A stretch of 64,000 nucleotides of DNA, taken from the NCBI GenBank assembly GCA_003284445.1, contig QBVH01000007.1:1-64000 (forward strand), written 5' to 3'. Origin of the DNA: Prochlorococcus sp. AG-311-D23. Lineage in GTDB: Bacteria; Cyanobacteriota; Cyanobacteriia; PCC-6307; Cyanobiaceae. Positions 1 through 64,000 of this stretch are shown piece after piece. How positions within the stretch are numbered: position 1 is the first letter of the stretch; the number at the start of each line of letters is the position of its first letter. Below the pieces are notes generated by a model that saw only the letters and a program-made list of their open reading frames with translations, ran no database searches and was not told where the DNA came from. The position numbers and the translations under genes were made by a program.

Positions 1-36
1 CAAGTATTGATTAACATTTTGTAGATAGGTTTATTT

Positions 37-1122
37 ATGGGAAGTAGTTTCGGAAAACTTTTTACTATCAGCACCTTTGGTGAATCTCACGGAGGAGGTG
101 TTGGTGTGATTATTGATGGATGTCCTCCAAGGTTGGATCTTGATGTTAATGAAATACAAAATGATCTCAATCGAAGGAGGCCAGGACAAAGCAAAATAAC
201 TACTCCAAGAAACGAAAGTGATGAAGTTGAAATTCTTAGTGGTCTTTTAGGTAATAAAACCCTGGGAACACCAATTGCCATGGTTGTAAGAAATAAAGAT
301 CATCGGCCTACGGATTATTCTGAAATTAAAAAAACTTTTAGACCATCTCACGCTGATGCTACCTATCAGAAAAAATATGGAATTCAGGCTTCAAGTGGCG
401 GCGGGCGAGCATCAGCAAGAGAAACGATAGGTAGAGTTGCGGCCGGTTCTGTTGCGAAGCAACTTCTCGCTAAGTCTGCTAAAACGGAAATACTTGCTTG
501 GGTGAAGAGAATTCATGATATTGAGGCTGAGATTCATCCTAGTGAAGTTACTTTTGATCAGATTGAGAAAAATATTGTTCGATGTCCAAATCAATCAGCT
601 GCAGATTTAATGATTCAGAGAGTGGAGGCTTTTGGTAAAGAAGGTGACTCCTGTGGTGGAGTAATAGAATGTGTTGTTCGAAATCCGCCAATAGGTCTTG
701 GCATGCCTGTTTTTGATAAGTTAGAGGCTGATTTAGCAAAGGCATTAATGTCTTTGCCTGCCACTAAAGGGTTTGAAGTGGGATCAGGTTTCGGAGGCAC
801 TTATTTGAAAGGCAGCGAACATAATGATCCTTTTTTGCCATCTGATTCCGCTCAATTGAAAACTGCCACTAACAATTCAGGTGGAATTCAAGGAGGCATT
901 AGTAATGGTGAGGATATAGTTCTGAGAGTTGGCTTTAAACCAACAGCAACAATTAGGAAAAGTCAAAAGACGGTTGATGAGGATGGTAATGCCATAACTC
1001 TCAAGGCGACAGGAAGACATGATCCTTGTGTTTTGCCAAGGGCAGTTCCAATGGTTGAAGCAATGGTTGCGCTAGTTTTAGCTGATCACTTACTTAGACA
1101 AAAAGGTCAATGTAATGACTAA
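37..1122 (+). CDS. aroC: Chorismate synthase
   Basis: Full-length [56 protein letters not shown] and [18 protein letters not shown] are chorismate synthase signatures. Confidence 0.97.
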
Positions 1123-1152
1123 TGCTCAAATAATTAATTATTTGAGCATTAG
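1119..1152. repeat. Perfect 34-bp palindrome overlapping the aroC stop codon, possible bidirectional terminator
   Basis: CTAATGCTCAAATAATT|AATTATTTGAGCATTAG, 17+17 with no mismatch and no spacer, between convergent aroC and the aldolase gene. Confidence 0.8.
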
Positions 1153-1161
1153 GATAAATTT

Positions 1162-1797
1162 TCAATAATCTTTGAGCCATATCTCTAGATCTTTGTCAGT
1201 TGTTTGACTTCGTAATTCTCTACCAATAACCAATGCATCGTATCCACTTTTTAGTAATTTTTTTAAACTTTTACTTTTAATTCCACCTGCACCAATAAAA
1301 AATGTATCCTTGGTTTTTAAGTCCTGTAATTCATTTAAAAAATTAATTCCTAATCTTGAGGCAGGAAATATTTTTATTATTTTATATCCTAGTTTGATTG
1401 CTTCTTTGAAATTTTCAATATTGGATATCCCTGGAATAACTAATTGATTATGTTTAATGGCTTTGATATGAATTTCTTTATTAAAGAATGGACTCATCGA
1501 ATAATTAAGATCTAATGATAAAATTGTATCTAAAGATTGCCTTGAAGAAATTGATGCAACACCTATATTAATTGATTTGAATTTATTTTTTATTTCTAAA
1601 ATTAGATTTACCCATTCTGGATTTGAATCCCACCCTATTTCAATATTTTTTATACCGATAATAGTTAGCTTCTCGATTTTAAGAAGTAAATCATCTTTTT
1701 TTTGAGTGAGATTAAAAAAGTTATGTTCTAGTCTAATTACAACTATAAGGGGCTGTATTCTAAGAGACTTTATTAAATTATTTTGCTTAACTTTCAA
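1162..1797 (-). CDS. KDPG/KHG aldolase family protein (Eda-like, divergent)
   Basis: TIM-barrel Eda-like pattern: NIEIGW, VIPGISN, GYKIIKIFPAS (Schiff-base Lys context), IGAGGIK. Confidence 0.75.
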   Translation of the reverse strand: MKVKQNNLIKSLRIQPLIVVIRLEHNFFNLTQKKDDLLLKIEKLTIIGIKNIEIGWDSNPEWVNLILEIKNKFKSINIGVASISSRQSLDTILSLDLNYSMSPFFNKEIHIKAIKHNQLVIPGISNIENFKEAIKLGYKIIKIFPASRLGINFLNELQDLKTKDTFFIGAGGIKSKSLKKLLKSGYDALVIGRELRSQTTDKDLEIWLKDY

Positions 1798-1812
1798 GAA
1801 TTATATTTTTTA

Positions 1813-3663
1813 CTAAGCGTATTCAGCAACTTTAACTTCATGGCGAATTAACAAATCCTGGAACTCTAGAGAATCAACGGTCTCAGTTTCCATAAGCATT
1901 GCTGTTAACTCTTCAAGTACCTGACGATTTTCATTTAAAGCCTTTTTAGCTCTTTCGTATGCAATTTCAACAAGAACTGAAACTTCTGAATCAATTGTTG
2001 CTGCTGTATCTTCTGAAAAATCTCTTTCTGCAGAGATGTCTCTACCAAGGAACATCCCACCTTGTGATCGTCCTAAAGCTACGGGGCCTAACTTGTCACT
2101 CATGCCAAATTTTGTAATCATTTGCCTAGCGACTGAAGCTACTTGCTTTAGATCATTTGATGCTCCTGTAGTTACTTCGTCTTCTCCATAAATAATTTCC
2201 TCAGCAACTCTTCCTCCAAGAGCAACAGCCATTTGATTTTGTAGATAAGACCTTGAATAAAGTCCAGATTCCATTCTTTCTTCACTTGGTGTGAAAAAAG
2301 TTAGTCCACCAGCACCACCTCTTGGAATGATTGATATCTTTTGCACAGGGTCATAATCAGGCATCACAGCACCAACTACAGCATGGCCAGCTTCATGATA
2401 AGCAACTAACTTTTTACGCTTTTCACTGATAACTGAGTCTTTCTTCTCAGGACCTACCATTATTCTCTCGATTGCATCACTAACTTCATCGTTGCTGACT
2501 TCTGTTAATTCTCTTCTGGCAGCCAATATGGCAGCTTCATTTAATAGATTTGCTAAATCAGCGCCGGTAAAACCAGGGGTCCTTCTAGCTACTTGATCAA
2601 GGTCAACTGACTTGGAAAGTGTTTTACTTTTTGCATGAACGTTCAGTATTTGCAATCTCCCTGAGTAATCAGGTCTATCAACAGTTACTTGTCTATCAAA
2701 TCTCCCTGGTCTCATGAGTGCTGAGTCGAGCACGTCAGGTCTGTTAGTAGCTGCAACAATGATTATTCCTGAATTTCCCTCAAATCCATCCATTTCAGTA
2801 AGTAATTGGTTTAGCGTTTGCTCTCTTTCATCGTTACCTCCTCCAAGTCCTGCTCCACGCTGACGACCAACAGCATCTATTTCATCAATGAAAACAATAC
2901 AAGGAGCATTTTTCTTTGCTTGTTCAAAAAGGTCTCTTACCCTGCTCGCGCCAACTCCAACAAACATCTCTACAAATTCAGATCCAGATATGGAAAAGAA
3001 AGGAACTGAAGCTTCACCTGCAACTGCCTTTGCAAGCAAAGTTTTACCTGTTCCAGGAGGCCCAACCAATAAAACACCTTTAGGGATTTTGGCTCCTACA
3101 GCTGTGAAGCGATCAGGATTTTTTAAGAAATCAACTACTTCAGTAAGTTCAAGCTTTGCACCCTCGATTCCAGCAACATCACCAAAAGTGATTTTTGTTT
3201 CAGGCTCCATTTGAAGTCTTGCTTTACTCTTTCCAAAATTCATAGCTGGATTTCCACCACCACCACCAGAGCCTGCTCTTCTAAATAGGAAGAATAGACC
3301 TCCTAGTAAAAGAATTGGAAAAATTAAGCTAGTAGCAGCTTGCTGTAAGGGATTGGCTTGAGTAGTAGGTTGTACAGCAATATCTACATCATTATCGGTT
3401 AGTAATTGGAGTAATTGTTGATCAGGAGCCAAATTAACCAAAGCCCTGTTTCCATCACTTTCAACAATTTGGGCAGTTCCTTTGTCAGGAGAAATAAGAA
3501 CTCTGCTTATTTGCTTCTCTTGAACAGCTTCTATGAAGTCGCTATATCTGAGTGTTCTAGATGCTTTTGTAGGGCTTGGCTTATCGAAAAAAGCACTTCC
3601 AACAAAAATGACAACTACAACAATTAGGACATAAAGACCAATGTTTCTCCAGCGTTTGTTCAA
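1813..3663 (-). CDS. ftsH: ATP-dependent zinc metalloprotease FtsH
   Basis: N-terminal TM segments, [18 protein letters not shown] Walker A, SRH region, HEAGH zinc motif. Confidence 0.97.
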
Positions 3664-3706
3664 TGTTCTTTCATATCTTCTTTGAGTTTAATAGGAATAG
3701 GTCCAA

Positions 3707-4924
3707 CTATGCGGCTCTTAGTACATCAACGACGCTTTTAAATGCAAACCATTCAGGAATTTCTTCTCCACTTCTGAGCATTTTCCTGAATTGAGTGCCG
3801 CTCAATTTTTTTACATTTAATCCTTTTTCTTTAGCAAAATCAGCGGTTACGTAGCCTTCCTCCTCTGTAAACACAAGATTTAGAGATGGAACTGTTTGCA
3901 TTTCTAATTCTTGGCAGCACTTGTTTGCAAAATTTTGAGCATCATATGGACCATAAAAATCTTCACCACTCAGAGAGGACTTACAGCCGGCCATATCCCT
4001 TCCGATAATAAAATGAGTACAACCGTAATTTCTTCTGATAATCATGTGCTGCAAAGCCTCTCTTGGCCCGGCCATATGCATCGAATAAGGAAGATATGAC
4101 CACCTAATTTTTGGATTGTTAACTTCAGAGGCAAGTTTTTCATAGGTTTGAAATCTTACTGATCCAGGGATGTCATCTTCTTGAGTTGGTCCACAAGTTG
4201 GGTGAACAAGAACAACACCATTTTTACTGACATTATTTGCTTCTAAGGCTCTTGTGAAAAGCTCATAATGGGCTCTATGAATTGGATTCCTGCACTGGAA
4301 TGCAACTACATCTTCTCCAGAGGGTAGGTTCTCTCTTACTTGAGCAGGCGTTTGGCAAGTAAAAACTCTTTTAGGTAATTCTAGACCTTTAATTGAGCCC
4401 CCTAAATAATATTTTTTCCTCTCCATAGAGATCATTCTTACTGCTGGATGCTCCAAAGAAGTTGTTCCATAGCAAAATTGGGCTTCAATAACTCTGTCAG
4501 GAGTCCATTTTTCTTGTACTTCAAAAATTGCTAGCTCTTGATCTTTGTAATTGAGTACAACTGAATCTCCTGGATTTATATCTTCTCTATCTGTATCCAT
4601 CACAATTGGTAAACCAAAAAGCAAACCTGATTCGAGTCGATTTTGTTTAACAACTGAGTTGTAGTTTTTCTCACTCATGAATCCATTTAAAGGAGAAAAA
4701 GCACCTATCAAAAGAAGCTCAATATCACAAGCATTTCTATCAGAACAATTTAAAGTTTTAAAAGAATTGTTTTTTAATTCTTTTGCTTCTTTAGCAGATG
4801 CCATAAGATTTATCAGTTCTCCACCATACGGTTTGATCAAACCTGCAAGATTTTTATTTGAACTTTGCTTGCTAGTCATTTTCTCTTGAAGTAACCGGCA
4901 AATTCTCCCAGATCGAGGGCCCAT
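3707..4924 (-). CDS. sat: Sulfate adenylyltransferase (ATP sulfurylase); likely start is the internal Met at about 4879
   Basis: QCRNPIHRAHYELFTRA, GPREALQHMIIRRNYGCTHFIIGRDMAG motifs; MTSKQSSNK begins 15 codons inside the ORF. Confidence 0.95.
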   Translation of the reverse strand: MGPRSGRICRLLQEKMTSKQSSNKNLAGLIKPYGGELINLMASAKEAKELKNNSFKTLNCSDRNACDIELLLIGAFSPLNGFMSEKNYNSVVKQNRLESGLLFGLPIVMDTDREDINPGDSVVLNYKDQELAIFEVQEKWTPDRVIEAQFCYGTTSLEHPAVRMISMERKKYYLGGSIKGLELPKRVFTCQTPAQVRENLPSGEDVVAFQCRNPIHRAHYELFTRALEANNVSKNGVVLVHPTCGPTQEDDIPGSVRFQTYEKLASEVNNPKIRWSYLPYSMHMAGPREALQHMIIRRNYGCTHFIIGRDMAGCKSSLSGEDFYGPYDAQNFANKCCQELEMQTVPSLNLVFTEEEGYVTADFAKEKGLNVKKLSGTQFRKMLRSGEEIPEWFAFKSVVDVLRAA

Positions 4925-4956
4925 ATTTAAGAAATTGTTTTCATTAAATTCAGCCC

Positions 4957-4988
4957 AAAAAAAAAGAGGGTTTTAACCCCCTTTTTTT
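4957..4988 (-). terminator. Rho-independent-type terminator downstream of psbO
   Basis: On the minus strand GGGGGTTAAAACCCTCTTTTTTTTT; A/T runs on both sides make it potentially bidirectional. Confidence 0.75.
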
Positions 4989-5009
4989 ATTGATCAAGAT
5001 GATTATTTT

Positions 5010-5813
5010 TTAGGCTTTGCGACCATAGAAGATACCCTTGATTTTGATGTCAACAGGATCTTTTGATCCAAGGTCATTGTCTGAAGGTTGGATAGCAACA
5101 AATTGGCCACCAAATTCATCAGTGTCTGCATCAACACTATCGACAGTAAGTGTTATTTCACCTTTACCGCCAAGATCATCTTTAACATTTTCTCTTGCAA
5201 GATCATCATCATCACCACCACGAGCAATGAGTGCTTGAGCATATTCAACACCAGTAGATTTGGCTCGACTCTTTGGATCAAGAAAGTCTGCAGATCTATA
5301 GCTTGGAGTTGTTGTTGGACCTGAAAATTCAGCTCCTGGTTCAATTGATTTTCCTTTTTTGGATTCAGCAACCATCTCTTTAACAGAGAAAGCAAAAGGA
5401 AATTCTTCTCCATTTGGAGCTAGAACAGTAATTAGAGAGAAGTCAATACCACCTTTTTCAGTGAATTTCCCTCCAGAAAGATCTCCATAAACTTCATCAA
5501 GACTTGTATTGAAGCGAGGACTGATAATTTTTGCTAGTGCAAAATCAGATTTATTTCGCTTGTTACCTGGAAGTTTTACTGAAACTTCTGTTGGCTGAAG
5601 GCATAAACTTTTAAATTGACCATCAGCATTAATAGAACCCGATGAACCCGCTGGTAAAACAGTGCAAGCATCAGCTTGGCCAGTATTAACAACATTGCCA
5701 AAACGAGCATTACCTTGCTCGCGCCCTTTTAAAGCTGCAGATGCGCTTGATGGGAGAGTTGTAAAGGTGAGACAAAAAGCCAGCATCAAAGCCAGCAGAG
5801 GACGAAATCGCAT
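5010..5813 (-). CDS. psbO: Photosystem II manganese-stabilizing protein PsbO
   Basis: Signal peptide, then VVNTGQADACTVLPAG, LCLQPTEVSVKLPG and a FYGRKA-type C terminus. Confidence 0.96.
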   Translation of the reverse strand: MRFRPLLALMLAFCLTFTTLPSSASAALKGREQGNARFGNVVNTGQADACTVLPAGSSGSINADGQFKSLCLQPTEVSVKLPGNKRNKSDFALAKIISPRFNTSLDEVYGDLSGGKFTEKGGIDFSLITVLAPNGEEFPFAFSVKEMVAESKKGKSIEPGAEFSGPTTTPSYRSADFLDPKSRAKSTGVEYAQALIARGGDDDDLARENVKDDLGGKGEITLTVDSVDADTDEFGGQFVAIQPSDNDLGSKDPVDIKIKGIFYGRKA

Positions 5814-5830
5814 GAGAGGGCTAGATGACT

Positions 5831-5844
5831 GCGGTCGAAACCGC
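5831..5844 (-). promoter_or_regulatory. Small hairpin with TTCG loop in the psbO 5' leader
   Basis: Minus strand GCGGT-TTCG-ACCGC, 17 nt upstream of the psbO ATG. Confidence 0.5.
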
Positions 5845-6042
5845 CCAATTAATTCAGTTGGGATATTACAGGTATCAAATACTTCTTATCACAAGCATTT
5901 GATAGCTCTATACAACCCGTAGCTTTTGCTTTGATGGGTTTACTACTCCTAGTTCATTCGAAACCCAATCATAGCAGTCTTTTTTGGCGCTTAGACTCTG
6001 ATTTTAGAAAAAAAACAAATTCGAAAAATATCAATAAATTTT

Positions 6043-7299
6043 CTATTTTAAATTTCTAATTTCATCTAAAAGTTGATGGGATATTGCAAGTTTTGTTGAG
6101 AAAGATAAGTTTTTGACCATTTTTTTTGGACCTAACAAAAAACCACTGTTGAAGTTTTCATCAAATCCTTGTCCAGCTCTGTCAATGGGATTGGTCATGA
6201 GAAGGTCGCAACCTTTTGAAACTCTTTTATTCTCTCCTTTTTCAATAATTTCGTTATCACTTCCTGTTTCAGCAGCAAAACCTAAGAAAATTTGATTTTC
6301 TAATTTTTTTCTCGTTTGATTTTTGATTATGTCTGATGTCATTTCTAAATTATCAAAAATGGACTTTAAAAAAAATTCTTTAGAGATTTTTTGTTCACTT
6401 GGACTATTATTTTTGAAATCTGATATTGCTGCAGCCATAACAATGACCTGAGCAGATGCTTGTAAATCATCAATTTTTGCTCCCATTTCATTTGAAGTTC
6501 TAACTGGATAAGTATTCAGTCCCTCAAGAAGATCTTGTTGAATACTTACTGGTCCATGAACTAAATCGACCTCTGCACCTCTTAACTTTGCCGCTTGAGC
6601 TATAAAAACCCCCATCTTTCCACTGCTTCGATTTGTTATTTGTCTTACGGCATCTAAAGCCTCGATGGTAGGACCAGCCGATATTAGAAACCTTATGTCT
6701 TTTAAATCTTTAGTGAGAAATTTATTTTCTTCATGGAAAATAAATGCACTTTCAGAGGCCAATTCAATAATATCTAAACTGACCATTTTCCCATCACCAA
6801 CTCTGTCGCAAGCTAAAAGCCCTTCACTAGGTTCGAGAGTAATAACTTGGTCAATATTTTTAACGTAATTCCAGTTCTTTTTTACTGATTGATGTGCCCA
6901 CATTGAAGTGTTCATAGCAGCAGCCATAATTATTTGAGATTGACTAGCTAAAAGAATGCTCGCTAAAAGCCCATCAGCACTTCCACTAGTAAATCTGGAT
7001 AATGATGTGGCGCTCATGGGTGCAACAATAATTAGTTCTGCCCATTCAGCAAGAGCGATGTGTAATGGCTTGGTTTGAGAGTCAGCCCATTGATCTTTAT
7101 CTTGATAACATTTATTTCTGCTTAAAGTAGACAAAGATAAGGGGCTAACTAAATTAGCGGCGCTTTGCGTTATGACGCATTTGACCTCTGCTCCAGCTTT
7201 AATTAAGCGGCTAACTAAAGTAGGAGCTTTAACAGCTGCAATACTTCCTGTAACAGCAACTAATATTTTTTTTCCAGATAAAGAAGTTGAATTAATCAT
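6043..7299 (-). CDS. coaBC: Bifunctional phosphopantothenoylcysteine decarboxylase / phosphopantothenate-cysteine ligase
   Basis: KILVAVTGSIAAVKAPTLVSRLIKAGAEV, AAAMNTSMW, SAGPTIEALDAVRQITNRSSGKMG, FAAETG. Confidence 0.95.
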   Translation of the reverse strand: MINSTSLSGKKILVAVTGSIAAVKAPTLVSRLIKAGAEVKCVITQSAANLVSPLSLSTLSRNKCYQDKDQWADSQTKPLHIALAEWAELIIVAPMSATSLSRFTSGSADGLLASILLASQSQIIMAAAMNTSMWAHQSVKKNWNYVKNIDQVITLEPSEGLLACDRVGDGKMVSLDIIELASESAFIFHEENKFLTKDLKDIRFLISAGPTIEALDAVRQITNRSSGKMGVFIAQAAKLRGAEVDLVHGPVSIQQDLLEGLNTYPVRTSNEMGAKIDDLQASAQVIVMAAAISDFKNNSPSEQKISKEFFLKSIFDNLEMTSDIIKNQTRKKLENQIFLGFAAETGSDNEIIEKGENKRVSKGCDLLMTNPIDRAGQGFDENFNSGFLLGPKKMVKNLSFSTKLAISHQLLDEIRNLK

Positions 7300-7501
7300 G
7301 ATAATTTTATTTTATATCAAATAGACCTTGAAAAATATTTTTCGAATTTTAAATAAACTACAATTTGTTATTCAAGGAAAATTGATTTTTTAGATCTTGG
7401 ATGAAGATAATTTATTTTTGCTTTATTAGAACTTTCATTTATTATATTTATGTTCAAGAGTTAACAAAGAAAATCTGAGGTAATTTTCAATCTTTTCTCT
7501 T

Positions 7502-7843
7502 ATGACTCCAAGAATGCAGAAAACATTTTTATATAAATCATCTACAAAGATTGTTAATAGATTAGCAAATTGGGCTGCAAATCCTTGGAGAAGGTATTCA
7601 TTGCTAGCAATAATTTTTTTAATAGGCTTTTTATTAGGCAGTTCTCTAGGTATGATTAATGGTGTATTAGCTTTAATGGATCCTGTTGGAGCATTTATTG
7701 CATTAATATTTTTGGAGTTACTAATTCAAGCTAGATTTTTATTTTTAAAGTCTAATAAACCAATAATACTAGTTAGGGTTTTTGATATGTTCAGAATAGG
7801 ATTAGCTTATGGACTTTTTTCAGAAGGTTTAAAACTATTATAA
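7502..7843 (+). CDS. DUF565 / Ycf20-like membrane protein
   Basis: Small protein with NPWRRYSLLAIIFLIGFLLGSSLG and FDMFRIGLAYGLFSEGLKLL, typical of cyanobacterial Ycf20/DUF565. Confidence 0.75.
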   Translation: MTPRMQKTFLYKSSTKIVNRLANWAANPWRRYSLLAIIFLIGFLLGSSLGMINGVLALMDPVGAFIALIFLELLIQARFLFLKSNKPIILVRVFDMFRIGLAYGLFSEGLKLL

Positions 7844-7849
7844 ATATAA

Positions 7850-8869
7850 TTAATCATTTTTATTTAACCCGAGTAAATACAACAAAGCCATTCTTGTTGG
7901 AATACCATTTTCTACTTGTTTACTTATAAGGTTGATTGAATTATCTTCAACTAATCGACTGCTTATTTCTATTCCTCTATTCACTGGTCCAGGATGAAGA
8001 ACGGGAACTTTCTTTTCACACCATTTTAAACTTTCATGTGTTATTCCATATTGGGCATAATAACTATCAAGATCTGTAAGCATGTTTTGCTTCATTCTTT
8101 CTTTCTGTAATCTAAGTGCCATAACGGCATCACTATCTTTTAATGCCTCTTTTAGTGATCTTTTTAGGAAAACAGAACCTCGTTTATTAATGGGATCAAT
8201 TTTTTGCCCCGGCGGAGGATTGACAACAAAATCAATGAATTCCACTGGAAGAAGGCTTGGAGGTCCACATAGTGTTACCTCAGCTCCGCATGCCGTTAGA
8301 GCCCAAAGGTTTGATCTGGCAACTCTAGAATGAAGAATATCTCCAACGATTGTGATTTTTTTATTTAAAAGACTATGAGTTGATGGTTCCTTTGGATTGA
8401 AAAAAGTGGCAAGTGTAAATAGATCCAAAAGACCTTGACTTGGATGGCTATGAAATCCATCACCTGCATTGAGAATGGATGTATTGATGTTATTTACGTC
8501 TACATAATTAGCTAAATCTGCGGGCACATTTGTTGACTCATGCCTAATTACTAAGATATCAGCCCCCATTGATATGTATGTGAGAATAGTGTCTAAAGGA
8601 GTCTCTCCTTTGCTTAGAGAACTTGCAGATAGAGAAAAATTTTGAACATCAGCAGAAAGTCTTTTTGCTGCAAGTTCAAAGCTAGTTCTTGTTCTTGTGC
8701 TTGGCTCGAAAAATAAGTTGGCTATTAATCTTCCTTGAAGTGCGGGAAGTTTTCTAGAACTAGATTTATGGACATCTTTAAATCTTGTTGTTAGTTCTAA
8801 GACTGTGTTGTAATCCTCTAAAGAAAAAGTAGATAAATCAAGAACGTGATTATGTTTCCAATTATTCAT
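7850..8869 (-). CDS. pyrB: Aspartate carbamoyltransferase catalytic subunit
   Basis: [43 protein letters not shown]. Confidence 0.97.
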
Positions 8870-9435
8870 AATTCCTCAAATGTGGATGGTGACCAACACT
8901 TATTTTTTTGTGGTATTCGATCACCTCTAACCCTTTTGCTAACACTTCTACTACTTTTAAGGTACCAACGCCAACGTATATCTTTAGCTTGTGAAATGCC
9001 AATTCTTGTGGTCTGAACAATATTTCCCATGCTTGTTAAATTTTCTCCCTCTGTTAACCAATAATCATTTGCCGGTGACAAGGGTAAATTGTCAAAATTC
9101 CTATTTAATCCAAATCTTTTTGCCAATAGCCCTGGCCCAGAGGCAATTCTCTCATTTTCTCCTTTTATTGCTATCGATCGAAGAAGTACACCATTTGCCC
9201 AGTTTTTTTTTCCAGTAACAATATTTACACAACTATTAACTCCATATGAAAGGTATATGTAAAAGTTACCCGGTTCCCCAAAAAGGGTTTCGTTTCTTTG
9301 AGTTCTCCCTGAGAAGCCATGGCATGAAGCTTCTTCTTGAGAATAAGCCTCAGTTTCGACAATTACGCCAGCAAGATAGCTGTTTTTTGATAAGCGTTTA
9401 ATTAAAAAACAGCCAATTAAGTCAGGGGCAACCAT
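8866..9435 (-). CDS. DNA-3-methyladenine glycosylase (AAG/MPG family)
   Basis: [43 protein letters not shown]; starts upstream of pyrB with a 4-nt overlap. Confidence 0.93.
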
Positions 9436-9687
9436 ATGAGATGGCCTTGCAAAGAATTCTTTTGTAAGAAGTGAGATTTGCTTACTATTTCTTTTTAATC
9501 CATATTACTTTCTAAATAATGGATTTCTCTATCTTGCTGATTAATCTACCAACACTTAAGATGTTAAAAAGGTAATCAAATGGAAAAATGCTATATGAAC
9601 TTATTGTCTAAAGAAAGAACAAAAATCTTTGTCTAATCAGGCATCTATATCATTATCTAAAGATCTTGAAAATTTTCTAACATAATC

Positions 9688-9975
9688 ATGACTAAAATTT
9701 CTTCATCTGATGTTCGTAAGGTTGCACAGTTAGCTCGTTTAGAACTTCCAGAAGATCAAATAGAAACCTATACAGAGCAACTCGAAGAAATACTTTCTTA
9801 TGTTGATCAATTGAAAGAGATAGATACTGAAAATATCCCTCCAACTACAAGAGCAGTAGAGGTGGTTAATGTTGTGAGGGAGGATTTAGTTGAAGTTAAT
9901 TGCTCAAGAGAAGATCTTCTTAATCAAGCACCCCATAGGGAAGGTGATTTTTTTAGAGTTCCCAAAATACTTTAA
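9688..9975 (+). CDS. gatC: Aspartyl/glutamyl-tRNA amidotransferase subunit C
   Basis: [45 protein letters not shown]. Confidence 0.95.
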
Positions 9976-9987
9976 ATTTAAGAATTA

Positions 9988-11019
9988 TCATTTACGCTCC
10001 GTTTTGATTCTTGTTTTATGAATTAATTTAATAAATTTTCTCCTCCAATTATTTGTAGGTAATATTCTCGCTATGGGTCTTAACTTACTTCTTCTTTCTT
10101 TATGACTTCTAATCCCAAGTAAAATATCATAAAGAAAATTTAGACTATCTTTTTTAGTTTGAAAAATCCCCATTCTTTGAGGCGACCCTTTTTGATCTAA
10201 AAGTGGTTTTGTGGCCTCGTAGGCTGGTTTATATTCAAACCATGGAATAGAGGGCCATAAATGATGAACTAAATGATAATTTTGACCCATTATTAGTAAG
10301 TTCATTAATTTACTTGGATAAACTCTTGCGTTCTTCCATCTATTCCTAGACCGAAAAGGTCTATGTGGTAAGTAATCAAAAAATATTCCTAAGGTAACTC
10401 CAACCATTAACGCTGGTCCAAACCATAAATTATAAATAACATTCATAAAATTATATTTAATTCCGGCAATGACTATGCAAATAAATATTCCTCTCTCAAT
10501 TCCCCATTGCATTAGTTCAAACTTTCTCCAAAGTTTTCGCTCGAAGAAAAAATATTCATGATAAAAAAATCTTGGAGCAATTAACCAAATAGGTCCAAAG
10601 GTGCTAACTATGTGATCTGGGTCATTTTTGGGGTCATTAACGTATTTGTGATGCTCTAGATGAACTCTTGTGAAAACTGGGAAACTAAAACCTAGTAATA
10701 TCGCTGACCCATGCCCCATGAATTGATTGATCCATTTGTTTGGATGGGCAGCATTGTGGCAGGCATCATGAATAACGGTCCCTTCCATATGAAGAGCTAA
10801 AAAAGCTAATGCAACTAAAATTGGTAACGGCCAATTCCCTTGGTACCACTGCCAAATACTAATTATTGCAAGTAAATAACCACCAAAGAAAAGTAACAAA
10901 GTTAAGTTTAGAGGCTTGGGCGGATCGAGATATTCTTGTATCCCCTTTTGCCAGTCACGCAACGACTTAAGTTTTTCCTTAGCCTCATTTTTATCAGACC
11001 TCGATAAGCACTGGGTCAT
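9988..11019 (-). CDS. crtR: Beta-carotene hydroxylase (fatty-acid-desaturase-like)
   Basis: Di-iron His boxes HDACHNAAH, HLEHHKYVNDP, NYHLVHHLWPSIPW in a membrane desaturase fold. Confidence 0.9.
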   Translation of the reverse strand: MTQCLSRSDKNEAKEKLKSLRDWQKGIQEYLDPPKPLNLTLLLFFGGYLLAIISIWQWYQGNWPLPILVALAFLALHMEGTVIHDACHNAAHPNKWINQFMGHGSAILLGFSFPVFTRVHLEHHKYVNDPKNDPDHIVSTFGPIWLIAPRFFYHEYFFFERKLWRKFELMQWGIERGIFICIVIAGIKYNFMNVIYNLWFGPALMVGVTLGIFFDYLPHRPFRSRNRWKNARVYPSKLMNLLIMGQNYHLVHHLWPSIPWFEYKPAYEATKPLLDQKGSPQRMGIFQTKKDSLNFLYDILLGIRSHKERRSKLRPIARILPTNNWRRKFIKLIHKTRIKTERK

Positions 11020-11068
11020 TGCTGGATGTGATTGAGATTAATTGAGTTCGTACAGCTTAATTAAAAAA

Positions 11069-11150
11069 TGCCCACCGGGAGACTTGAACTCCCACGACCA
11101 AAGTCACTGGTACCTAAAACCAGCGCGTCTACCAATTCCGCCAGGTGGGC
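11069..11150 (-). tRNA. tRNA-Leu (anticodon TAG)
   Basis: Cloverleaf on the minus strand: acceptor GCCCACC/GGTGGGC, anticodon loop TTTAGGT in CTGGT/ACCAG stem, GGGAGTTCAAGTCTCCC T arm, variable arm present. Confidence 0.95.
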
Positions 11151-11352
11151 CAAAGGTTCTTACCGATTGTCAATTGATTCTAGCAGCTCATAGATGGCTA
11201 TTTAAAGACTATTTTTGATTCGTGAACTTAAAAAGATTAATGTAAATTTCATATTTGTGTATGAAAAAATTGAAATTGTCTTTTTATTACGCATGATTGT
11301 TAGTTTTTCAATAAGCCTCTCTAACTACAAAATATATTTAGATTGAGAAAAT

Positions 11353-11871
11353 ATGATTGTTTCTATTTTTGGATACTTATTTCTTTTTGTTGGGATTTTG
11401 GTATTGGCTTTACCTTTAATGCTTGTCGAAATCAGTAGACCGAGAGATTGGTTGATGGGTGGACTTTTTTTATTTTTAGGATTATTTCTTTTGGTGGAGA
11501 ATGAACTTTTAGGAGGTTCAATAGATTTACTTGTTATCTCTATGGCAATTTTGTACGGAAAAATGATTTTAGAAATTATTCAAAATAGGTGGTATCAATT
11601 AAGTTCTGAAGAAAAAAAGCGGATTGGATCTTTTCAAAGATGGTTTGAATCTTTCAAACAGCTAGGCCAAAGCTTTGCGTTCCTAGGAAAGGGATTTTTA
11701 AATTTTTTTGCAAGCTTTTGGACTAAATCTGAAAAACCGTCAAAAGAAAAAAAATGGGTTCATCCAGAATTGAAAGAAGAAGTTCTAAAGAAAGTATTGG
11801 ATCGAACTGTTTCCAATGAGCCTAAAAAGATCAGAAATAACGAATTATCAGAAAATGAAGAGACTTCTTGA
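11353..11871 (+). CDS. Conserved cyanobacterial membrane protein, possibly Ycf66-like
   Basis: N-terminal hydrophobic segments FGYLFLFVGILVLALPLMLVEISRPRDWLMGGLFLFLGLFLL with a charged C terminus; family assignment tentative. Confidence 0.6.
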   Translation: MIVSIFGYLFLFVGILVLALPLMLVEISRPRDWLMGGLFLFLGLFLLVENELLGGSIDLLVISMAILYGKMILEIIQNRWYQLSSEEKKRIGSFQRWFESFKQLGQSFAFLGKGFLNFFASFWTKSEKPSKEKKWVHPELKEEVLKKVLDRTVSNEPKKIRNNELSENEETS

Positions 11872-11922
11872 TAAAGTTATATGGCTCCAGGCACCCATGC
11901 TGACTATTGAATATTTCTCAAA

Positions 11923-14826
11923 GTGAATAATATCAATAAAAATTCTCAAAAGGATCGTCCCTCTTATAAAGACACTCTCAACCTTTTGCAGACTAATTTC
12001 GGAATGAGGGCTAATGCGCTTCTAAGAGAACCTGAGTTACAAGATTTTTGGACCAAAAAAAAGATAGATTTCGAATTAGGATTAAATAATTCTGGAGAGA
12101 CTTTTACTTTGCATGATGGTCCACCATATGCAAATGGGACGCTTCATATGGGTCATGCTCTCAACAAAGTATTGAAGGACATAATCAATAAATTTCAAAC
12201 AATGCAAGGAAAAAAAGTTTGCTTTGTCCCTGGATGGGATTGTCATGGATTGCCTATTGAATTGAAAGTTCTTCAAGCTTTGGATAAAACTCAACGAGCT
12301 GAATTAACCCCTATTAAATTGAGAAAAAAAGCAGCTGCTTATGCAAAAAAGCAAGTTTCTCAACAAATGGATGGTTTTAAAAGATGGGGAGTATGGGCTG
12401 ATTGGGATAAACCATATTTAACTTTAGACAAAAAGTTTGAAGCTTCTCAGATCAAGTTGTTTGGCGAAATGGTTTTTAAGGGATACATATATCGTGGTCT
12501 AAAACCAGTTCATTGGAGTCCAAGTTCTCAAACTGCCCTAGCCGAGGCAGAATTAGAATATCCCTCCGGTCATGTAAGTAAAAGTATTTATGTGGGATTT
12601 CAAGTTGATCAAATACCAAAAATATTAACCCAAGAAATTTCTAATCAAGCACCAGACTTATTGAATTCTGAAGGGAAATCAAATGAAATCAAACTTGTCA
12701 TTTGGACTACCACACCTTGGACAATTCCTGCCAATGAGGCTATAGCTGTCAACCAAAAATTAGATTATGTAATTGCACAAAGTTCTGATAGATCATTAAT
12801 AATTATTGCTAATAATCTTTTGGAGGAAGTCTCTGAAAGTGTAGGGATTCGTTATCAAAAAAAAGTATTGATTAAAGGATCAATATTGGATGGAATTTTG
12901 TATAAACATCCTTTATTTGATAAAAGAAGTCCTGTTGTATTAGGAGGCGATTATATAACAACTGAATCAGGAACAGGATTAGTTCATACTGCTCCAGGAC
13001 ATGGTGTTGATGACTTTAATACTTGTAAAAAATATAAGTTACCAATTTCTTGTTCTGTAGATGCAAAAGGTTTTCTAACAAAAGAAACCGGAAAATTTGA
13101 AGGCCTAAATGTATTAAAAGATGCTGATAACGTCATAATAAATGACCTCATCAGTACTGGATCTTTGCTTAAACAAATTCCATATGAGCATAGGTATCCT
13201 TATGATTGGAGAACTAAAAAACCAACTATTTTCAGAGCTACAGAGCAATGGTTTGCTTCTCTTGATGGATTTAGGGAGAAAGCACTTTCTGCGATAGAAG
13301 ATGTTACCTGGCTTCCTGAATCTGGAAAAAATAGAATTGATTCTATGGTTAGTGAAAGAGGAGACTGGTGTATCTCTCGACAAAGGACTTGGGGAGTACC
13401 GATACCTGTATTTTATGAAAAAAACGGAAAAGAAATCTTGCTTAATAAAGAAACTATTTCTCATATAGCCAATTTATTTTCTATCCATGGAGCAGATGTT
13501 TGGTGGGAATATGAAGTATCTCAATTATTACCTTCTTCCTATTTGAATGAGGCAGATCGATGGCAAAAAGGTACCGATACTATGGATGTTTGGTTTGACT
13601 CTGGCTCTAGTTGGTCTTCAGTTACTTATGAGAAAGAAAATTTAAATTATCCTGCTGATTTGTATTTGGAGGGATCTGATCAACATCGGGGTTGGTTTCA
13701 GTCCTCATTATTAACCTCTGTAGCAGTTAATGAACATGCACCTTTTAAAAAAGTACTTACACATGGTTTTGCTTTAGATGAGAATGGGAGGAAAATGAGT
13801 AAATCCTTAGGAAATATTATTGATCCTTTAGTAATAATTAATGGTGGCTCAAATAAGAAATTAGATCCTGCATATGGAGCTGATGTTTTGAGGCTATGGG
13901 TTAGTTCTGTTGATTACTCTGCAGACGTTCCAATTGGATCAAGTATACTTAAGCAAATTTCTGATGTTTATCGTAAGGTTCGGAATACCTCTAGGTATCT
14001 TTTAGGCAACCTATATGATTTTGATTATAAAAACGATTCCATTGATATTTCTAACCTTCCACTGCTAGATAAATGGATGTTGAATAGAACATCTGAAGTG
14101 ATCGATGAAATATCAGAAGCATACTCTAACTTTGAATTTTCGAAATTTTTCCAGACAATTCAGAATTTTTGTGTAGTTGATTTGTCTAATTTTTACTTAG
14201 ATATAGCCAAAGATAGGTTGTATGTTAGCTCCAAAGCTGACTTTAGAAGAAGAAGTTGTCAGACAGTTTTATCCTTGGTCATTGAGAAAATATCTGGCTT
14301 AATTGCACCTGTTTTATGTCATATGGCAGAGGATATTTGGCAAAATATTCCATATAGCTTAGAGGAAGCTTCAGTCTTTCAAAGAGGATGGCCTACTGCC
14401 CCTAAATCATGGAGAAATAGTAGTTTTAATTGCCATGTTATTGAACTCCGCAAACTTAGATCAGTCATTAATCGGATGTTGGAGAGCTGTAGAAATAATC
14501 AAGAGTTAGGTTCTTCTTTGGAAGCATCAGTCAGGATTGATATTTCTGATGAAAAAGTTCAAGCTGCTATTGAATGGTTGGCTAAAAGCGAATCTAATAA
14601 TGTTGATGTACTAAGAGATTGGTTCCTAGTATCATCTTTACAAATTGGGGGTGAGCCTTGGGCTGAAGTTTTAGTTGTCGAGGATAATGATCTTGCTTCC
14701 GTTGAGATTGCAAAAGCAAGAGGATTTAAGTGTGAAAGATGCTGGCATTATGAAATTGAAATGAGTAACAATCAACAACATCCAAATATTTGTAAAAGGT
14801 GTGAAAAAGTAGTTTTAGCTATTTAA
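11923..14826 (+). CDS. ileS: Isoleucyl-tRNA synthetase
   Basis: HIGH-type motif [26 protein letters not shown] ([10 protein letters not shown]), C-terminal Zn finger CERCWHYE...CKRC; GTG start. Confidence 0.98.
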
Positions 14827-14857
14827 AAAGGAATTGATAATAAATGTTATTTAGTCT

Positions 14858-15481
14858 TTAAAATTTACCTGCGAAACGACCATTTTTTGGTAATTGTATG
14901 AGCAACCATTGTAGTAAACCTATTAAATACAATATTAGAGCTAAATATGCAAAAAATGTAGCAAACCCACTGCTCCAATTACCGTCTAAAACAAATTTTA
15001 TTATTGTTTTTGTTGTGATGAATGAATTAAATGGAATCTCTCTCCAACTATCACAATAGTTCTCATTAATTGAATTCAAACATCTCCAACTAAATAGATG
15101 AAGTCCAGTATTTAGTAAGGACCAAAAAGTTAATGTCCAACGCCAAATTCGTGTAGTTAAAGCAATTGGTTTGTGAGCAGGCATTGCATCAATTTCTTGA
15201 TTTAAATCAAACCAAAACCAAATGGAACTAACCATAAGTATTGGGGAAATAAATGAAATTAATTGACCTAATTGGCTCTCAACACTAAGAAATAAAAGGT
15301 TTATCGCATAAAGACTAGAAACTTTCCAGTAAATTGATAAAAGTCGATCAATAGAGTTCGAATTCGATCTTTTTGCCCAAATCAATAGAAATAATGGGAG
15401 ACCGACTGCGAAGGTAGCAGCAATTCGATATGAGAGCCAAACTAGTATTTGGAATTGAGGTTCAGTCAAAAAAAATCTCAT
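14858..15481 (-). CDS. DUF3177-like integral membrane protein
   Basis: Multi-TM protein RIAATFAVGLPLFLLIWAKR, FWFDLNQEIDAMPAHKPIA, cyanobacterial conserved pattern. Confidence 0.65.
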   Translation of the reverse strand: MRFFLTEPQFQILVWLSYRIAATFAVGLPLFLLIWAKRSNSNSIDRLLSIYWKVSSLYAINLLFLSVESQLGQLISFISPILMVSSIWFWFDLNQEIDAMPAHKPIALTTRIWRWTLTFWSLLNTGLHLFSWRCLNSINENYCDSWREIPFNSFITTKTIIKFVLDGNWSSGFATFFAYLALILYLIGLLQWLLIQLPKNGRFAGKF

Positions 15482-15740
15482 TCATATCTATTATCAACCT
15501 TAAGGCATTCTTTTTATGATTATTCTTAATTTTTAAAGTATTTTCTCTATATTTGCAGAACTCTGAGATCATTAATCCAATTCCACTCTTGATTGCTTAA
15601 TGATGATCTACCAATTAAAGTTAAATAATTAAAAACTCTAATCAAAAAAAATAAATTGGTCTGTCTTTATATCATCTTTTGAAAAATATAATTGACTTGC
15701 TAACATAATAATCTGATTTATTTATTTCAGGTTTCATTTT

Positions 15741-16385
15741 GTGAGACAGCATGTAAATCCTTTAAGCCAATTTTTTCAGTTACCATTATCTCTTCCCAGT
15801 AAGAATGTTCTTTTTAAGAAATCTCACAATCCAATTCATTTAGATATTGGATCTGCAAAAGGTGAATTTCTGATTGAATTAGCAATAAAATATCCTGACT
15901 GGAATTTTGTTGGGCTTGAGATAAGAGAGCCTCTTGTTAGTTTATGTGAGAAGAAAAGAAGAAAATTAGAATTGGATAATTTAAAATTTTTATTTTGTAA
16001 TGTTAATGTCAGTCTAGATGAATGGTTATCTGATTTAGATTATGGTCAATTAAAAAGGGTTTCAATTCAATTTCCAGACCCTTGGTTTAAAAGAAAACAC
16101 TTCAAAAGGAGGGTTCTAAAAACAAATATTCTCAATTCAATTGCTAAAGCCATGAGTAAGGATGGCGAAATATTTATTCAAACCGATATATTCAAACTTA
16201 TCGAATATATGACTAATACGATTGATAAAAATAGATATTTTAATAAAAAAGAGGTAGGAGATCTCAGATTTATTGACGAAAATCCTTATCAGGTAAAGAC
16301 AGATAGAGAAATATTTTCTCTTAAGAAAAATTTGCTAATTTATAGAGCCATATATATTAGAAATAACCTATTATTCATTAATTAA
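15741..16385 (+). CDS. trmB: tRNA (guanine-N7-)-methyltransferase
   Basis: LDIGSAKGEFLIELA, NFVGLEIREPLV, VSIQFPDPWFKRKHFKRR; GTG start. Confidence 0.95.
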   Translation: MRQHVNPLSQFFQLPLSLPSKNVLFKKSHNPIHLDIGSAKGEFLIELAIKYPDWNFVGLEIREPLVSLCEKKRRKLELDNLKFLFCNVNVSLDEWLSDLDYGQLKRVSIQFPDPWFKRKHFKRRVLKTNILNSIAKAMSKDGEIFIQTDIFKLIEYMTNTIDKNRYFNKKEVGDLRFIDENPYQVKTDREIFSLKKNLLIYRAIYIRNNLLFIN

Positions 16386-16469
16386 TATAAATTATACTTA
16401 AAATATATGATATGTTTTAAGTTAAAGTTTATGTATATAATAATTAGAATAAAGAAAGTGTAAATTCTG

Positions 16470-17036
16470 ATGATTGATAACTCAAACTCAGATAAAGATC
16501 TAAGCTTCCTTCAAAAAATGTTTTTTGTTTTTCTTAGCCTTTTTTTAGTTGCTTTACTATTATTTTCCCGAAGTGGGTTTAAAGCTAATGCAATGCTTAA
16601 TCAATTGGCAAAGAACTCTCTGGAACCAGATATAGCTTTGACAAATGGAAAACCTACAGTATTTGAATTTTATGCGGATTGGTGTGAAGCTTGCAAAGAA
16701 ATGGCTCCTGATATGTTTGATGCTGAAAAACTAAATTCAAATAAAATAGATATAGTTTTACTTAATGTTGATAATCCAAGGTGGTTTGATTTGATTGATA
16801 AATATGATGTTAATGGTATTCCTAAATTAACTTTTTTTAACGATAAAGGAGAATTTATGGGATTTTCATTAGGAGTTAGAAAATATAGAGAACTTAATGA
16901 AATTTTTCTTGCTTTAATTAATAATTCTGATTTACCTTCTTATACTAAATTATCAACTTCAAGTAATTTGATTTCTAAAAATAATTTAAAAGTGTCAAAT
17001 AATATTATTTCAGAAGGTCCTAGAGATCATAGCTAG
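16470..17036 (+). CDS. Membrane-anchored thioredoxin-like protein (TxlA/HCF164 type)
   Basis: N-terminal TM helix then FEFYADWCEACKEMAPDMFD (WCxxC) and GIPKLTFF. Confidence 0.88.
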   Translation: MIDNSNSDKDLSFLQKMFFVFLSLFLVALLLFSRSGFKANAMLNQLAKNSLEPDIALTNGKPTVFEFYADWCEACKEMAPDMFDAEKLNSNKIDIVLLNVDNPRWFDLIDKYDVNGIPKLTFFNDKGEFMGFSLGVRKYRELNEIFLALINNSDLPSYTKLSTSSNLISKNNLKVSNNIISEGPRDHS

Positions 17037-17671
17037 ACTATCCAGTTTAAAGCGGATGAAACTACGGGATATTCTTGTGAGAATATATTTTTACATTCTT
17101 GTGCGATCACCATATGCTCTTTTTGCGTTCCATGTCCAGTTCTAAGATTTATGTAATGAATCCACGAACGACATGATCCTGTCATGTAAATTCTGGTTGG
17201 CGTAGCAAGTGGAAGTACAAATCTTGCACATTCTTTGGCTATTCCAGCTTCTAACATCTCTTCATAAAGTTCTTTGTTTTGATCAAATTGTTGTTTGATT
17301 TTTTTGTTGAATGCATTGATAATTTCTTTTGGTAAGTCTGAGATAGAATTTTGTCTATTTTTGTTATCTTGTCTTCTTAATTCTGGTATGGGAATTTCTC
17401 CTAATTGCATGCTATCTGCATAGCGTTGTGAGAATTCTTGAAAGGTAAATGATCGATGTCTTAAAATTTGTGCAGCAATTCCTCTAGTAGTTTCTATTTG
17501 CAAAGTCATATAAGCTTGCTCAAATACACTCCAATGTTCATTTTTAATGCAATACCCAATTAATTTCGTAAAGTCATCATTCTCTTGATTTTTTGGATTA
17601 CTAACCCTGGCAATATATGCCATGCTTTTTTCAGCGTCTGGCGTAGAAGTTATTAATTGAACACAACTCAT
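17033..17671 (-). CDS. thyX: FAD-dependent thymidylate synthase
   Basis: ThyX signature RHRSFTFQEFSQRY and CARFVLPLATPTRIYMTGSCRSWIHYINLR. Confidence 0.96.
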   Translation of the reverse strand: MSCVQLITSTPDAEKSMAYIARVSNPKNQENDDFTKLIGYCIKNEHWSVFEQAYMTLQIETTRGIAAQILRHRSFTFQEFSQRYADSMQLGEIPIPELRRQDNKNRQNSISDLPKEIINAFNKKIKQQFDQNKELYEEMLEAGIAKECARFVLPLATPTRIYMTGSCRSWIHYINLRTGHGTQKEHMVIAQECKNIFSQEYPVVSSALNWIV

Positions 17672-17673
17672 AC

Positions 17674-18267
17674 TTAAACCTTTGCTAGGGTAACTTTTTC
17701 TTTTTGATATTGATATTTACCTTTCCTATCACTGTAAGTTGTTTCACAAGGATCTCCTTCAAAGAAAAGTAATTGACAAATTCCTTCATCAGCATAAATC
17801 CTGCAATCTGCTCCAGAACTATTACTGAACTCCAAAGTTAGATGACCTTCCCAGCTTGCTTCAGCAGGAGTTGTATTTACGATTATTCCTAGGCGCGCGT
17901 AGGTGCTTTTCCCAAGGCAAATAACTGTAATATTTCGTGGTACTTTCATTTTTTCTAATGCAACACCAAGGCCGTAAGAGTGTGCAGGTAAAATAAAGTA
18001 TTTACCATCCTCGTCTTCTTTTAAATCTGTAGGTTCTAAATTATCAGGATTAAACTTTTTCGGATTCATCACTGTTCCAGGTACATGCTTAAAAATCAAA
18101 AACTCTTTAGAGGAAAGACGTAAATCATATCCATATGATGAGCAACCAAAGCTTAAAACAGGAGATTTTTCTGATTCGGGCTCAAGATGTCTTATTAGCT
18201 TTTCTTGGAAAGGTTGAAGCATTCCTAATGAAGCCTGTTCAGCAATCCAAAGATCGTTTTTTAACAT
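17674..18267 (-). CDS. dcd: dCTP deaminase
   Basis: SSYGYDLRLS, LGKSTYARLGIIVNTTPAEASWEGHLTLEFSN, YADEGICQLLFFEGD. Confidence 0.94.
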   Translation of the reverse strand: MLKNDLWIAEQASLGMLQPFQEKLIRHLEPESEKSPVLSFGCSSYGYDLRLSSKEFLIFKHVPGTVMNPKKFNPDNLEPTDLKEDEDGKYFILPAHSYGLGVALEKMKVPRNITVICLGKSTYARLGIIVNTTPAEASWEGHLTLEFSNSSGADCRIYADEGICQLLFFEGDPCETTYSDRKGKYQYQKEKVTLAKV

Positions 18268-18864
18268 TTAATTGCAGCGTAATTCAGTGATTTGATCAGC
18301 CATTTTAATTACTTTAGGAGGGATTGATGGTCCAGTAAGAATAATATCTGTGGATGATGTTCGATTATTTATCAAGGAAATTAAATCATTTTCTTCAATG
18401 AAACCAAGATTGATAGCCATTCCTATTTCATCAAGAACGATTTTATCTATTTTTTTTTCGGTTAAACGTGCTTTGCAAAATTCCCAAAGTTCTTTGATCG
18501 CTTTTTCTTCATATTTTCTTTTTAAAGATAAATGTTCTTCTAATATTTTTTCTGGCAAGCACGTTTCAATTGCTGGCCTTAGCCACTCAAGTCGCCCGCA
18601 AAGATTGATAGCTCCACTTGGCCCTTGATTGACTCCACCTCTCAAGAATTGAGCAATTAAAACTTGGCTTCCCAGCCCTGCAGATCTAATTGCTTCACTA
18701 AGAACAACAGAAAAACTACCTCTAAAAGTAGAAGTGTGGATTTGAACTTGACCTTGAGTTTTAACTAGTTGTAAAGGCTTTCTAATGGGGGTAGGCCTTA
18801 AAGACGTCTCTGTTGACGGCGATGAACCCCTTTGTTGAGCATTAACGCTCACTTGTGCATTCAT
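18268..18864 (-). CDS. CobO/BtuR-family protein (cob(I)alamin adenosyltransferase-like) with degenerate P-loop
   Basis: VLIAQFLRGG, KIDKIVLDEIGMAINLGFIEENDLI, IILTGPSIPPKVIKMADQITEL match CobO architecture, but the expected GxGKGKTT is TSTFRGSFSVV. Confidence 0.75.
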   Translation of the reverse strand: MNAQVSVNAQQRGSSPSTETSLRPTPIRKPLQLVKTQGQVQIHTSTFRGSFSVVLSEAIRSAGLGSQVLIAQFLRGGVNQGPSGAINLCGRLEWLRPAIETCLPEKILEEHLSLKRKYEEKAIKELWEFCKARLTEKKIDKIVLDEIGMAINLGFIEENDLISLINNRTSSTDIILTGPSIPPKVIKMADQITELRCN

Positions 18865-19010
18865 CTTGTTTTTTTAGCAGAATGTCTTCAAATTAATCTA
18901 GCGGCATAAAAATTCTAATCAACCTACTTGACACTATCTGTGGTGTAAGGAGTGAAAATACTTGGTTGTCAAAACTATTAAGGCCCCAAAAGTGATTAAT
19001 ACAGGAAAAA

Positions 19011-19024
19011 GTAGTTTTTAATAC
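19011..19024 (+). promoter_or_regulatory. NtcA-type binding site upstream of ntcA
   Basis: Exact GTA-GTTTTTAA-TAC (GTAN8TAC), 155 bp upstream of the ntcA ATG; candidate -10 TATTTT at 19043 or TACAAT at 19064. Confidence 0.55.
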
Positions 19025-19178
19025 TTTTTGAAAAAGAGTCGCTATTTTTTGAGGGAAAAAAGATACAATTTTCTAGAAAAAAACCGCATTGGATTAAAGA
19101 CTTAGGTTCAAAAAAGTCGCCATAGCTACATAAGATTTGTTCTCGATTTATTAATGTTCCCAGAACAGTTAATTAAAT

Positions 19179-19910
19179 ATGGTCACCTCATATCGTGGCT
19201 TTACTCGTTTCAACCAACCAAGAAATACCCAGATGGTTGGTAATTCATCGTCTCCATTGCCTCCAAGCAAAACTCTCTTAGATGTAATTAAATCTTTGGA
19301 GGGAGTCTCTACTGAAACAGTAGATCGGTCAAAAACTATTTTTTTCCCTGGTGATCCTGCAGAAAGGGTTTATTTGATAAGACGTGGTGCAGTTCGATTG
19401 AGCAGAGTTTATGAAACTGGCGAAGAAATTACTGTTGCGTTGTTAAGAGAAAATAGTCTGTTTGGAGTTTTATCTTTATTGACAGGACATAGGTCAGATC
19501 GTTTTTATCATGCTGTTGCTTTTACTCGTGTGGATATCATTTCTGCTCCCGCCACATCACTAAGGAATGCAATTGAGCAAGATGCCTCTGTTGGGTTGCT
19601 ACTTTTACAAGGTTTATCAAGTCGAGTACTTCAAACTGAAACAATGATTGAAACTTTGACTCATAGAGATATGTCTTCTCGTCTTGCAAGCTTTTTACTT
19701 GTCTTATGTAGAGACTTTGGAGTGCCGGGGGAAAAAGGAATCACAATTGACTTAAGACTCTCTCATCAAGCCATTGCTGAAGCAATAGGTTCAACCAGAG
19801 TTACTATTACACGACTACTTGGTGAGTTGAAAAGTAATTCCTTATTGGCAATAGATAGGAAGAAAATAACCATATTCGATCCAATAGCGCTAGCAAAAAG
19901 ATTTAATTAA
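19179..19910 (+). CDS. ntcA: Global nitrogen regulator NtcA (CRP/FNR family)
   Basis: cNMP-binding-like barrel and C-terminal [28 protein letters not shown]. Confidence 0.97.
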
Positions 19911-19965
19911 AGGCCATTGCATACTAAGGTTTAACAGGTTTGATTAATTCTTCTTCTTTTTCTCT

Positions 19966-20892
19966 GTGACTGCCTGGCTGAAAATTCTTTTACTATTAAT
20001 CCTTGGTGGAATACTTGCTACTCTAGGAGATCGCTTAGGTACCAGAGTTGGAAAAGCGCGTTTAAGTATATTTAAATTAAGACCAAAAAGCACAGCTGTC
20101 TTAATAACTGTTTTTACTGGAAGTATTATCAGTGCTATTTCATTTGCAACTATGGTTGTATTTGATAGAGATTTAAGGGTTGGATTATTTCAGCTAGAGG
20201 ATATTAGAGAAAAGATTATAGAGAGTGAAAAAGAATTAAAAAAATTAGAAAAAAATTTGTATGCTTTCAGGAGTGGAAATGTAGTAATAAGTAGTGGTCA
20301 AACCCTAGCAACTAAGACTATTAAATTAAATAAAAGCAATGATATTAATAAAATTATAGAAAGTATATTACAGCAAGCAAATTTCTATGCTTTTAATTTA
20401 GTAAAACCAAATCAATCTGAATATCGAAGAATATTATTAGTTCGTAAAGATGATATTGAGAAGCTTGAAAATAAAATAGCTGATAATAGAAGTTGGGTAG
20501 TAAGGATTAAATCAGCAGGAAATATACTAAGAGGTGAAAATTATGTTTATGCATTTCCTGAAGTCACCTTAAATAAAATGATTACAAAGAAAGGTGAAGT
20601 TATTGCCATAGAAAATATATCTTTATCAAAATCTGATTCTGAATCTATCAGTAAAAAGATTAATCTTTTAATGGCTTCAACTTTAGCTGAGGTTAGACAA
20701 CGAGGATCATTGAGTTCTGAGTTGAAAATTAATGCTAATCAAATTAATAGCTTAGGAAAATATCTAGTTAGTAAAAAAAAGGGAGATTTCCAAATCATTG
20801 CAAGGGCTCTTGACGATAGCCAAAGTGCAGAAAAAGTCTCTGTATCATTGGAATTACAATCTTTAGAAAAACCTATACTAAACAAGAGTTGA
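19966..20892 (+). CDS. DUF3084 membrane/coiled-coil protein
   Basis: N-terminal GDRLGTRVGKARLSIFKLRPKSTAVLITVFTGS, typical of cyanobacterial DUF3084; GTG start. Confidence 0.8.
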   Translation: MTAWLKILLLLILGGILATLGDRLGTRVGKARLSIFKLRPKSTAVLITVFTGSIISAISFATMVVFDRDLRVGLFQLEDIREKIIESEKELKKLEKNLYAFRSGNVVISSGQTLATKTIKLNKSNDINKIIESILQQANFYAFNLVKPNQSEYRRILLVRKDDIEKLENKIADNRSWVVRIKSAGNILRGENYVYAFPEVTLNKMITKKGEVIAIENISLSKSDSESISKKINLLMASTLAEVRQRGSLSSELKINANQINSLGKYLVSKKKGDFQIIARALDDSQSAEKVSVSLELQSLEKPILNKS

Positions 20893-21330
20893 ATGAGTCT
20901 TTATATATCAATAGATCCTGGAATGAAAAAATGCGGCTTATTATTAGCTGATACTAAATCCGGAAAAGTTATTGAGGCAGGTGTAGCTTCATTAAATAAA
21001 TTTCCTGATTTGGTTTCTCGATGGAGTGAAGATTTTGAGATTATTAAGATAATCCTTGGTGATGGGACTAATTGTAAATATATAGAGAATAAATTAAAGC
21101 AAAATAAGTTTTTTAATATAAATTATGTGGATGAAAGAGGATCAACTCTAAGAGCACGATTTAGATATTGGGAAATTTGGCCTCCAAATTATTTTATTCG
21201 TTGCCTTCCAAAAGAAATTCTTTTTCCTCCTGCAAATCTTGATGCAATTGTCGCGTTGATTTTATTGGAAGATTTATTAGAATGTAGATTCGTTTGGCCA
21301 GATAAAGTAAGTATTAAAACTTGGCCCTAA
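20893..21330 (+). CDS. RuvC/YqgF-like RNase H-fold protein
   Basis: ISIDPGMKKCGLLLAD, YVDERGSTLRARFRYWE, PPANLDAIVALILLEDLL resemble YqgF motifs I-III; ATG abuts the DUF3084 stop. Confidence 0.75.
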   Translation: MSLYISIDPGMKKCGLLLADTKSGKVIEAGVASLNKFPDLVSRWSEDFEIIKIILGDGTNCKYIENKLKQNKFFNINYVDERGSTLRARFRYWEIWPPNYFIRCLPKEILFPPANLDAIVALILLEDLLECRFVWPDKVSIKTWP

Positions 21331-21571
21331 CTGTAAAAATATAATCTCCACCAGATTCAAGTTTATAATCAGCTTTTACTAAATAGCGCTCTAATGCATC
21401 TTTTATCAGCGCTCTACCAAGTGGCGGTTCGACAAAAAGTTGTCCCTGATTAAAAGCCCAAATGAAACTCCATTCAAAATTTCCTGCACGGACAATCCCC
21501 TCAACTTTCTTATGATTAAAGCATTGCTTATGAATTTGAACATATGCAGTAGTTGATGGCTTATTATACAT
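21314..21571 (-). CDS. DUF3146 protein
   Basis: Small ORF VRAGNFEWSFIWAFNQGQLFVEPPLGRALIKDALERYL, cyanobacterial conserved family. Confidence 0.75.
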   Translation of the reverse strand: MYNKPSTTAYVQIHKQCFNHKKVEGIVRAGNFEWSFIWAFNQGQLFVEPPLGRALIKDALERYLVKADYKLESGGDYIFTVRAKF

Positions 21572-21584
21572 TTTTCTAAATTTA

Positions 21585-22193
21585 TTAATTGTTAGGTTTG
21601 TAAGAATTTAGTCGAGTAGTTATCTTTTCCCAATTATTAGATGTGATTGATTCAATACAACTAATAATTTCCTGAATGATGAAATTCAATATTATTAATT
21701 CATCTTTTGAGAATCTTCCTAAAACGTGAGAAACAGTTTTAGATTTTCTCTCTTGTTGCTCGTTACTAGGCGCTCCTATCCCAATTTTTAATCGCTTAAA
21801 CTCATTAGTACCAAGATGACCAATAATGCTTTTTAATCCATTATGACCCCCTGAGCTGCCTTTAGATCGGACTCTTATTTTCCCCAGTGGGAGATCCATG
21901 TCATCTACTAAGACTATTATTTGATTATTTTGAAAATTAAACCAATCCTTGGCTGATCTTACTGATTTTCCACTTTCATTCATGTATGTGTTGGGCATTA
22001 AAAGCCTTTTTTTTTCTATACCTGAGCCGTATTCACAAGTCCTCCCAAATAGTTTTTTGCTTTCACGAAAGCTGCAATTATTTTTTCTTGCGATTTCTTC
22101 TAGCACTATAAATCCTACATTATGCCGAGTTTTTTCGTACTCAGTCCCTGGATTGCCCAAGCCTACTAATAATTTCAATTCATCGGACAACAT
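21585..22193 (-). CDS. pth: Peptidyl-tRNA hydrolase
   Basis: LLVGLGNPGTEYEKTRHNVGF, PNTYMNESGKSV, VDDMDLPLGKIRVRSKGSSGGHNGLKSI. Confidence 0.97.
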   Translation of the reverse strand: MLSDELKLLVGLGNPGTEYEKTRHNVGFIVLEEIARKNNCSFRESKKLFGRTCEYGSGIEKKRLLMPNTYMNESGKSVRSAKDWFNFQNNQIIVLVDDMDLPLGKIRVRSKGSSGGHNGLKSIIGHLGTNEFKRLKIGIGAPSNEQQERKSKTVSHVLGRFSKDELIILNFIIQEIISCIESITSNNWEKITTRLNSYKPNN

Positions 22194-22254
22194 ACCAATT
22201 AAAAAAAATCGTTATTGATTTTAATATTTATATAATTAATTAATTTTGTGGAAA

Positions 22255-22470
22255 TTAATTTTCTTTATCCACAATGTTTTCATTTGCAGACTCTTCTTCA
22301 GTCATGGCATTTTTTATTTCACGCTCAAATTCCGTAGAGGCACTTTGAAGACCCTTTAGAGTCTTTCCAATAGTTCGCCCAAGTTCTGGAAGTCGTTTTG
22401 GACCAAAAATAACTAATGCTAAACCAGCAATAACAGCCATTTCTGGCAAACCAACCCCAAAAATATTCAT
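22255..22470 (-). CDS. tatA: Sec-independent translocase TatA/Hcf106-like protein
   Basis: MNIFGVGLPEMAVIAGLALVIFGPKRLPELGRTIGKTLKGLQ. Confidence 0.92.
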   Translation of the reverse strand: MNIFGVGLPEMAVIAGLALVIFGPKRLPELGRTIGKTLKGLQSASTEFEREIKNAMTEEESANENIVDKEN

Positions 22471-22503
22471 GGGCGAATCTCAACTGCTCAAAATTTAACC
22501 AAT

Positions 22504-22701
22504 TTAGCCGTTCCAGTCGACGGAAAAACCCTGTAGAAGAAGTGATTGGTTATAAATTTGGAGCATGATCACTAGAAAAACCAGTAGTAAAAGCCCTATA
22601 AAGGCCATGACAGGTACTGCTCCCCAACCTGGAACAACTTTTCCTTGTCCTGAATTGCCAATGGATTTAAGCAAAGATCCAAGTGCTGTTTTTTGTCCCA
22701 T
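22504..22701 (-). CDS. psbH: Photosystem II protein PsbH
   Basis: [56 protein letters not shown]. Confidence 0.97.
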
Positions 22702-22810
22702 GTCGTTTCTCTAAGCTCAGATTTGTATGAGTCAGAATATTGTATGAGAACTTGTCCAAAAGAAGAAGAGACTGTAGAAACTTGTGATGGAATGAACCAA
22801 AAAAATATTA

Positions 22811-22835
22811 TTTTTGATAAAAGTGGTATCAAAAA
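22811..22835. promoter_or_regulatory. 9-bp inverted repeat in the psbH/psbN divergent region
   Basis: TTTTTGATA-AAAGTGG-TATCAAAAA, perfect 9+9 with 7-nt spacer. Confidence 0.4.
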
Positions 22836-23051
22836 ACTGCAAAACTAGCAAAATCACAAAAAATAAATTAATGACTTTAGGAATCGGTATGAGAGAAAAA
22901 ATTGATCTTTCTATTTTTTTCAAGCTTTTATTGGCTTTCCCGAGGTATAAAAATTTTATTCATTTCCAAAAGTCTGTAACACCTTTGTTTTTTTGATTGG
23001 AGTTATTGACTTCATGGGATATGTTGAATCTCTATTTAGTTGGTCAGAATC

Positions 23052-23180
23052 ATGCTTGCCCTCAAGATTTCCGTCTATACCGTCGTCTTTTTCTTTGTCG
23101 GGATCTTTTTATTTGGTTTCTTGGCAAGTGATCCAACAAGGACACCCAACAGAAAGGATTTGGAAAGTCCTCAGGACTAA
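23052..23180 (+). CDS. psbN: PsbN protein (42 aa), absent from the supplied ORF track
   Basis: [42 protein letters not shown], divergent from psbH. Confidence 0.95.
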
Positions 23181-23260
23181 AAATGACACGCTAATTACTG
23201 GACTAAACAAGCTCCAGTAATTGCTTTATTCGGTATTATCTTTTCGTCGGCTTAACTAAT

Positions 23261-25270
23261 TTGGCGGCGAAGAAAAAATATCGATTGCCTTTAAACCTTG
23301 GACTTCTTGGGTTTAGTGTATTACTGTCTTTATCTGAGACTTCTCAAGGGAATGAGAATTTTCTCGAAAAATCAGTTGTTGATAAACACTACAATTTTTC
23401 TGTTGGTAATTTATTAGAAACCTATAAAAGATCATCCTCAAGAAAATTAGAAAATAATGAAGTTACATCTTTAACTCTTAAAATATTTGCTGATAAGCAA
23501 TATGATTTAGATCAAAATATTTATCTAGCTGAGGGGAACGTCAAAGCTCTAATAAATGGTGGAATCTTAAGATCTGATTTATTAAGTTATAATAAATCAT
23601 CCGGTATATTGTCTGCTGAGGGTGATGTTAGATTCAGAAAGGGAGGGCAATATTTTAGAGCTAAAGAATTCAAATTTAATTTATTTAAGAAAGAAGGTAG
23701 TATTAAAGATGCATATGGGATTTTAGATTTAAAAAATGTAATAACTGATTTAAAAATTGATGCTATTTCAAATCAGTTTAAAGCTCAAAATAGAACTAAC
23801 GATAAAGAAATAAATACTTACGATGATGGAATAGAATTTTCTTTTGGAAATATTAAATTACCAGACAATAAAATCACGAGATCTACTAAATCTGTAGGTT
23901 CAATTAATAACTGGAGATTTAAATCTAATTCAATAAATATTGAGGAAAATGGCTGGAAATCTAATAGAATTATTTTTACTAATGATCCATTTGATCCTAA
24001 TCAAATCTCTTTTGAGGGAATAGATGTAATAGCAGAAGAAGATGATGATGGTAGATTACTTATTACTAGTTCAAAAACTAATTTAATTCTTGAGAACAGA
24101 TCTAAAATTTTTATAGGAAAAAGAATATTTGGAAACAAGAAGAAGGAGAGAAGTAAGTTTCAATTGATATTAGATGGGAAAGATCGTGACGGATTAGTCT
24201 TAGTTAGAAGAAGTGATACCACGAATATTAATGATAATATAGAACTTGAAATTCAACCACAGTTTTTAATTAATAGAGCAATTTTAGGTAAAACTAATAG
24301 TTACAAAAATAGCAAAAATAATAATATTAATCTTTCTGATTTATTTGGTTTAAATATTAATCTAAAAGCAAGTAGTGAAAATTGGAGCTTTGATAGCTTA
24401 AATGATTTAAGTACATTGAATACATCTAGATCAATGAGTGGAATCAGGCATTCAAGCTCTTTTAGTAAATATTTTACGATCCCTATTTTAGAAGAATCAA
24501 CTTTCAATATTTTTACTGCTTATAGATCAAGAGCTTGGAATGGATCAATTGGAGAAACTGAGATTAAATCTGCATTTGGAGGCTTTGTCGAAAAGTCCCA
24601 GTTTTTTACTACTGGCAATTTAAAAAATAACTTAAAGATTCGGATAGGAACAGGTAGATATGAATCAGAAAAATTTGAAAATAGTGAAATGATTAGTCTT
24701 TGGCGCTCAAGCGTTTTTTCTTCTTTAGATACTGAATATCAAATTTGGAAGAGTAATAAAAAAAACCTTTATCAAAAACATGTAACCCCTTTATCTCCTA
24801 TTTTAATTAAACCTGAATTAGTCTTAAGAACTAATATTGATTCAGCTTATTTTAACTATTTGAATGATAGCGATCAAGGCTTTCTTAAGCTTAGCATTGG
24901 TCCCGAAATTAGATTAGGTAATTTAGAGAGTAATTATTTTGATTATACAAAACTTTCGGTTATGCCAGGTGTTAAAATTAAATTTGGAAATAGCCCATTT
25001 AAATTTGATAATGCAATAGATTTGAAAACAATAAATATAAGTTTAATGCAACAAATATATGGACCTTTAATTCTTGATGTTATTTCTAATTTAAATATTG
25101 ATAATAATTCCAAAAACTTTGGAGAATATTATGATACAAAGTTAGGGCTCTTATGGCATAAAAGAGCATACGAGTGTGGGATTTACTTTCACCCTAATAA
25201 TGATGCAGGAGGCATATATTTTCGTATAAATGGATTTAAATTTGCTAATTCTACGAAAGCATTTTTTTAG
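23261..25270 (+). CDS. LptD/OstA-like outer-membrane protein (DUF3769 type)
   Basis: N-terminal OstA-like region (YDLDQNIYLAEGNVKALINGGILRSDLLSYNKSSGILSAEGDVRFRKGGQYFRAKE) and a long beta-rich C terminus; TTG start. Confidence 0.8.
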   Translation: MAAKKKYRLPLNLGLLGFSVLLSLSETSQGNENFLEKSVVDKHYNFSVGNLLETYKRSSSRKLENNEVTSLTLKIFADKQYDLDQNIYLAEGNVKALINGGILRSDLLSYNKSSGILSAEGDVRFRKGGQYFRAKEFKFNLFKKEGSIKDAYGILDLKNVITDLKIDAISNQFKAQNRTNDKEINTYDDGIEFSFGNIKLPDNKITRSTKSVGSINNWRFKSNSINIEENGWKSNRIIFTNDPFDPNQISFEGIDVIAEEDDDGRLLITSSKTNLILENRSKIFIGKRIFGNKKKERSKFQLILDGKDRDGLVLVRRSDTTNINDNIELEIQPQFLINRAILGKTNSYKNSKNNNINLSDLFGLNINLKASSENWSFDSLNDLSTLNTSRSMSGIRHSSSFSKYFTIPILEESTFNIFTAYRSRAWNGSIGETEIKSAFGGFVEKSQFFTTGNLKNNLKIRIGTGRYESEKFENSEMISLWRSSVFSSLDTEYQIWKSNKKNLYQKHVTPLSPILIKPELVLRTNIDSAYFNYLNDSDQGFLKLSIGPEIRLGNLESNYFDYTKLSVMPGVKIKFGNSPFKFDNAIDLKTINISLMQQIYGPLILDVISNLNIDNNSKNFGEYYDTKLGLLWHKRAYECGIYFHPNNDAGGIYFRINGFKFANSTKAFF

Positions 25271-25887
25271 AGCTCTTTTTTGAAATTATTGAGATAAGGT
25301 AAATTATTAAATGTTTTATTTATTTTTTCTTCTTCATCAAGCAGTTGAGAGGTAGCATCCCATTTGCCTGAATAAAGCATATTGTAGGGGCCTTCATCAA
25401 GAATAAGTTTGACAGTTTCTTTTTGATTAGAAATGGATAGGTTTTTAAGATTGAATTCCCATATTTGGTTGTTATCTTTTTCAACTAGATTTTGCAATTT
25501 AACTATTTCTTCTTTTGAGGCTGTTAGGCAAGGTATCCCGAGAGCAAGGCAATTACCAAAGAAGATTTCAGCAAAGCTCTCCCCAATAATTAATCTTATT
25601 CCCCATCTCATAAGAGCCTGAGGTGCATGTTCACGACTTGAACCACAGCCAAAATTGTCATTAACAATAAGAATATTTGCCCCTTTATTATGATCAAGAT
25701 CAAATGGGTGGTTACCCTTTAGTTCTTTTCTATCATCAGCAAAGACTTGTTCCCCTAAAGCGGAAAAACTTACACATTTGAGAAATCTTGCCGGAATTAT
25801 TCTGTCTGTATCAATATCATCGCCTTTAATTGTAAAGCTGCGGCCTTGTATTGATTTGATTTCACCTTTTGGGAATTTTTGATTCAT
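25267..25887 (-). CDS. leuD: 3-isopropylmalate dehydratase small subunit
   Basis: GDDIDTDRIIPARFLK, NFGCGSSREHAPQAL. Confidence 0.95.
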   Translation of the reverse strand: MNQKFPKGEIKSIQGRSFTIKGDDIDTDRIIPARFLKCVSFSALGEQVFADDRKELKGNHPFDLDHNKGANILIVNDNFGCGSSREHAPQALMRWGIRLIIGESFAEIFFGNCLALGIPCLTASKEEIVKLQNLVEKDNNQIWEFNLKNLSISNQKETVKLILDEGPYNMLYSGKWDATSQLLDEEEKINKTFNNLPYLNNFKKEL

Positions 25888-25910
25888 CTTGCAATGGTTT
25901 ATTTTTAGTT

Positions 25911-27320
25911 TTACTTTTGGAGGAATTTTCTTACATCAGTAACCTTCCCATTTATTGCAGCAGCAGCAACCATCGCAGGGCTCATTAACAAGGTTCTCCC
26001 ATTTGCAGAGCCTTGTCTTCCTTTGAAATTTCTATTGCTCGAACTAGCGCTGATTTGTCTGCCTTCTAGTTTATCTGGGTTCATGGCCAGACACATTGAG
26101 CAACCTGGTTCTCGCCATTCGAAACCTGCTTTAAGGAATATTTTATCTAATCCTTTCTCTTTTGCCTCCTTAGCGACCTTTTGAGAACCAGGAACGACAA
26201 ATGCTCTAATCCCAGCAGCGACTGTATTACCTTTAACAATTTTAGATGCTTCTTGGAGATCACTTAATCTTCCATTGGTACAGCTCCCAATAAAGCAAAC
26301 ATCAATTGATTGTCCCTCTATGGGTTCGTCTGGTTTAAGGTTCATGTATTTGCAAGCGTCTTTAGCGATTTGTTGCTCATTTTTGGGAAGCAACTCAGGG
26401 TTTGGAATTGTTTCTTTGATTGAAATTCCTTGCCCAGGAGTTATACCCCAAGTAACAGTGGGTTCGATTGATGATCCATCTAATTGAATTTCATCATCGA
26501 ATGTTGCTTTTGAATCACTAGCTAAACTTTTCCACCAAGAAATAGCCTTATCCCATTCTTTACCTTTGGGCGCGTGTTCTTTCCCTTTTATGTATTCGAA
26601 GGTAGTTTCATCTGGGTTGATATAACCGCATCTTGCACCACCTTCAATAGCCATATTACATATGGTCATTCGTCCCTCCATTGATAGTTTTTCTATTGCA
26701 GGCCCGGCAAATTCATATGCAAATCCAACTCCTCCTTTAACTCCAAGAAGACGAATTATGTGAAGAATTAGGTCTTTTGCATAGACTCCCTTTTGCAATT
26801 CACCCTCTACCCATATTCTTCTTACTTTTAATTTATTCATTGCCAAGCTTTGACTGGCTAAAACATCTCGCACTTGACTAGTTCCAATACCAAAGGCAAT
26901 TGCTCCAAATGCTCCATGGGTTGAGGTATGTGAATCTCCGCAAGCTACTGTCATTCCAGGCTGGGTTAATCCTAATTCTGGAGCCATAACATGAACTACT
27001 CCTTGCGAATTACTTCCAATTCCGTGAAATTTTATCCCATGAGCTTTGCAGTTTTTTTCTAAAGTAGCCAACATTTCCTCCGCAAGAGGATCACTAAAAG
27101 GACGCTGCTGATTTGAGGTTGGAACTATATGGTCAACTGTTGCAACAGTAAGATTGGGAAACTTTACTCCAAGTTTTTTTTCATTAAGAGCAGAAAAAGC
27201 CTGAGGACTTGTAACTTCATGAATTAAATGAAGACCAATAAAAAGTTGGGTAGATCCTCCAGATAATTCTTTTACCTGATGGAAGTTCCAAACTTTGTCG
27301 TAGAGGGTTCTAGAACTCAA
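25911..27320 (-). CDS. leuC: 3-isopropylmalate dehydratase large subunit
   Basis: [59 protein letters not shown]. Confidence 0.97.
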
Positions 27321-27343
27321 CTTTAAAATCCAATGATTAGGAC

Positions 27344-28636
27344 TTAATTTGCCATGATTATAGATAAACGTAATCTATCAAGAGCATTTAAAACGCTTAA
27401 TTTTTGAATATCTTCTCTTGTCTTATTAGATCCAAAATTTTCTTCCCATGTAATAAGGGTTTTTGGACCCTTAATGCAAAAATTGACTAGACCAACGGGT
27501 TTTAATTTGCTTCCTCCTGTAGGTCCTGCAATTCCACTGACAGAAATAGCCCAGTTAACTTTGAATTTAATTTGGACGCCTCTCGCCATTGATTCAACAA
27601 CTGGCTTTGAGACTGCACCATGGGTATTAATTATTTCCTCAGGTACACCTAATAATCTCTGTTTGATTGAATTGTTATATGCGATGACGCCTCCATGGAA
27701 AACTTTTGATGATCCAGGGATTTTTGTAAGTTTAGAACCTATTCCACCTCCAGTACATGATTCTGCAACAGCAATGGTTTCTTTTCTTTTCAGTAATAAT
27801 TTAAATACAATTCTTTCAAGGGTTTCATTGTCTACACCAAAGCATTTTAATCCAGTGATTTGAGTTAATTCTTTTTTAATAGGTTCTATCAATTTATTGG
27901 TTTCTTTTAAATTCGGTCCTTTGGCTGTGATTCGTATCCTTACTGCTCCGGTGCTTGCATAAGTTGCAACAGTAGGGTTGTTTGATTTAAGTAAATGAGG
28001 AATTTTGTCTGCTAGCAATGATTCACTTATACCCGCAAAATTTAAAACTTTACTAGAGATAACTTCTTTTGATAAAGTATTACTAATTAATAATTTTGCT
28101 GCTTCTTTAGCCCACATTTCTTTTAATTCACTTGGGACTCCAGGGAAAGTAAGTATTGTAAAATTTTCCTTTGGGCTCCAGTATATACCTGGTGCTGTGC
28201 CTGAGTAATTGCTTATAATTTTAGCCCCTTTTGGAACTAAAGATTGTTTCTTTTGACTTTCGGATAATTCTGTATCCTTATTTTTTAATTTGTTTTTCAA
28301 GTCAATTAAAATATCATTTCTTTGTTCTAGAGGTGTTTTAAAAGTATCAGCGATTACCTTAGTTGTTATATCATCTGGAGTTGGCCCAAGCCCCCCAGTT
28401 GTTATTAGGATTTCAGATCGATTAGATGCTTCAAGTATTGCTTCTTTTAATCTGGCAGGGTTATCTCCGATAACTGTTTGTCTGAAATGTGGTACTCCTA
28501 AAATTGCTAATTGCTCTGCTATCCATTGAGAATTAGTATTTACAATATTTCCTAGAAGTATTTCACTTCCAATGCATAAAATCTCTGCTCCAAATTGATT
28601 TTTTTGGTTAATAGTAATTTCTTTAGATGTTTTCAC
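27344..28636 (-). CDS. cinA: CinA-like protein
   Basis: [53 protein letters not shown]. Confidence 0.95.
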
Positions 28637-29879
28637 TATATAATGGAAACTTATTGCAAAGTTCTGATACTTTTTTGATTGACTTTTCCTTTATGTCTTC
28701 ATCGTTAGGGTTAAGGAGTCTATCCGCAATAACATTACCAACATCTTCAAAGGCTTGTTCATTAAAACCTCTAGTCGTAAGGGCTGCTGTCCCAAGTCTG
28801 AGCCCACTAGTGACAAATGGGGACTCTGGGTCAAAAGGCACAGTGTTTTTGTTTGCGGTTATTTTAATATCACTTACTAATTTATCAGCAAGCTTACCTG
28901 TCATACCAATGCTTCTAAGGTCAAGAAGCACTATATGATTGTCAGTTCCTTTGCTTATAATTGAAATACCTCTTTTTTGAAGTTGATTAGAAAGAACTTG
29001 TGCATTTGAAATGACTTTTTGGCTATAGATCTTGAATTCGGGTGTTGCAGCTTCTTTGAATGCAACAGCCTTGGCTGCTATTACATGTTCTAAAGGACCT
29101 CCTTGAGTGCCAGGGAATACTGCTTTATCAATCTTTCTCCCTATCTCCTCATCTTTTGAGAGAATTAGTCCACCCCTTGGTCCTCTAAGAGTTTTGTGAG
29201 TGGTTGTTGTCACTACATCACAGTATGGGATTGGACTTGGGTGAAGTCCACTTGCTACTAAACCAGCAATGTGAGCAATATCGGCTAATAAATAAGCATT
29301 TACCTCGTCAGCTATCGATCTGAAAGCCTGGAAGTCAATTTTTCGTGGATAGGCAGAGAATCCACAAATAAGCAATTTAGGTTGATTTTCAATTGCCTTT
29401 TTTCTTATTGCATCCATATCGAGCATTTCGGTCTTTTTATCAACTTCGTAGTGGCATGTTTTAAACCATTTGCCACTTACATTTACAGGTGAACCATGTG
29501 TGAGGTGTCCTCCATGAGATAAGTCCATTCCCATGATTGTGTCCCCAGGCATTAGAAGGCTAAGGAAAACTGCAAAGTTAGCTTGAGCTCCGCTGTGTGG
29601 TTGGACGTTTGCCCAGTTGGCACCAAAAAGGTTTTTTGCTCTATCTATTGCTAGTTGCTCAATTTCATCTACATATTCACATCCTCCGTAATAGCGTTTA
29701 TTAGGGAGACCTTCAGCATATTTATTTGTTAGGACTGATCCCTGGGCTTCCATTACTGCCTTAGAGGCAAAATTCTCGCTTGCGATAAGCTCTAAATGAG
29801 TTTCTTGTCTTGATAATTCATTGTTTATTAATTTCGCAATACTTGGATCACATTCCATCAAAGAAGATTTAATAGTCAC
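28623..29879 (-). CDS. glyA: Serine hydroxymethyltransferase
   Basis: [50 protein letters not shown]. Confidence 0.98.
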
Positions 29880-29982
29880 TTTATTCTTTTATTTATGATG
29901 TGATAGTAAGCATATGTTTAGTCTAATGAGAGAAAACTTTCTCTTATTTTCTGGTTATATATGGATTTACAAATTTTTTAAA

Positions 29983-30056
29983 CGCGCCTGGAGAGATTCG
30001 AACTCCCGACCCTCTGATCCGTAGTCAGATGCTCTAATCCGCTGAGCTACAGGCGC
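29983..30056 (-). tRNA. tRNA-Arg (anticodon ACG)
   Basis: Minus-strand cloverleaf GCGCCTGTAGCTCAGCGGATTAGAGCATCTGACTACGGATCAGAGGGTCGGGAGTTCGAATCTCTCCAGGCGC; loop CTACGGA. Confidence 0.96.
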
Positions 30057-30236
30057 ATAAAAAAACAATATCAGACTGACTCCCAATGAATAGAAAAATA
30101 TGTTTGTATCTACGCCTTGAAAATCCATTGAAATACTATCGAGAAACTTAAAAAGTTGTTCTTCCAGTAATTTTTTTAATTTAAAAAAGTAACCAATCTC
30201 TGCCTAAGGTCATAACAATAGAAAACTCTAGGTTTT

Positions 30237-30533
30237 ATGTCCAATTCTACCGATTCATCACAAATTAATGAGCTAGCGCTTTCAATAGCTGACAGATTAT
30301 TTATTCAAGTTGGAAATTGGAACCTTTATCTCGGTGATGCTGATCTTGCAAAGGATTTAGCTATTGAATGTAAGGCTAACTTTGAGCAAGGTGCAAATGT
30401 TGCAGCTAAAAAAGGTCTTGAAGGAATTCAAGTAAAGCTTGGCGGAGGTAACACGCAATTGCCATTGTCAAAATTAATTCCACCCAATCAATTTTTTGAC
30501 CTCGAGGAGATTTTAGAACCCTATTGCAGATAA
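30237..30533 (+). CDS. DUF3181 protein
   Basis: Small conserved cyanobacterial protein ALSIADRLFIQVGNWNLYLGDADLAKDLAIEC. Confidence 0.75.
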   Translation: MSNSTDSSQINELALSIADRLFIQVGNWNLYLGDADLAKDLAIECKANFEQGANVAAKKGLEGIQVKLGGGNTQLPLSKLIPPNQFFDLEEILEPYCR

Positions 30534-30558
30534 GATTTGATCAATTGCTTCTTTATTC

Positions 30559-30822
30559 TTGCTAATCATTCAGGTGACTAATGCTAGAGAGGTTGTAAGG
30601 AAGCGAATTGGTCGCTTAGGAGAGAGACTTATAGGGAAAGTTGCTGATGCTGATGCACAGGTTGAAAAGGAATTAATGAAAGAGATGGAAATAGCTTTTC
30701 AAGAGTTTGGGATCGAAGCAAGAATTCTCTCGGTAAGTGGAGTAAAAACTGATGAAATGAATCGTTTGGAAATCCCACTTAAAGTTAGATCAGAAAAAGA
30801 TGTTTTTCTTAAAGACGAATAA
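30559..30822 (+). CDS. Conserved hypothetical protein (start uncertain: TTG 30559 or GTG 30574)
   Basis: Continuous ORF REVVRKRIGRLGERLIGKVADADAQVEKELMKEMEIAFQEFGIEARILSVSG; codon usage consistent with neighbours. Confidence 0.65.
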   Translation: MLIIQVTNAREVVRKRIGRLGERLIGKVADADAQVEKELMKEMEIAFQEFGIEARILSVSGVKTDEMNRLEIPLKVRSEKDVFLKDE

Positions 30823-32416
30823 ATTTCTCCTTTAAAAACCTATTTAAATTATCAATATCATCAATTTTAAGAATAATTGCTAGACAATAAAAGATAATCA
30901 GACTAATTCCTGATGAGATTGAAATTTTCAGGAATAAGCTAAAGAAATTATGGGGTAAATATATAATTTTAAAAGTTATAAATGAACTAATACCAGAAAT
31001 AAAACCAATAAATATAATTTTCAAATTTTGAGATAATATTTTAGATAAATTCAAATTATCTAATTTATTGTCTAATTTTAGTAATAAAAATATGCAAGCA
31101 AAAAAGTTGACGAATGTTGTTGAAAAAACTAATCCATTAACTCCTAAATTTAGAGGTGATAATTCTCCCCAGGGACTTGTTCCTCCTATTAGAAACCAAT
31201 CAAAGAAAAGATTTAGCAATATTGCTATTGTAGATATCCTGAATGGTGTTTTAGCATCCTCTATTCCATAAAAAACTCTAACTAAAAGATCTCTAAATAG
31301 ATAAAATGGCATACCTATTCCATATGCAATTAATAGTTGACTTACAATATCAATTGCATATTGATTGAATTCACCTCTTCCATAGATTAATATTACTATT
31401 GGAGTAGAAAGTGAAATAAATATCGACCCTAAAAATACCATAGAAGTCGAAGAAAGAATTAATCCTTGATGGATTTTTTTGATCAGTTTTAAATGATTTT
31501 CTTTTGCTCTTAAACTTACAAAAACAGGTAGTAATGGTATTAAAATAGTACTTGATATAATGCCAAGAGGAGCTTGAACTAAAAAGTTTGCATAACTAAG
31601 AGCTGCTGCTGCGCCTACTAACTTTGATGCGAAGAATAAATCAGTAAGGACATTTATTTGTATCATACCTGAGGACAGTGATGCAGGTGCAATCATTCTC
31701 CACGCTCTTTTTATATCTGAATACTTTGTTTTGATTGAAATATTTATAGAAAATATTCCTTTTTTAATTAGAAATGGGATTTGAATCAAATATTGAAATA
31801 GAGCACCAATAAATGTTGCCTTTGCCAGGATAATTCCACCCTTAAAATCTAATTGAAATAGATCATTAATTGGACCTTTATTTAGCCAAAAGTTAGAAAT
31901 CGCAATTATTATTATTAGACTAGAAATTAAGGGGGCGATAGAGGATATTAGAAATTCTTTTTTTGCGTTAAGTGATCCAAATCCTATTCCGATTAACCCT
32001 GAAAGGAATATGATTGGAGACATGATTTTTAACTGAGACGATGCAATATCTTTGATTTCATGGCTTAAGCTTGGTCCAATTAAATTGATTAATGTATCAG
32101 ATGAAAAAAATACAAAAAAACTTATTAGTAATAATATTAGAGTTAAAATGTTATTTATTGAGTTAATAAATAATCTGCTATCAACTTTGTTTTTATCTGC
32201 TAATAAAGAAACCATTGAGTTATGCAATGGACCATTAACACCTCCAAGAAGAACTAAGAAAAAACCAGGTATAATATAGGCATAGTTATATGCATCATAT
32301 GAAGCACTAATTCCGAAAGCACCAGCGATAACTAATTGCCTCACCATCCCTCCAAATTTGCTTAATAAAGTTCCTAAACTTACGACGAAAGCAATTTCTT
32401 TAATTGATTTCGACAT
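30809..32416 (-). CDS. murJ: Lipid II flippase MurJ / MviN family
   Basis: Multi-TM, SLGTLLSKFGGMVRQLVIAGAFG, FFASKLVGAAAALSYANFLVQAPLGIISSTILIPLLP, RVFYGIEDAKTPF. Confidence 0.94.
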   Translation of the reverse strand: MSKSIKEIAFVVSLGTLLSKFGGMVRQLVIAGAFGISASYDAYNYAYIIPGFFLVLLGGVNGPLHNSMVSLLADKNKVDSRLFINSINNILTLILLLISFFVFFSSDTLINLIGPSLSHEIKDIASSQLKIMSPIIFLSGLIGIGFGSLNAKKEFLISSIAPLISSLIIIIAISNFWLNKGPINDLFQLDFKGGIILAKATFIGALFQYLIQIPFLIKKGIFSINISIKTKYSDIKRAWRMIAPASLSSGMIQINVLTDLFFASKLVGAAAALSYANFLVQAPLGIISSTILIPLLPVFVSLRAKENHLKLIKKIHQGLILSSTSMVFLGSIFISLSTPIVILIYGRGEFNQYAIDIVSQLLIAYGIGMPFYLFRDLLVRVFYGIEDAKTPFRISTIAILLNLFFDWFLIGGTSPWGELSPLNLGVNGLVFSTTFVNFFACIFLLLKLDNKLDNLNLSKILSQNLKIIFIGFISGISSFITFKIIYLPHNFFSLFLKISISSGISLIIFYCLAIILKIDDIDNLNRFLKEKFIRL

Positions 32417-32490
32417 GTTAAATTTGAAAAAAGAGAGCTTTCATTTTCTAAGATATTTTGTAGTCATTGTTTTAATTGGATGTTAATTAA

Positions 32491-33258
32491 GTGATTGAAA
32501 TTGGTAAAACCATTATTAAGTTTGATCCTCTTGTAGAGGGAATATTAATTAAGAGATATAAAAGGTTTTTGGCCGATATTGAGTTGGATGATGGAGAGGT
32601 TGTTACAGCGCATTGTGCAAATACAGGCCCAATGAAAGGGGTTCTATTCCCCGGCGGGCGAGTTAGGGTCAAGTACTGCCCTTCACCTAAACGTAAATTA
32701 GATTGGTCTTGGGAGCAAGCTGAGGTGCCAAGTCATAGTGAGCTGAAGAAATGCTGGGTTGGTATCAATACATCTTTGCCTAATAAATTGATTAGAAATT
32801 TAATTGAGGCAAATTGTTTGGAGAAACAATTTGGTTCGATTTCAACTATCAAAGCTGAAGTCGTATATGGATCAGAACGTAAAAGTAGAATTGATTTATT
32901 GCTTGAACCAGAAAATAGCAATACAGACGCTAGAAAGATTTATATAGAGGTTAAGAATACGACTTGGTGTGATGATTCATTAGCTTTATTTCCGGACACA
33001 GTAACTACAAGAGGTCAAAAACATTTAAGAGAGCTGATGAGTATTTATCCTCAATCTCGAGCAGTGTTAATTCCTTGTATTAGTAGAAACGATCTTGAAC
33101 TTTTTGCACCTGGAGATTTGGCAGATCCTTTGTATGGGAGTTTGTTTAGAGAGGCAGTTTCTAAAGGAGTAGAAGTGATTCCATGCGCATTTGGTTTTTT
33201 TCAAGACCACATAGCCTGGGAGGGAGTTAAACCCTTTCGGAATTCACAAGTAAAGTAA
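32491..33258 (+). CDS. sfsA: Sugar fermentation stimulation protein homolog
   Basis: [59 protein letters not shown]. Confidence 0.95.
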
Positions 33259-33415
33259 ATACTATTTAATTAAACTTGAAAGATGTAGATCAACTAGTTT
33301 ACCTAGCCTAGGATTTGTTTTTGATTCCAGTTGAGTTATTTATAATTTAAAAGTTATTGAATTAGACCTGGGGATGTGTCAATAAAAACACATTTTCAAT
33401 ACCAAGTTCTATTTT

Positions 33416-33429
33416 GTATCAACACATAC
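33416..33429 (+). promoter_or_regulatory. NtcA binding site upstream of amt1
   Basis: Exact GTA-TCAACACA-TAC; AT-rich -10-like CATATTTATAGAT at about 33453, 23 bp downstream. Confidence 0.75.
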
Positions 33430-33522
33430 ATCTTGTATTGCTGAGTTGAATGCATATTTATAGATGTATATATTTTGGATTAAAAATCCATTCCTTTCGT
33501 TTCTTCGAAGTAAGCATCATTT

Positions 33523-35013
33523 ATGACCACTGCTTTGCAATCGCCACCAAGGCGAACTAGTTCACGCCTTCAGGAAGCTAGTCTTCTTAACGGGCCAATT
33601 CTTCTTTTAAGAAGTATTAAAGGCTTTAGAAGAAGTCAGTCTTGGGCATGGCTAGCCTCTATCCCATTAGCACTTTTGGGGTTAGGTGTTTTTACTTTCT
33701 CAGCACGAGCTGAGGTCGCTCTTTCGGATCTGACTGGACCTCAGGCGGCGACATTCTTGGCCGACAACCTTTGGCTATTTATAGCCACAATCCTCGTTAT
33801 CTTTATGAACGCTGGATTCGCAATGGTTGAAGCTGGTATGTGCCGTCAAAAAAATGCGGTAAATATATTAGCTAAAAATTTATTTGTTTTCGCTCTTGCC
33901 GTTACTTCCTACTGGGTAATTGGTTACTCCCTAATGTATGGAGGCTCAGTGATTGATGGATGGCTTTATTTCCAAGGCTTATTTGTTGATCCTGATCCTT
34001 CAGCTGCACTTGAGTGTGCAGCCGCTGGAGATACCGGTTGTCTTGTTCCTGCAGTTGATTTCCTTTTTCAATCTGCTTTTGCTGGTACTGCTGCAACTAT
34101 CGTTTCTGGATTGGTTGCAGAGAGAGTCAAATTTGGCGAATTTGTAGTTTTTTCTATTGTTTTAACTGCTTTCATCTACCCAATTGCTGGTAGTTGGCAG
34201 TGGAATGGTGGTTGGCTATCTGAACTTGGCTTTATTGATTTCGCTGGTTCATCCATTGTTCATTCTGTTGGAGGTTGGGCAGGTCTTGTTGGAGCAATGC
34301 TTCTTGGACCACGTATTGGCAAATTTGTAGATGGCAAAGCTCAAGCTATGCCTGGTCATAATATGGCCATTGCCACTTTAGGAGCACTAATCCTTTGGAT
34401 TGGTTGGTATGGCTTTAATCCTGGCTCAGAATTAGCTATGGATCAATACGTTGCCTACGTAGCTGTAACAACAACTTTGGCAGCAGCTGGTGGTGCCATT
34501 GCTGCAACAGTATTCTCTACTGCCACATCTGGGAAGCCAGATCTAACTATGATTATCAATGGCATTCTTGCTGGATTAGTCAGTATTACTGCTGGTTGCG
34601 GCAATATGACTTTCGCTGGATCTTGGCTTGCTGGTGCAGTAGGTGGAATTATTGTTGTATTATCAGTAGCGGCTCTTGATGCTGCAGGCATTGATGATCC
34701 TGTTGGTGCTTTTTCTGTTCACGGAGTTTGCGGTGTTTGGGGAACTATCGTGATTGGCCTTTGGGGCGTTGATGGCATGGATCCAGGCGCTGCTGGAATT
34801 GGTCTTTTCAATGGAGGAGGACTTAATCAATTCTTCATTCAAGCATTAGGTGCAGCTGCTTATGGCATCTGGACTGTTGTTACATGCTGGATTGCTTGGC
34901 AAATTATTGGTGGCTTCTTCGGAGGTATCAGAGTTAGTGAAGCAGAAGAGACACAGGGACTTGATATTGGTGAGCATGGTATGGAGGCTTATCCTGACTT
35001 TGCTTCTAGCTAA
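33523..35013 (+). CDS. amt1: Ammonium transporter
   Basis: Multi-TM Amt protein: NAGFAMVEAGMCRQKNAVNILAKNL, GSWQWNGGWLSELGFIDFAGSSIVHSVGGWAGLVGA, DDPVGAFSVHGVCGVWGT. Confidence 0.97.
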   Translation: MTTALQSPPRRTSSRLQEASLLNGPILLLRSIKGFRRSQSWAWLASIPLALLGLGVFTFSARAEVALSDLTGPQAATFLADNLWLFIATILVIFMNAGFAMVEAGMCRQKNAVNILAKNLFVFALAVTSYWVIGYSLMYGGSVIDGWLYFQGLFVDPDPSAALECAAAGDTGCLVPAVDFLFQSAFAGTAATIVSGLVAERVKFGEFVVFSIVLTAFIYPIAGSWQWNGGWLSELGFIDFAGSSIVHSVGGWAGLVGAMLLGPRIGKFVDGKAQAMPGHNMAIATLGALILWIGWYGFNPGSELAMDQYVAYVAVTTTLAAAGGAIAATVFSTATSGKPDLTMIINGILAGLVSITAGCGNMTFAGSWLAGAVGGIIVVLSVAALDAAGIDDPVGAFSVHGVCGVWGTIVIGLWGVDGMDPGAAGIGLFNGGGLNQFFIQALGAAAYGIWTVVTCWIAWQIIGGFFGGIRVSEAEETQGLDIGEHGMEAYPDFASS

Positions 35014-35050
35014 TTAACTTGTTTAGTTGTCTTACATTAAATCTAAAAAA

Positions 35051-35076
35051 GCCCAGAATATATCTGGGCTTTTTTA
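35051..35076 (+). terminator. Rho-independent terminator after amt1
   Basis: GCCCAGA-ATATA-TCTGGGC followed by TTTTTT. Confidence 0.9.
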
Positions 35077-35132
35077 GTGTGGTTTAATAGTGATGAGATT
35101 CCTATCAATTTGTTGTTTACTATTTAATTGAA

Positions 35133-36338
35133 ATGGATACTCAAGCCTTTAAGCAAACTCTTCATAAATCGGATCGTTATAACCGAAGAGGGTTTGGTTC
35201 TGCAAATAAGCGAGCTCAAGCACTTGCTGAGGCTTATCAAAGTGGTTTGATTGGATCTATTAGAGAGAATGGAAATCTTTTAGAGCACGGAAGATTAAAA
35301 GTGAAACTTGCAGAAGCTTTTGGATTTTGTTGGGGAGTAGAAAGATCAGTAGCAATGGCTTACGAGACTAGGAAGCATTATCCAAATGAAAGAATATGGA
35401 TCACTAATGAAATCATTCATAACCCCTCTGTGAATGATCATTTAAGGAAAATGAATGTTCTTTTCATAACTGAGGAGAAAGGGGTCAAAGATTTTTCAGT
35501 AGTAAAAGATGGAGATGTAGTAATTCTTCCTGCATTTGGAGCAACGGTTCAAGATATGAAGCTATTGCACGATAGAGGTTGTCATATTATTGATACCACT
35601 TGCCCATGGGTTTCAAAAGTTTGGCATACAGTCGAAAAGCATAAAAAACATACATTCACATCAATTATTCATGGCAAATATAAACACGAAGAAACATTAG
35701 CGACTAGTTCTTTTGCAGGGACTTATTTAGTCCTATTTGATCTTGAAGAGGCGAATTATGTTTCTGATTATATTCTAGGCAAGGGAAGTAGAGAAGATTT
35801 CTTAAAGCGTTTTTCAAAAGCCTCATCAGCAGGGTTCGATCCCGATAAAGATTTGCAAAAAGTTGGAGTTGCCAATCAGACCACAATGTTAAAAAGCGAA
35901 ACTGAGGAAATAGGAAGATTGTTTGAGAAAACAATGTTGCAACGATTTGGACCTGCTCAACTGAACGAACATTTTCTAGCTATTAATACCATTTGTGATG
36001 CTACTGAAGAAAGACAAGGAGCAATGTTTTCGCTAGTTGATGAACCTCTTGATCTTATGGTCGTAATTGGTGGATTCAATTCTTCTAACACAACTCATCT
36101 TCAAGAAATAGCAATTAGTAGGGGTATTCGTTCATTTCATATTGATACTCCAGAGAGAATTGGAGAAGAGACCAATACCATTACTCATATGCCTCTAGAG
36201 GGAGGAGAATTGTTAACTGATGAAAATTTTCTTCAAAAGGGAAATATTAGTGTAGGTATTACTTCGGGTGCTTCAACTCCTGACCGTGTAGTTGAAGATG
36301 TTATTCACAAGCTAATGAAAATAGGCGAAAATTTTTGA
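35133..36338 (+). CDS. ispH: 4-hydroxy-3-methylbut-2-enyl diphosphate reductase
   Basis: [69 protein letters not shown]. Confidence 0.97.
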
Positions 36339-36394
36339 TAAGAAAAAAACACAATTTTGCTCCAATCTCTCGTAGGATAGTTAATAGTTTTTAG

Positions 36395-36934
36395 TTGAAG
36401 ATGACTCAATCAAACAAATCTAATCTTAAAGATCCTGATTCACAAAAGGTTGAAGTAGTTGTTCAAAGCCCTGAAGGTGAAGTGAATATTTTTGGTGAAC
36501 TCTCAATCTTTGTACTTAGAGTTAGCTTTAGTTTGTTCATGGTTCATCACGGTCTGGAAAAATTGAGTGATCCAGGAGGATTCGCTGAATTTGTTGTAGG
36601 CAAATACTTCAGCTTTCTTCCTGGTGATCCTGTTATTTGGACTTATTTGGCGGCAGTAACTCAAATAGTTTGTCCAATTGGATTGGCAACCGGAGTATTG
36701 GCAAGATTATCCTCATTGGGTTTACTCTCAACTATGGTTTTTGCTTTGTATTTCCATTTCATAGATACTGGTTTAGAGGGATTCCCTTTTGCTGTAGTGG
36801 AAAATCATAATTATATTTTTGAATTATCCGCTATCTATGCAGCAATATCATTTTATTTCTTATGTGCAGGTCCTGGAAGATTATCACTTTTTAGGAAATC
36901 TAATAAAATAACTTACTATCCAAAAGGATCATAA
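36395..36934 (+). CDS. DoxX family membrane protein
   Basis: VLRVSFSLFMVHHGLEKLSDPGGFAEFV, four TM segments. Confidence 0.85.
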   Translation: MKMTQSNKSNLKDPDSQKVEVVVQSPEGEVNIFGELSIFVLRVSFSLFMVHHGLEKLSDPGGFAEFVVGKYFSFLPGDPVIWTYLAAVTQIVCPIGLATGVLARLSSLGLLSTMVFALYFHFIDTGLEGFPFAVVENHNYIFELSAIYAAISFYFLCAGPGRLSLFRKSNKITYYPKGS

Positions 36935-36996
36935 TCTAAGTATTAATTTAAAGTAAAAAATAATATATTTAACAAATCTAACTCTTTGGATTTATA

Positions 36997-38553
36997 TCAA
37001 TGTAAAAAGTGCCTTTTACCAGTGAGAATCATTTTTATTCCTAATTCATTGCAGGCTTTAATAGAATCCTCGTCTCTAATGCTTCCACCTGGCTGAATAA
37101 TTGAACTGATACCATAGTCGGCAGCCATCTTTACAGTATCGTCGAATGGAAAAAAACCATCACTAGCCAAAACAGCACCTTTTGATTTTGTTCCAGCAGC
37201 TTCTAACGCAAGTTTTGCTGAACCTACCCTATTCATTTGACCAGCTCCAATCCCTAAACTCTGCTGATTGGATGCTACGGCTATTGCGTTTGAGCGTATA
37301 TGTTTTACAATTTTCCAGGCAAAAGATAAGTCATTCATTTCTTCATCTGTTGGGATTAGTTCAGTAACATTTTTCCATTCTTTTTGATTAATATTTGGTT
37401 CGTCTAAATCTTGAATTAATAAACCACCAAGTATGCTTCTTATGTGATTCTTATCTGCTTTTTGAACACACTCAGCTTTTAACTCTAAGAGCCTAAGATT
37501 TTTCTTTTTTGAAAGTATTTCTTTTGCATTCTCATTAAAATATGGAGCAACAATACATTCAATAAATATATTTTCAATTTCTTTTGCTGCAGCTTCATCA
37601 ACAGTGCAATTTATAGCAACAATACCCCCAAAAGCACTTACTCTATCGCCATCTAGTGCTCTTTTAAGAGCTGAAGATGGAGAATCTCCAATGGCTACTC
37701 CACAAGGATTTGTATGTTTAATTACTACCGCTGCTTTTTGATATGAAGGGTTATCAATAGTATCTTCATAACCAAATTCACGAAGAGTAGATAAAGCAGC
37801 CTCCAGATCGAGAAGATTATTTGTACTTAATTCTTTGCCTTGTAATTGATTAGCTCCACTCCATCCTTTTTTAGACTCTCCGTACCATGAGGCTTTTTGA
37901 TGAGGATTTTCTCCATACCTAAGTTCTTGCTTTAATGGCAAGCTTTGCAACCAAGAAACCTTTTTTGAGGAGCTTTGTTTAGCAATCCATTTACTTATTG
38001 TTATGTCATAGTTAGCGGTATGCTCAAAAGCCTGTTGCGAATATTTTTTTCGTAATTCACTAGTGATCTTTTTTGATTTATAGGCATCAATTAAGTTTGA
38101 GTATTGAGTTGGATCAGTAATTACAAGAACATCTTGATGGTTTTTTGCTGCTGCTCTGATCATTGTTGGCCCGCCGATGTCAATATTTTCGATAGCTTCC
38201 TCCCATGAAACATTCTCTTTGGAAATTGTTTTTTCAAATGGATATAAGTTAACAACCACCAAGTCTATTGGATTGATATTTTGTTTATCTAAATCATCTA
38301 AATGAGATTGTTTATCTCGTCTGGCTAATATCCCTCCATGAATTTTTGGGTTTAATGTTTTTACTCTTCCTCCAAGAATTTCTGGGAATCCTGTGTAATC
38401 GGCGACTCGTGTAACAGGAAGATTTTCACTCTCAATTAACTTTGCAGTCCCGCCACTTGAAATTATTTTGAAGCCAAGTTCATTAACTAATGCTTTCGCA
38501 AGTGGAATTAAGCCAGTTTTGTCTGAGACACTTAGCAGAGCTATCGGTGACAT
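36997..38553 (-). CDS. purH: Bifunctional AICAR transformylase / IMP cyclohydrolase
   Basis: [54 protein letters not shown]-type region, [10 protein letters not shown]. Confidence 0.97.
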
Positions 38554-38617
38554 CTTTATTGTTTGAAATCGATTCTTCTCGGTAACCTACGCATCCAAGA
38601 AGCATATTGCATTCAAG

Positions 38618-39223
38618 ATGACTGAACTAATCTCCTTAAATTCTGAATCCGCAACAAATAGATTGGTTTTGCTTCATGGTTGGGGGGCTGATGCCCATGA
38701 TCTAATGCCTATTGGGAAATTGTTAACGGATGGATTAAAAGATCGTTTTGAAATAATTTCTCTCTCTGCTCCTCATCCTCATCCAAGCGGATCAGGTAGG
38801 CAATGGTACCCTTTATACCCTCACGAATGGGAACAGGTCCCAAATGCAGTGTTAGATCTTGAAAAACGTTTAAATAATCTTTGCACTAAACACATTCCTT
38901 TAGATAAGACATTGCTATTGGGCTTTTCTCAAGGAGGTGCAATTGCGTTAGATCTTGCAACAAGAATTAAATTTCAGGGAGTTTTTGCACTTAGCTCTTA
39001 TCCACATCCAGATTGGGAACCCATAAAAAATATGCCCCCTATTTTTCTTTGCCATGGCGAAATGGACGAAGTAGTACCTAAAGCTGCTTCTGAGAAAAGC
39101 CTTGAAATATTATTGAAAAAAGGAATTAAATCAGAATTATATTTTTTTGATGGAGGCCATGAAATTAATAATGATCTAATTAATTATTGCCGCAAAAAAA
39201 TTGAACAACAATTTTTAAGTTAA
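38618..39223 (+). CDS. Phospholipase/carboxylesterase-type alpha/beta hydrolase
   Basis: VLLHGWGADAHDLMPIG, LLGFSQGGAIALDLA (GxSxG), FFDGGHEI. Confidence 0.9.
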   Translation: MTELISLNSESATNRLVLLHGWGADAHDLMPIGKLLTDGLKDRFEIISLSAPHPHPSGSGRQWYPLYPHEWEQVPNAVLDLEKRLNNLCTKHIPLDKTLLLGFSQGGAIALDLATRIKFQGVFALSSYPHPDWEPIKNMPPIFLCHGEMDEVVPKAASEKSLEILLKKGIKSELYFFDGGHEINNDLINYCRKKIEQQFLS

Positions 39224-39588
39224 ACAAAAGCGTATTCGTACTCTTCGATTTCTTCCCAGTCATCTGCTGTAAGTTCTAAACCAGCAAAGATTTTGTCCTC
39301 ACCAAGGAATTCAACAATCACTCTTAAAGAAGGGAAAAGAAAATGATTTTCTTCAGCGTATTGAGCACTAAACAACCCTTTCTCTCCCCAAAAAAAGCGA
39401 TCAGTGGTGTGCTCATTACGACGAACATTTAATATCGCTGGAGCATTGAGGCCCTCTTCTGCAATAAATCTTCTGGCTGCTGTTACAGGCTTATGCTGAC
39501 CAGTGCCTAGATGGAAAATAGGGACATGTGACATAACGCGCTGTCCTGCAAGTCTTCTCCTGCTAATTCTTTTGCGCTTCTTAGACAT
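39220..39588 (-). CDS. DUF3155 protein
   Basis: KKRKRISRRRLAGQRVMSHVPIFHLGTGQHKPVTAARRFI, conserved cyanobacterial family. Confidence 0.8.
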   Translation of the reverse strand: MSKKRKRISRRRLAGQRVMSHVPIFHLGTGQHKPVTAARRFIAEEGLNAPAILNVRRNEHTTDRFFWGEKGLFSAQYAEENHFLFPSLRVIVEFLGEDKIFAGLELTADDWEEIEEYEYAFV

Positions 39589-39900
39589 AAAAACTACCTT
39601 TATTTGTTGGGAGAGAGTTAGAGGTTTTTCTTTTTTATTGGCTCTGCTTAAGCAAGAGTTTTATAAGAAAAATACATTGAAACTGAGGAGAAAAGTCTCT
39701 CTCAAATAATTAAAAAGTTGACTACAGAGGTTACCCATCAATCTCTGCAACAGCCTCAAAGTCACTCAAAGTGCTCACTTTTTGATTAAATTTGAGATAG
39801 CCTCCTAGTTAGTAATCTAAATTCTTTATTAATATCTTAATACTTTTTTCAAATTTTTCAAGTTTTTGAATATTTCGTTTTACCTGACTAAGATTGCACA

Positions 39901-41022
39901 ATGACTTCAATGCAGTATTCAGAAAGGTTTTTGAATTTTGTTCAACAACAGTTGATGAGCTTTCAAGCTGATCAAGAACTAGAGCATCTTGTTGTTTATG
40001 TGGCTAGATCTGGAGACAGTGGATCCCCTACCTTGGAAGTGGTTGGCCAGTGGCCAAAGTCAGAGAAAGTTTTACAGCCTGTAGAAACTGATACTGCCCT
40101 TCGCACGCCTTCTTCTAATAGGAGATGGTACCCATTGCAGGAGGGTTCAATATTGTTAGGTGTTATACGCGCTGAGAGAATCGCTTCTGAGGAAGAATGG
40201 CTTGAGTCTCTCGATCAACGCCTGCAATCAATGTCAACTTTATTAGCTAACTCTCTCGCTTCTGAACTTGATAGAAAGAGGTTATTAGATCAATTAGGTG
40301 ATCAAAAAGAGCAGATATCATTAATGGTTCATCAGCTCAGGAATCCACTAGCCGCTCTTGGAACTTATGCAAAACTTCTATTGAGAAAAATAGGCCCTGA
40401 AAGTGAAAATGAAAACCTTGTAAAAGGCCTAATGAACGAACAAGCACAAGTTAATAAATATCTTTCTGCGCTCGATCAACTTAGTCAGGTAAAACTACCC
40501 CAGGCTGATGATGGATCAAACAGATTGCTATTGCCTCCACTTTTGCCTACTGAGACTTGCATTAGTGTAAAAAGCTTAATAGAGCCATTGATTGAAAGAT
40601 CTAAAGCTAGAGCTAATTTGCAAGGTAGGAAATGTTATGGACCTGAAAATTGGCCTATATGGATGGAAGAGGATTCAATTTCAGAAGGAGTTATTGCTGA
40701 AATAGTTGCAAATCTTTTGGAAAACGCATTTCGTTACAGCCCTACTCAATCCTCTATTGGTATTGAAGTAATCGAAGATGGGATATGTATTTGGGATGAA
40801 GGCACCCCAATAAAGAAGGAAGAAAGAGAGAAGATTTTTGAGAAAGGTTTTAGGGGTGAAAGTGGTTCAAAAATGTCTGGGAGTGGAATAGGCCTTGCTC
40901 TTGCTAGAGATTTGGCTAGACAATTAGGTGGAGATTTACAGTTATTTGTTGACCCAAGCCAATTTAAAAATTCTTTGCCTGAGTCAGGGAATGCCTTCGT
41001 TTTTAAGTTGGAACCAAAATGA
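39901..41022 (+). CDS. Sensor histidine kinase, possibly Hik2/chloroplast-sensor-kinase type
   Basis: H-box VHQLRNPLAALGTYAKLLLRKI, N-box VANLLENAFRYS, G-boxes IFEKGFRG...GSGIGLALARDLARQLGG; GAF-like N terminus. Confidence 0.85.
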   Translation: MTSMQYSERFLNFVQQQLMSFQADQELEHLVVYVARSGDSGSPTLEVVGQWPKSEKVLQPVETDTALRTPSSNRRWYPLQEGSILLGVIRAERIASEEEWLESLDQRLQSMSTLLANSLASELDRKRLLDQLGDQKEQISLMVHQLRNPLAALGTYAKLLLRKIGPESENENLVKGLMNEQAQVNKYLSALDQLSQVKLPQADDGSNRLLLPPLLPTETCISVKSLIEPLIERSKARANLQGRKCYGPENWPIWMEEDSISEGVIAEIVANLLENAFRYSPTQSSIGIEVIEDGICIWDEGTPIKKEEREKIFEKGFRGESGSKMSGSGIGLALARDLARQLGGDLQLFVDPSQFKNSLPESGNAFVFKLEPK

Positions 41023-41740
41023 TACTTAATAGTAATAAATTAGTAGTTTCTGTTATCACTAAACCTGCTCCATAGCTATCACCATTATGTCCTTCTAATG
41101 ATTTATTTATAAGATGTGGAATTAATATTGAAGTTGCTAATCCTGAAGAAATGCAATATATCAATAATAAAGTATTAGGTAAAATTAAGTTAGTTGTAGA
41201 TAAAAACAACATTATGCCAATAAAAATTATTATCAATGAAGGTCTTATTTCTTTGGAGATGCCTCGCCAGTATTTTTGATGAATGGAACCAAATTCTTTA
41301 TTGAAAATGTATTCATAATTCTCGATAGCAAATATTTGGGATAATCGTCCCCAGAAGGCAGCCATTGGAAAAGCAAAAAGAGCATAAAAATCAAGTTTGA
41401 TTATTGCGGCTATTTGAAGGATCAAAATAATTACTAAACTTTGAACACCTATTGCGCCAACTCGGCTGTCTTTCATTGCCTCAATTCGCTTTGAAGGCCC
41501 TGCACCAATACCATCAGCCGTATCCATTAACCCGTCAATATGAAGCCCACCAGTAATGCATATGCTAATTGCAGTAGAAATCAAGGCGATAGAAATATTG
41601 GGCCAATCAAAGTACTTCAATACAAGCCAAAAAAATGATTGGAAAAAGCCTATTAAAACTCCTATTAAAGGAGCAAAACGAGCAATTCTTTTGAACCTAG
41701 GTTTAATTAGTGGCCATTGAGGCAAAATTGTGTAGAACAC
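41003..41740 (-). CDS. cobS: Adenosylcobinamide-GDP ribazoletransferase (true N terminus probably further upstream)
   Basis: FYTILPQWP, GGLHIDGLMDTADGIGA, DSRVGAIGVQSLV, GDSYGAGLVITE. Confidence 0.9.
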   Translation of the reverse strand: MFYTILPQWPLIKPRFKRIARFAPLIGVLIGFFQSFFWLVLKYFDWPNISIALISTAISICITGGLHIDGLMDTADGIGAGPSKRIEAMKDSRVGAIGVQSLVIILILQIAAIIKLDFYALFAFPMAAFWGRLSQIFAIENYEYIFNKEFGSIHQKYWRGISKEIRPSLIIIFIGIMLFLSTTNLILPNTLLLIYCISSGLATSILIPHLINKSLEGHNGDSYGAGLVITETTNLLLLSIILVPT

Positions 41741-41858
41741 CCATGCACCTGCAAGGTCACTTAGCCAGTTTTTTAAAATCAGAATTACAACCTCAACTGT
41801 TTCTTAGGTCTCAAATTAGTTATGTAAATAGTCTAAATTATGGAATATTTAGGAATAA

Positions 41859-42989
<1,131 letters not shown>

Positions 42990-43023
42990 CGTGCGTGCTT
43001 GATACGTCCATTATTTCTTAGGG

Positions 43024-43167
43024 ATGGCACTGATTAATTTCGACTTGCTTGCTGAACTTCCTGTTGCTTACCAAGCTTTTGCACCAACAGTGGATGTACT
43101 TCCGCTAATACCTCTTTTCTTCTTTCTGCTTGTTTTTGTTTGGCAAGCGGCAGTTGGCTTTCGTTAA
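43024..43167 (+). CDS. psbK: Photosystem II protein PsbK (47 aa), absent from the supplied ORF track
   Basis: [47 protein letters not shown], immediately downstream of tgt. Confidence 0.96.
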
Positions 43168-43232
43168 AAGCGAAGTCTTTTCTTTTGGATTTTTTAAAAA
43201 TTAACTAATTGATTAGATATTCTTAACAAAAT

Positions 43233-43280
43233 AAAAATTTTGTTCGAGAAAGACCTCGGACAAAATTTTTATTTTTTTTT
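43233..43280 (+). terminator. Strong hairpin terminator after psbK
   Basis: AAAAATTTTGTTCGAG-AAAGAC-CTCGGACAAAATTTTT (one G-U) followed by A then TTTTTTTTT. Confidence 0.88.
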
Positions 43281-43301
43281 GAGCAAATTAATAAGGCTTA
43301 T

Positions 43302-44324
43302 CTAGATCCCTTTGCTTAGTAAAATGTCTTCACTTGGTATTGATACGGCCTTTTCAATTAAATCGGCCAGATGAAGTGCTCGAGAAGCTTGAAGCCCGTC
43401 AACAGCTGGCTTCTCCTTTCCTCTAACGCATTGTAAGAAATGCTCTAGTTCTGCATATAACGGCTCAATTGATGTTGTGCTCACTTCTTCAATAAAACCA
43501 TCGTTTCTATAAAGTAGTTCTCCATGATCAGCGGAATACCATTCATGAGCCTTTCTATGGATGTGAATATTGTGATTTAGGAAATCTGTTTCTATAAGAC
43601 TTTCTTTGCAATGAGCGCTCAAACTTCTGATTTTTTTGTGACTCATTTTGCTTGCAGTAAGACTTGCAACCACCCCGTTTTTAAAACCAAGTGTAGCGTT
43701 AACGTAATCCATAGGTCCATCTCCACTGCATCCTCCAACGGCAGCAAGCCTTATCACTTTTGAATTTGCAAGTTCAATAACTAGATCAATATCGTGAATC
43801 ATTAAGTCCAAAACGACCGAAACATCATTAGCTCTCTCGGGATGAGGGCTATGCCTTCTAGCTTCAAGAACTACAACTTCTTCGTTAGCAACTACTTTTG
43901 TCAATTCTCTAAATGCCGGATTAAATCTTTCTATATGACCAACTTGTAATAATTTTTTCGCATTGTTTGAAGCATTGATCAAAGATGAGGCTTCTTCTTT
44001 ATTTGCTGCTATTGGTTTTTCAATTAAAACATGTTTGCCAGACCTTAGACATTCTAGACCAACATCATGGTGAAATAACGTAGGCACAGCAATACATACA
44101 GCTTCTACTTGATGTAATAAATCCTTGTAGTTTCCATACCAATTACAATTAAATTGCTCCATAGCCAACTTTCCTCGTTCCTCGTCTAAATCTGCAACTC
44201 CAATTAGCTCAGCATCTTTGAGAAGACTGAGGACTCTCGCATGATGCCACCCCATATTTCCAATTCCTATTACCCCAACTTTTACGGGAATAATATTTTC
44301 GTTGATCTTGGAAATTTTTTTCAT
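43302..44324 (-). CDS. Gfo/Idh/MocA-family oxidoreductase
   Basis: KVGVIGIGNMGWHHARVLSLLKDAELIGVADLD, GKHVLIEKPIAAN. Confidence 0.92.
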   Translation of the reverse strand: MKKISKINENIIPVKVGVIGIGNMGWHHARVLSLLKDAELIGVADLDEERGKLAMEQFNCNWYGNYKDLLHQVEAVCIAVPTLFHHDVGLECLRSGKHVLIEKPIAANKEEASSLINASNNAKKLLQVGHIERFNPAFRELTKVVANEEVVVLEARRHSPHPERANDVSVVLDLMIHDIDLVIELANSKVIRLAAVGGCSGDGPMDYVNATLGFKNGVVASLTASKMSHKKIRSLSAHCKESLIETDFLNHNIHIHRKAHEWYSADHGELLYRNDGFIEEVSTTSIEPLYAELEHFLQCVRGKEKPAVDGLQASRALHLADLIEKAVSIPSEDILLSKGI

Positions 44325-44361
44325 GTTTACTTTTTTATTTATTAATACGCTGTTTTATAAA

Positions 44362-45630
44362 TTAATTAGGAAGGGTTATTTTTACTTTGTTTATTCTTGG
44401 ACCTTTCATGGAGATTATTTCAAAAACAACTTCATTATGAACGAACGTTTCTCCAGAGTTTGGGATTTCTTGAAGTTTTTCTAAAACAAATCCAGCAAGA
44501 GTGTAATGATCATCAGCTTCTGGCAATTTTAATTTAAGCTCTCTATTCAGTTCTATCACTTCTATCTCACCAGAAGTAAGCCATATTTTTTTTAAGTCAT
44601 CAAGAGATCTTAGCTCAGATTCTTTATTATCAAATTGAATCTCATCACCAACAATTTCACCAGTTAAGTCAGCTGATGTTATTAATCCTTCAGTTCCTCC
44701 ATATTCATCAACGACCAAGAGTAGTGGATTCCCATTTTTTATTAATGGAAGCAATTCGGCCAAAGTGGAAGTTTCTAAAACACGAACAACTGGTTTTATA
44801 TAAGGCTCTAAAGATGAGTTGGCTTGCATCTCACCTTTGGCTATTGGATCAGCAAGTTGCCTTAAATCTAAAACACCAAGAACATTATCAAGTGAATCAT
44901 CAATTACTAAGTATCTTGCATGACGAGTTTTATGAACTTCTTCCATCATTTGAGTAAAGGAAACTTCTCTTGGAAGAGTAACCATCCCTGACCTGGGAAC
45001 CATTACTTCTCTGACTTGTGTATCTCTTAAAGCAAAAACACCTTCAAGTATGTTTCTTTCATCAGGTTTTAATCCGGTTACGCCACCAGTTTCAATTAAT
45101 TTCTCTAATTCACCTGCAGAGAATGCAGCTGTCGTGAGACTTTCTGATTGAGTATTAAGTCCAAATAATCTAAGAATTAATAAAGCAAGTCCTTCTAGCA
45201 AAGAAAGGAATGGTGACATCCACTTTATCGCTGCTTCAATTAGGGGCGATAATTTCAGGGCAGCATTCTCTGTTTGATTGAGAACAAGTGCTTTTGGAAG
45301 CAGACCAGATATCAGAGTTGCTAAAAGTACAACAGTGATAAAAAGACCTAGATCTAAAAGATAGTTAACTGAAGCATTCTTTCCCCACCATTGACTTGCG
45401 AAATTTTGGCAGATCCAACCAATTGAAATTAATGAAATAGTTATTCCTAACTCTGCTATTAAAAGGGTTCTTCTCAGCCTTTTCTGCAGACGAATTATGG
45501 AATTGGAACCAGGGAGTCCATCTTCTACAAGTCTTTGAACCTTAGTTGAACGAAGTCGCAATATGGCAAATTGACCTGCATTGAAAAATGCTGGTATTAC
45601 AAGCAATATACAAAGAAGTAATAAACTCAT
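44362..45630 (-). CDS. HlyC/CorC family transporter (DUF21 + CBS domains)
   Basis: N-terminal TM region, LRDTQVREVMVPRSGMVTLP, LLVVDEYGGTEGLITSADLTGEIVG. Confidence 0.92.
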   Translation of the reverse strand: MSLLLLCILLVIPAFFNAGQFAILRLRSTKVQRLVEDGLPGSNSIIRLQKRLRRTLLIAELGITISLISIGWICQNFASQWWGKNASVNYLLDLGLFITVVLLATLISGLLPKALVLNQTENAALKLSPLIEAAIKWMSPFLSLLEGLALLILRLFGLNTQSESLTTAAFSAGELEKLIETGGVTGLKPDERNILEGVFALRDTQVREVMVPRSGMVTLPREVSFTQMMEEVHKTRHARYLVIDDSLDNVLGVLDLRQLADPIAKGEMQANSSLEPYIKPVVRVLETSTLAELLPLIKNGNPLLLVVDEYGGTEGLITSADLTGEIVGDEIQFDNKESELRSLDDLKKIWLTSGEIEVIELNRELKLKLPEADDHYTLAGFVLEKLQEIPNSGETFVHNEVVFEIISMKGPRINKVKITLPN

Positions 45631-45644
45631 TAATAATTTTTCTA

Positions 45645-45717
45645 TGGGGGTGGCGAGGATCGAACTCGCCTAAGGCGAATTATGAGTTCGCTGCATTCAC
45701 CAGATTGCTACACCCCC
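45645..45717 (-). tRNA. tRNA with CAT anticodon (Met, or Ile2 after lysidine modification)
   Basis: Minus-strand GGGGGTGTAGCAATCTGGTGAATGCAGCGAACTCATAATTCGCCTTAGGCGAGTTCGATCCTCGCCACCCCC+A; loop CTCATAA. Confidence 0.9.
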
Positions 45718-45827
45718 CAAAAAGGCAGAACTAAAACTTTTTTTGATAATAGTTAATTAGTTTGCCTAAAGTAAATATATATCTAATCCCACCAAGATGT
45801 TTAATAATTAAACTTGCATATAAAGAT

Positions 45828-46409
45828 ATGAACCCATTGAATCCTTCATTAGATGGAATAAAAGAAACTCTTTTAACTTTATTAGCTCAAAAAGCTTATA
45901 GGTTTGGCGATTTTTCTTTGGCTTCCGGAAAAAAAAGTTCTCATTACGTAAATTGCAAGCCAGTCTCTCTTTCAGGTCCAGGTCTCTTGTCGATAAGTTC
46001 ATTATTCCTGAAACAAATAAATAAAAGTGACAGTGGCGTAGCTGGATTGACTTTAGGTGCTGACCCACTTGTTAGTGGCGTTGTAATGTTGGCAGCTCAA
46101 TCAGGTATTGATTTAAACGGTTTAATAGTAAGGAAAGAAGCCAAAGGTCATGGGACTGGAGCATGGTTAGAAGGACCTTTGCCTCCAAAGGGTTCTGTGA
46201 TTACTGTCCTAGAGGATGTTGTTACGACTGGTGGCTCTTCTTTAAAAGCTGTTGAACAACTTAGAAATCAAGGGTATTTAGTTAAACAAGTACTAGCGAT
46301 AGTTGATAGAGAAGAAGGAGGCGTCGAGGCAATAACTAAAGCTGATTTAGAGTTAAATAGTCTTTTCTTTTTAAAAGAGATTGTTGAAAGAGCTAAAAGT
46401 TTACAATGA
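45828..46409 (+). CDS. pyrE: Orotate phosphoribosyltransferase
   Basis: [48 protein letters not shown] at 45828 preferred over the upstream ORF start at 45762. Confidence 0.92.
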
Positions 46410-47254
46410 CAGAAACTAAATCATTATTTTGGGATGAAACATTCCCTTCATTACTTCTCAAAGGTCCGGGGACTACTACTTTTTTACATGGTCAAACAAC
46501 CGCTGATGTTTTTGCTGAGAAAGAACTAGATAGAATATTCATGAGTTGTTGGCTATCAACGAAAGGATCTTTAAAAGCTGTATTAGAAATTCGACTTTCA
46601 GATGATATGGCTGAAATAATTATAATTTGCGGTGAAATCAATTCTATAATAGATGGATTTGAATCAGTGATATTCCCAGCCGATAAAGTTAAGTTAGAAG
46701 TTATAGATCCAATTAGAAGAAGACAAGAAATAAATAATAATAATTCATGGAAGGAGTCAAATTTTAGTTGGATTGATAATAATAATTTAATCTTAGACGG
46801 AATAAATAACTACACAAATGCTACTAAAGAAGAATTGGATGGCTGGAAAATAAGACAAGGAATACCTAGCCTTGATAAAGAGATAAATGGAGAGACTAAT
46901 CCTTATGAGTTAGGATTAGCAGATACTATAAACCTTGATAAAGGCTGTTATCTAGGTCAAGAGGCAATGGCAAAGTTCTTTAGGTCTAAATCTCTAAAAT
47001 ATCAACTTCGTTATTGGGAAGCTTATGGGGAAAATGATAATTTTAAAATTGGGCAAAATTTTTTTAATACTAATGAGAATGAAGGATATAAAAAAAGTGT
47101 AGGAGTTGTTACTTCTTCAATTAGGGTTAATGATAACTTTTTTAATGGGCTGGCTTTAATTAAGAAAAATTTTCTTGATCAGGATTTTTGTTTTTCTGAA
47201 AATGGTGACTCCATAACTTTAAAAAAACCAATCTCTTTTACTAATCCTTTTTGA
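46406..47254 (+). CDS. ygfZ: YgfZ/GcvT-like folate-binding protein
   Basis: [10 protein letters not shown] and [12 protein letters not shown] (YgfZ KGCYxGQE motif). Confidence 0.88.
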
Positions 47255-47272
47255 TCTACTTCTATATGCTTA

Positions 47273-48724
47273 CTAGTGATTTATTAACCATTTTGCAATC
47301 ATTAAGGTAGCGATACAATCATCACGATTATATTCAAAAATTGAATTTAAATTTCTAGAATACATTTTATTTATTTTACGTGATTTTTTCCATTGTCTCC
47401 ACCATAAAAGAGCTCTAGCTCCATCTACATTTGTTTGTTTCCATTCAAATCCTATCCATTCTGCGATTGATTTAAGACCATAATTTCTTACGGGAAGACA
47501 CCAGTATTCTCTAATTAATAAATGTATATCAATAAATCTTTTTTTCAATGCTTCAATTTCATGAGGATCAGCTCCTTGTCGCAATCCTAGCTTTAACAGA
47601 GATATTGGTTCTGTTTCCCCATAATGGATGATGGGATAGTCTCGATTAAGACTTAATTTTTTAGTTATTCTTTTCCATAGAAAACTTTCAGTGTTTTTTT
47701 CAACATTAAGTAATGGTGAATATTTAGTTTTTTCTAAACTTATTTCATTTTTTATATTTTTTGGTAATCGAATGAATCCATGCAAAAAGTCATGTTTAAT
47801 ATCTGGGTCAGATTCAATGTCATAAATATATAAACCCTTTGCTTTCTTTAAATTATTTAGTTCTATTTCTGGATTTAGTTTGATTGCCCTATTCGTCGAT
47901 TGAGATTGAGATTGTAAAATAATTTGTTTGGAAATATCACCATGTTGTGTTCCAAATATTTCAAGCTTTTCCTTTAATTTATAATGCTTGATCTTTGCAA
48001 GTTCCTCTATATTTTTTATGCCAATTTTATTTAATAAAAGTTGTCTTTTTGATCCAATCCCGCTAACTTCACTTAGGCTTCCTTCTTTAATTGCTACAGC
48101 ATCACAATCTTTTTTCCATGAACATATTGTGCATTTTTTTCTATTAGAGGTTATGGGTGGAGGAGTTATTGATTCAATATCTTTCTCTAGGTTTAATAAT
48201 GAATCTATTAAATCTGTGTTTATATTATCGCTTAACCTTATTTTTTCGACTTTGATCACTTCATTCTCTTTGTGTAATATTAACCCTTTTTGGACTTGAT
48301 TTTTTTGTAAATGATTTATTAATAAACCAGTCATTGCAAGTGTTAATTTATGCTCTCTAGTAATCTTTTTACCTTGCCTAGCTAATATAGGTTGATATGA
48401 AAAATTCCCCCAAATACTGTGTCCTGATGTCTTCCTTAGTATCGGTAAATTTGCTTTGATAATTCTATTTTTTATTAGTGGATATTTAATTCTTACTCCA
48501 TAAGCGATATTTTTCCCCTCTTCACAAGCTTGAATTCCTATCCCATAACTTTTTTGTGAGAGATTATGAAAGCAGTCGATTTGATGATTTAATTGAAGTG
48601 TGCTATGGGCCGTCCACAATTTTTTTTGTTTATCACCATAAATATCAAGCCATGCTTTTCTTCTGCATCTAATCCAACTCCTTAAAAGGTGATCGTTAAT
48701 TGGTTTGGATTTATTACATTTCAT
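47273..48724 (-). CDS. TM0106/RecB-family putative nuclease with C-terminal RNase H-like domain
   Basis: WIRCRRKAWLDIYG, KCTICSWKKDC, HhH region VSGIGSKRQLLLNKIGIKNIEELAKI, YIYDIESDP and YNRDDCIATLMIAKWL. Confidence 0.8.
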   Translation of the reverse strand: MKCNKSKPINDHLLRSWIRCRRKAWLDIYGDKQKKLWTAHSTLQLNHQIDCFHNLSQKSYGIGIQACEEGKNIAYGVRIKYPLIKNRIIKANLPILRKTSGHSIWGNFSYQPILARQGKKITREHKLTLAMTGLLINHLQKNQVQKGLILHKENEVIKVEKIRLSDNINTDLIDSLLNLEKDIESITPPPITSNRKKCTICSWKKDCDAVAIKEGSLSEVSGIGSKRQLLLNKIGIKNIEELAKIKHYKLKEKLEIFGTQHGDISKQIILQSQSQSTNRAIKLNPEIELNNLKKAKGLYIYDIESDPDIKHDFLHGFIRLPKNIKNEISLEKTKYSPLLNVEKNTESFLWKRITKKLSLNRDYPIIHYGETEPISLLKLGLRQGADPHEIEALKKRFIDIHLLIREYWCLPVRNYGLKSIAEWIGFEWKQTNVDGARALLWWRQWKKSRKINKMYSRNLNSIFEYNRDDCIATLMIAKWLINH

Positions 48725-48776
48725 ACTTAGAGAATAATCCGCATTTCTTTAAGAACAAAGTTTCTCAAATATAAAG

Positions 48777-50237
48777 ATGAAAAAGAAAAAGTTGAATCTC
48801 ACTAAGGAGAAAATTTCTTTCGGAACAGATGGATGGAGAGGGATATTAGGCGTTGACTTCACTTTGGAAAGATTACTTAAAGTTGCAGCAGCAGCAGCTC
48901 AACAGCTTGCTTATGTGAGAGAGAAAAAAAATAATAAAATAATCATTGGTTACGACCGACGTTTCTTAGCAGAGGAGATGGCTGAGGCGGTCGCATCTGC
49001 AGTTAGAGGAGTTGATTTAGTCCCTTTGTTGGCTTCTTCCGCGCTGCCAACTCCCTCTTGTAGCTGGGGGATCGTTGAAGAAAGTGCACTTGGTGCACTA
49101 GTGATTACAGCAAGTCATAACCCATGCGAATGGTTGGGGTTGAAAATTAAAGGCCCTTTTGGAGGCTCAGTTGACAGCTCTTTTACCGATTTTGTCCAAA
49201 AAAGATTAGATGCTGGAGGGATATCAATTCCAATCGAAGGTGCAACCGAGCGAGTTGATTTTCGAAAACAACATCTTTTGGGGATTAGTCAGAAATTTGA
49301 CATGCCTTTGATTTCTGATGGTTTGAGGAAATTAGGTGTGAAAATATTTGTCGATCCAATGCATGGATCTGCTGCAGGATGCATGTCTGAATTATTTGGC
49401 CTCGATAGTGAAGAGCTTATTTATGAAATAAGAACTAAAAGAGACCCCTGTTTTGGTGGGAATCCTCCAGAACCTATGAAGGCTTACGTGTCAAAATTAA
49501 TACAAGAAGTTCAGGATGAATTCCAGGCAGGAAAGTTTTCCATGGGCCTGGTTTTTGATGGAGATGGAGATCGAATTGCGGCAATAGATGAAAAAGGTAG
49601 ATATTGCAATACGCAGTTATTAATGCCTGTCCTGATAGATCATTTGGCAAGAGTTAGAAATATGCCTGGTTGCGTTGTTAAAACTGTAAGTGGCTCGGAC
49701 TTGATGAAATTGGTTGCGGATGATTTGGGCAGAGAAGTGCTTGAAAAGCCTGTTGGGTTTAAATATATTGCTGAAGAAATGCTTTCAAGAGAAGTTCTTA
49801 TTGGAGGAGAGGAGTCAGGGGGAGTTGGGTTTGGACACCACTTGCCAGAACGTGATGCTTTGTTTACCGCTTTGCTTTTGATGGAGTCAATAGTTGCTGA
49901 TGGTAAATGTTTAGGTGAGAAAATAGATTCTCTTCATGCTCGTTTTGGTAAGAGTCATTTCGAACGTATTGATTTAACTCTCAAAGACATGGAGATGAGA
50001 AGGAACGTGAAAGACTTTTTGAAACAGAAAACCCCATCTTCAATTGGTCATAAATCAGTTTTAGAGGTTATTTCAACTGATGGAATAAAACTCATACTTG
50101 ATAAAAGTCATTGGCTGATGTTCCGTTTCTCTGGAACAGAGCCTCTTTTAAGAATTTATTGTGAAGCGCCATCAATCGCAGAGGTTAATTCAACTTTGTA
50201 TTATGCAAAGCAACTAATAGACAATATTTTTGAATAA
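48777..50237 (+). CDS. Phosphoglucomutase/phosphomannomutase family protein
   Basis: GTDGWRG, ALVITASHNPCEWLGLKIK, VFDGDGDRIAAID, RFSGTEPLLRIYCEA. Confidence 0.95.
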   Translation: MKKKKLNLTKEKISFGTDGWRGILGVDFTLERLLKVAAAAAQQLAYVREKKNNKIIIGYDRRFLAEEMAEAVASAVRGVDLVPLLASSALPTPSCSWGIVEESALGALVITASHNPCEWLGLKIKGPFGGSVDSSFTDFVQKRLDAGGISIPIEGATERVDFRKQHLLGISQKFDMPLISDGLRKLGVKIFVDPMHGSAAGCMSELFGLDSEELIYEIRTKRDPCFGGNPPEPMKAYVSKLIQEVQDEFQAGKFSMGLVFDGDGDRIAAIDEKGRYCNTQLLMPVLIDHLARVRNMPGCVVKTVSGSDLMKLVADDLGREVLEKPVGFKYIAEEMLSREVLIGGEESGGVGFGHHLPERDALFTALLLMESIVADGKCLGEKIDSLHARFGKSHFERIDLTLKDMEMRRNVKDFLKQKTPSSIGHKSVLEVISTDGIKLILDKSHWLMFRFSGTEPLLRIYCEAPSIAEVNSTLYYAKQLIDNIFE

Positions 50238-50820
50238 TCTCTCTCTGGTAATTGCTAGTGGCAATAAGGGTAAAATCGGAGAATTTAAAAAACTTTTGGA
50301 CGGTTTTCCTTTTGATTTATTGACTCAACCTGTTGGATTTGAGATTGAGGAAACAGGCAAAACATTTATGGAAAATGCAAGAATCAAGGCCATGGCTGTC
50401 AGTCAAGCAACAGGTAATTTGTCCCTAGCCGACGACTCTGGATTAAGTGTTGAGGCTCTTGGAGGGGCTCCAGGTATTTATTCTTCTAGGTATGCAAGTT
50501 CAGATAAGCAAAGAATTGAAAAACTATTAGCCGAGTTGAAACCTTTCTCAAATAGAAAAGCTAAATTTGAATGTGCATTATGTATTGCTAGTGGAGAAAA
50601 AGTGTTGATAGAAGTTTCAGGCTTTTGCGAAGGTCTAATAACTTTTTGCCCGAAAGGGAACAATGGGTTTGGTTATGATCCGATTTTTGAAGTTTCTGGA
50701 TTAGGCAAGACTTATGCAGAAATGGACCACGAAAAAAAGAAGCATATTGGTCACAGGGGTAATGCATTCAAAATGCTCACCCCAGAGTTGAAAAAGCTAT
50801 TAACTTCTATAGAGAATTAG
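50230..50820 (+). CDS. rdgB: Non-canonical purine NTP pyrophosphatase (Ham1/RdgB)
   Basis: VIASGNKGKIGEFKKLL, LADDSGLSVEALGGAPGIYSSRYA, GNNGFGYDPIFEV. Confidence 0.96.
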   Translation: MNNLSLVIASGNKGKIGEFKKLLDGFPFDLLTQPVGFEIEETGKTFMENARIKAMAVSQATGNLSLADDSGLSVEALGGAPGIYSSRYASSDKQRIEKLLAELKPFSNRKAKFECALCIASGEKVLIEVSGFCEGLITFCPKGNNGFGYDPIFEVSGLGKTYAEMDHEKKKHIGHRGNAFKMLTPELKKLLTSIEN

Positions 50821-50850
50821 CTTTTATTGGTAAGTAATTTTTTTAGTCTT

Positions 50851-52344
50851 TTAGTTATCAACCCAGCTTCCGTGTAATCCATGAGGGATTGAGATAGGAA
50901 CTTCAAGAATTGCTTTTTCTGTCAGATTTTTAGAGTCAAGGATTATTAAATCAGTTCCAGATCTAATACTGTTCCATACCAATACAACAACCCATCCATC
51001 GTCTTCTTCAGATTTTGATTCTTGGGATGGAATAAATATAGGTTCACTTACAAAACCTCTTGGAGCAGCACTCCAACTTGTTTCTTTATTGTTAGATAAA
51101 TCGATTTTTTTTATAGCTTGAAGTGGCCCATTCCCTTCTTTCTCTTCTGCAGTTGCCATCCAACTGAAGCGGGCCTTTAATCCTTCGAAATGAGGATTGA
51201 CCATTGCAAATTCACAACATTGATTGCTTATTGTTGAACAGGTAAATGTATTTTCTATTGGATTGATTTCACTTCTTTTCAAAATTCCCTCTGGTAAAAG
51301 ATCAAAATCAATTTCTCTGAAATTATCCTCGGGTCCAATACTAGGAAAATCATCATAAAAAATACTTTCAATATTGATTTTTTCATTATCTTCCCATGCA
51401 TTTAGATGATGAAAAACAAAACCCTTGGGAGCATCAACTGATTTTGGAGGTTGGCCAGCAAATTTACCAGAGTCCCTTGGAATTAATAAAAACTTTGGAG
51501 TCCCATCGGGTTTAGAAGCTAAGCATTGTGCGGCTCCTTTTTGTCCAAGTAGGAACGGGAGAGGATTAAAACTAATAGCATTTTGGAGAAATATTGCCCA
51601 GTTTGGAGTTATGGCAAAATCATGCAAGAAAGCAAATCCATTAAAAGAATCTTTTCTATCACTTAAAAGAGAACCAATATTTTCTCCCTCTGTGGAAAAT
51701 TCCATCAATCTAATTGTGCTTTTAGGACCTGTAGAGACACCAAAAGTGACCATTCTTTGATCTTTGTGATGGCCAGGATCAAATCGTGGGTGAGCACTAA
51801 ATGCCTCTCCTTTTTTTAAAACTCCTTTTAAATCGGATAAACCATTGGTCTCAAGGGTATTAGGATTTAGTGAATATGGACTGGATGCTTCCCATAAAGC
51901 TAGTAAATCATCTCCAAGTTTTACTACGTGAGTATTGGCAATATTTTTTAGCCTTACATCAAGAGCATTAGCTAATACCCCGCCTTCCTTTTGAGTTCCA
52001 AATACACCTCGGTATAGAAATTTTTTGGATTTTTCTTCTTCTGCCCATTCCTTTGTTCGAACAAAACGATTTGTCAGGTTTATTTTTCCATTTTCAAATT
52101 TGAAGGCAGCAATCATGCCATCTCCATCAAATGGATGATGTACCCATCTCCCGCCTCTTTCTAATCTACCTGGCCCATTTCTATAAAAGGTGCCAGAAAT
52201 TTGTTCAGGAATAGATCCTTTTACCAGTTTGAGTTCAGCGTGATCTAATTCTTTTTCAACATTGCAATATGCACTTGACCAATCTTCTTTGTTGAAGATC
52301 GTTTGCTGTGGTGAGGTTTCTCTTTTTAAATAACTAACTGCCAC
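50851..52344 (-). CDS. Carotenoid/apocarotenoid oxygenase family protein (RPE65-like)
   Basis: GTFYRNGPGRLERGGRWVHHPFDGDGMIAAF, SAHPRFDP, FLHDFAIT, VFHHLNAWED, PHGLHGSWV (iron-ligand His pattern). Confidence 0.93.
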   Translation of the reverse strand: MAVSYLKRETSPQQTIFNKEDWSSAYCNVEKELDHAELKLVKGSIPEQISGTFYRNGPGRLERGGRWVHHPFDGDGMIAAFKFENGKINLTNRFVRTKEWAEEEKSKKFLYRGVFGTQKEGGVLANALDVRLKNIANTHVVKLGDDLLALWEASSPYSLNPNTLETNGLSDLKGVLKKGEAFSAHPRFDPGHHKDQRMVTFGVSTGPKSTIRLMEFSTEGENIGSLLSDRKDSFNGFAFLHDFAITPNWAIFLQNAISFNPLPFLLGQKGAAQCLASKPDGTPKFLLIPRDSGKFAGQPPKSVDAPKGFVFHHLNAWEDNEKINIESIFYDDFPSIGPEDNFREIDFDLLPEGILKRSEINPIENTFTCSTISNQCCEFAMVNPHFEGLKARFSWMATAEEKEGNGPLQAIKKIDLSNNKETSWSAAPRGFVSEPIFIPSQESKSEEDDGWVVVLVWNSIRSGTDLIILDSKNLTEKAILEVPISIPHGLHGSWVDN

Positions 52345-52433
52345 TATTTTTCTTAGATTGAAACTTGATTTTCGCTTAAACTTCTTACTTTTGCGAGCTC
52401 AAGGTCAAAATGATTTATTTAAATATGGATTGT

Positions 52434-53045
52434 TTATTGACCAGCCTGTTCAAGAACTCCTTTACTGCTTGGAATTTGACTTGATCTTCTAGGGTCAATT
52501 TCAGTAGCCATCCGAAGAGCTCTTGCAAAAGATTTGAAAGTAGCCTCGATTATGTGGTGAGTATTATTTCCCGCAAGTTGCCTGATGTGGAGAGTTAACC
52601 CACCATTACTCACAACAGCACCAAAAAATTCTTTAACCAACTCAGTATCATAATTGCCCACTTTTTGAGAAGGAATATCCAAATTAAAACTTAAATGTGG
52701 CCGACCGGAACAATCAACTACAACTTGAATAAGAGCTTCATCAAGCGGAGCTAAAAAATGACCAAAGCGTTTTATTCCAATTCGATCACCTAATGCTTTT
52801 GATAAAGCTTGTCCAATAGCAATCCCAACATCTTCATTGCTGTGATGATCGTCTATGTGAGTATCTCCATTAGCTCTCACTTCAATATCAAATAATCCAT
52901 GACTGGATAATTGTTGGATCATATGGTCGAGAAAACCAATCCCTGTATTTGAACTGCATTTCCCAGAACCATCAAGATCAATTTTCACAAAAACATCAGT
53001 TTCCTTAGTTTTCCGGCTAATATTACAGGCCCTAGTTTTTTTCAT
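52434..53045 (-). CDS. hisB: Imidazoleglycerol-phosphate dehydratase
   Basis: [53 protein letters not shown]. Confidence 0.97.
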
Positions 53046-53075
53046 ATTTGATTGGCAATTTGAGTTTGCTTGAAA

Positions 53076-53858
53076 TTACATTCCATTGATGCAATAACCT
53101 GCATCAACATAAACAGTTTGTCCTGATATACCACTAGAGAGATCGCTAAGCAAGAAAGCAGCTGTATTACCCACCTCGATTTGAGTAACGGTTCTCCTAA
53201 GGGGAGCTTTTTCTTCGACGTTATGAATCATGTCCAGAATTCCTCCAATAGCTGAACTCGCTAGAGTTCTTATTGGTCCAGCACTAATAGCATTCACTCG
53301 AACCTGCTTTTCAGGACCAAGTTCTTCCGAAAGATATCTAACGGATGCCTCCAAAGCTGCTTTTGCAACTCCCATTACGTTGTAATTGGGAATAGCTCTT
53401 TCTGCTCCCAAATAAGTCAAGGTGACTACGCCTGCACCTTTACTGAATAGAGGTTTTGCATATTTACATAGTGGGGCAAGTGAGTAAGCACTAATTTCTA
53501 AGGCTCTTGAAAAGCCCTCTGAAGAAGTTGCACTGTAATTACCTACTAATTCTTCTTTCCCGGCAAAGGCTAGACAGTGAACTAATCCATCAAGCTGGCC
53601 CCATTGATTTTTAATGGCTTCAAAAACTTCTTCAATTTGAGAAGAGTTTTGAACATTAAGTGGCAAGAAGAGGCTTGGATTTAACGGAGAAGTAAGTTCT
53701 TTTACTTTCGCTTCGAATCTACCTTTTTCATCGGGCAAATATGTAATTCCTAGTTCAGCTCCAGCTGCTTTTAACTGTTGTGCAATCCCCCAGGCAATTG
53801 ATCTATTGTTTGCTATTCCTGTAACAAGGATTTTTTTGCCACTAAGATCGAGAAGCAT
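53076..53858 (-). CDS. fabI: Enoyl-[acyl-carrier-protein] reductase (NADH)
   Basis: KILVTGIANNRSIAWGIAQQLKAAGAELGITY, YNVMGVAKAALEASVRYL, NAISAGPIRTLASSAI. Confidence 0.97.
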   Translation of the reverse strand: MLLDLSGKKILVTGIANNRSIAWGIAQQLKAAGAELGITYLPDEKGRFEAKVKELTSPLNPSLFLPLNVQNSSQIEEVFEAIKNQWGQLDGLVHCLAFAGKEELVGNYSATSSEGFSRALEISAYSLAPLCKYAKPLFSKGAGVVTLTYLGAERAIPNYNVMGVAKAALEASVRYLSEELGPEKQVRVNAISAGPIRTLASSAIGGILDMIHNVEEKAPLRRTVTQIEVGNTAAFLLSDLSSGISGQTVYVDAGYCINGM

Positions 53859-53977
53859 CTTTCGGACTCATTTGGTTAGTATTTCTAATTGTCCCTTATT
53901 TAGGGCTAAGACTCATAGTTAAATGAATATATAGTTAAAAGTTCTGTAATCCATTTTCCTCCAAAAGTATAAGAATC

Positions 53978-54598
53978 ATGGTCCGAACAGCCTCAACAAT
54001 GCTTCCTTTAGGAACTCAATTACCTGCTTTTGAGTTAGGTGTGGTTTCAGGAGTGAAGCTTTCTCCGGATGATTATTTAAAAGGTCTTAGTCATATCAGT
54101 AATTTTGAATTAACAAAAAGACCATTGTTTTTGATGGTGATATGCGCTCATTGTCCATTTGTTAAACATGTAGAAAGTGGAATCACAAATTTATTCAATT
54201 CTTTTGGTGATGATGTTCAATTTTTGGCTATTTCTAGCAATAGCGTGAAAACACACCCGCAAGACGCGCCAGAATTATTAGCATCTCAAGCTAATCAACT
54301 GGGATGGAAGTTTCCGTATTTATTTGATTCTGATCAGAAATTAGCAAAGGCGCTTAAAGCTGCATGTACGCCCGATTTTTATATTTTTTGGCCTTCTCCA
54401 GATGGAGGCTCAACATTGAGATACAGGGGACAAATGGACGAAAGTCGGCCTGGCAATGAAATACCTGTTTCTGGTGATGATATTCGTCTAGCATTCAGAT
54501 CATTATTAAATGGAGAAGATATTTCAGCTAATCAAAAACCCTCTATTGGTTGCAACATCAAATGGCATCCTGGTATGGAGCCTGAATGGTTTGGATGA
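53978..54598 (+). CDS. Thioredoxin/peroxiredoxin-like family protein
   Basis: MVICAHCPFVKHVESGI, SSNSVKTHPQDAP, CTPDFYIF, redoxin fold. Confidence 0.85.
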   Translation: MVRTASTMLPLGTQLPAFELGVVSGVKLSPDDYLKGLSHISNFELTKRPLFLMVICAHCPFVKHVESGITNLFNSFGDDVQFLAISSNSVKTHPQDAPELLASQANQLGWKFPYLFDSDQKLAKALKAACTPDFYIFWPSPDGGSTLRYRGQMDESRPGNEIPVSGDDIRLAFRSLLNGEDISANQKPSIGCNIKWHPGMEPEWFG

Positions 54599-54648
54599 AT
54601 TAATGAGTTTTTTTGATTGTTCATCGTTGCAACTTAATTTAAATAGTT

Positions 54649-55818
54649 ATGCAAATACCTCCTTTTAGCCTTGAAGCTCAAATTTCTGAAATGGGAGAAG
54701 AGATTGAAGAAGCTTTAATAAAGGTTTTTAGAAGCGGAAAATATATTGGAGGAGAAGAGGTAACTTCCTTCGAAAAAGCTTTTGCCTTAGCAACAGAAAC
54801 TTCTTACTCAGTAAGTTGTAATAGTGGAACTGATGCATTAATTCTTGCTTTAAGATCACTAAATATTGGACAGGGTGATGAGGTGATCACCTCATCATTT
54901 AGTTTTTTTGCTACTGCAGAAGCAATTACAAGTGTTGGAGCTAGGCCGGTTTTTGTAGATATTGATCCTGAAAATTATCTTATGGATCTGGATTTAATAG
55001 AAAAAGCAATAACTTCCAGAACAAAAGCTATTTTGCCTGTGCATTTGTTTGGTCATCCACTAAATATGGATAAAATTATGGCAATTGCTGAAGGGAATAA
55101 TCTAAAGGTTATAGAAGATTGTGCTCAAGCAGCTGGTGCTCATTGGCGAGGTAAACCGGTAGGAAGTTATGGGGATGTAGGTTGTTTTAGTTTTTTCCCT
55201 ACTAAAAACTTAGGTGCTGCAGGAGATGGAGGCGCCATAACTACTAATGATTTTTATTTGGCAAAAACAATCAGGGAATTAGCTATTCATGGGATGCCAA
55301 AGAGATATTTTCATACAAGTATTGGATATAATAGTAGGCTTGATTCATTGCAAGCCGCCATTCTCAATGTTAAATTAACTCGATTGAATAAATGGATCGA
55401 ACAAAGAAAAGAAATAGCAACAAATTATAGAAATAAGTTATCTTTTTTTAAAACAATAAGATTGCCATCTAACAATTTAACCAACAAGGCTGGTCATTCT
55501 TGGAATCAATTTGTGATAAGAATAATGGATAATTCTTTTATTCAAAATATAAAAACAACTTCAGAGGATGTTTCGAATAATCAAAATAGAGATCTCTTTA
55601 AGGCTGAACTAAATCGGCTTGGTGTAAACACAATAATATATTATCCAATACCGATACATCTTCAACCTGCATATAAAGAACTAGGATATAAAGAGGGATC
55701 TCTTCCGATTACTGAAAAAGTATGTAATGAGGTAATTAGTTTACCAATATTCCCTGAGCTGAAATCTATTCAACAGTCATATGTAATTGATAAAATTAAG
55801 GAAATATTTAGAAAATAA
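54649..55818 (+). CDS. DegT/DnrJ/EryC1/StrS family PLP aminotransferase
   Basis: SCNSGTDALILALRSLNIGQGDEVITSSFSFFATAEAI, EDCAQAAGAHW, FSFFPTKNLGAAGDGGAI (PLP Lys). Confidence 0.95.
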   Translation: MQIPPFSLEAQISEMGEEIEEALIKVFRSGKYIGGEEVTSFEKAFALATETSYSVSCNSGTDALILALRSLNIGQGDEVITSSFSFFATAEAITSVGARPVFVDIDPENYLMDLDLIEKAITSRTKAILPVHLFGHPLNMDKIMAIAEGNNLKVIEDCAQAAGAHWRGKPVGSYGDVGCFSFFPTKNLGAAGDGGAITTNDFYLAKTIRELAIHGMPKRYFHTSIGYNSRLDSLQAAILNVKLTRLNKWIEQRKEIATNYRNKLSFFKTIRLPSNNLTNKAGHSWNQFVIRIMDNSFIQNIKTTSEDVSNNQNRDLFKAELNRLGVNTIIYYPIPIHLQPAYKELGYKEGSLPITEKVCNEVISLPIFPELKSIQQSYVIDKIKEIFRK

Positions 55819-55819
55819 G

Positions 55820-57322
55820 TTAATTGATACTAGAATATAATTCTTTGAAGGTTGATGTTTGAATTTTGTGATTTATTATAGGTTTTGGATAGCCTTTCCT
55901 CTCCGAAGAAATTATTTCACCTGAAAGTAAATGAGGTGTTGAAATGTGTGATAACTCGGGAATCCATTTTCGTATGTAGGTTCCATTCTCGTCGAATTTG
56001 GAAGCTTGTCTAAAAGGATTAAATATTCTCAGGGGTTTTGGATCCATTCCACTGCTCGCGCTCCATTGCCAACCTCCATTGTTTGAGGCTAAGTCACCAT
56101 CAACCAAGTTTTTCATAAAGAAACTTTCTCCCCATCTCCAATCAATTAAAAGGTCTTTTACTAGAAAAGAAGCAACAATCATTCTGCATCGATTGTGCAT
56201 CCATCCGGAATTCTTAAGTTGTCTCATTGAAGCATCAATTATTGGGATACCAGTAAATCCATTCTCCCAAGCTTCAAACCAATCAGTTCTATTTCCCCAT
56301 GGAAAATTAAACCATTTTTTTCTATATGGACCTTTCTCAAGCTCTGGAAAATTAAATAGTGCATTTTGATAAAACTCTCTCCATGCAAGTTCTTTTATCC
56401 ATATATCAATAGAATTTGTTTGATATTCATCGGTAGCAATTTTTTTTGCTATTTGAGCACCATTCCATACAGCCCTACAACTTATCGTCCCTAAACTTAA
56501 GCCAGCACTTAGGGTCGAAGTTGACTCTAAAGATGGAATGTCTCTTGCTTGATTATATGAATTTATGATTCCTGAATGTATAAAAAAGTTTAATTGCTTT
56601 ATTGAATTCGATTCTCCTGGTTTGCAAGGACAGAGGTTAGCATTATTGAATCTATTTGACGAAATTAAATTATAAACAACTTGGCTTTTTCTGGTAATGC
56701 AGTAATTTATATCAGAATTTTTAATTGATGATATTTCTCTTTCACCGAGATCCCTTATCTTTGCAGGTGTTGAGGGAACTTGTATTAAACTATTCTCTAA
56801 TAAATTTGTTCTGTTTATATTATCAATCCATTTTCGATAAAAAGGTCCATATACTTTGTATGGTTCTTCATTGTTAGTTTTGATGTTAACTGGATCAACA
56901 ATTAATTGATCTAAAAATGTATAAACTTTCCTTTTCTCTTTTAAAAGTTGATTTGTAATTTGTTTATCTCTATTGATTTCATAAGGTTCAATATTTTTGT
57001 TCCAGTAAATACATTCAGCTTTAATTAGATTTGCTAGTTTTGAAATTAATTTAATAGGATCTCCATTTAATATTAATAAACGACTTCCTCTGCGCTCCCA
57101 GTTCCTTTGAAGTTCTAAAAGACTTTCTCCTAAAAACCAATTTTTTGCTTCTGATGTTGTTTTATTTAGATCTAAAAGATTAGGATCTAAAATATATACT
57201 CCAACGAGAGTTTTCGAATTCTTAGATGCTTCGAACAGACCAATATTATCCTCAATTCTTAAATCTCGTCTGTGCCAAAAAAATGATCGAAACTTTGTCA
57301 TTTTATATTTAAGATTTGGCAT
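55820..57322 (-). CDS. phrA: Deoxyribodipyrimidine photolyase / cryptochrome family
   Basis: FFWHRRDLRIEDNIGL, GWMHNRCRMIVASFLVKDLLIDWRWGE, DGDLASNNGGWQWSASSGMDPKPLRIFNP. Confidence 0.96.
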   Translation of the reverse strand: MPNLKYKMTKFRSFFWHRRDLRIEDNIGLFEASKNSKTLVGVYILDPNLLDLNKTTSEAKNWFLGESLLELQRNWERRGSRLLILNGDPIKLISKLANLIKAECIYWNKNIEPYEINRDKQITNQLLKEKRKVYTFLDQLIVDPVNIKTNNEEPYKVYGPFYRKWIDNINRTNLLENSLIQVPSTPAKIRDLGEREISSIKNSDINYCITRKSQVVYNLISSNRFNNANLCPCKPGESNSIKQLNFFIHSGIINSYNQARDIPSLESTSTLSAGLSLGTISCRAVWNGAQIAKKIATDEYQTNSIDIWIKELAWREFYQNALFNFPELEKGPYRKKWFNFPWGNRTDWFEAWENGFTGIPIIDASMRQLKNSGWMHNRCRMIVASFLVKDLLIDWRWGESFFMKNLVDGDLASNNGGWQWSASSGMDPKPLRIFNPFRQASKFDENGTYIRKWIPELSHISTPHLLSGEIISSERKGYPKPIINHKIQTSTFKELYSSIN

Positions 57323-57858
57323 GCTCTAAACCATGCTGTAATGGTTTTTCCATCAAGTGATTCTTTGCCACTTGCAATAAGTTTATTTAACTTTTCGGGA
57401 GTAATCTTTAATACTTCAATATCTTCGTCCGCATCGCCCTCAGGCTTCTTCTTAAGTTTAGTTAAATCTCTTGCAAGAAAAATATGAATTAGTTCGTCTG
57501 AGTATCCTGGGCAAGGAAGCATCTGTCCAAGATTGTCCCATCTTTTTGCAGAGTAACCACTTTCCTCTTGAACTTCTCTTTTGATTGATTCAAGTGGGCT
57601 TTCACCATCCTCTAAAGTTCCAGCTGGAAACTCAAGAATTCTTCTTGAGCAAGCAAATCTGTATTGACGAAGAATAATAACCTCTCCAGTTTCTGTAATT
57701 GGCACTGCTAAGGCAGCTCCTGGGTGACGAATGACCCCAAACTCGCCTTCCATTGAATTAGGCAAAAGAAATTTATTGATTTCAAAACGAATTTTTTTAG
57801 CGTCAAGACAAGCTTTTGTCTCAAGAATTTCTGAGGGTTCAGGTCCTGGAATAGACAT
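57298..57858 (-). CDS. NUDIX hydrolase (ADP-ribose pyrophosphatase-like)
   Basis: Nudix box AGTLEDGESPLESIKREVQEESGY. Confidence 0.93.
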   Translation of the reverse strand: MSIPGPEPSEILETKACLDAKKIRFEINKFLLPNSMEGEFGVIRHPGAALAVPITETGEVIILRQYRFACSRRILEFPAGTLEDGESPLESIKREVQEESGYSAKRWDNLGQMLPCPGYSDELIHIFLARDLTKLKKKPEGDADEDIEVLKITPEKLNKLIASGKESLDGKTITAWFRACQILNIK

Positions 57859-57927
57859 GCATTTCTTGTTTGTTCATATAGGATGGCTTATTTTTTTAGA
57901 AAAGGTTGGTGATTTTTGTTACGAGTT

Positions 57928-58509
57928 TTATTCAGGCCAAATGCTTTGAGAATTGATTCGTTTCGGTTTGCCTTGATCCTTTGACAAAACCTCTATGAGG
58001 GGAATTAAAACAAAGTTTCTTTCACACAATCTTGGATGAGGCAAAATTAGAGTCTCTGTATTTATTTGAAGATCGCCCCAAGAAATGAAGTCAATATCTA
58101 AAGATCTTGGCCCACAAGAAATTTCTGTATTTTCTCTTTCTCTGCCTGCGATTTTTTCTAATTCTAAAAATTTTTTCATTAAAGAGATTGCTGCTTTTTC
58201 GTTTGGTCCAACAGAGGCCAAACTCTCTCCCACTACAACAACTACGGTATTAATAAATTTAGGTTGATCAATTGGCCCACCTAAAGGATCAGTCTCAAAT
58301 AAAGGGGCCCATTGAAAAGATAAAGACTTATTAATATTTTGAGAGTCGATTTTTGGACGATTTAAAGCAACATTCCACTCAATTATGCTCTTTTCAATTT
58401 GCGGCCTCATGGTAGCGATTGTTCTTATGGGATCTCCAAGAATGCCAGGGATATTTGCGCCTATTGAGATGACGAGTTTCAATTGTGTTTTTTGTTTTGC
58501 ATAAGTCAT
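57928..58509 (-). CDS. folK: 2-amino-4-hydroxy-6-hydroxymethyldihydropteridine pyrophosphokinase
   Basis: SIGANIPG, FINTVVVV, RSLDIDFISWGD, LPHPRLCERNFVLIPLIE. Confidence 0.93.
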   Translation of the reverse strand: MTYAKQKTQLKLVISIGANIPGILGDPIRTIATMRPQIEKSIIEWNVALNRPKIDSQNINKSLSFQWAPLFETDPLGGPIDQPKFINTVVVVVGESLASVGPNEKAAISLMKKFLELEKIAGRERENTEISCGPRSLDIDFISWGDLQINTETLILPHPRLCERNFVLIPLIEVLSKDQGKPKRINSQSIWPE

Positions 58510-58535
58510 GCGAATATTAAAAGACTTTCAAAAAT

Positions 58536-60707
58536 TTGCCTGATTTATCCAACCCTATGGTTTCCAGTGGATTGAATAAAAACAATGTGTCTTCGGCTTC
58601 AAAAGACATTGCTGTTATGGATAGAGCCAATCTTGCTTTCCCTTTGGCTGCAATTACAGGCCATGGAACTTTAAAGCTTGCTTTAATGCTTGCTGCAGTT
58701 GATCCAGGTTTGGGAGGTGTGATAATTGCGGGTGGTCGAGGGACTGGAAAATCTGTTTTAGCTAGAGGCTTGCATGCCCTTCTCCCGCCGATTGAAATAA
58801 TTGATTTAGACGAATTAGCTGATACTGATGATGGTGATGATTCATTTATTTATCCAGCAGGTAGAAATTTAGATCCTTCTTTTTCAGGCGAGTGGGATGA
58901 TTTAACAAAAAAACTGTTTACAAAAAAAATAGGAAGTCATGAAAATGTTGATGACTTAGAAAATATCCCCAAAAAAGTTGTATCTGCGCCTTTTATTCAG
59001 GTTCCCTTAGGAGTAACTGAGGATAGGCTTGTTGGTGCAGTTGATGTTGCTGCTTCATTGTCAAGCGGAACTCCAGTATTTCAGCCAGGGTTACTAGCTG
59101 AGGCTCACAGAGGGGTTTTGTACATAGACGAATTGAATTTGTTGGATGACAGCATTGTCAATCTTCTTTTGGCTTCAGTAGGGGCAGGTGAAAATAGGGT
59201 TGAACGAGAAGGATTGAGCCTAAGTCACCCATGCCGACCTCTATTGATTGCTACTTACAATCCTGAAGAGGGTGGGTTAAGGGACCATCTCTTGGACAGA
59301 TTTGCAATTGTTTTATCTGCAGATCAATTAATTACAAACGAACAAAGAGTTGAAATAACTCAATCTGCCATTTCTCATGGTCAATCAAGTGAAGCTTTTT
59401 CTAAGAAATGGTCTGAAGACACAGAATCTCTATCAACACAATTACTTTTAGCAAGGCAATGGCTTCCAGATGTTCAAATCAGTGAGGATCAAATTGAATA
59501 CTTAGTTTTGGAAGCCATTCGAGGGGGAGTCGAAGGACACAGATCAGAGCTTTATGCAGTAAGAGTTGCAAAAGCTCATGCTGCCTTGTGTGGTAGAGAT
59601 TCAGCGGACGCTGAAGATTTAAAAGCGGCAGTAAGACTTGTAATCGCTCCGAGGGCGATGCAAATGCCTTCGGAAGAGGAAATGGAGCCTCCAGCTCCTG
59701 AAGATCAGCAGCCACCTCCGCCTCCTGAAGACTCTGATGACAATAATGATCAAGAAGAAGATCAAGAAGAAGATCAGCAAGAGGAGCAAGATGAAGAGTC
59801 ATCACCTCCAATTCCGGAGGAATTTATGCTTGATCCAGAAGCATGTGCTGTAGATCCTGATTTATTGCTTTTTTCATCCACTAAATCAAAGAGTGGAAAT
59901 AGCGGAAGTCGATCAGCTGTTTTAAGTGATAACCGAGGGAGATATGTAAAACCAATTCTTCCAAGAGGTCCTGTTAGAAGGATTGCTGTTGATGCAACTT
60001 TAAGAGCTGCCGCTCCTTATCAGAAAGCTAGAAGAGAAAGAGAACCTAATAGAAAAGTTATTGTTGAGGAAGGGGATTTGCGTGCAAAATTACTTCAACG
60101 TAAAGCAGGAGCACTTGTAATTTTCTTGGTTGATGCAAGTGGCTCAATGGCTCTCAATAGAATGCAGAGTGCAAAGGGAGCTGTTATTCGGTTGTTAACT
60201 GAAGCTTACGAAAATAGAGATGAAGTTTCTCTGATACCTTTCAGAGGAGATCAAGCAGAAGTTTTGCTTCCTCCAACTAGATCAATCACTGCCGCGAAAA
60301 GGAGGCTAGAGGCAATGCCATGTGGTGGTGGATCTCCACTTGCTCATGGTTTGACTCAAGCTGCGAGAGTAGGAGCAAATGCTTTAGCAACAGGAGATCT
60401 GGCTCAGGTGGTAGTAGTAGCAATTACAGATGGTAGAGGAAACGTCCCCTTAAGTACTTCATTAGGTCAACCAGTCCTTGAGGGAGAAACACCTCCTGAC
60501 TTAAAGCAAGAAGTTCTTGATGTTGCTTCGCGTTATCGAGCTCTTGGTATTAAGTTGCTTGTAATTGATACAGAAAGAAAGTTTATTGCAAGTGGAATGG
60601 GGAAAGACTTGGCTGAGGTCTCTGGAGGTAAATATGTTCAACTACCTAAGGCAAGTGATCAAGCTATTGCTTCAATTGCAATGGATGCAATAAATAGCGT
60701 CACCTGA
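58536..60707 (+). CDS. chlD: Magnesium chelatase subunit D
   Basis: AAA+ region, acidic/proline-rich linker and VWA domain [23 protein letters not shown]; likely TTG start. Confidence 0.96.
59748..59795 (+). repeat. Low-complexity microrepeat in the chlD linker
   Basis: gatcaagaagaagatcaagaagaagatcagcaagaggagcaagatgaa, encoding [16 protein letters not shown]. Confidence 0.8.
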
Positions 60708-60719
60708 AACTTGTTGTGT

Positions 60720-61565
60720 TTAGGGATATATGTCATCAAATAATTTGCCCAAACCGATAGTTACCCTTTTCAATGAGTCTAAGAGTTCTTCGTCTTCGAT
60801 AATAGTGCCCATATCTGAACTCATTTGGTCAATTTTCTTTGTCAGAGAACTTGATGTTGAAGCAAGGTCCTGAATATCTTTTAGTGTCTTAGGGTTGTCT
60901 ATACTTCTAAGAATGTTATTTAAATGAATAGAAGCTTTTGTTAATTCAGAAATTATAGGTTTTGCTCTTATAAGTTCTAATTTAGAAAGCAAGACAAGTT
61001 CATCAAGATTTGCTTGAGTCCTGTCGAATTGAGTAATAGATTCTGATACTTTGTTTATTATTTCTTGCCTATCTGCTTCATCAATAATTCCAGTTATACC
61101 ATCTGTAAGACTTGTTATGCTAGCCATTTCTACCCCTTTAATTTCATCTCCACCACATAAAATTCTTTGATTAGGACATTCTTTTTTGACTGTATTTAGC
61201 TCGTTGCTTTTTAATGATTTACCTAATGAGACTAATGATAATTGAGCATCACCTCCAAGCATAGAGCTTGTAACTATTTTAGCGATTACAGGTTTTGGTA
61301 AAATTAGATTATCGTTGTTTAATTTTATCTTAGTGTCAACTGTGTTTGGGGTGAAACTTATCTTTTGAACAGATCCAACAATGATTCCCCGATAAGTAAC
61401 TGGAGACATCTTGGCAAGACCACTTGCATCTTTGAAGCTTGCAGATATCTCCCAGGTTTTAGAACCTAAACGAAAATCTCTTAACCAAAGCATTGCTCCT
61501 GAAAAGATAACTAATCCACCTAGTAGTGAAAATCCAACAAAAGCATCTCGTAAACTTCTGCGCAT
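60720..61565 (-). CDS. MlaD/MCE-family protein (lipid transport substrate-binding)
   Basis: N-terminal TM then SKTWEISASFKDASGLAKMSPVTYRGIIVGSVQKI (MCE domain). Confidence 0.92.
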   Translation of the reverse strand: MRRSLRDAFVGFSLLGGLVIFSGAMLWLRDFRLGSKTWEISASFKDASGLAKMSPVTYRGIIVGSVQKISFTPNTVDTKIKLNNDNLILPKPVIAKIVTSSMLGGDAQLSLVSLGKSLKSNELNTVKKECPNQRILCGGDEIKGVEMASITSLTDGITGIIDEADRQEIINKVSESITQFDRTQANLDELVLLSKLELIRAKPIISELTKASIHLNNILRSIDNPKTLKDIQDLASTSSSLTKKIDQMSSDMGTIIEDEELLDSLKRVTIGLGKLFDDIYP

Positions 61566-61569
61566 AAAA

Positions 61570-62355
61570 TTATGAGTCCTCAGGTTGCATTGGTCCTTGA
61601 AGATTACCTGTGCGAAATTGTTTCACATAGGAATTTTCACTTTGTTTAAATTGATCTATAGATCCATCCCATTGAAACTTGCCACCGTAAAGCAAAATAA
61701 CTCTATTAGCTGTTCTTTCAATTGTACTTGAAACGTGACTTACAACAATTGAACATCCCTCCGCAGCCTCAGTTGTTTTAATAATTAGATCTTCAATTCG
61801 AGTACAAGCTATTGGATCTAAACCAGCAGTTGGTTCGTCATATAGAAGAAGCGGAATAGAGTCTTTTCCTCTCTCGGCGTCACTAATTAATGCACGAGCA
61901 AAACTCACTCTTTTTTGCATCCCTCCACTCAGTTGATTTGGAAATTTGTCTGCAACATCATATAAGCCCACTTTCTGTAAACAGTTTAAGACTTTTTTAT
62001 TGATAAAATCCTCGGAATAACCCCTCTGTTTTTCAAGTAAAAAACCTACATTTTCCCTAACAGTTAGTGATGCTAACAATGCTGGATTTTGAAAAACTAA
62101 CCTCACATCGGGAGGACTATTTTGATCAAGCCTTAAATAATTTTGCTCAATACCTGCTATTTGAAGGCTTCCTTCAGAAGGCAAGAGCAAACCAGCTAGT
62201 AATCGAAGTATTGTTGACTTTCCTGAGCCTGATGGACCAACAATCGCAAGCCTCTCTCCAGCCATCATAGCTAGATTGACTTCATCGAGAACTTTGTTTG
62301 ACCCCAGTTCGACACTGAGATCTTTCATCAACATTACTTGAGTGTTTTTTGGCAC
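61570..62355 (-). CDS. ABC transporter ATP-binding protein (MlaF-like)
   Basis: GPSGSGKSTILRLLAGLL, LSGGMQKRVSFARAL, LLYDEPTAGLDP; next to the MCE gene. Confidence 0.94.
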   Translation of the reverse strand: MPKNTQVMLMKDLSVELGSNKVLDEVNLAMMAGERLAIVGPSGSGKSTILRLLAGLLLPSEGSLQIAGIEQNYLRLDQNSPPDVRLVFQNPALLASLTVRENVGFLLEKQRGYSEDFINKKVLNCLQKVGLYDVADKFPNQLSGGMQKRVSFARALISDAERGKDSIPLLLYDEPTAGLDPIACTRIEDLIIKTTEAAEGCSIVVSHVSSTIERTANRVILLYGGKFQWDGSIDQFKQSENSYVKQFRTGNLQGPMQPEDS

Positions 62356-62379
62356 ACTCTCCCCTAATGTTTGTTTACC

Positions 62380-62400
62380 TATCTCATTTTGTATGAGATA
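62380..62400. promoter_or_regulatory. 8-bp inverted repeat in the mlaF/yvcK-like divergent promoter
   Basis: TATCTCAT-TTTGT-ATGAGATA. Confidence 0.4.
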
Positions 62401-62482
62401 TGTGAAATGGGAAGTTTAATTAGGGTTTATATGAATTAATGATTTAGGTCTCTTTGTTGAAATCTCCTCAAAACCGAATCCA

Positions 62483-63880
62483 TTGAACAAAAGAAGGACA
62501 AGAAAATTAAGAAGATCTACCTTGCGTAAAAGCCTTTTCGCTAACTTGTCTTTTCATCTTTACTCTCGCTTCAAAAGAGCTATTAGATGGCTTTTGCCAG
62601 GATTAGTAGTCAAAAGGTGGATGATGACATCTGGCTTGGGTTTATTAATTGCTTTGATTGGAGTCTCTATTTGGGCTGATCTGCGTCCAATTTATTGGGT
62701 CATTGAAATACTTTTTTGGTTTTTAGGATTTATAGCTACTTTTTTACCTAGAACCATTTCTGGACCAATAGTCTTTTTCATAGGGATATCACTTTTGATT
62801 TGGGGTCAAGGCAGAAGTTTTGAATCTATTAGGCAGGCTTTAGGTTCAAAAAAAGATACTTTTTTGGTTGATGCATTAAGAGCTAAGCAGAAATTAAATA
62901 GAGGTCCAAATATTGTTGCTATTGGAGGAGGAACTGGTTTATCTTCATTATTAAAAGGCTTAAAAAGATACAGCAGCCGAATCACAGCAATAGTGACTGT
63001 TGCCGATGACGGAGGAAGTAGTGGAGTGCTTAGGAGAGAGCTGGGTGTTCAGCCGCCAGGAGACATAAGGAATTGTTTAGCAGCTTTAGCAACAGAAGAG
63101 CCACTTATTAAAGGCCTTTTTCAATATCGCTTCCCTTCAGGTAGTGGACTTGAGGGACATAGTTTTGGGAATCTTTTCTTATCTGCCTTGACTGCGATAA
63201 CTGGAAGTTTAGAGACCGCAATTACTGCTTCAAGTCGTGTCCTTGCTGTTCAAGGGCAAGTTGTACCAGCCACTAATGTAGATGTTCGTTTGTGGGCGGA
63301 ACTCGAAAATGGTGACAGAATTGATGGAGAGTCAGCCATAGGGAAAGCCCCCTTACCAATAATTAGAATCGGCTGTTACCCATCGCGACCACCAGCTTTG
63401 CCAAGAGCTCTAGAGGCTATAAAAAATGCTGAAATTATTTTGATAGGCCCAGGAAGTTTATACACTTCAATTCTCCCAAACCTTCTTGTACCTGAAATTG
63501 TCGAGGCGATTGAGAAGAGCAAAGCTCCAAAACTATACATATGTAATTTGATGACTCAACCAGGAGAAACTGATGGACTTGACGTGACTGGTCATGTAAG
63601 GGCTATTGAAGCGCAATTAGCATCTAGAGGAATTACCAGGAAAATATTTAGTTCCATACTCGCTCAAGATGAGTTGACACCCTCCCCATTGGTTGATTAC
63701 TACAAATCAAAAGGGGCTGAGCCAGTCAAATGCAATAAAATCGATCTTTTGTCTAGAGGATATAATGTTTATTTGGCTTCTCTTCAGGGTTCAAAGGCTA
63801 CTCCAACTTTCAGACATGACCCAAGAAGTCTTGCTTTAGCAATAATGAGATTTTACAGAAGATACAAAAAAGGTAAATAA
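62483..63880 (+). CDS. YvcK/CofD-like gluconeogenesis factor family protein
   Basis: NIVAIGGGTGLSSLLKGLKRYSSRITAIVTVADDGGSSGVLRRELGVQPPGDIRNCLAAL. Confidence 0.94.
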   Translation: MNKRRTRKLRRSTLRKSLFANLSFHLYSRFKRAIRWLLPGLVVKRWMMTSGLGLLIALIGVSIWADLRPIYWVIEILFWFLGFIATFLPRTISGPIVFFIGISLLIWGQGRSFESIRQALGSKKDTFLVDALRAKQKLNRGPNIVAIGGGTGLSSLLKGLKRYSSRITAIVTVADDGGSSGVLRRELGVQPPGDIRNCLAALATEEPLIKGLFQYRFPSGSGLEGHSFGNLFLSALTAITGSLETAITASSRVLAVQGQVVPATNVDVRLWAELENGDRIDGESAIGKAPLPIIRIGCYPSRPPALPRALEAIKNAEIILIGPGSLYTSILPNLLVPEIVEAIEKSKAPKLYICNLMTQPGETDGLDVTGHVRAIEAQLASRGITRKIFSSILAQDELTPSPLVDYYKSKGAEPVKCNKIDLLSRGYNVYLASLQGSKATPTFRHDPRSLALAIMRFYRRYKKGK

Positions 63881-63881
63881 A

Positions 63882-64000
63882 TTAGTAAGCATCTTGCATC
63901 TCATAAAAATCTGGCTGAACATAGTCTTTTCTAAGAGGCCATCCTTTCCAATCTTCAGGCATTAACAGTCTTTTAGGATGAGGATGCCCTTTGAAGTTAA
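63882..64000 (-). CDS. ndhJ: NAD(P)H-quinone oxidoreductase subunit J, C-terminal fragment (cut by window edge)
   Basis: Minus-strand translation ...[38 protein letters not shown]. Confidence 0.85.

Follow-up and report, generated by a model that had tools for sequence, protein, structure and literature searches.

CobA-type enzymes are dimers. AdoCbl, a cobalt cofactor that is costly for cyanobacterial cells to make, is used by class II ribonucleotide reductase (RNR), and we know of no route by which it reaches this enzyme and of no dedicated escort or reactivation factor described for it. The cofactor of MetH is methylcobalamin, so that the cyanobacterial demand for AdoCbl is largely that of RNR. 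NrdJ and MetH are the two B12 enzymes of cyanobacteria (PMC6370689). In the human system of MMAB (ATR) and MMAA/MeaB, AdoCbl is delivered to methylmalonyl-CoA mutase (PMC8633584, PMC10356863, PMC10481361), and the adenosyltransferase doubles as the escort of AdoCbl (PMC8633584). Within the open-access literature, we found no description of the PRK07414 family or of a cofactor chaperone for cyanobacterial class II RNR.

Here we analyze a PRK07414 protein encoded in a 64,000-nucleotide stretch of Prochlorococcus sp. AG-311-D23 (the window, to which all unlabelled positions refer). Its gene is almost confined to cyanobacteria with an RNR that requires coenzyme B12, and the protein is therefore probably an unrecognised helper in handling the coenzyme, not its maker. 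The family is already present, without a function, in the NCBI models; what is new is a functional lead for a known, misnamed family.

A CobO-like protein without a P-loop

The open reading frame at 18268..18864 on the minus strand encodes 198 amino acids from an ATG start, with no internal stops. Along its entire length it is 94% identical to a counterpart in Prochlorococcus sp. AG-311-J23, in keeping with Prochlorococcus as the source. An earlier note, made from the letters alone, had recognised CobO landmarks in this protein, and every stretch that it quoted, i.e. VLIAQFLRGG, IVLDEIGMAINLGFIEENDLI, IILTGPSIPPKVIKMADQITEL and VQIHTSTFRGSFSVVLSEAIRSAG, was confirmed in the frame, on the minus strand. 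The protein matches Pfam CobA_CobO_BtuR (PF02572) at 3.3e-24 (86.5 bits; cut-off 25.7), and Salmonella CobA structures match it at 4e-9. The best NCBIfam model is NF005648 (PRK07414; 2.6e-47), with a score of 160.6 bits that falls below the curated cut-off of 248 bits, so that picocyanobacterial members would go unnamed by this model; of the control genomes, only Synechococcus elongatus exceeded that cut-off. A CobA fold is predicted: the structure prediction that the earlier note had proposed yields a confident CobA-like AlphaFold2 model (pLDDT 84.5; 89-95 on average in the former P-loop blocks), and its top four matches in the PDB are all Salmonella CobA, with E-values down to 3.9e-8 and 4hut as the best.

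In a column-by-column alignment, STFRGSFS (residues 45-52; 18709..18732, minus strand) stands where CobO has the Walker A sequence GQGKGKTT, and TSTFRGSF pairs with TGQGKGKT of the same genome's CobO without a single indel, so that no P-loop is concealed by a gap. A search for GxxxxGK[ST] throughout the rest of the protein found none; thus, the earlier observation that the protein has no GKT/S stands, and no intact P-loop lies elsewhere in it. The columns of the Walker lysine and threonine hold Ser and Phe in the window protein and mostly Phe-Phe in the other homologues, and Lys is not among the common residues at the lysine column (50) in 71 homologues. Walker A is absent in all 71 of these Cyanobacteriia homologues, the window protein counted. 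A displaced P-loop was considered and rejected: the single motif match among the homologues (GQGKT in L026) falls after the first helix, off the P-loop site. The loss reported in the earlier note is therefore real but not a matter of this one protein: it is the state of the whole cyanobacterial family, not local decay. The NF005648 members above the cut-off also have no P-loop, and, judged by the sequences, the model's name, 'P-loop NTPase family protein', is misleading in implying one. The labels 'CobO' and 'P-loop NTPase' that the PRK07414 gene carries in surveys of cyanobacterial B12 genes are likely wrong.

Other parts of the CobO framework are kept. A Walker-B-like DE pair (residues 145-146; 18427..18432, minus strand) is retained, with D145 in 70 and E146 in 71 of the 71 homologues; QF, GG, W94, R96, W127, TG and T193 are likewise near-invariant, as is the QFLKGG motif. 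TGP (residues 177-179; 18328..18336, minus strand) stands for the TGR of CobO, with T and G near-invariant and P in 51 of 71, and alignment bears out that TGPSIPP replaces the TGRGAS/TGRGAP segment of CobO. Newly conserved positions in the 71 homologues are Q41, R48, Q80, W94, R96 and Q191; Arg48, conserved in 70 of them, occupies the column of a P-loop lysine in CobO. The C-terminal tail of CobO (HPF..GI.A..GIEY), a feature that the earlier note had not mentioned, is also absent: the window protein terminates after ADQITELRCN, and the tail is present in CobO, in PRK07413 and in CobO sequences from L091 and L092, both non-photosynthetic relatives. The aromatic residues that position cobalamin in Salmonella CobA (FTW) are not conserved, and this loss is non-diagnostic because PRK07413, with its P-loops intact, is also without them. 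Corrinoid binding by the P-loop-less paralogue is thus putative.

Other adenosyltransferases in these cells

A search of the window's genome for a second CobO, as advised in the earlier note, found a canonical one with GQGKGKTT on another contig. Relatives have, in addition, PRK07413 (NF005647), in which two CobO domains are fused and both P-loops are intact; a search of the window's genome, which is 76% complete, did not reveal it. A PduO-type enzyme as a substitute adenosyltransferase was ruled out by its absence from all 30 cyanobacterial genomes searched, the window's included. It is very improbable that the PRK07414 protein still works as an adenosyltransferase, or as another enzyme that binds nucleotides, by holding ATP with Arg48 and the DE pair in place of a P-loop. 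The near-invariance of DE, TG and QFLKGG and the placement of Arg48 at a P-loop lysine position would suit such an enzyme, but the Walker A lysine and threonine are replaced, often by Phe-Phe, the CobO tail is gone, and intact adenosyltransferases coexist with it.

All 18 PRK07414 rows in the tree, the window's protein among them, are set apart from CobO and both halves of PRK07413 by a single branch (support 100/100); long branches part the three groups, and the support covers the grouping, not the order of origin. Among 19 Prochlorococcus sequences, the median pairwise dN/dS was 0.16 for the whole gene and 0.07 over residues 37-70, i.e. the former P-loop region, which is thus under strong purifying selection in Prochlorococcus. 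The gene is also retained in streamlined 1.6-1.7 Mb genomes of the family and across most of Cyanobacteriia. The loss of catalytic residues might by itself suggest a decaying, functionless copy of CobO; the selection result refutes this reading, the retention of the gene in small genomes and most of the class also speaks against it, and its probability is close to nil.

Co-occurrence with class II ribonucleotide reductase

Class II RNR was scored by TIGR02505 and class I RNR by TIGR02506 in a chosen set of 80 cyanobacterial genomes, of which 42 have the PRK07414 gene and 38 do not. All 42 gene-positive genomes have class II RNR, 41 of them by TIGR02505; the sole apparent exception, G300, has an AdoCbl-type TIGR02504 enzyme with an intein-like insert. 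Class II RNR is missing from 32 of the 38 gene-negative genomes, of which 31 have class I and one (G054) had no RNR detected; the remaining six, namely four genomes of genus g29, G288 and G207 (class I and class II), have class II RNR. Divergence was rejected as the cause of these absences, given that a search of the six genomes with a 50-member profile recovered no diverged copy.

Several observations on individual genomes accompany these counts. G054 (f2, g28) is a single contig in which neither class I or class II RNR nor PRK07414 was detected, and its close relative G237 is class II. G207 (f11), with both classes of RNR, has lost PRK07414, and its only trace of PRK07413 is an incomplete copy at the edge of a contig; this lineage may be on its way to class I. 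In many cases, the open frame that holds a cyanobacterial RNR gene is 1100-1850 aa long, which suggests inteins.

A wider survey covered 391 genomes of the class, with the gene called at E below 1e-30, class I RNR called from the TIGR02504 cross-match pattern and, where available, TIGR02506, and the counts compiled by hand. The gene was found in 346 genomes, 319 of which have TIGR02505; the other 27 comprise 18 with NrdJ_Z-type class II matches (some partial) and nine with no RNR detected, eight of the nine being at most 93% complete. Class II RNR was thus detected in 337 of the 346 gene-positive genomes, and none of the 391 genomes was found to combine the gene with class I RNR alone. Among the 45 gene-negative genomes, 13 have TIGR02505 (eight of these in drafts at most 93% complete), 29 have class I-type RNR, two have NrdJ_Z matches in incomplete drafts and one has no RNR match at all. 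Class II is the sole RNR found in Prochlorococcus, in marine Synechococcus and in most of the other cyanobacteria considered here.

The exchanges of RNR type bear on the nature of this link. In f18, f50 and f57, the monomeric RTPR has been swapped for NrdJ_Z, a dimeric AdoCbl enzyme, and the PRK07414 gene is kept; in f3, f5 (g67), f11 (g57), f16 (g83), f26 (g224, drafts) and one large clade, class I RNR is accompanied by loss of the gene. The most telling qualitative result is that the gene is kept with dimeric class II enzymes and not with class I, so that the link is with the need for AdoCbl, not with one RNR protein. Class II RNR can nevertheless work without the PRK07414 protein, as it does in genus g29 of f12, in G288 and in f58. 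The f58 genomes G445 and G453 have class II RNR, no PRK07414, apparently no PRK07413 and only one CobO-type match; f58 may be early-branching, in which case PRK07414 and PRK07413 may both be of later origin.

In an rpoB tree built for 79 genomes, at least 8 changes of state are required for the PRK07414 gene and 7 for class II RNR, or 7 and 5, respectively, with G300 corrected and G054 omitted. Gene and RNR differ jointly in f3, f5, f11, f16 and one large clade, to which the survey adds f26 (g224, drafts), and no pair on this tree runs in the opposite direction. When only well-supported branches are considered, two pairs agree, none disagrees and two show no difference, numbers too few for a sign test to fall below 0.05.

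PRK07413 follows nearly the same class II RNR pattern. G175, which has class I RNR, contains a 79-aa remnant of it (L093:2207-2446), which would be expected were the double CobO to decay once class I had taken over. The shared distribution is also what might be seen if the PRK07414 protein were a regulatory or structural pseudo-subunit that uses the CobA dimer interface to form a heterodimer with CobO or PRK07413, whose activity it tunes without carrying the cofactor. CobA-type enzymes being dimers, and the two genes lying within 4 kb of each other in one lineage (L067), such a subunit is conceivable, but G288 and g29 of f12 have PRK07413 and no PRK07414 protein, and we regard this alternative as unlikely.

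Gene neighbourhood and phage copies

Directly downstream of the PRK07414 gene, with a 0-bp gap (TAA then ATG), lies dcd for dCTP deaminase (17674..18267, minus strand; TIGR02274, 2.6e-33), followed after 2 bp by thyX for flavin-dependent thymidylate synthase (17033..17671, minus strand), the third gene of a likely operon. The thyX assignment is based on the position of the frame and on the match between a PHROG thymidylate synthase and a homologue of Prochlorococcus type that a viral contig encodes; thyX is likewise downstream in picocyanobacterial loci. A thioredoxin-like membrane protein at 16470-17036 (plus strand) is convergent with thyX. The divergent neighbour (19179..19910, plus strand), an ntcA-like regulator of the CRP family identified by eye and in the earlier note, is of contextual interest, and in the loci examined such a gene adjoins the PRK07414 gene in picocyanobacteria only. 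The earlier note had placed the gene between dcd and a divergent ntcA and considered a repurposed role possible; the placement holds and repurposing is supported, but the relevant neighbours are the co-directional dcd and thyX, not ntcA.

Adjacency to dcd, a criterion of our own that lies outside the curated definition of NF005648, is seen in the window and in 44 of 70 loci, which span many families, always with dcd downstream on the same strand and never on the opposite one; in most picocyanobacteria the gap is 0 or -1 bp. Two IMG/VR contigs carry a Prochlorococcus-type PRK07414-dcd-thyX arrangement (L256:244-2060, complete; L257:75-1630, with PRK07414 truncated) alongside T4-like genes for PhoH, an exonuclease, a late-promoter regulator and a gp59-like helicase loader. 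The Prochlorococcus siphovirus P-SS2 carries an annotated class II RNR together with dcd, thyX and a double CobO of the PRK07413 type (PMC2784084). No close copy of the PRK07414 gene was found when P-SS2 was examined.

This arrangement, with thyX next in Prochlorococcus and part or all of the gene carried with dcd and thyX on the two T4-like contigs, invites the explanation that the protein is a partner of dCTP deaminase and of the supply of dTTP, or a regulator of both that senses dNTPs, and that it is linked to RNR through nucleotide pools and not through B12. However, the gene is kept without a recognisable dcd in five genomes (G042, G197, G201, G286 and G324), dcd is retained in many genomes without the gene, and the class of RNR predicts the presence of the PRK07414 gene much better than dcd does. 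Dcd as an obligate partner was rejected, the presence and absence of the two genes not tracking each other, and the broader explanation appears to us less likely still than a pseudo-subunit.

A possible role in handling AdoCbl

The earlier inference of a protein other than the usual ATP-dependent corrinoid adenosyltransferase is supported by the family-wide loss of the P-loop and tail, the coexistence of an intact CobO, the adjacency to dcd and the co-occurrence with class II RNR. Co-occurrence fits AdoCbl handling, a direct effect on RNR and an effect on dNTP pools alike. The reading that we tentatively prefer, and that may well be correct, is a non-catalytic CobO paralogue in the AdoCbl economy of class II RNR. 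The synthesis of AdoCbl would not be its task, since enzymes with intact P-loops, namely CobO and the double-domain PRK07413, are able to carry it out; more likely, the paralogue would bind AdoCbl or a precursor, or dock on an active adenosyltransferase, and AdoCbl might thereby be stored, delivered or metered for NrdJ. Co-translation with Dcd and ThyX would couple the cofactor supply to deoxynucleotide synthesis. By analogy, an escort role would resemble in its logic the chaperone function of MMAB. The narrower proposal, that an adenosyltransferase gave rise, through loss of ATP binding, to a factor dedicated to escorting AdoCbl to class II RNR or to reactivating this enzyme, is possible but doubtful. 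Either way, a conserved pseudo-adenosyltransferase whose presence goes with the AdoCbl requirement of RNR, for both class II types, is a named candidate for AdoCbl handling.

Comparison with known systems

MMAB offers a precedent for an adenosyltransferase that escorts AdoCbl to one target enzyme, but MMAB and MMAA have PduO-type and G-protein folds, respectively, unrelated to CobO. PRK07413 is, like the window protein, a cyanobacterial CobO paralogue with a distribution close to that of class II RNR; unlike it, PRK07413 has two intact P-loops and the full tail, and does not lie beside dcd in the fetched loci. Salmonella CobA (PDB 1g64/4hut) shares with the window protein the fold (TM 0.60-0.62), the Pfam family, the DE and TG motifs and QF(L/I)(K/R)G(G/T), whereas the window protein, at 20-22% identity, is without Walker A and without the C-terminal GIE(Y/F) tail. 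The members of PRK07414/NF005648 belong to the same clade as the window protein and occupy the same place beside dcd, and those above the cut-off likewise have no P-loop; the window protein differs in that it scores under the cut-off.
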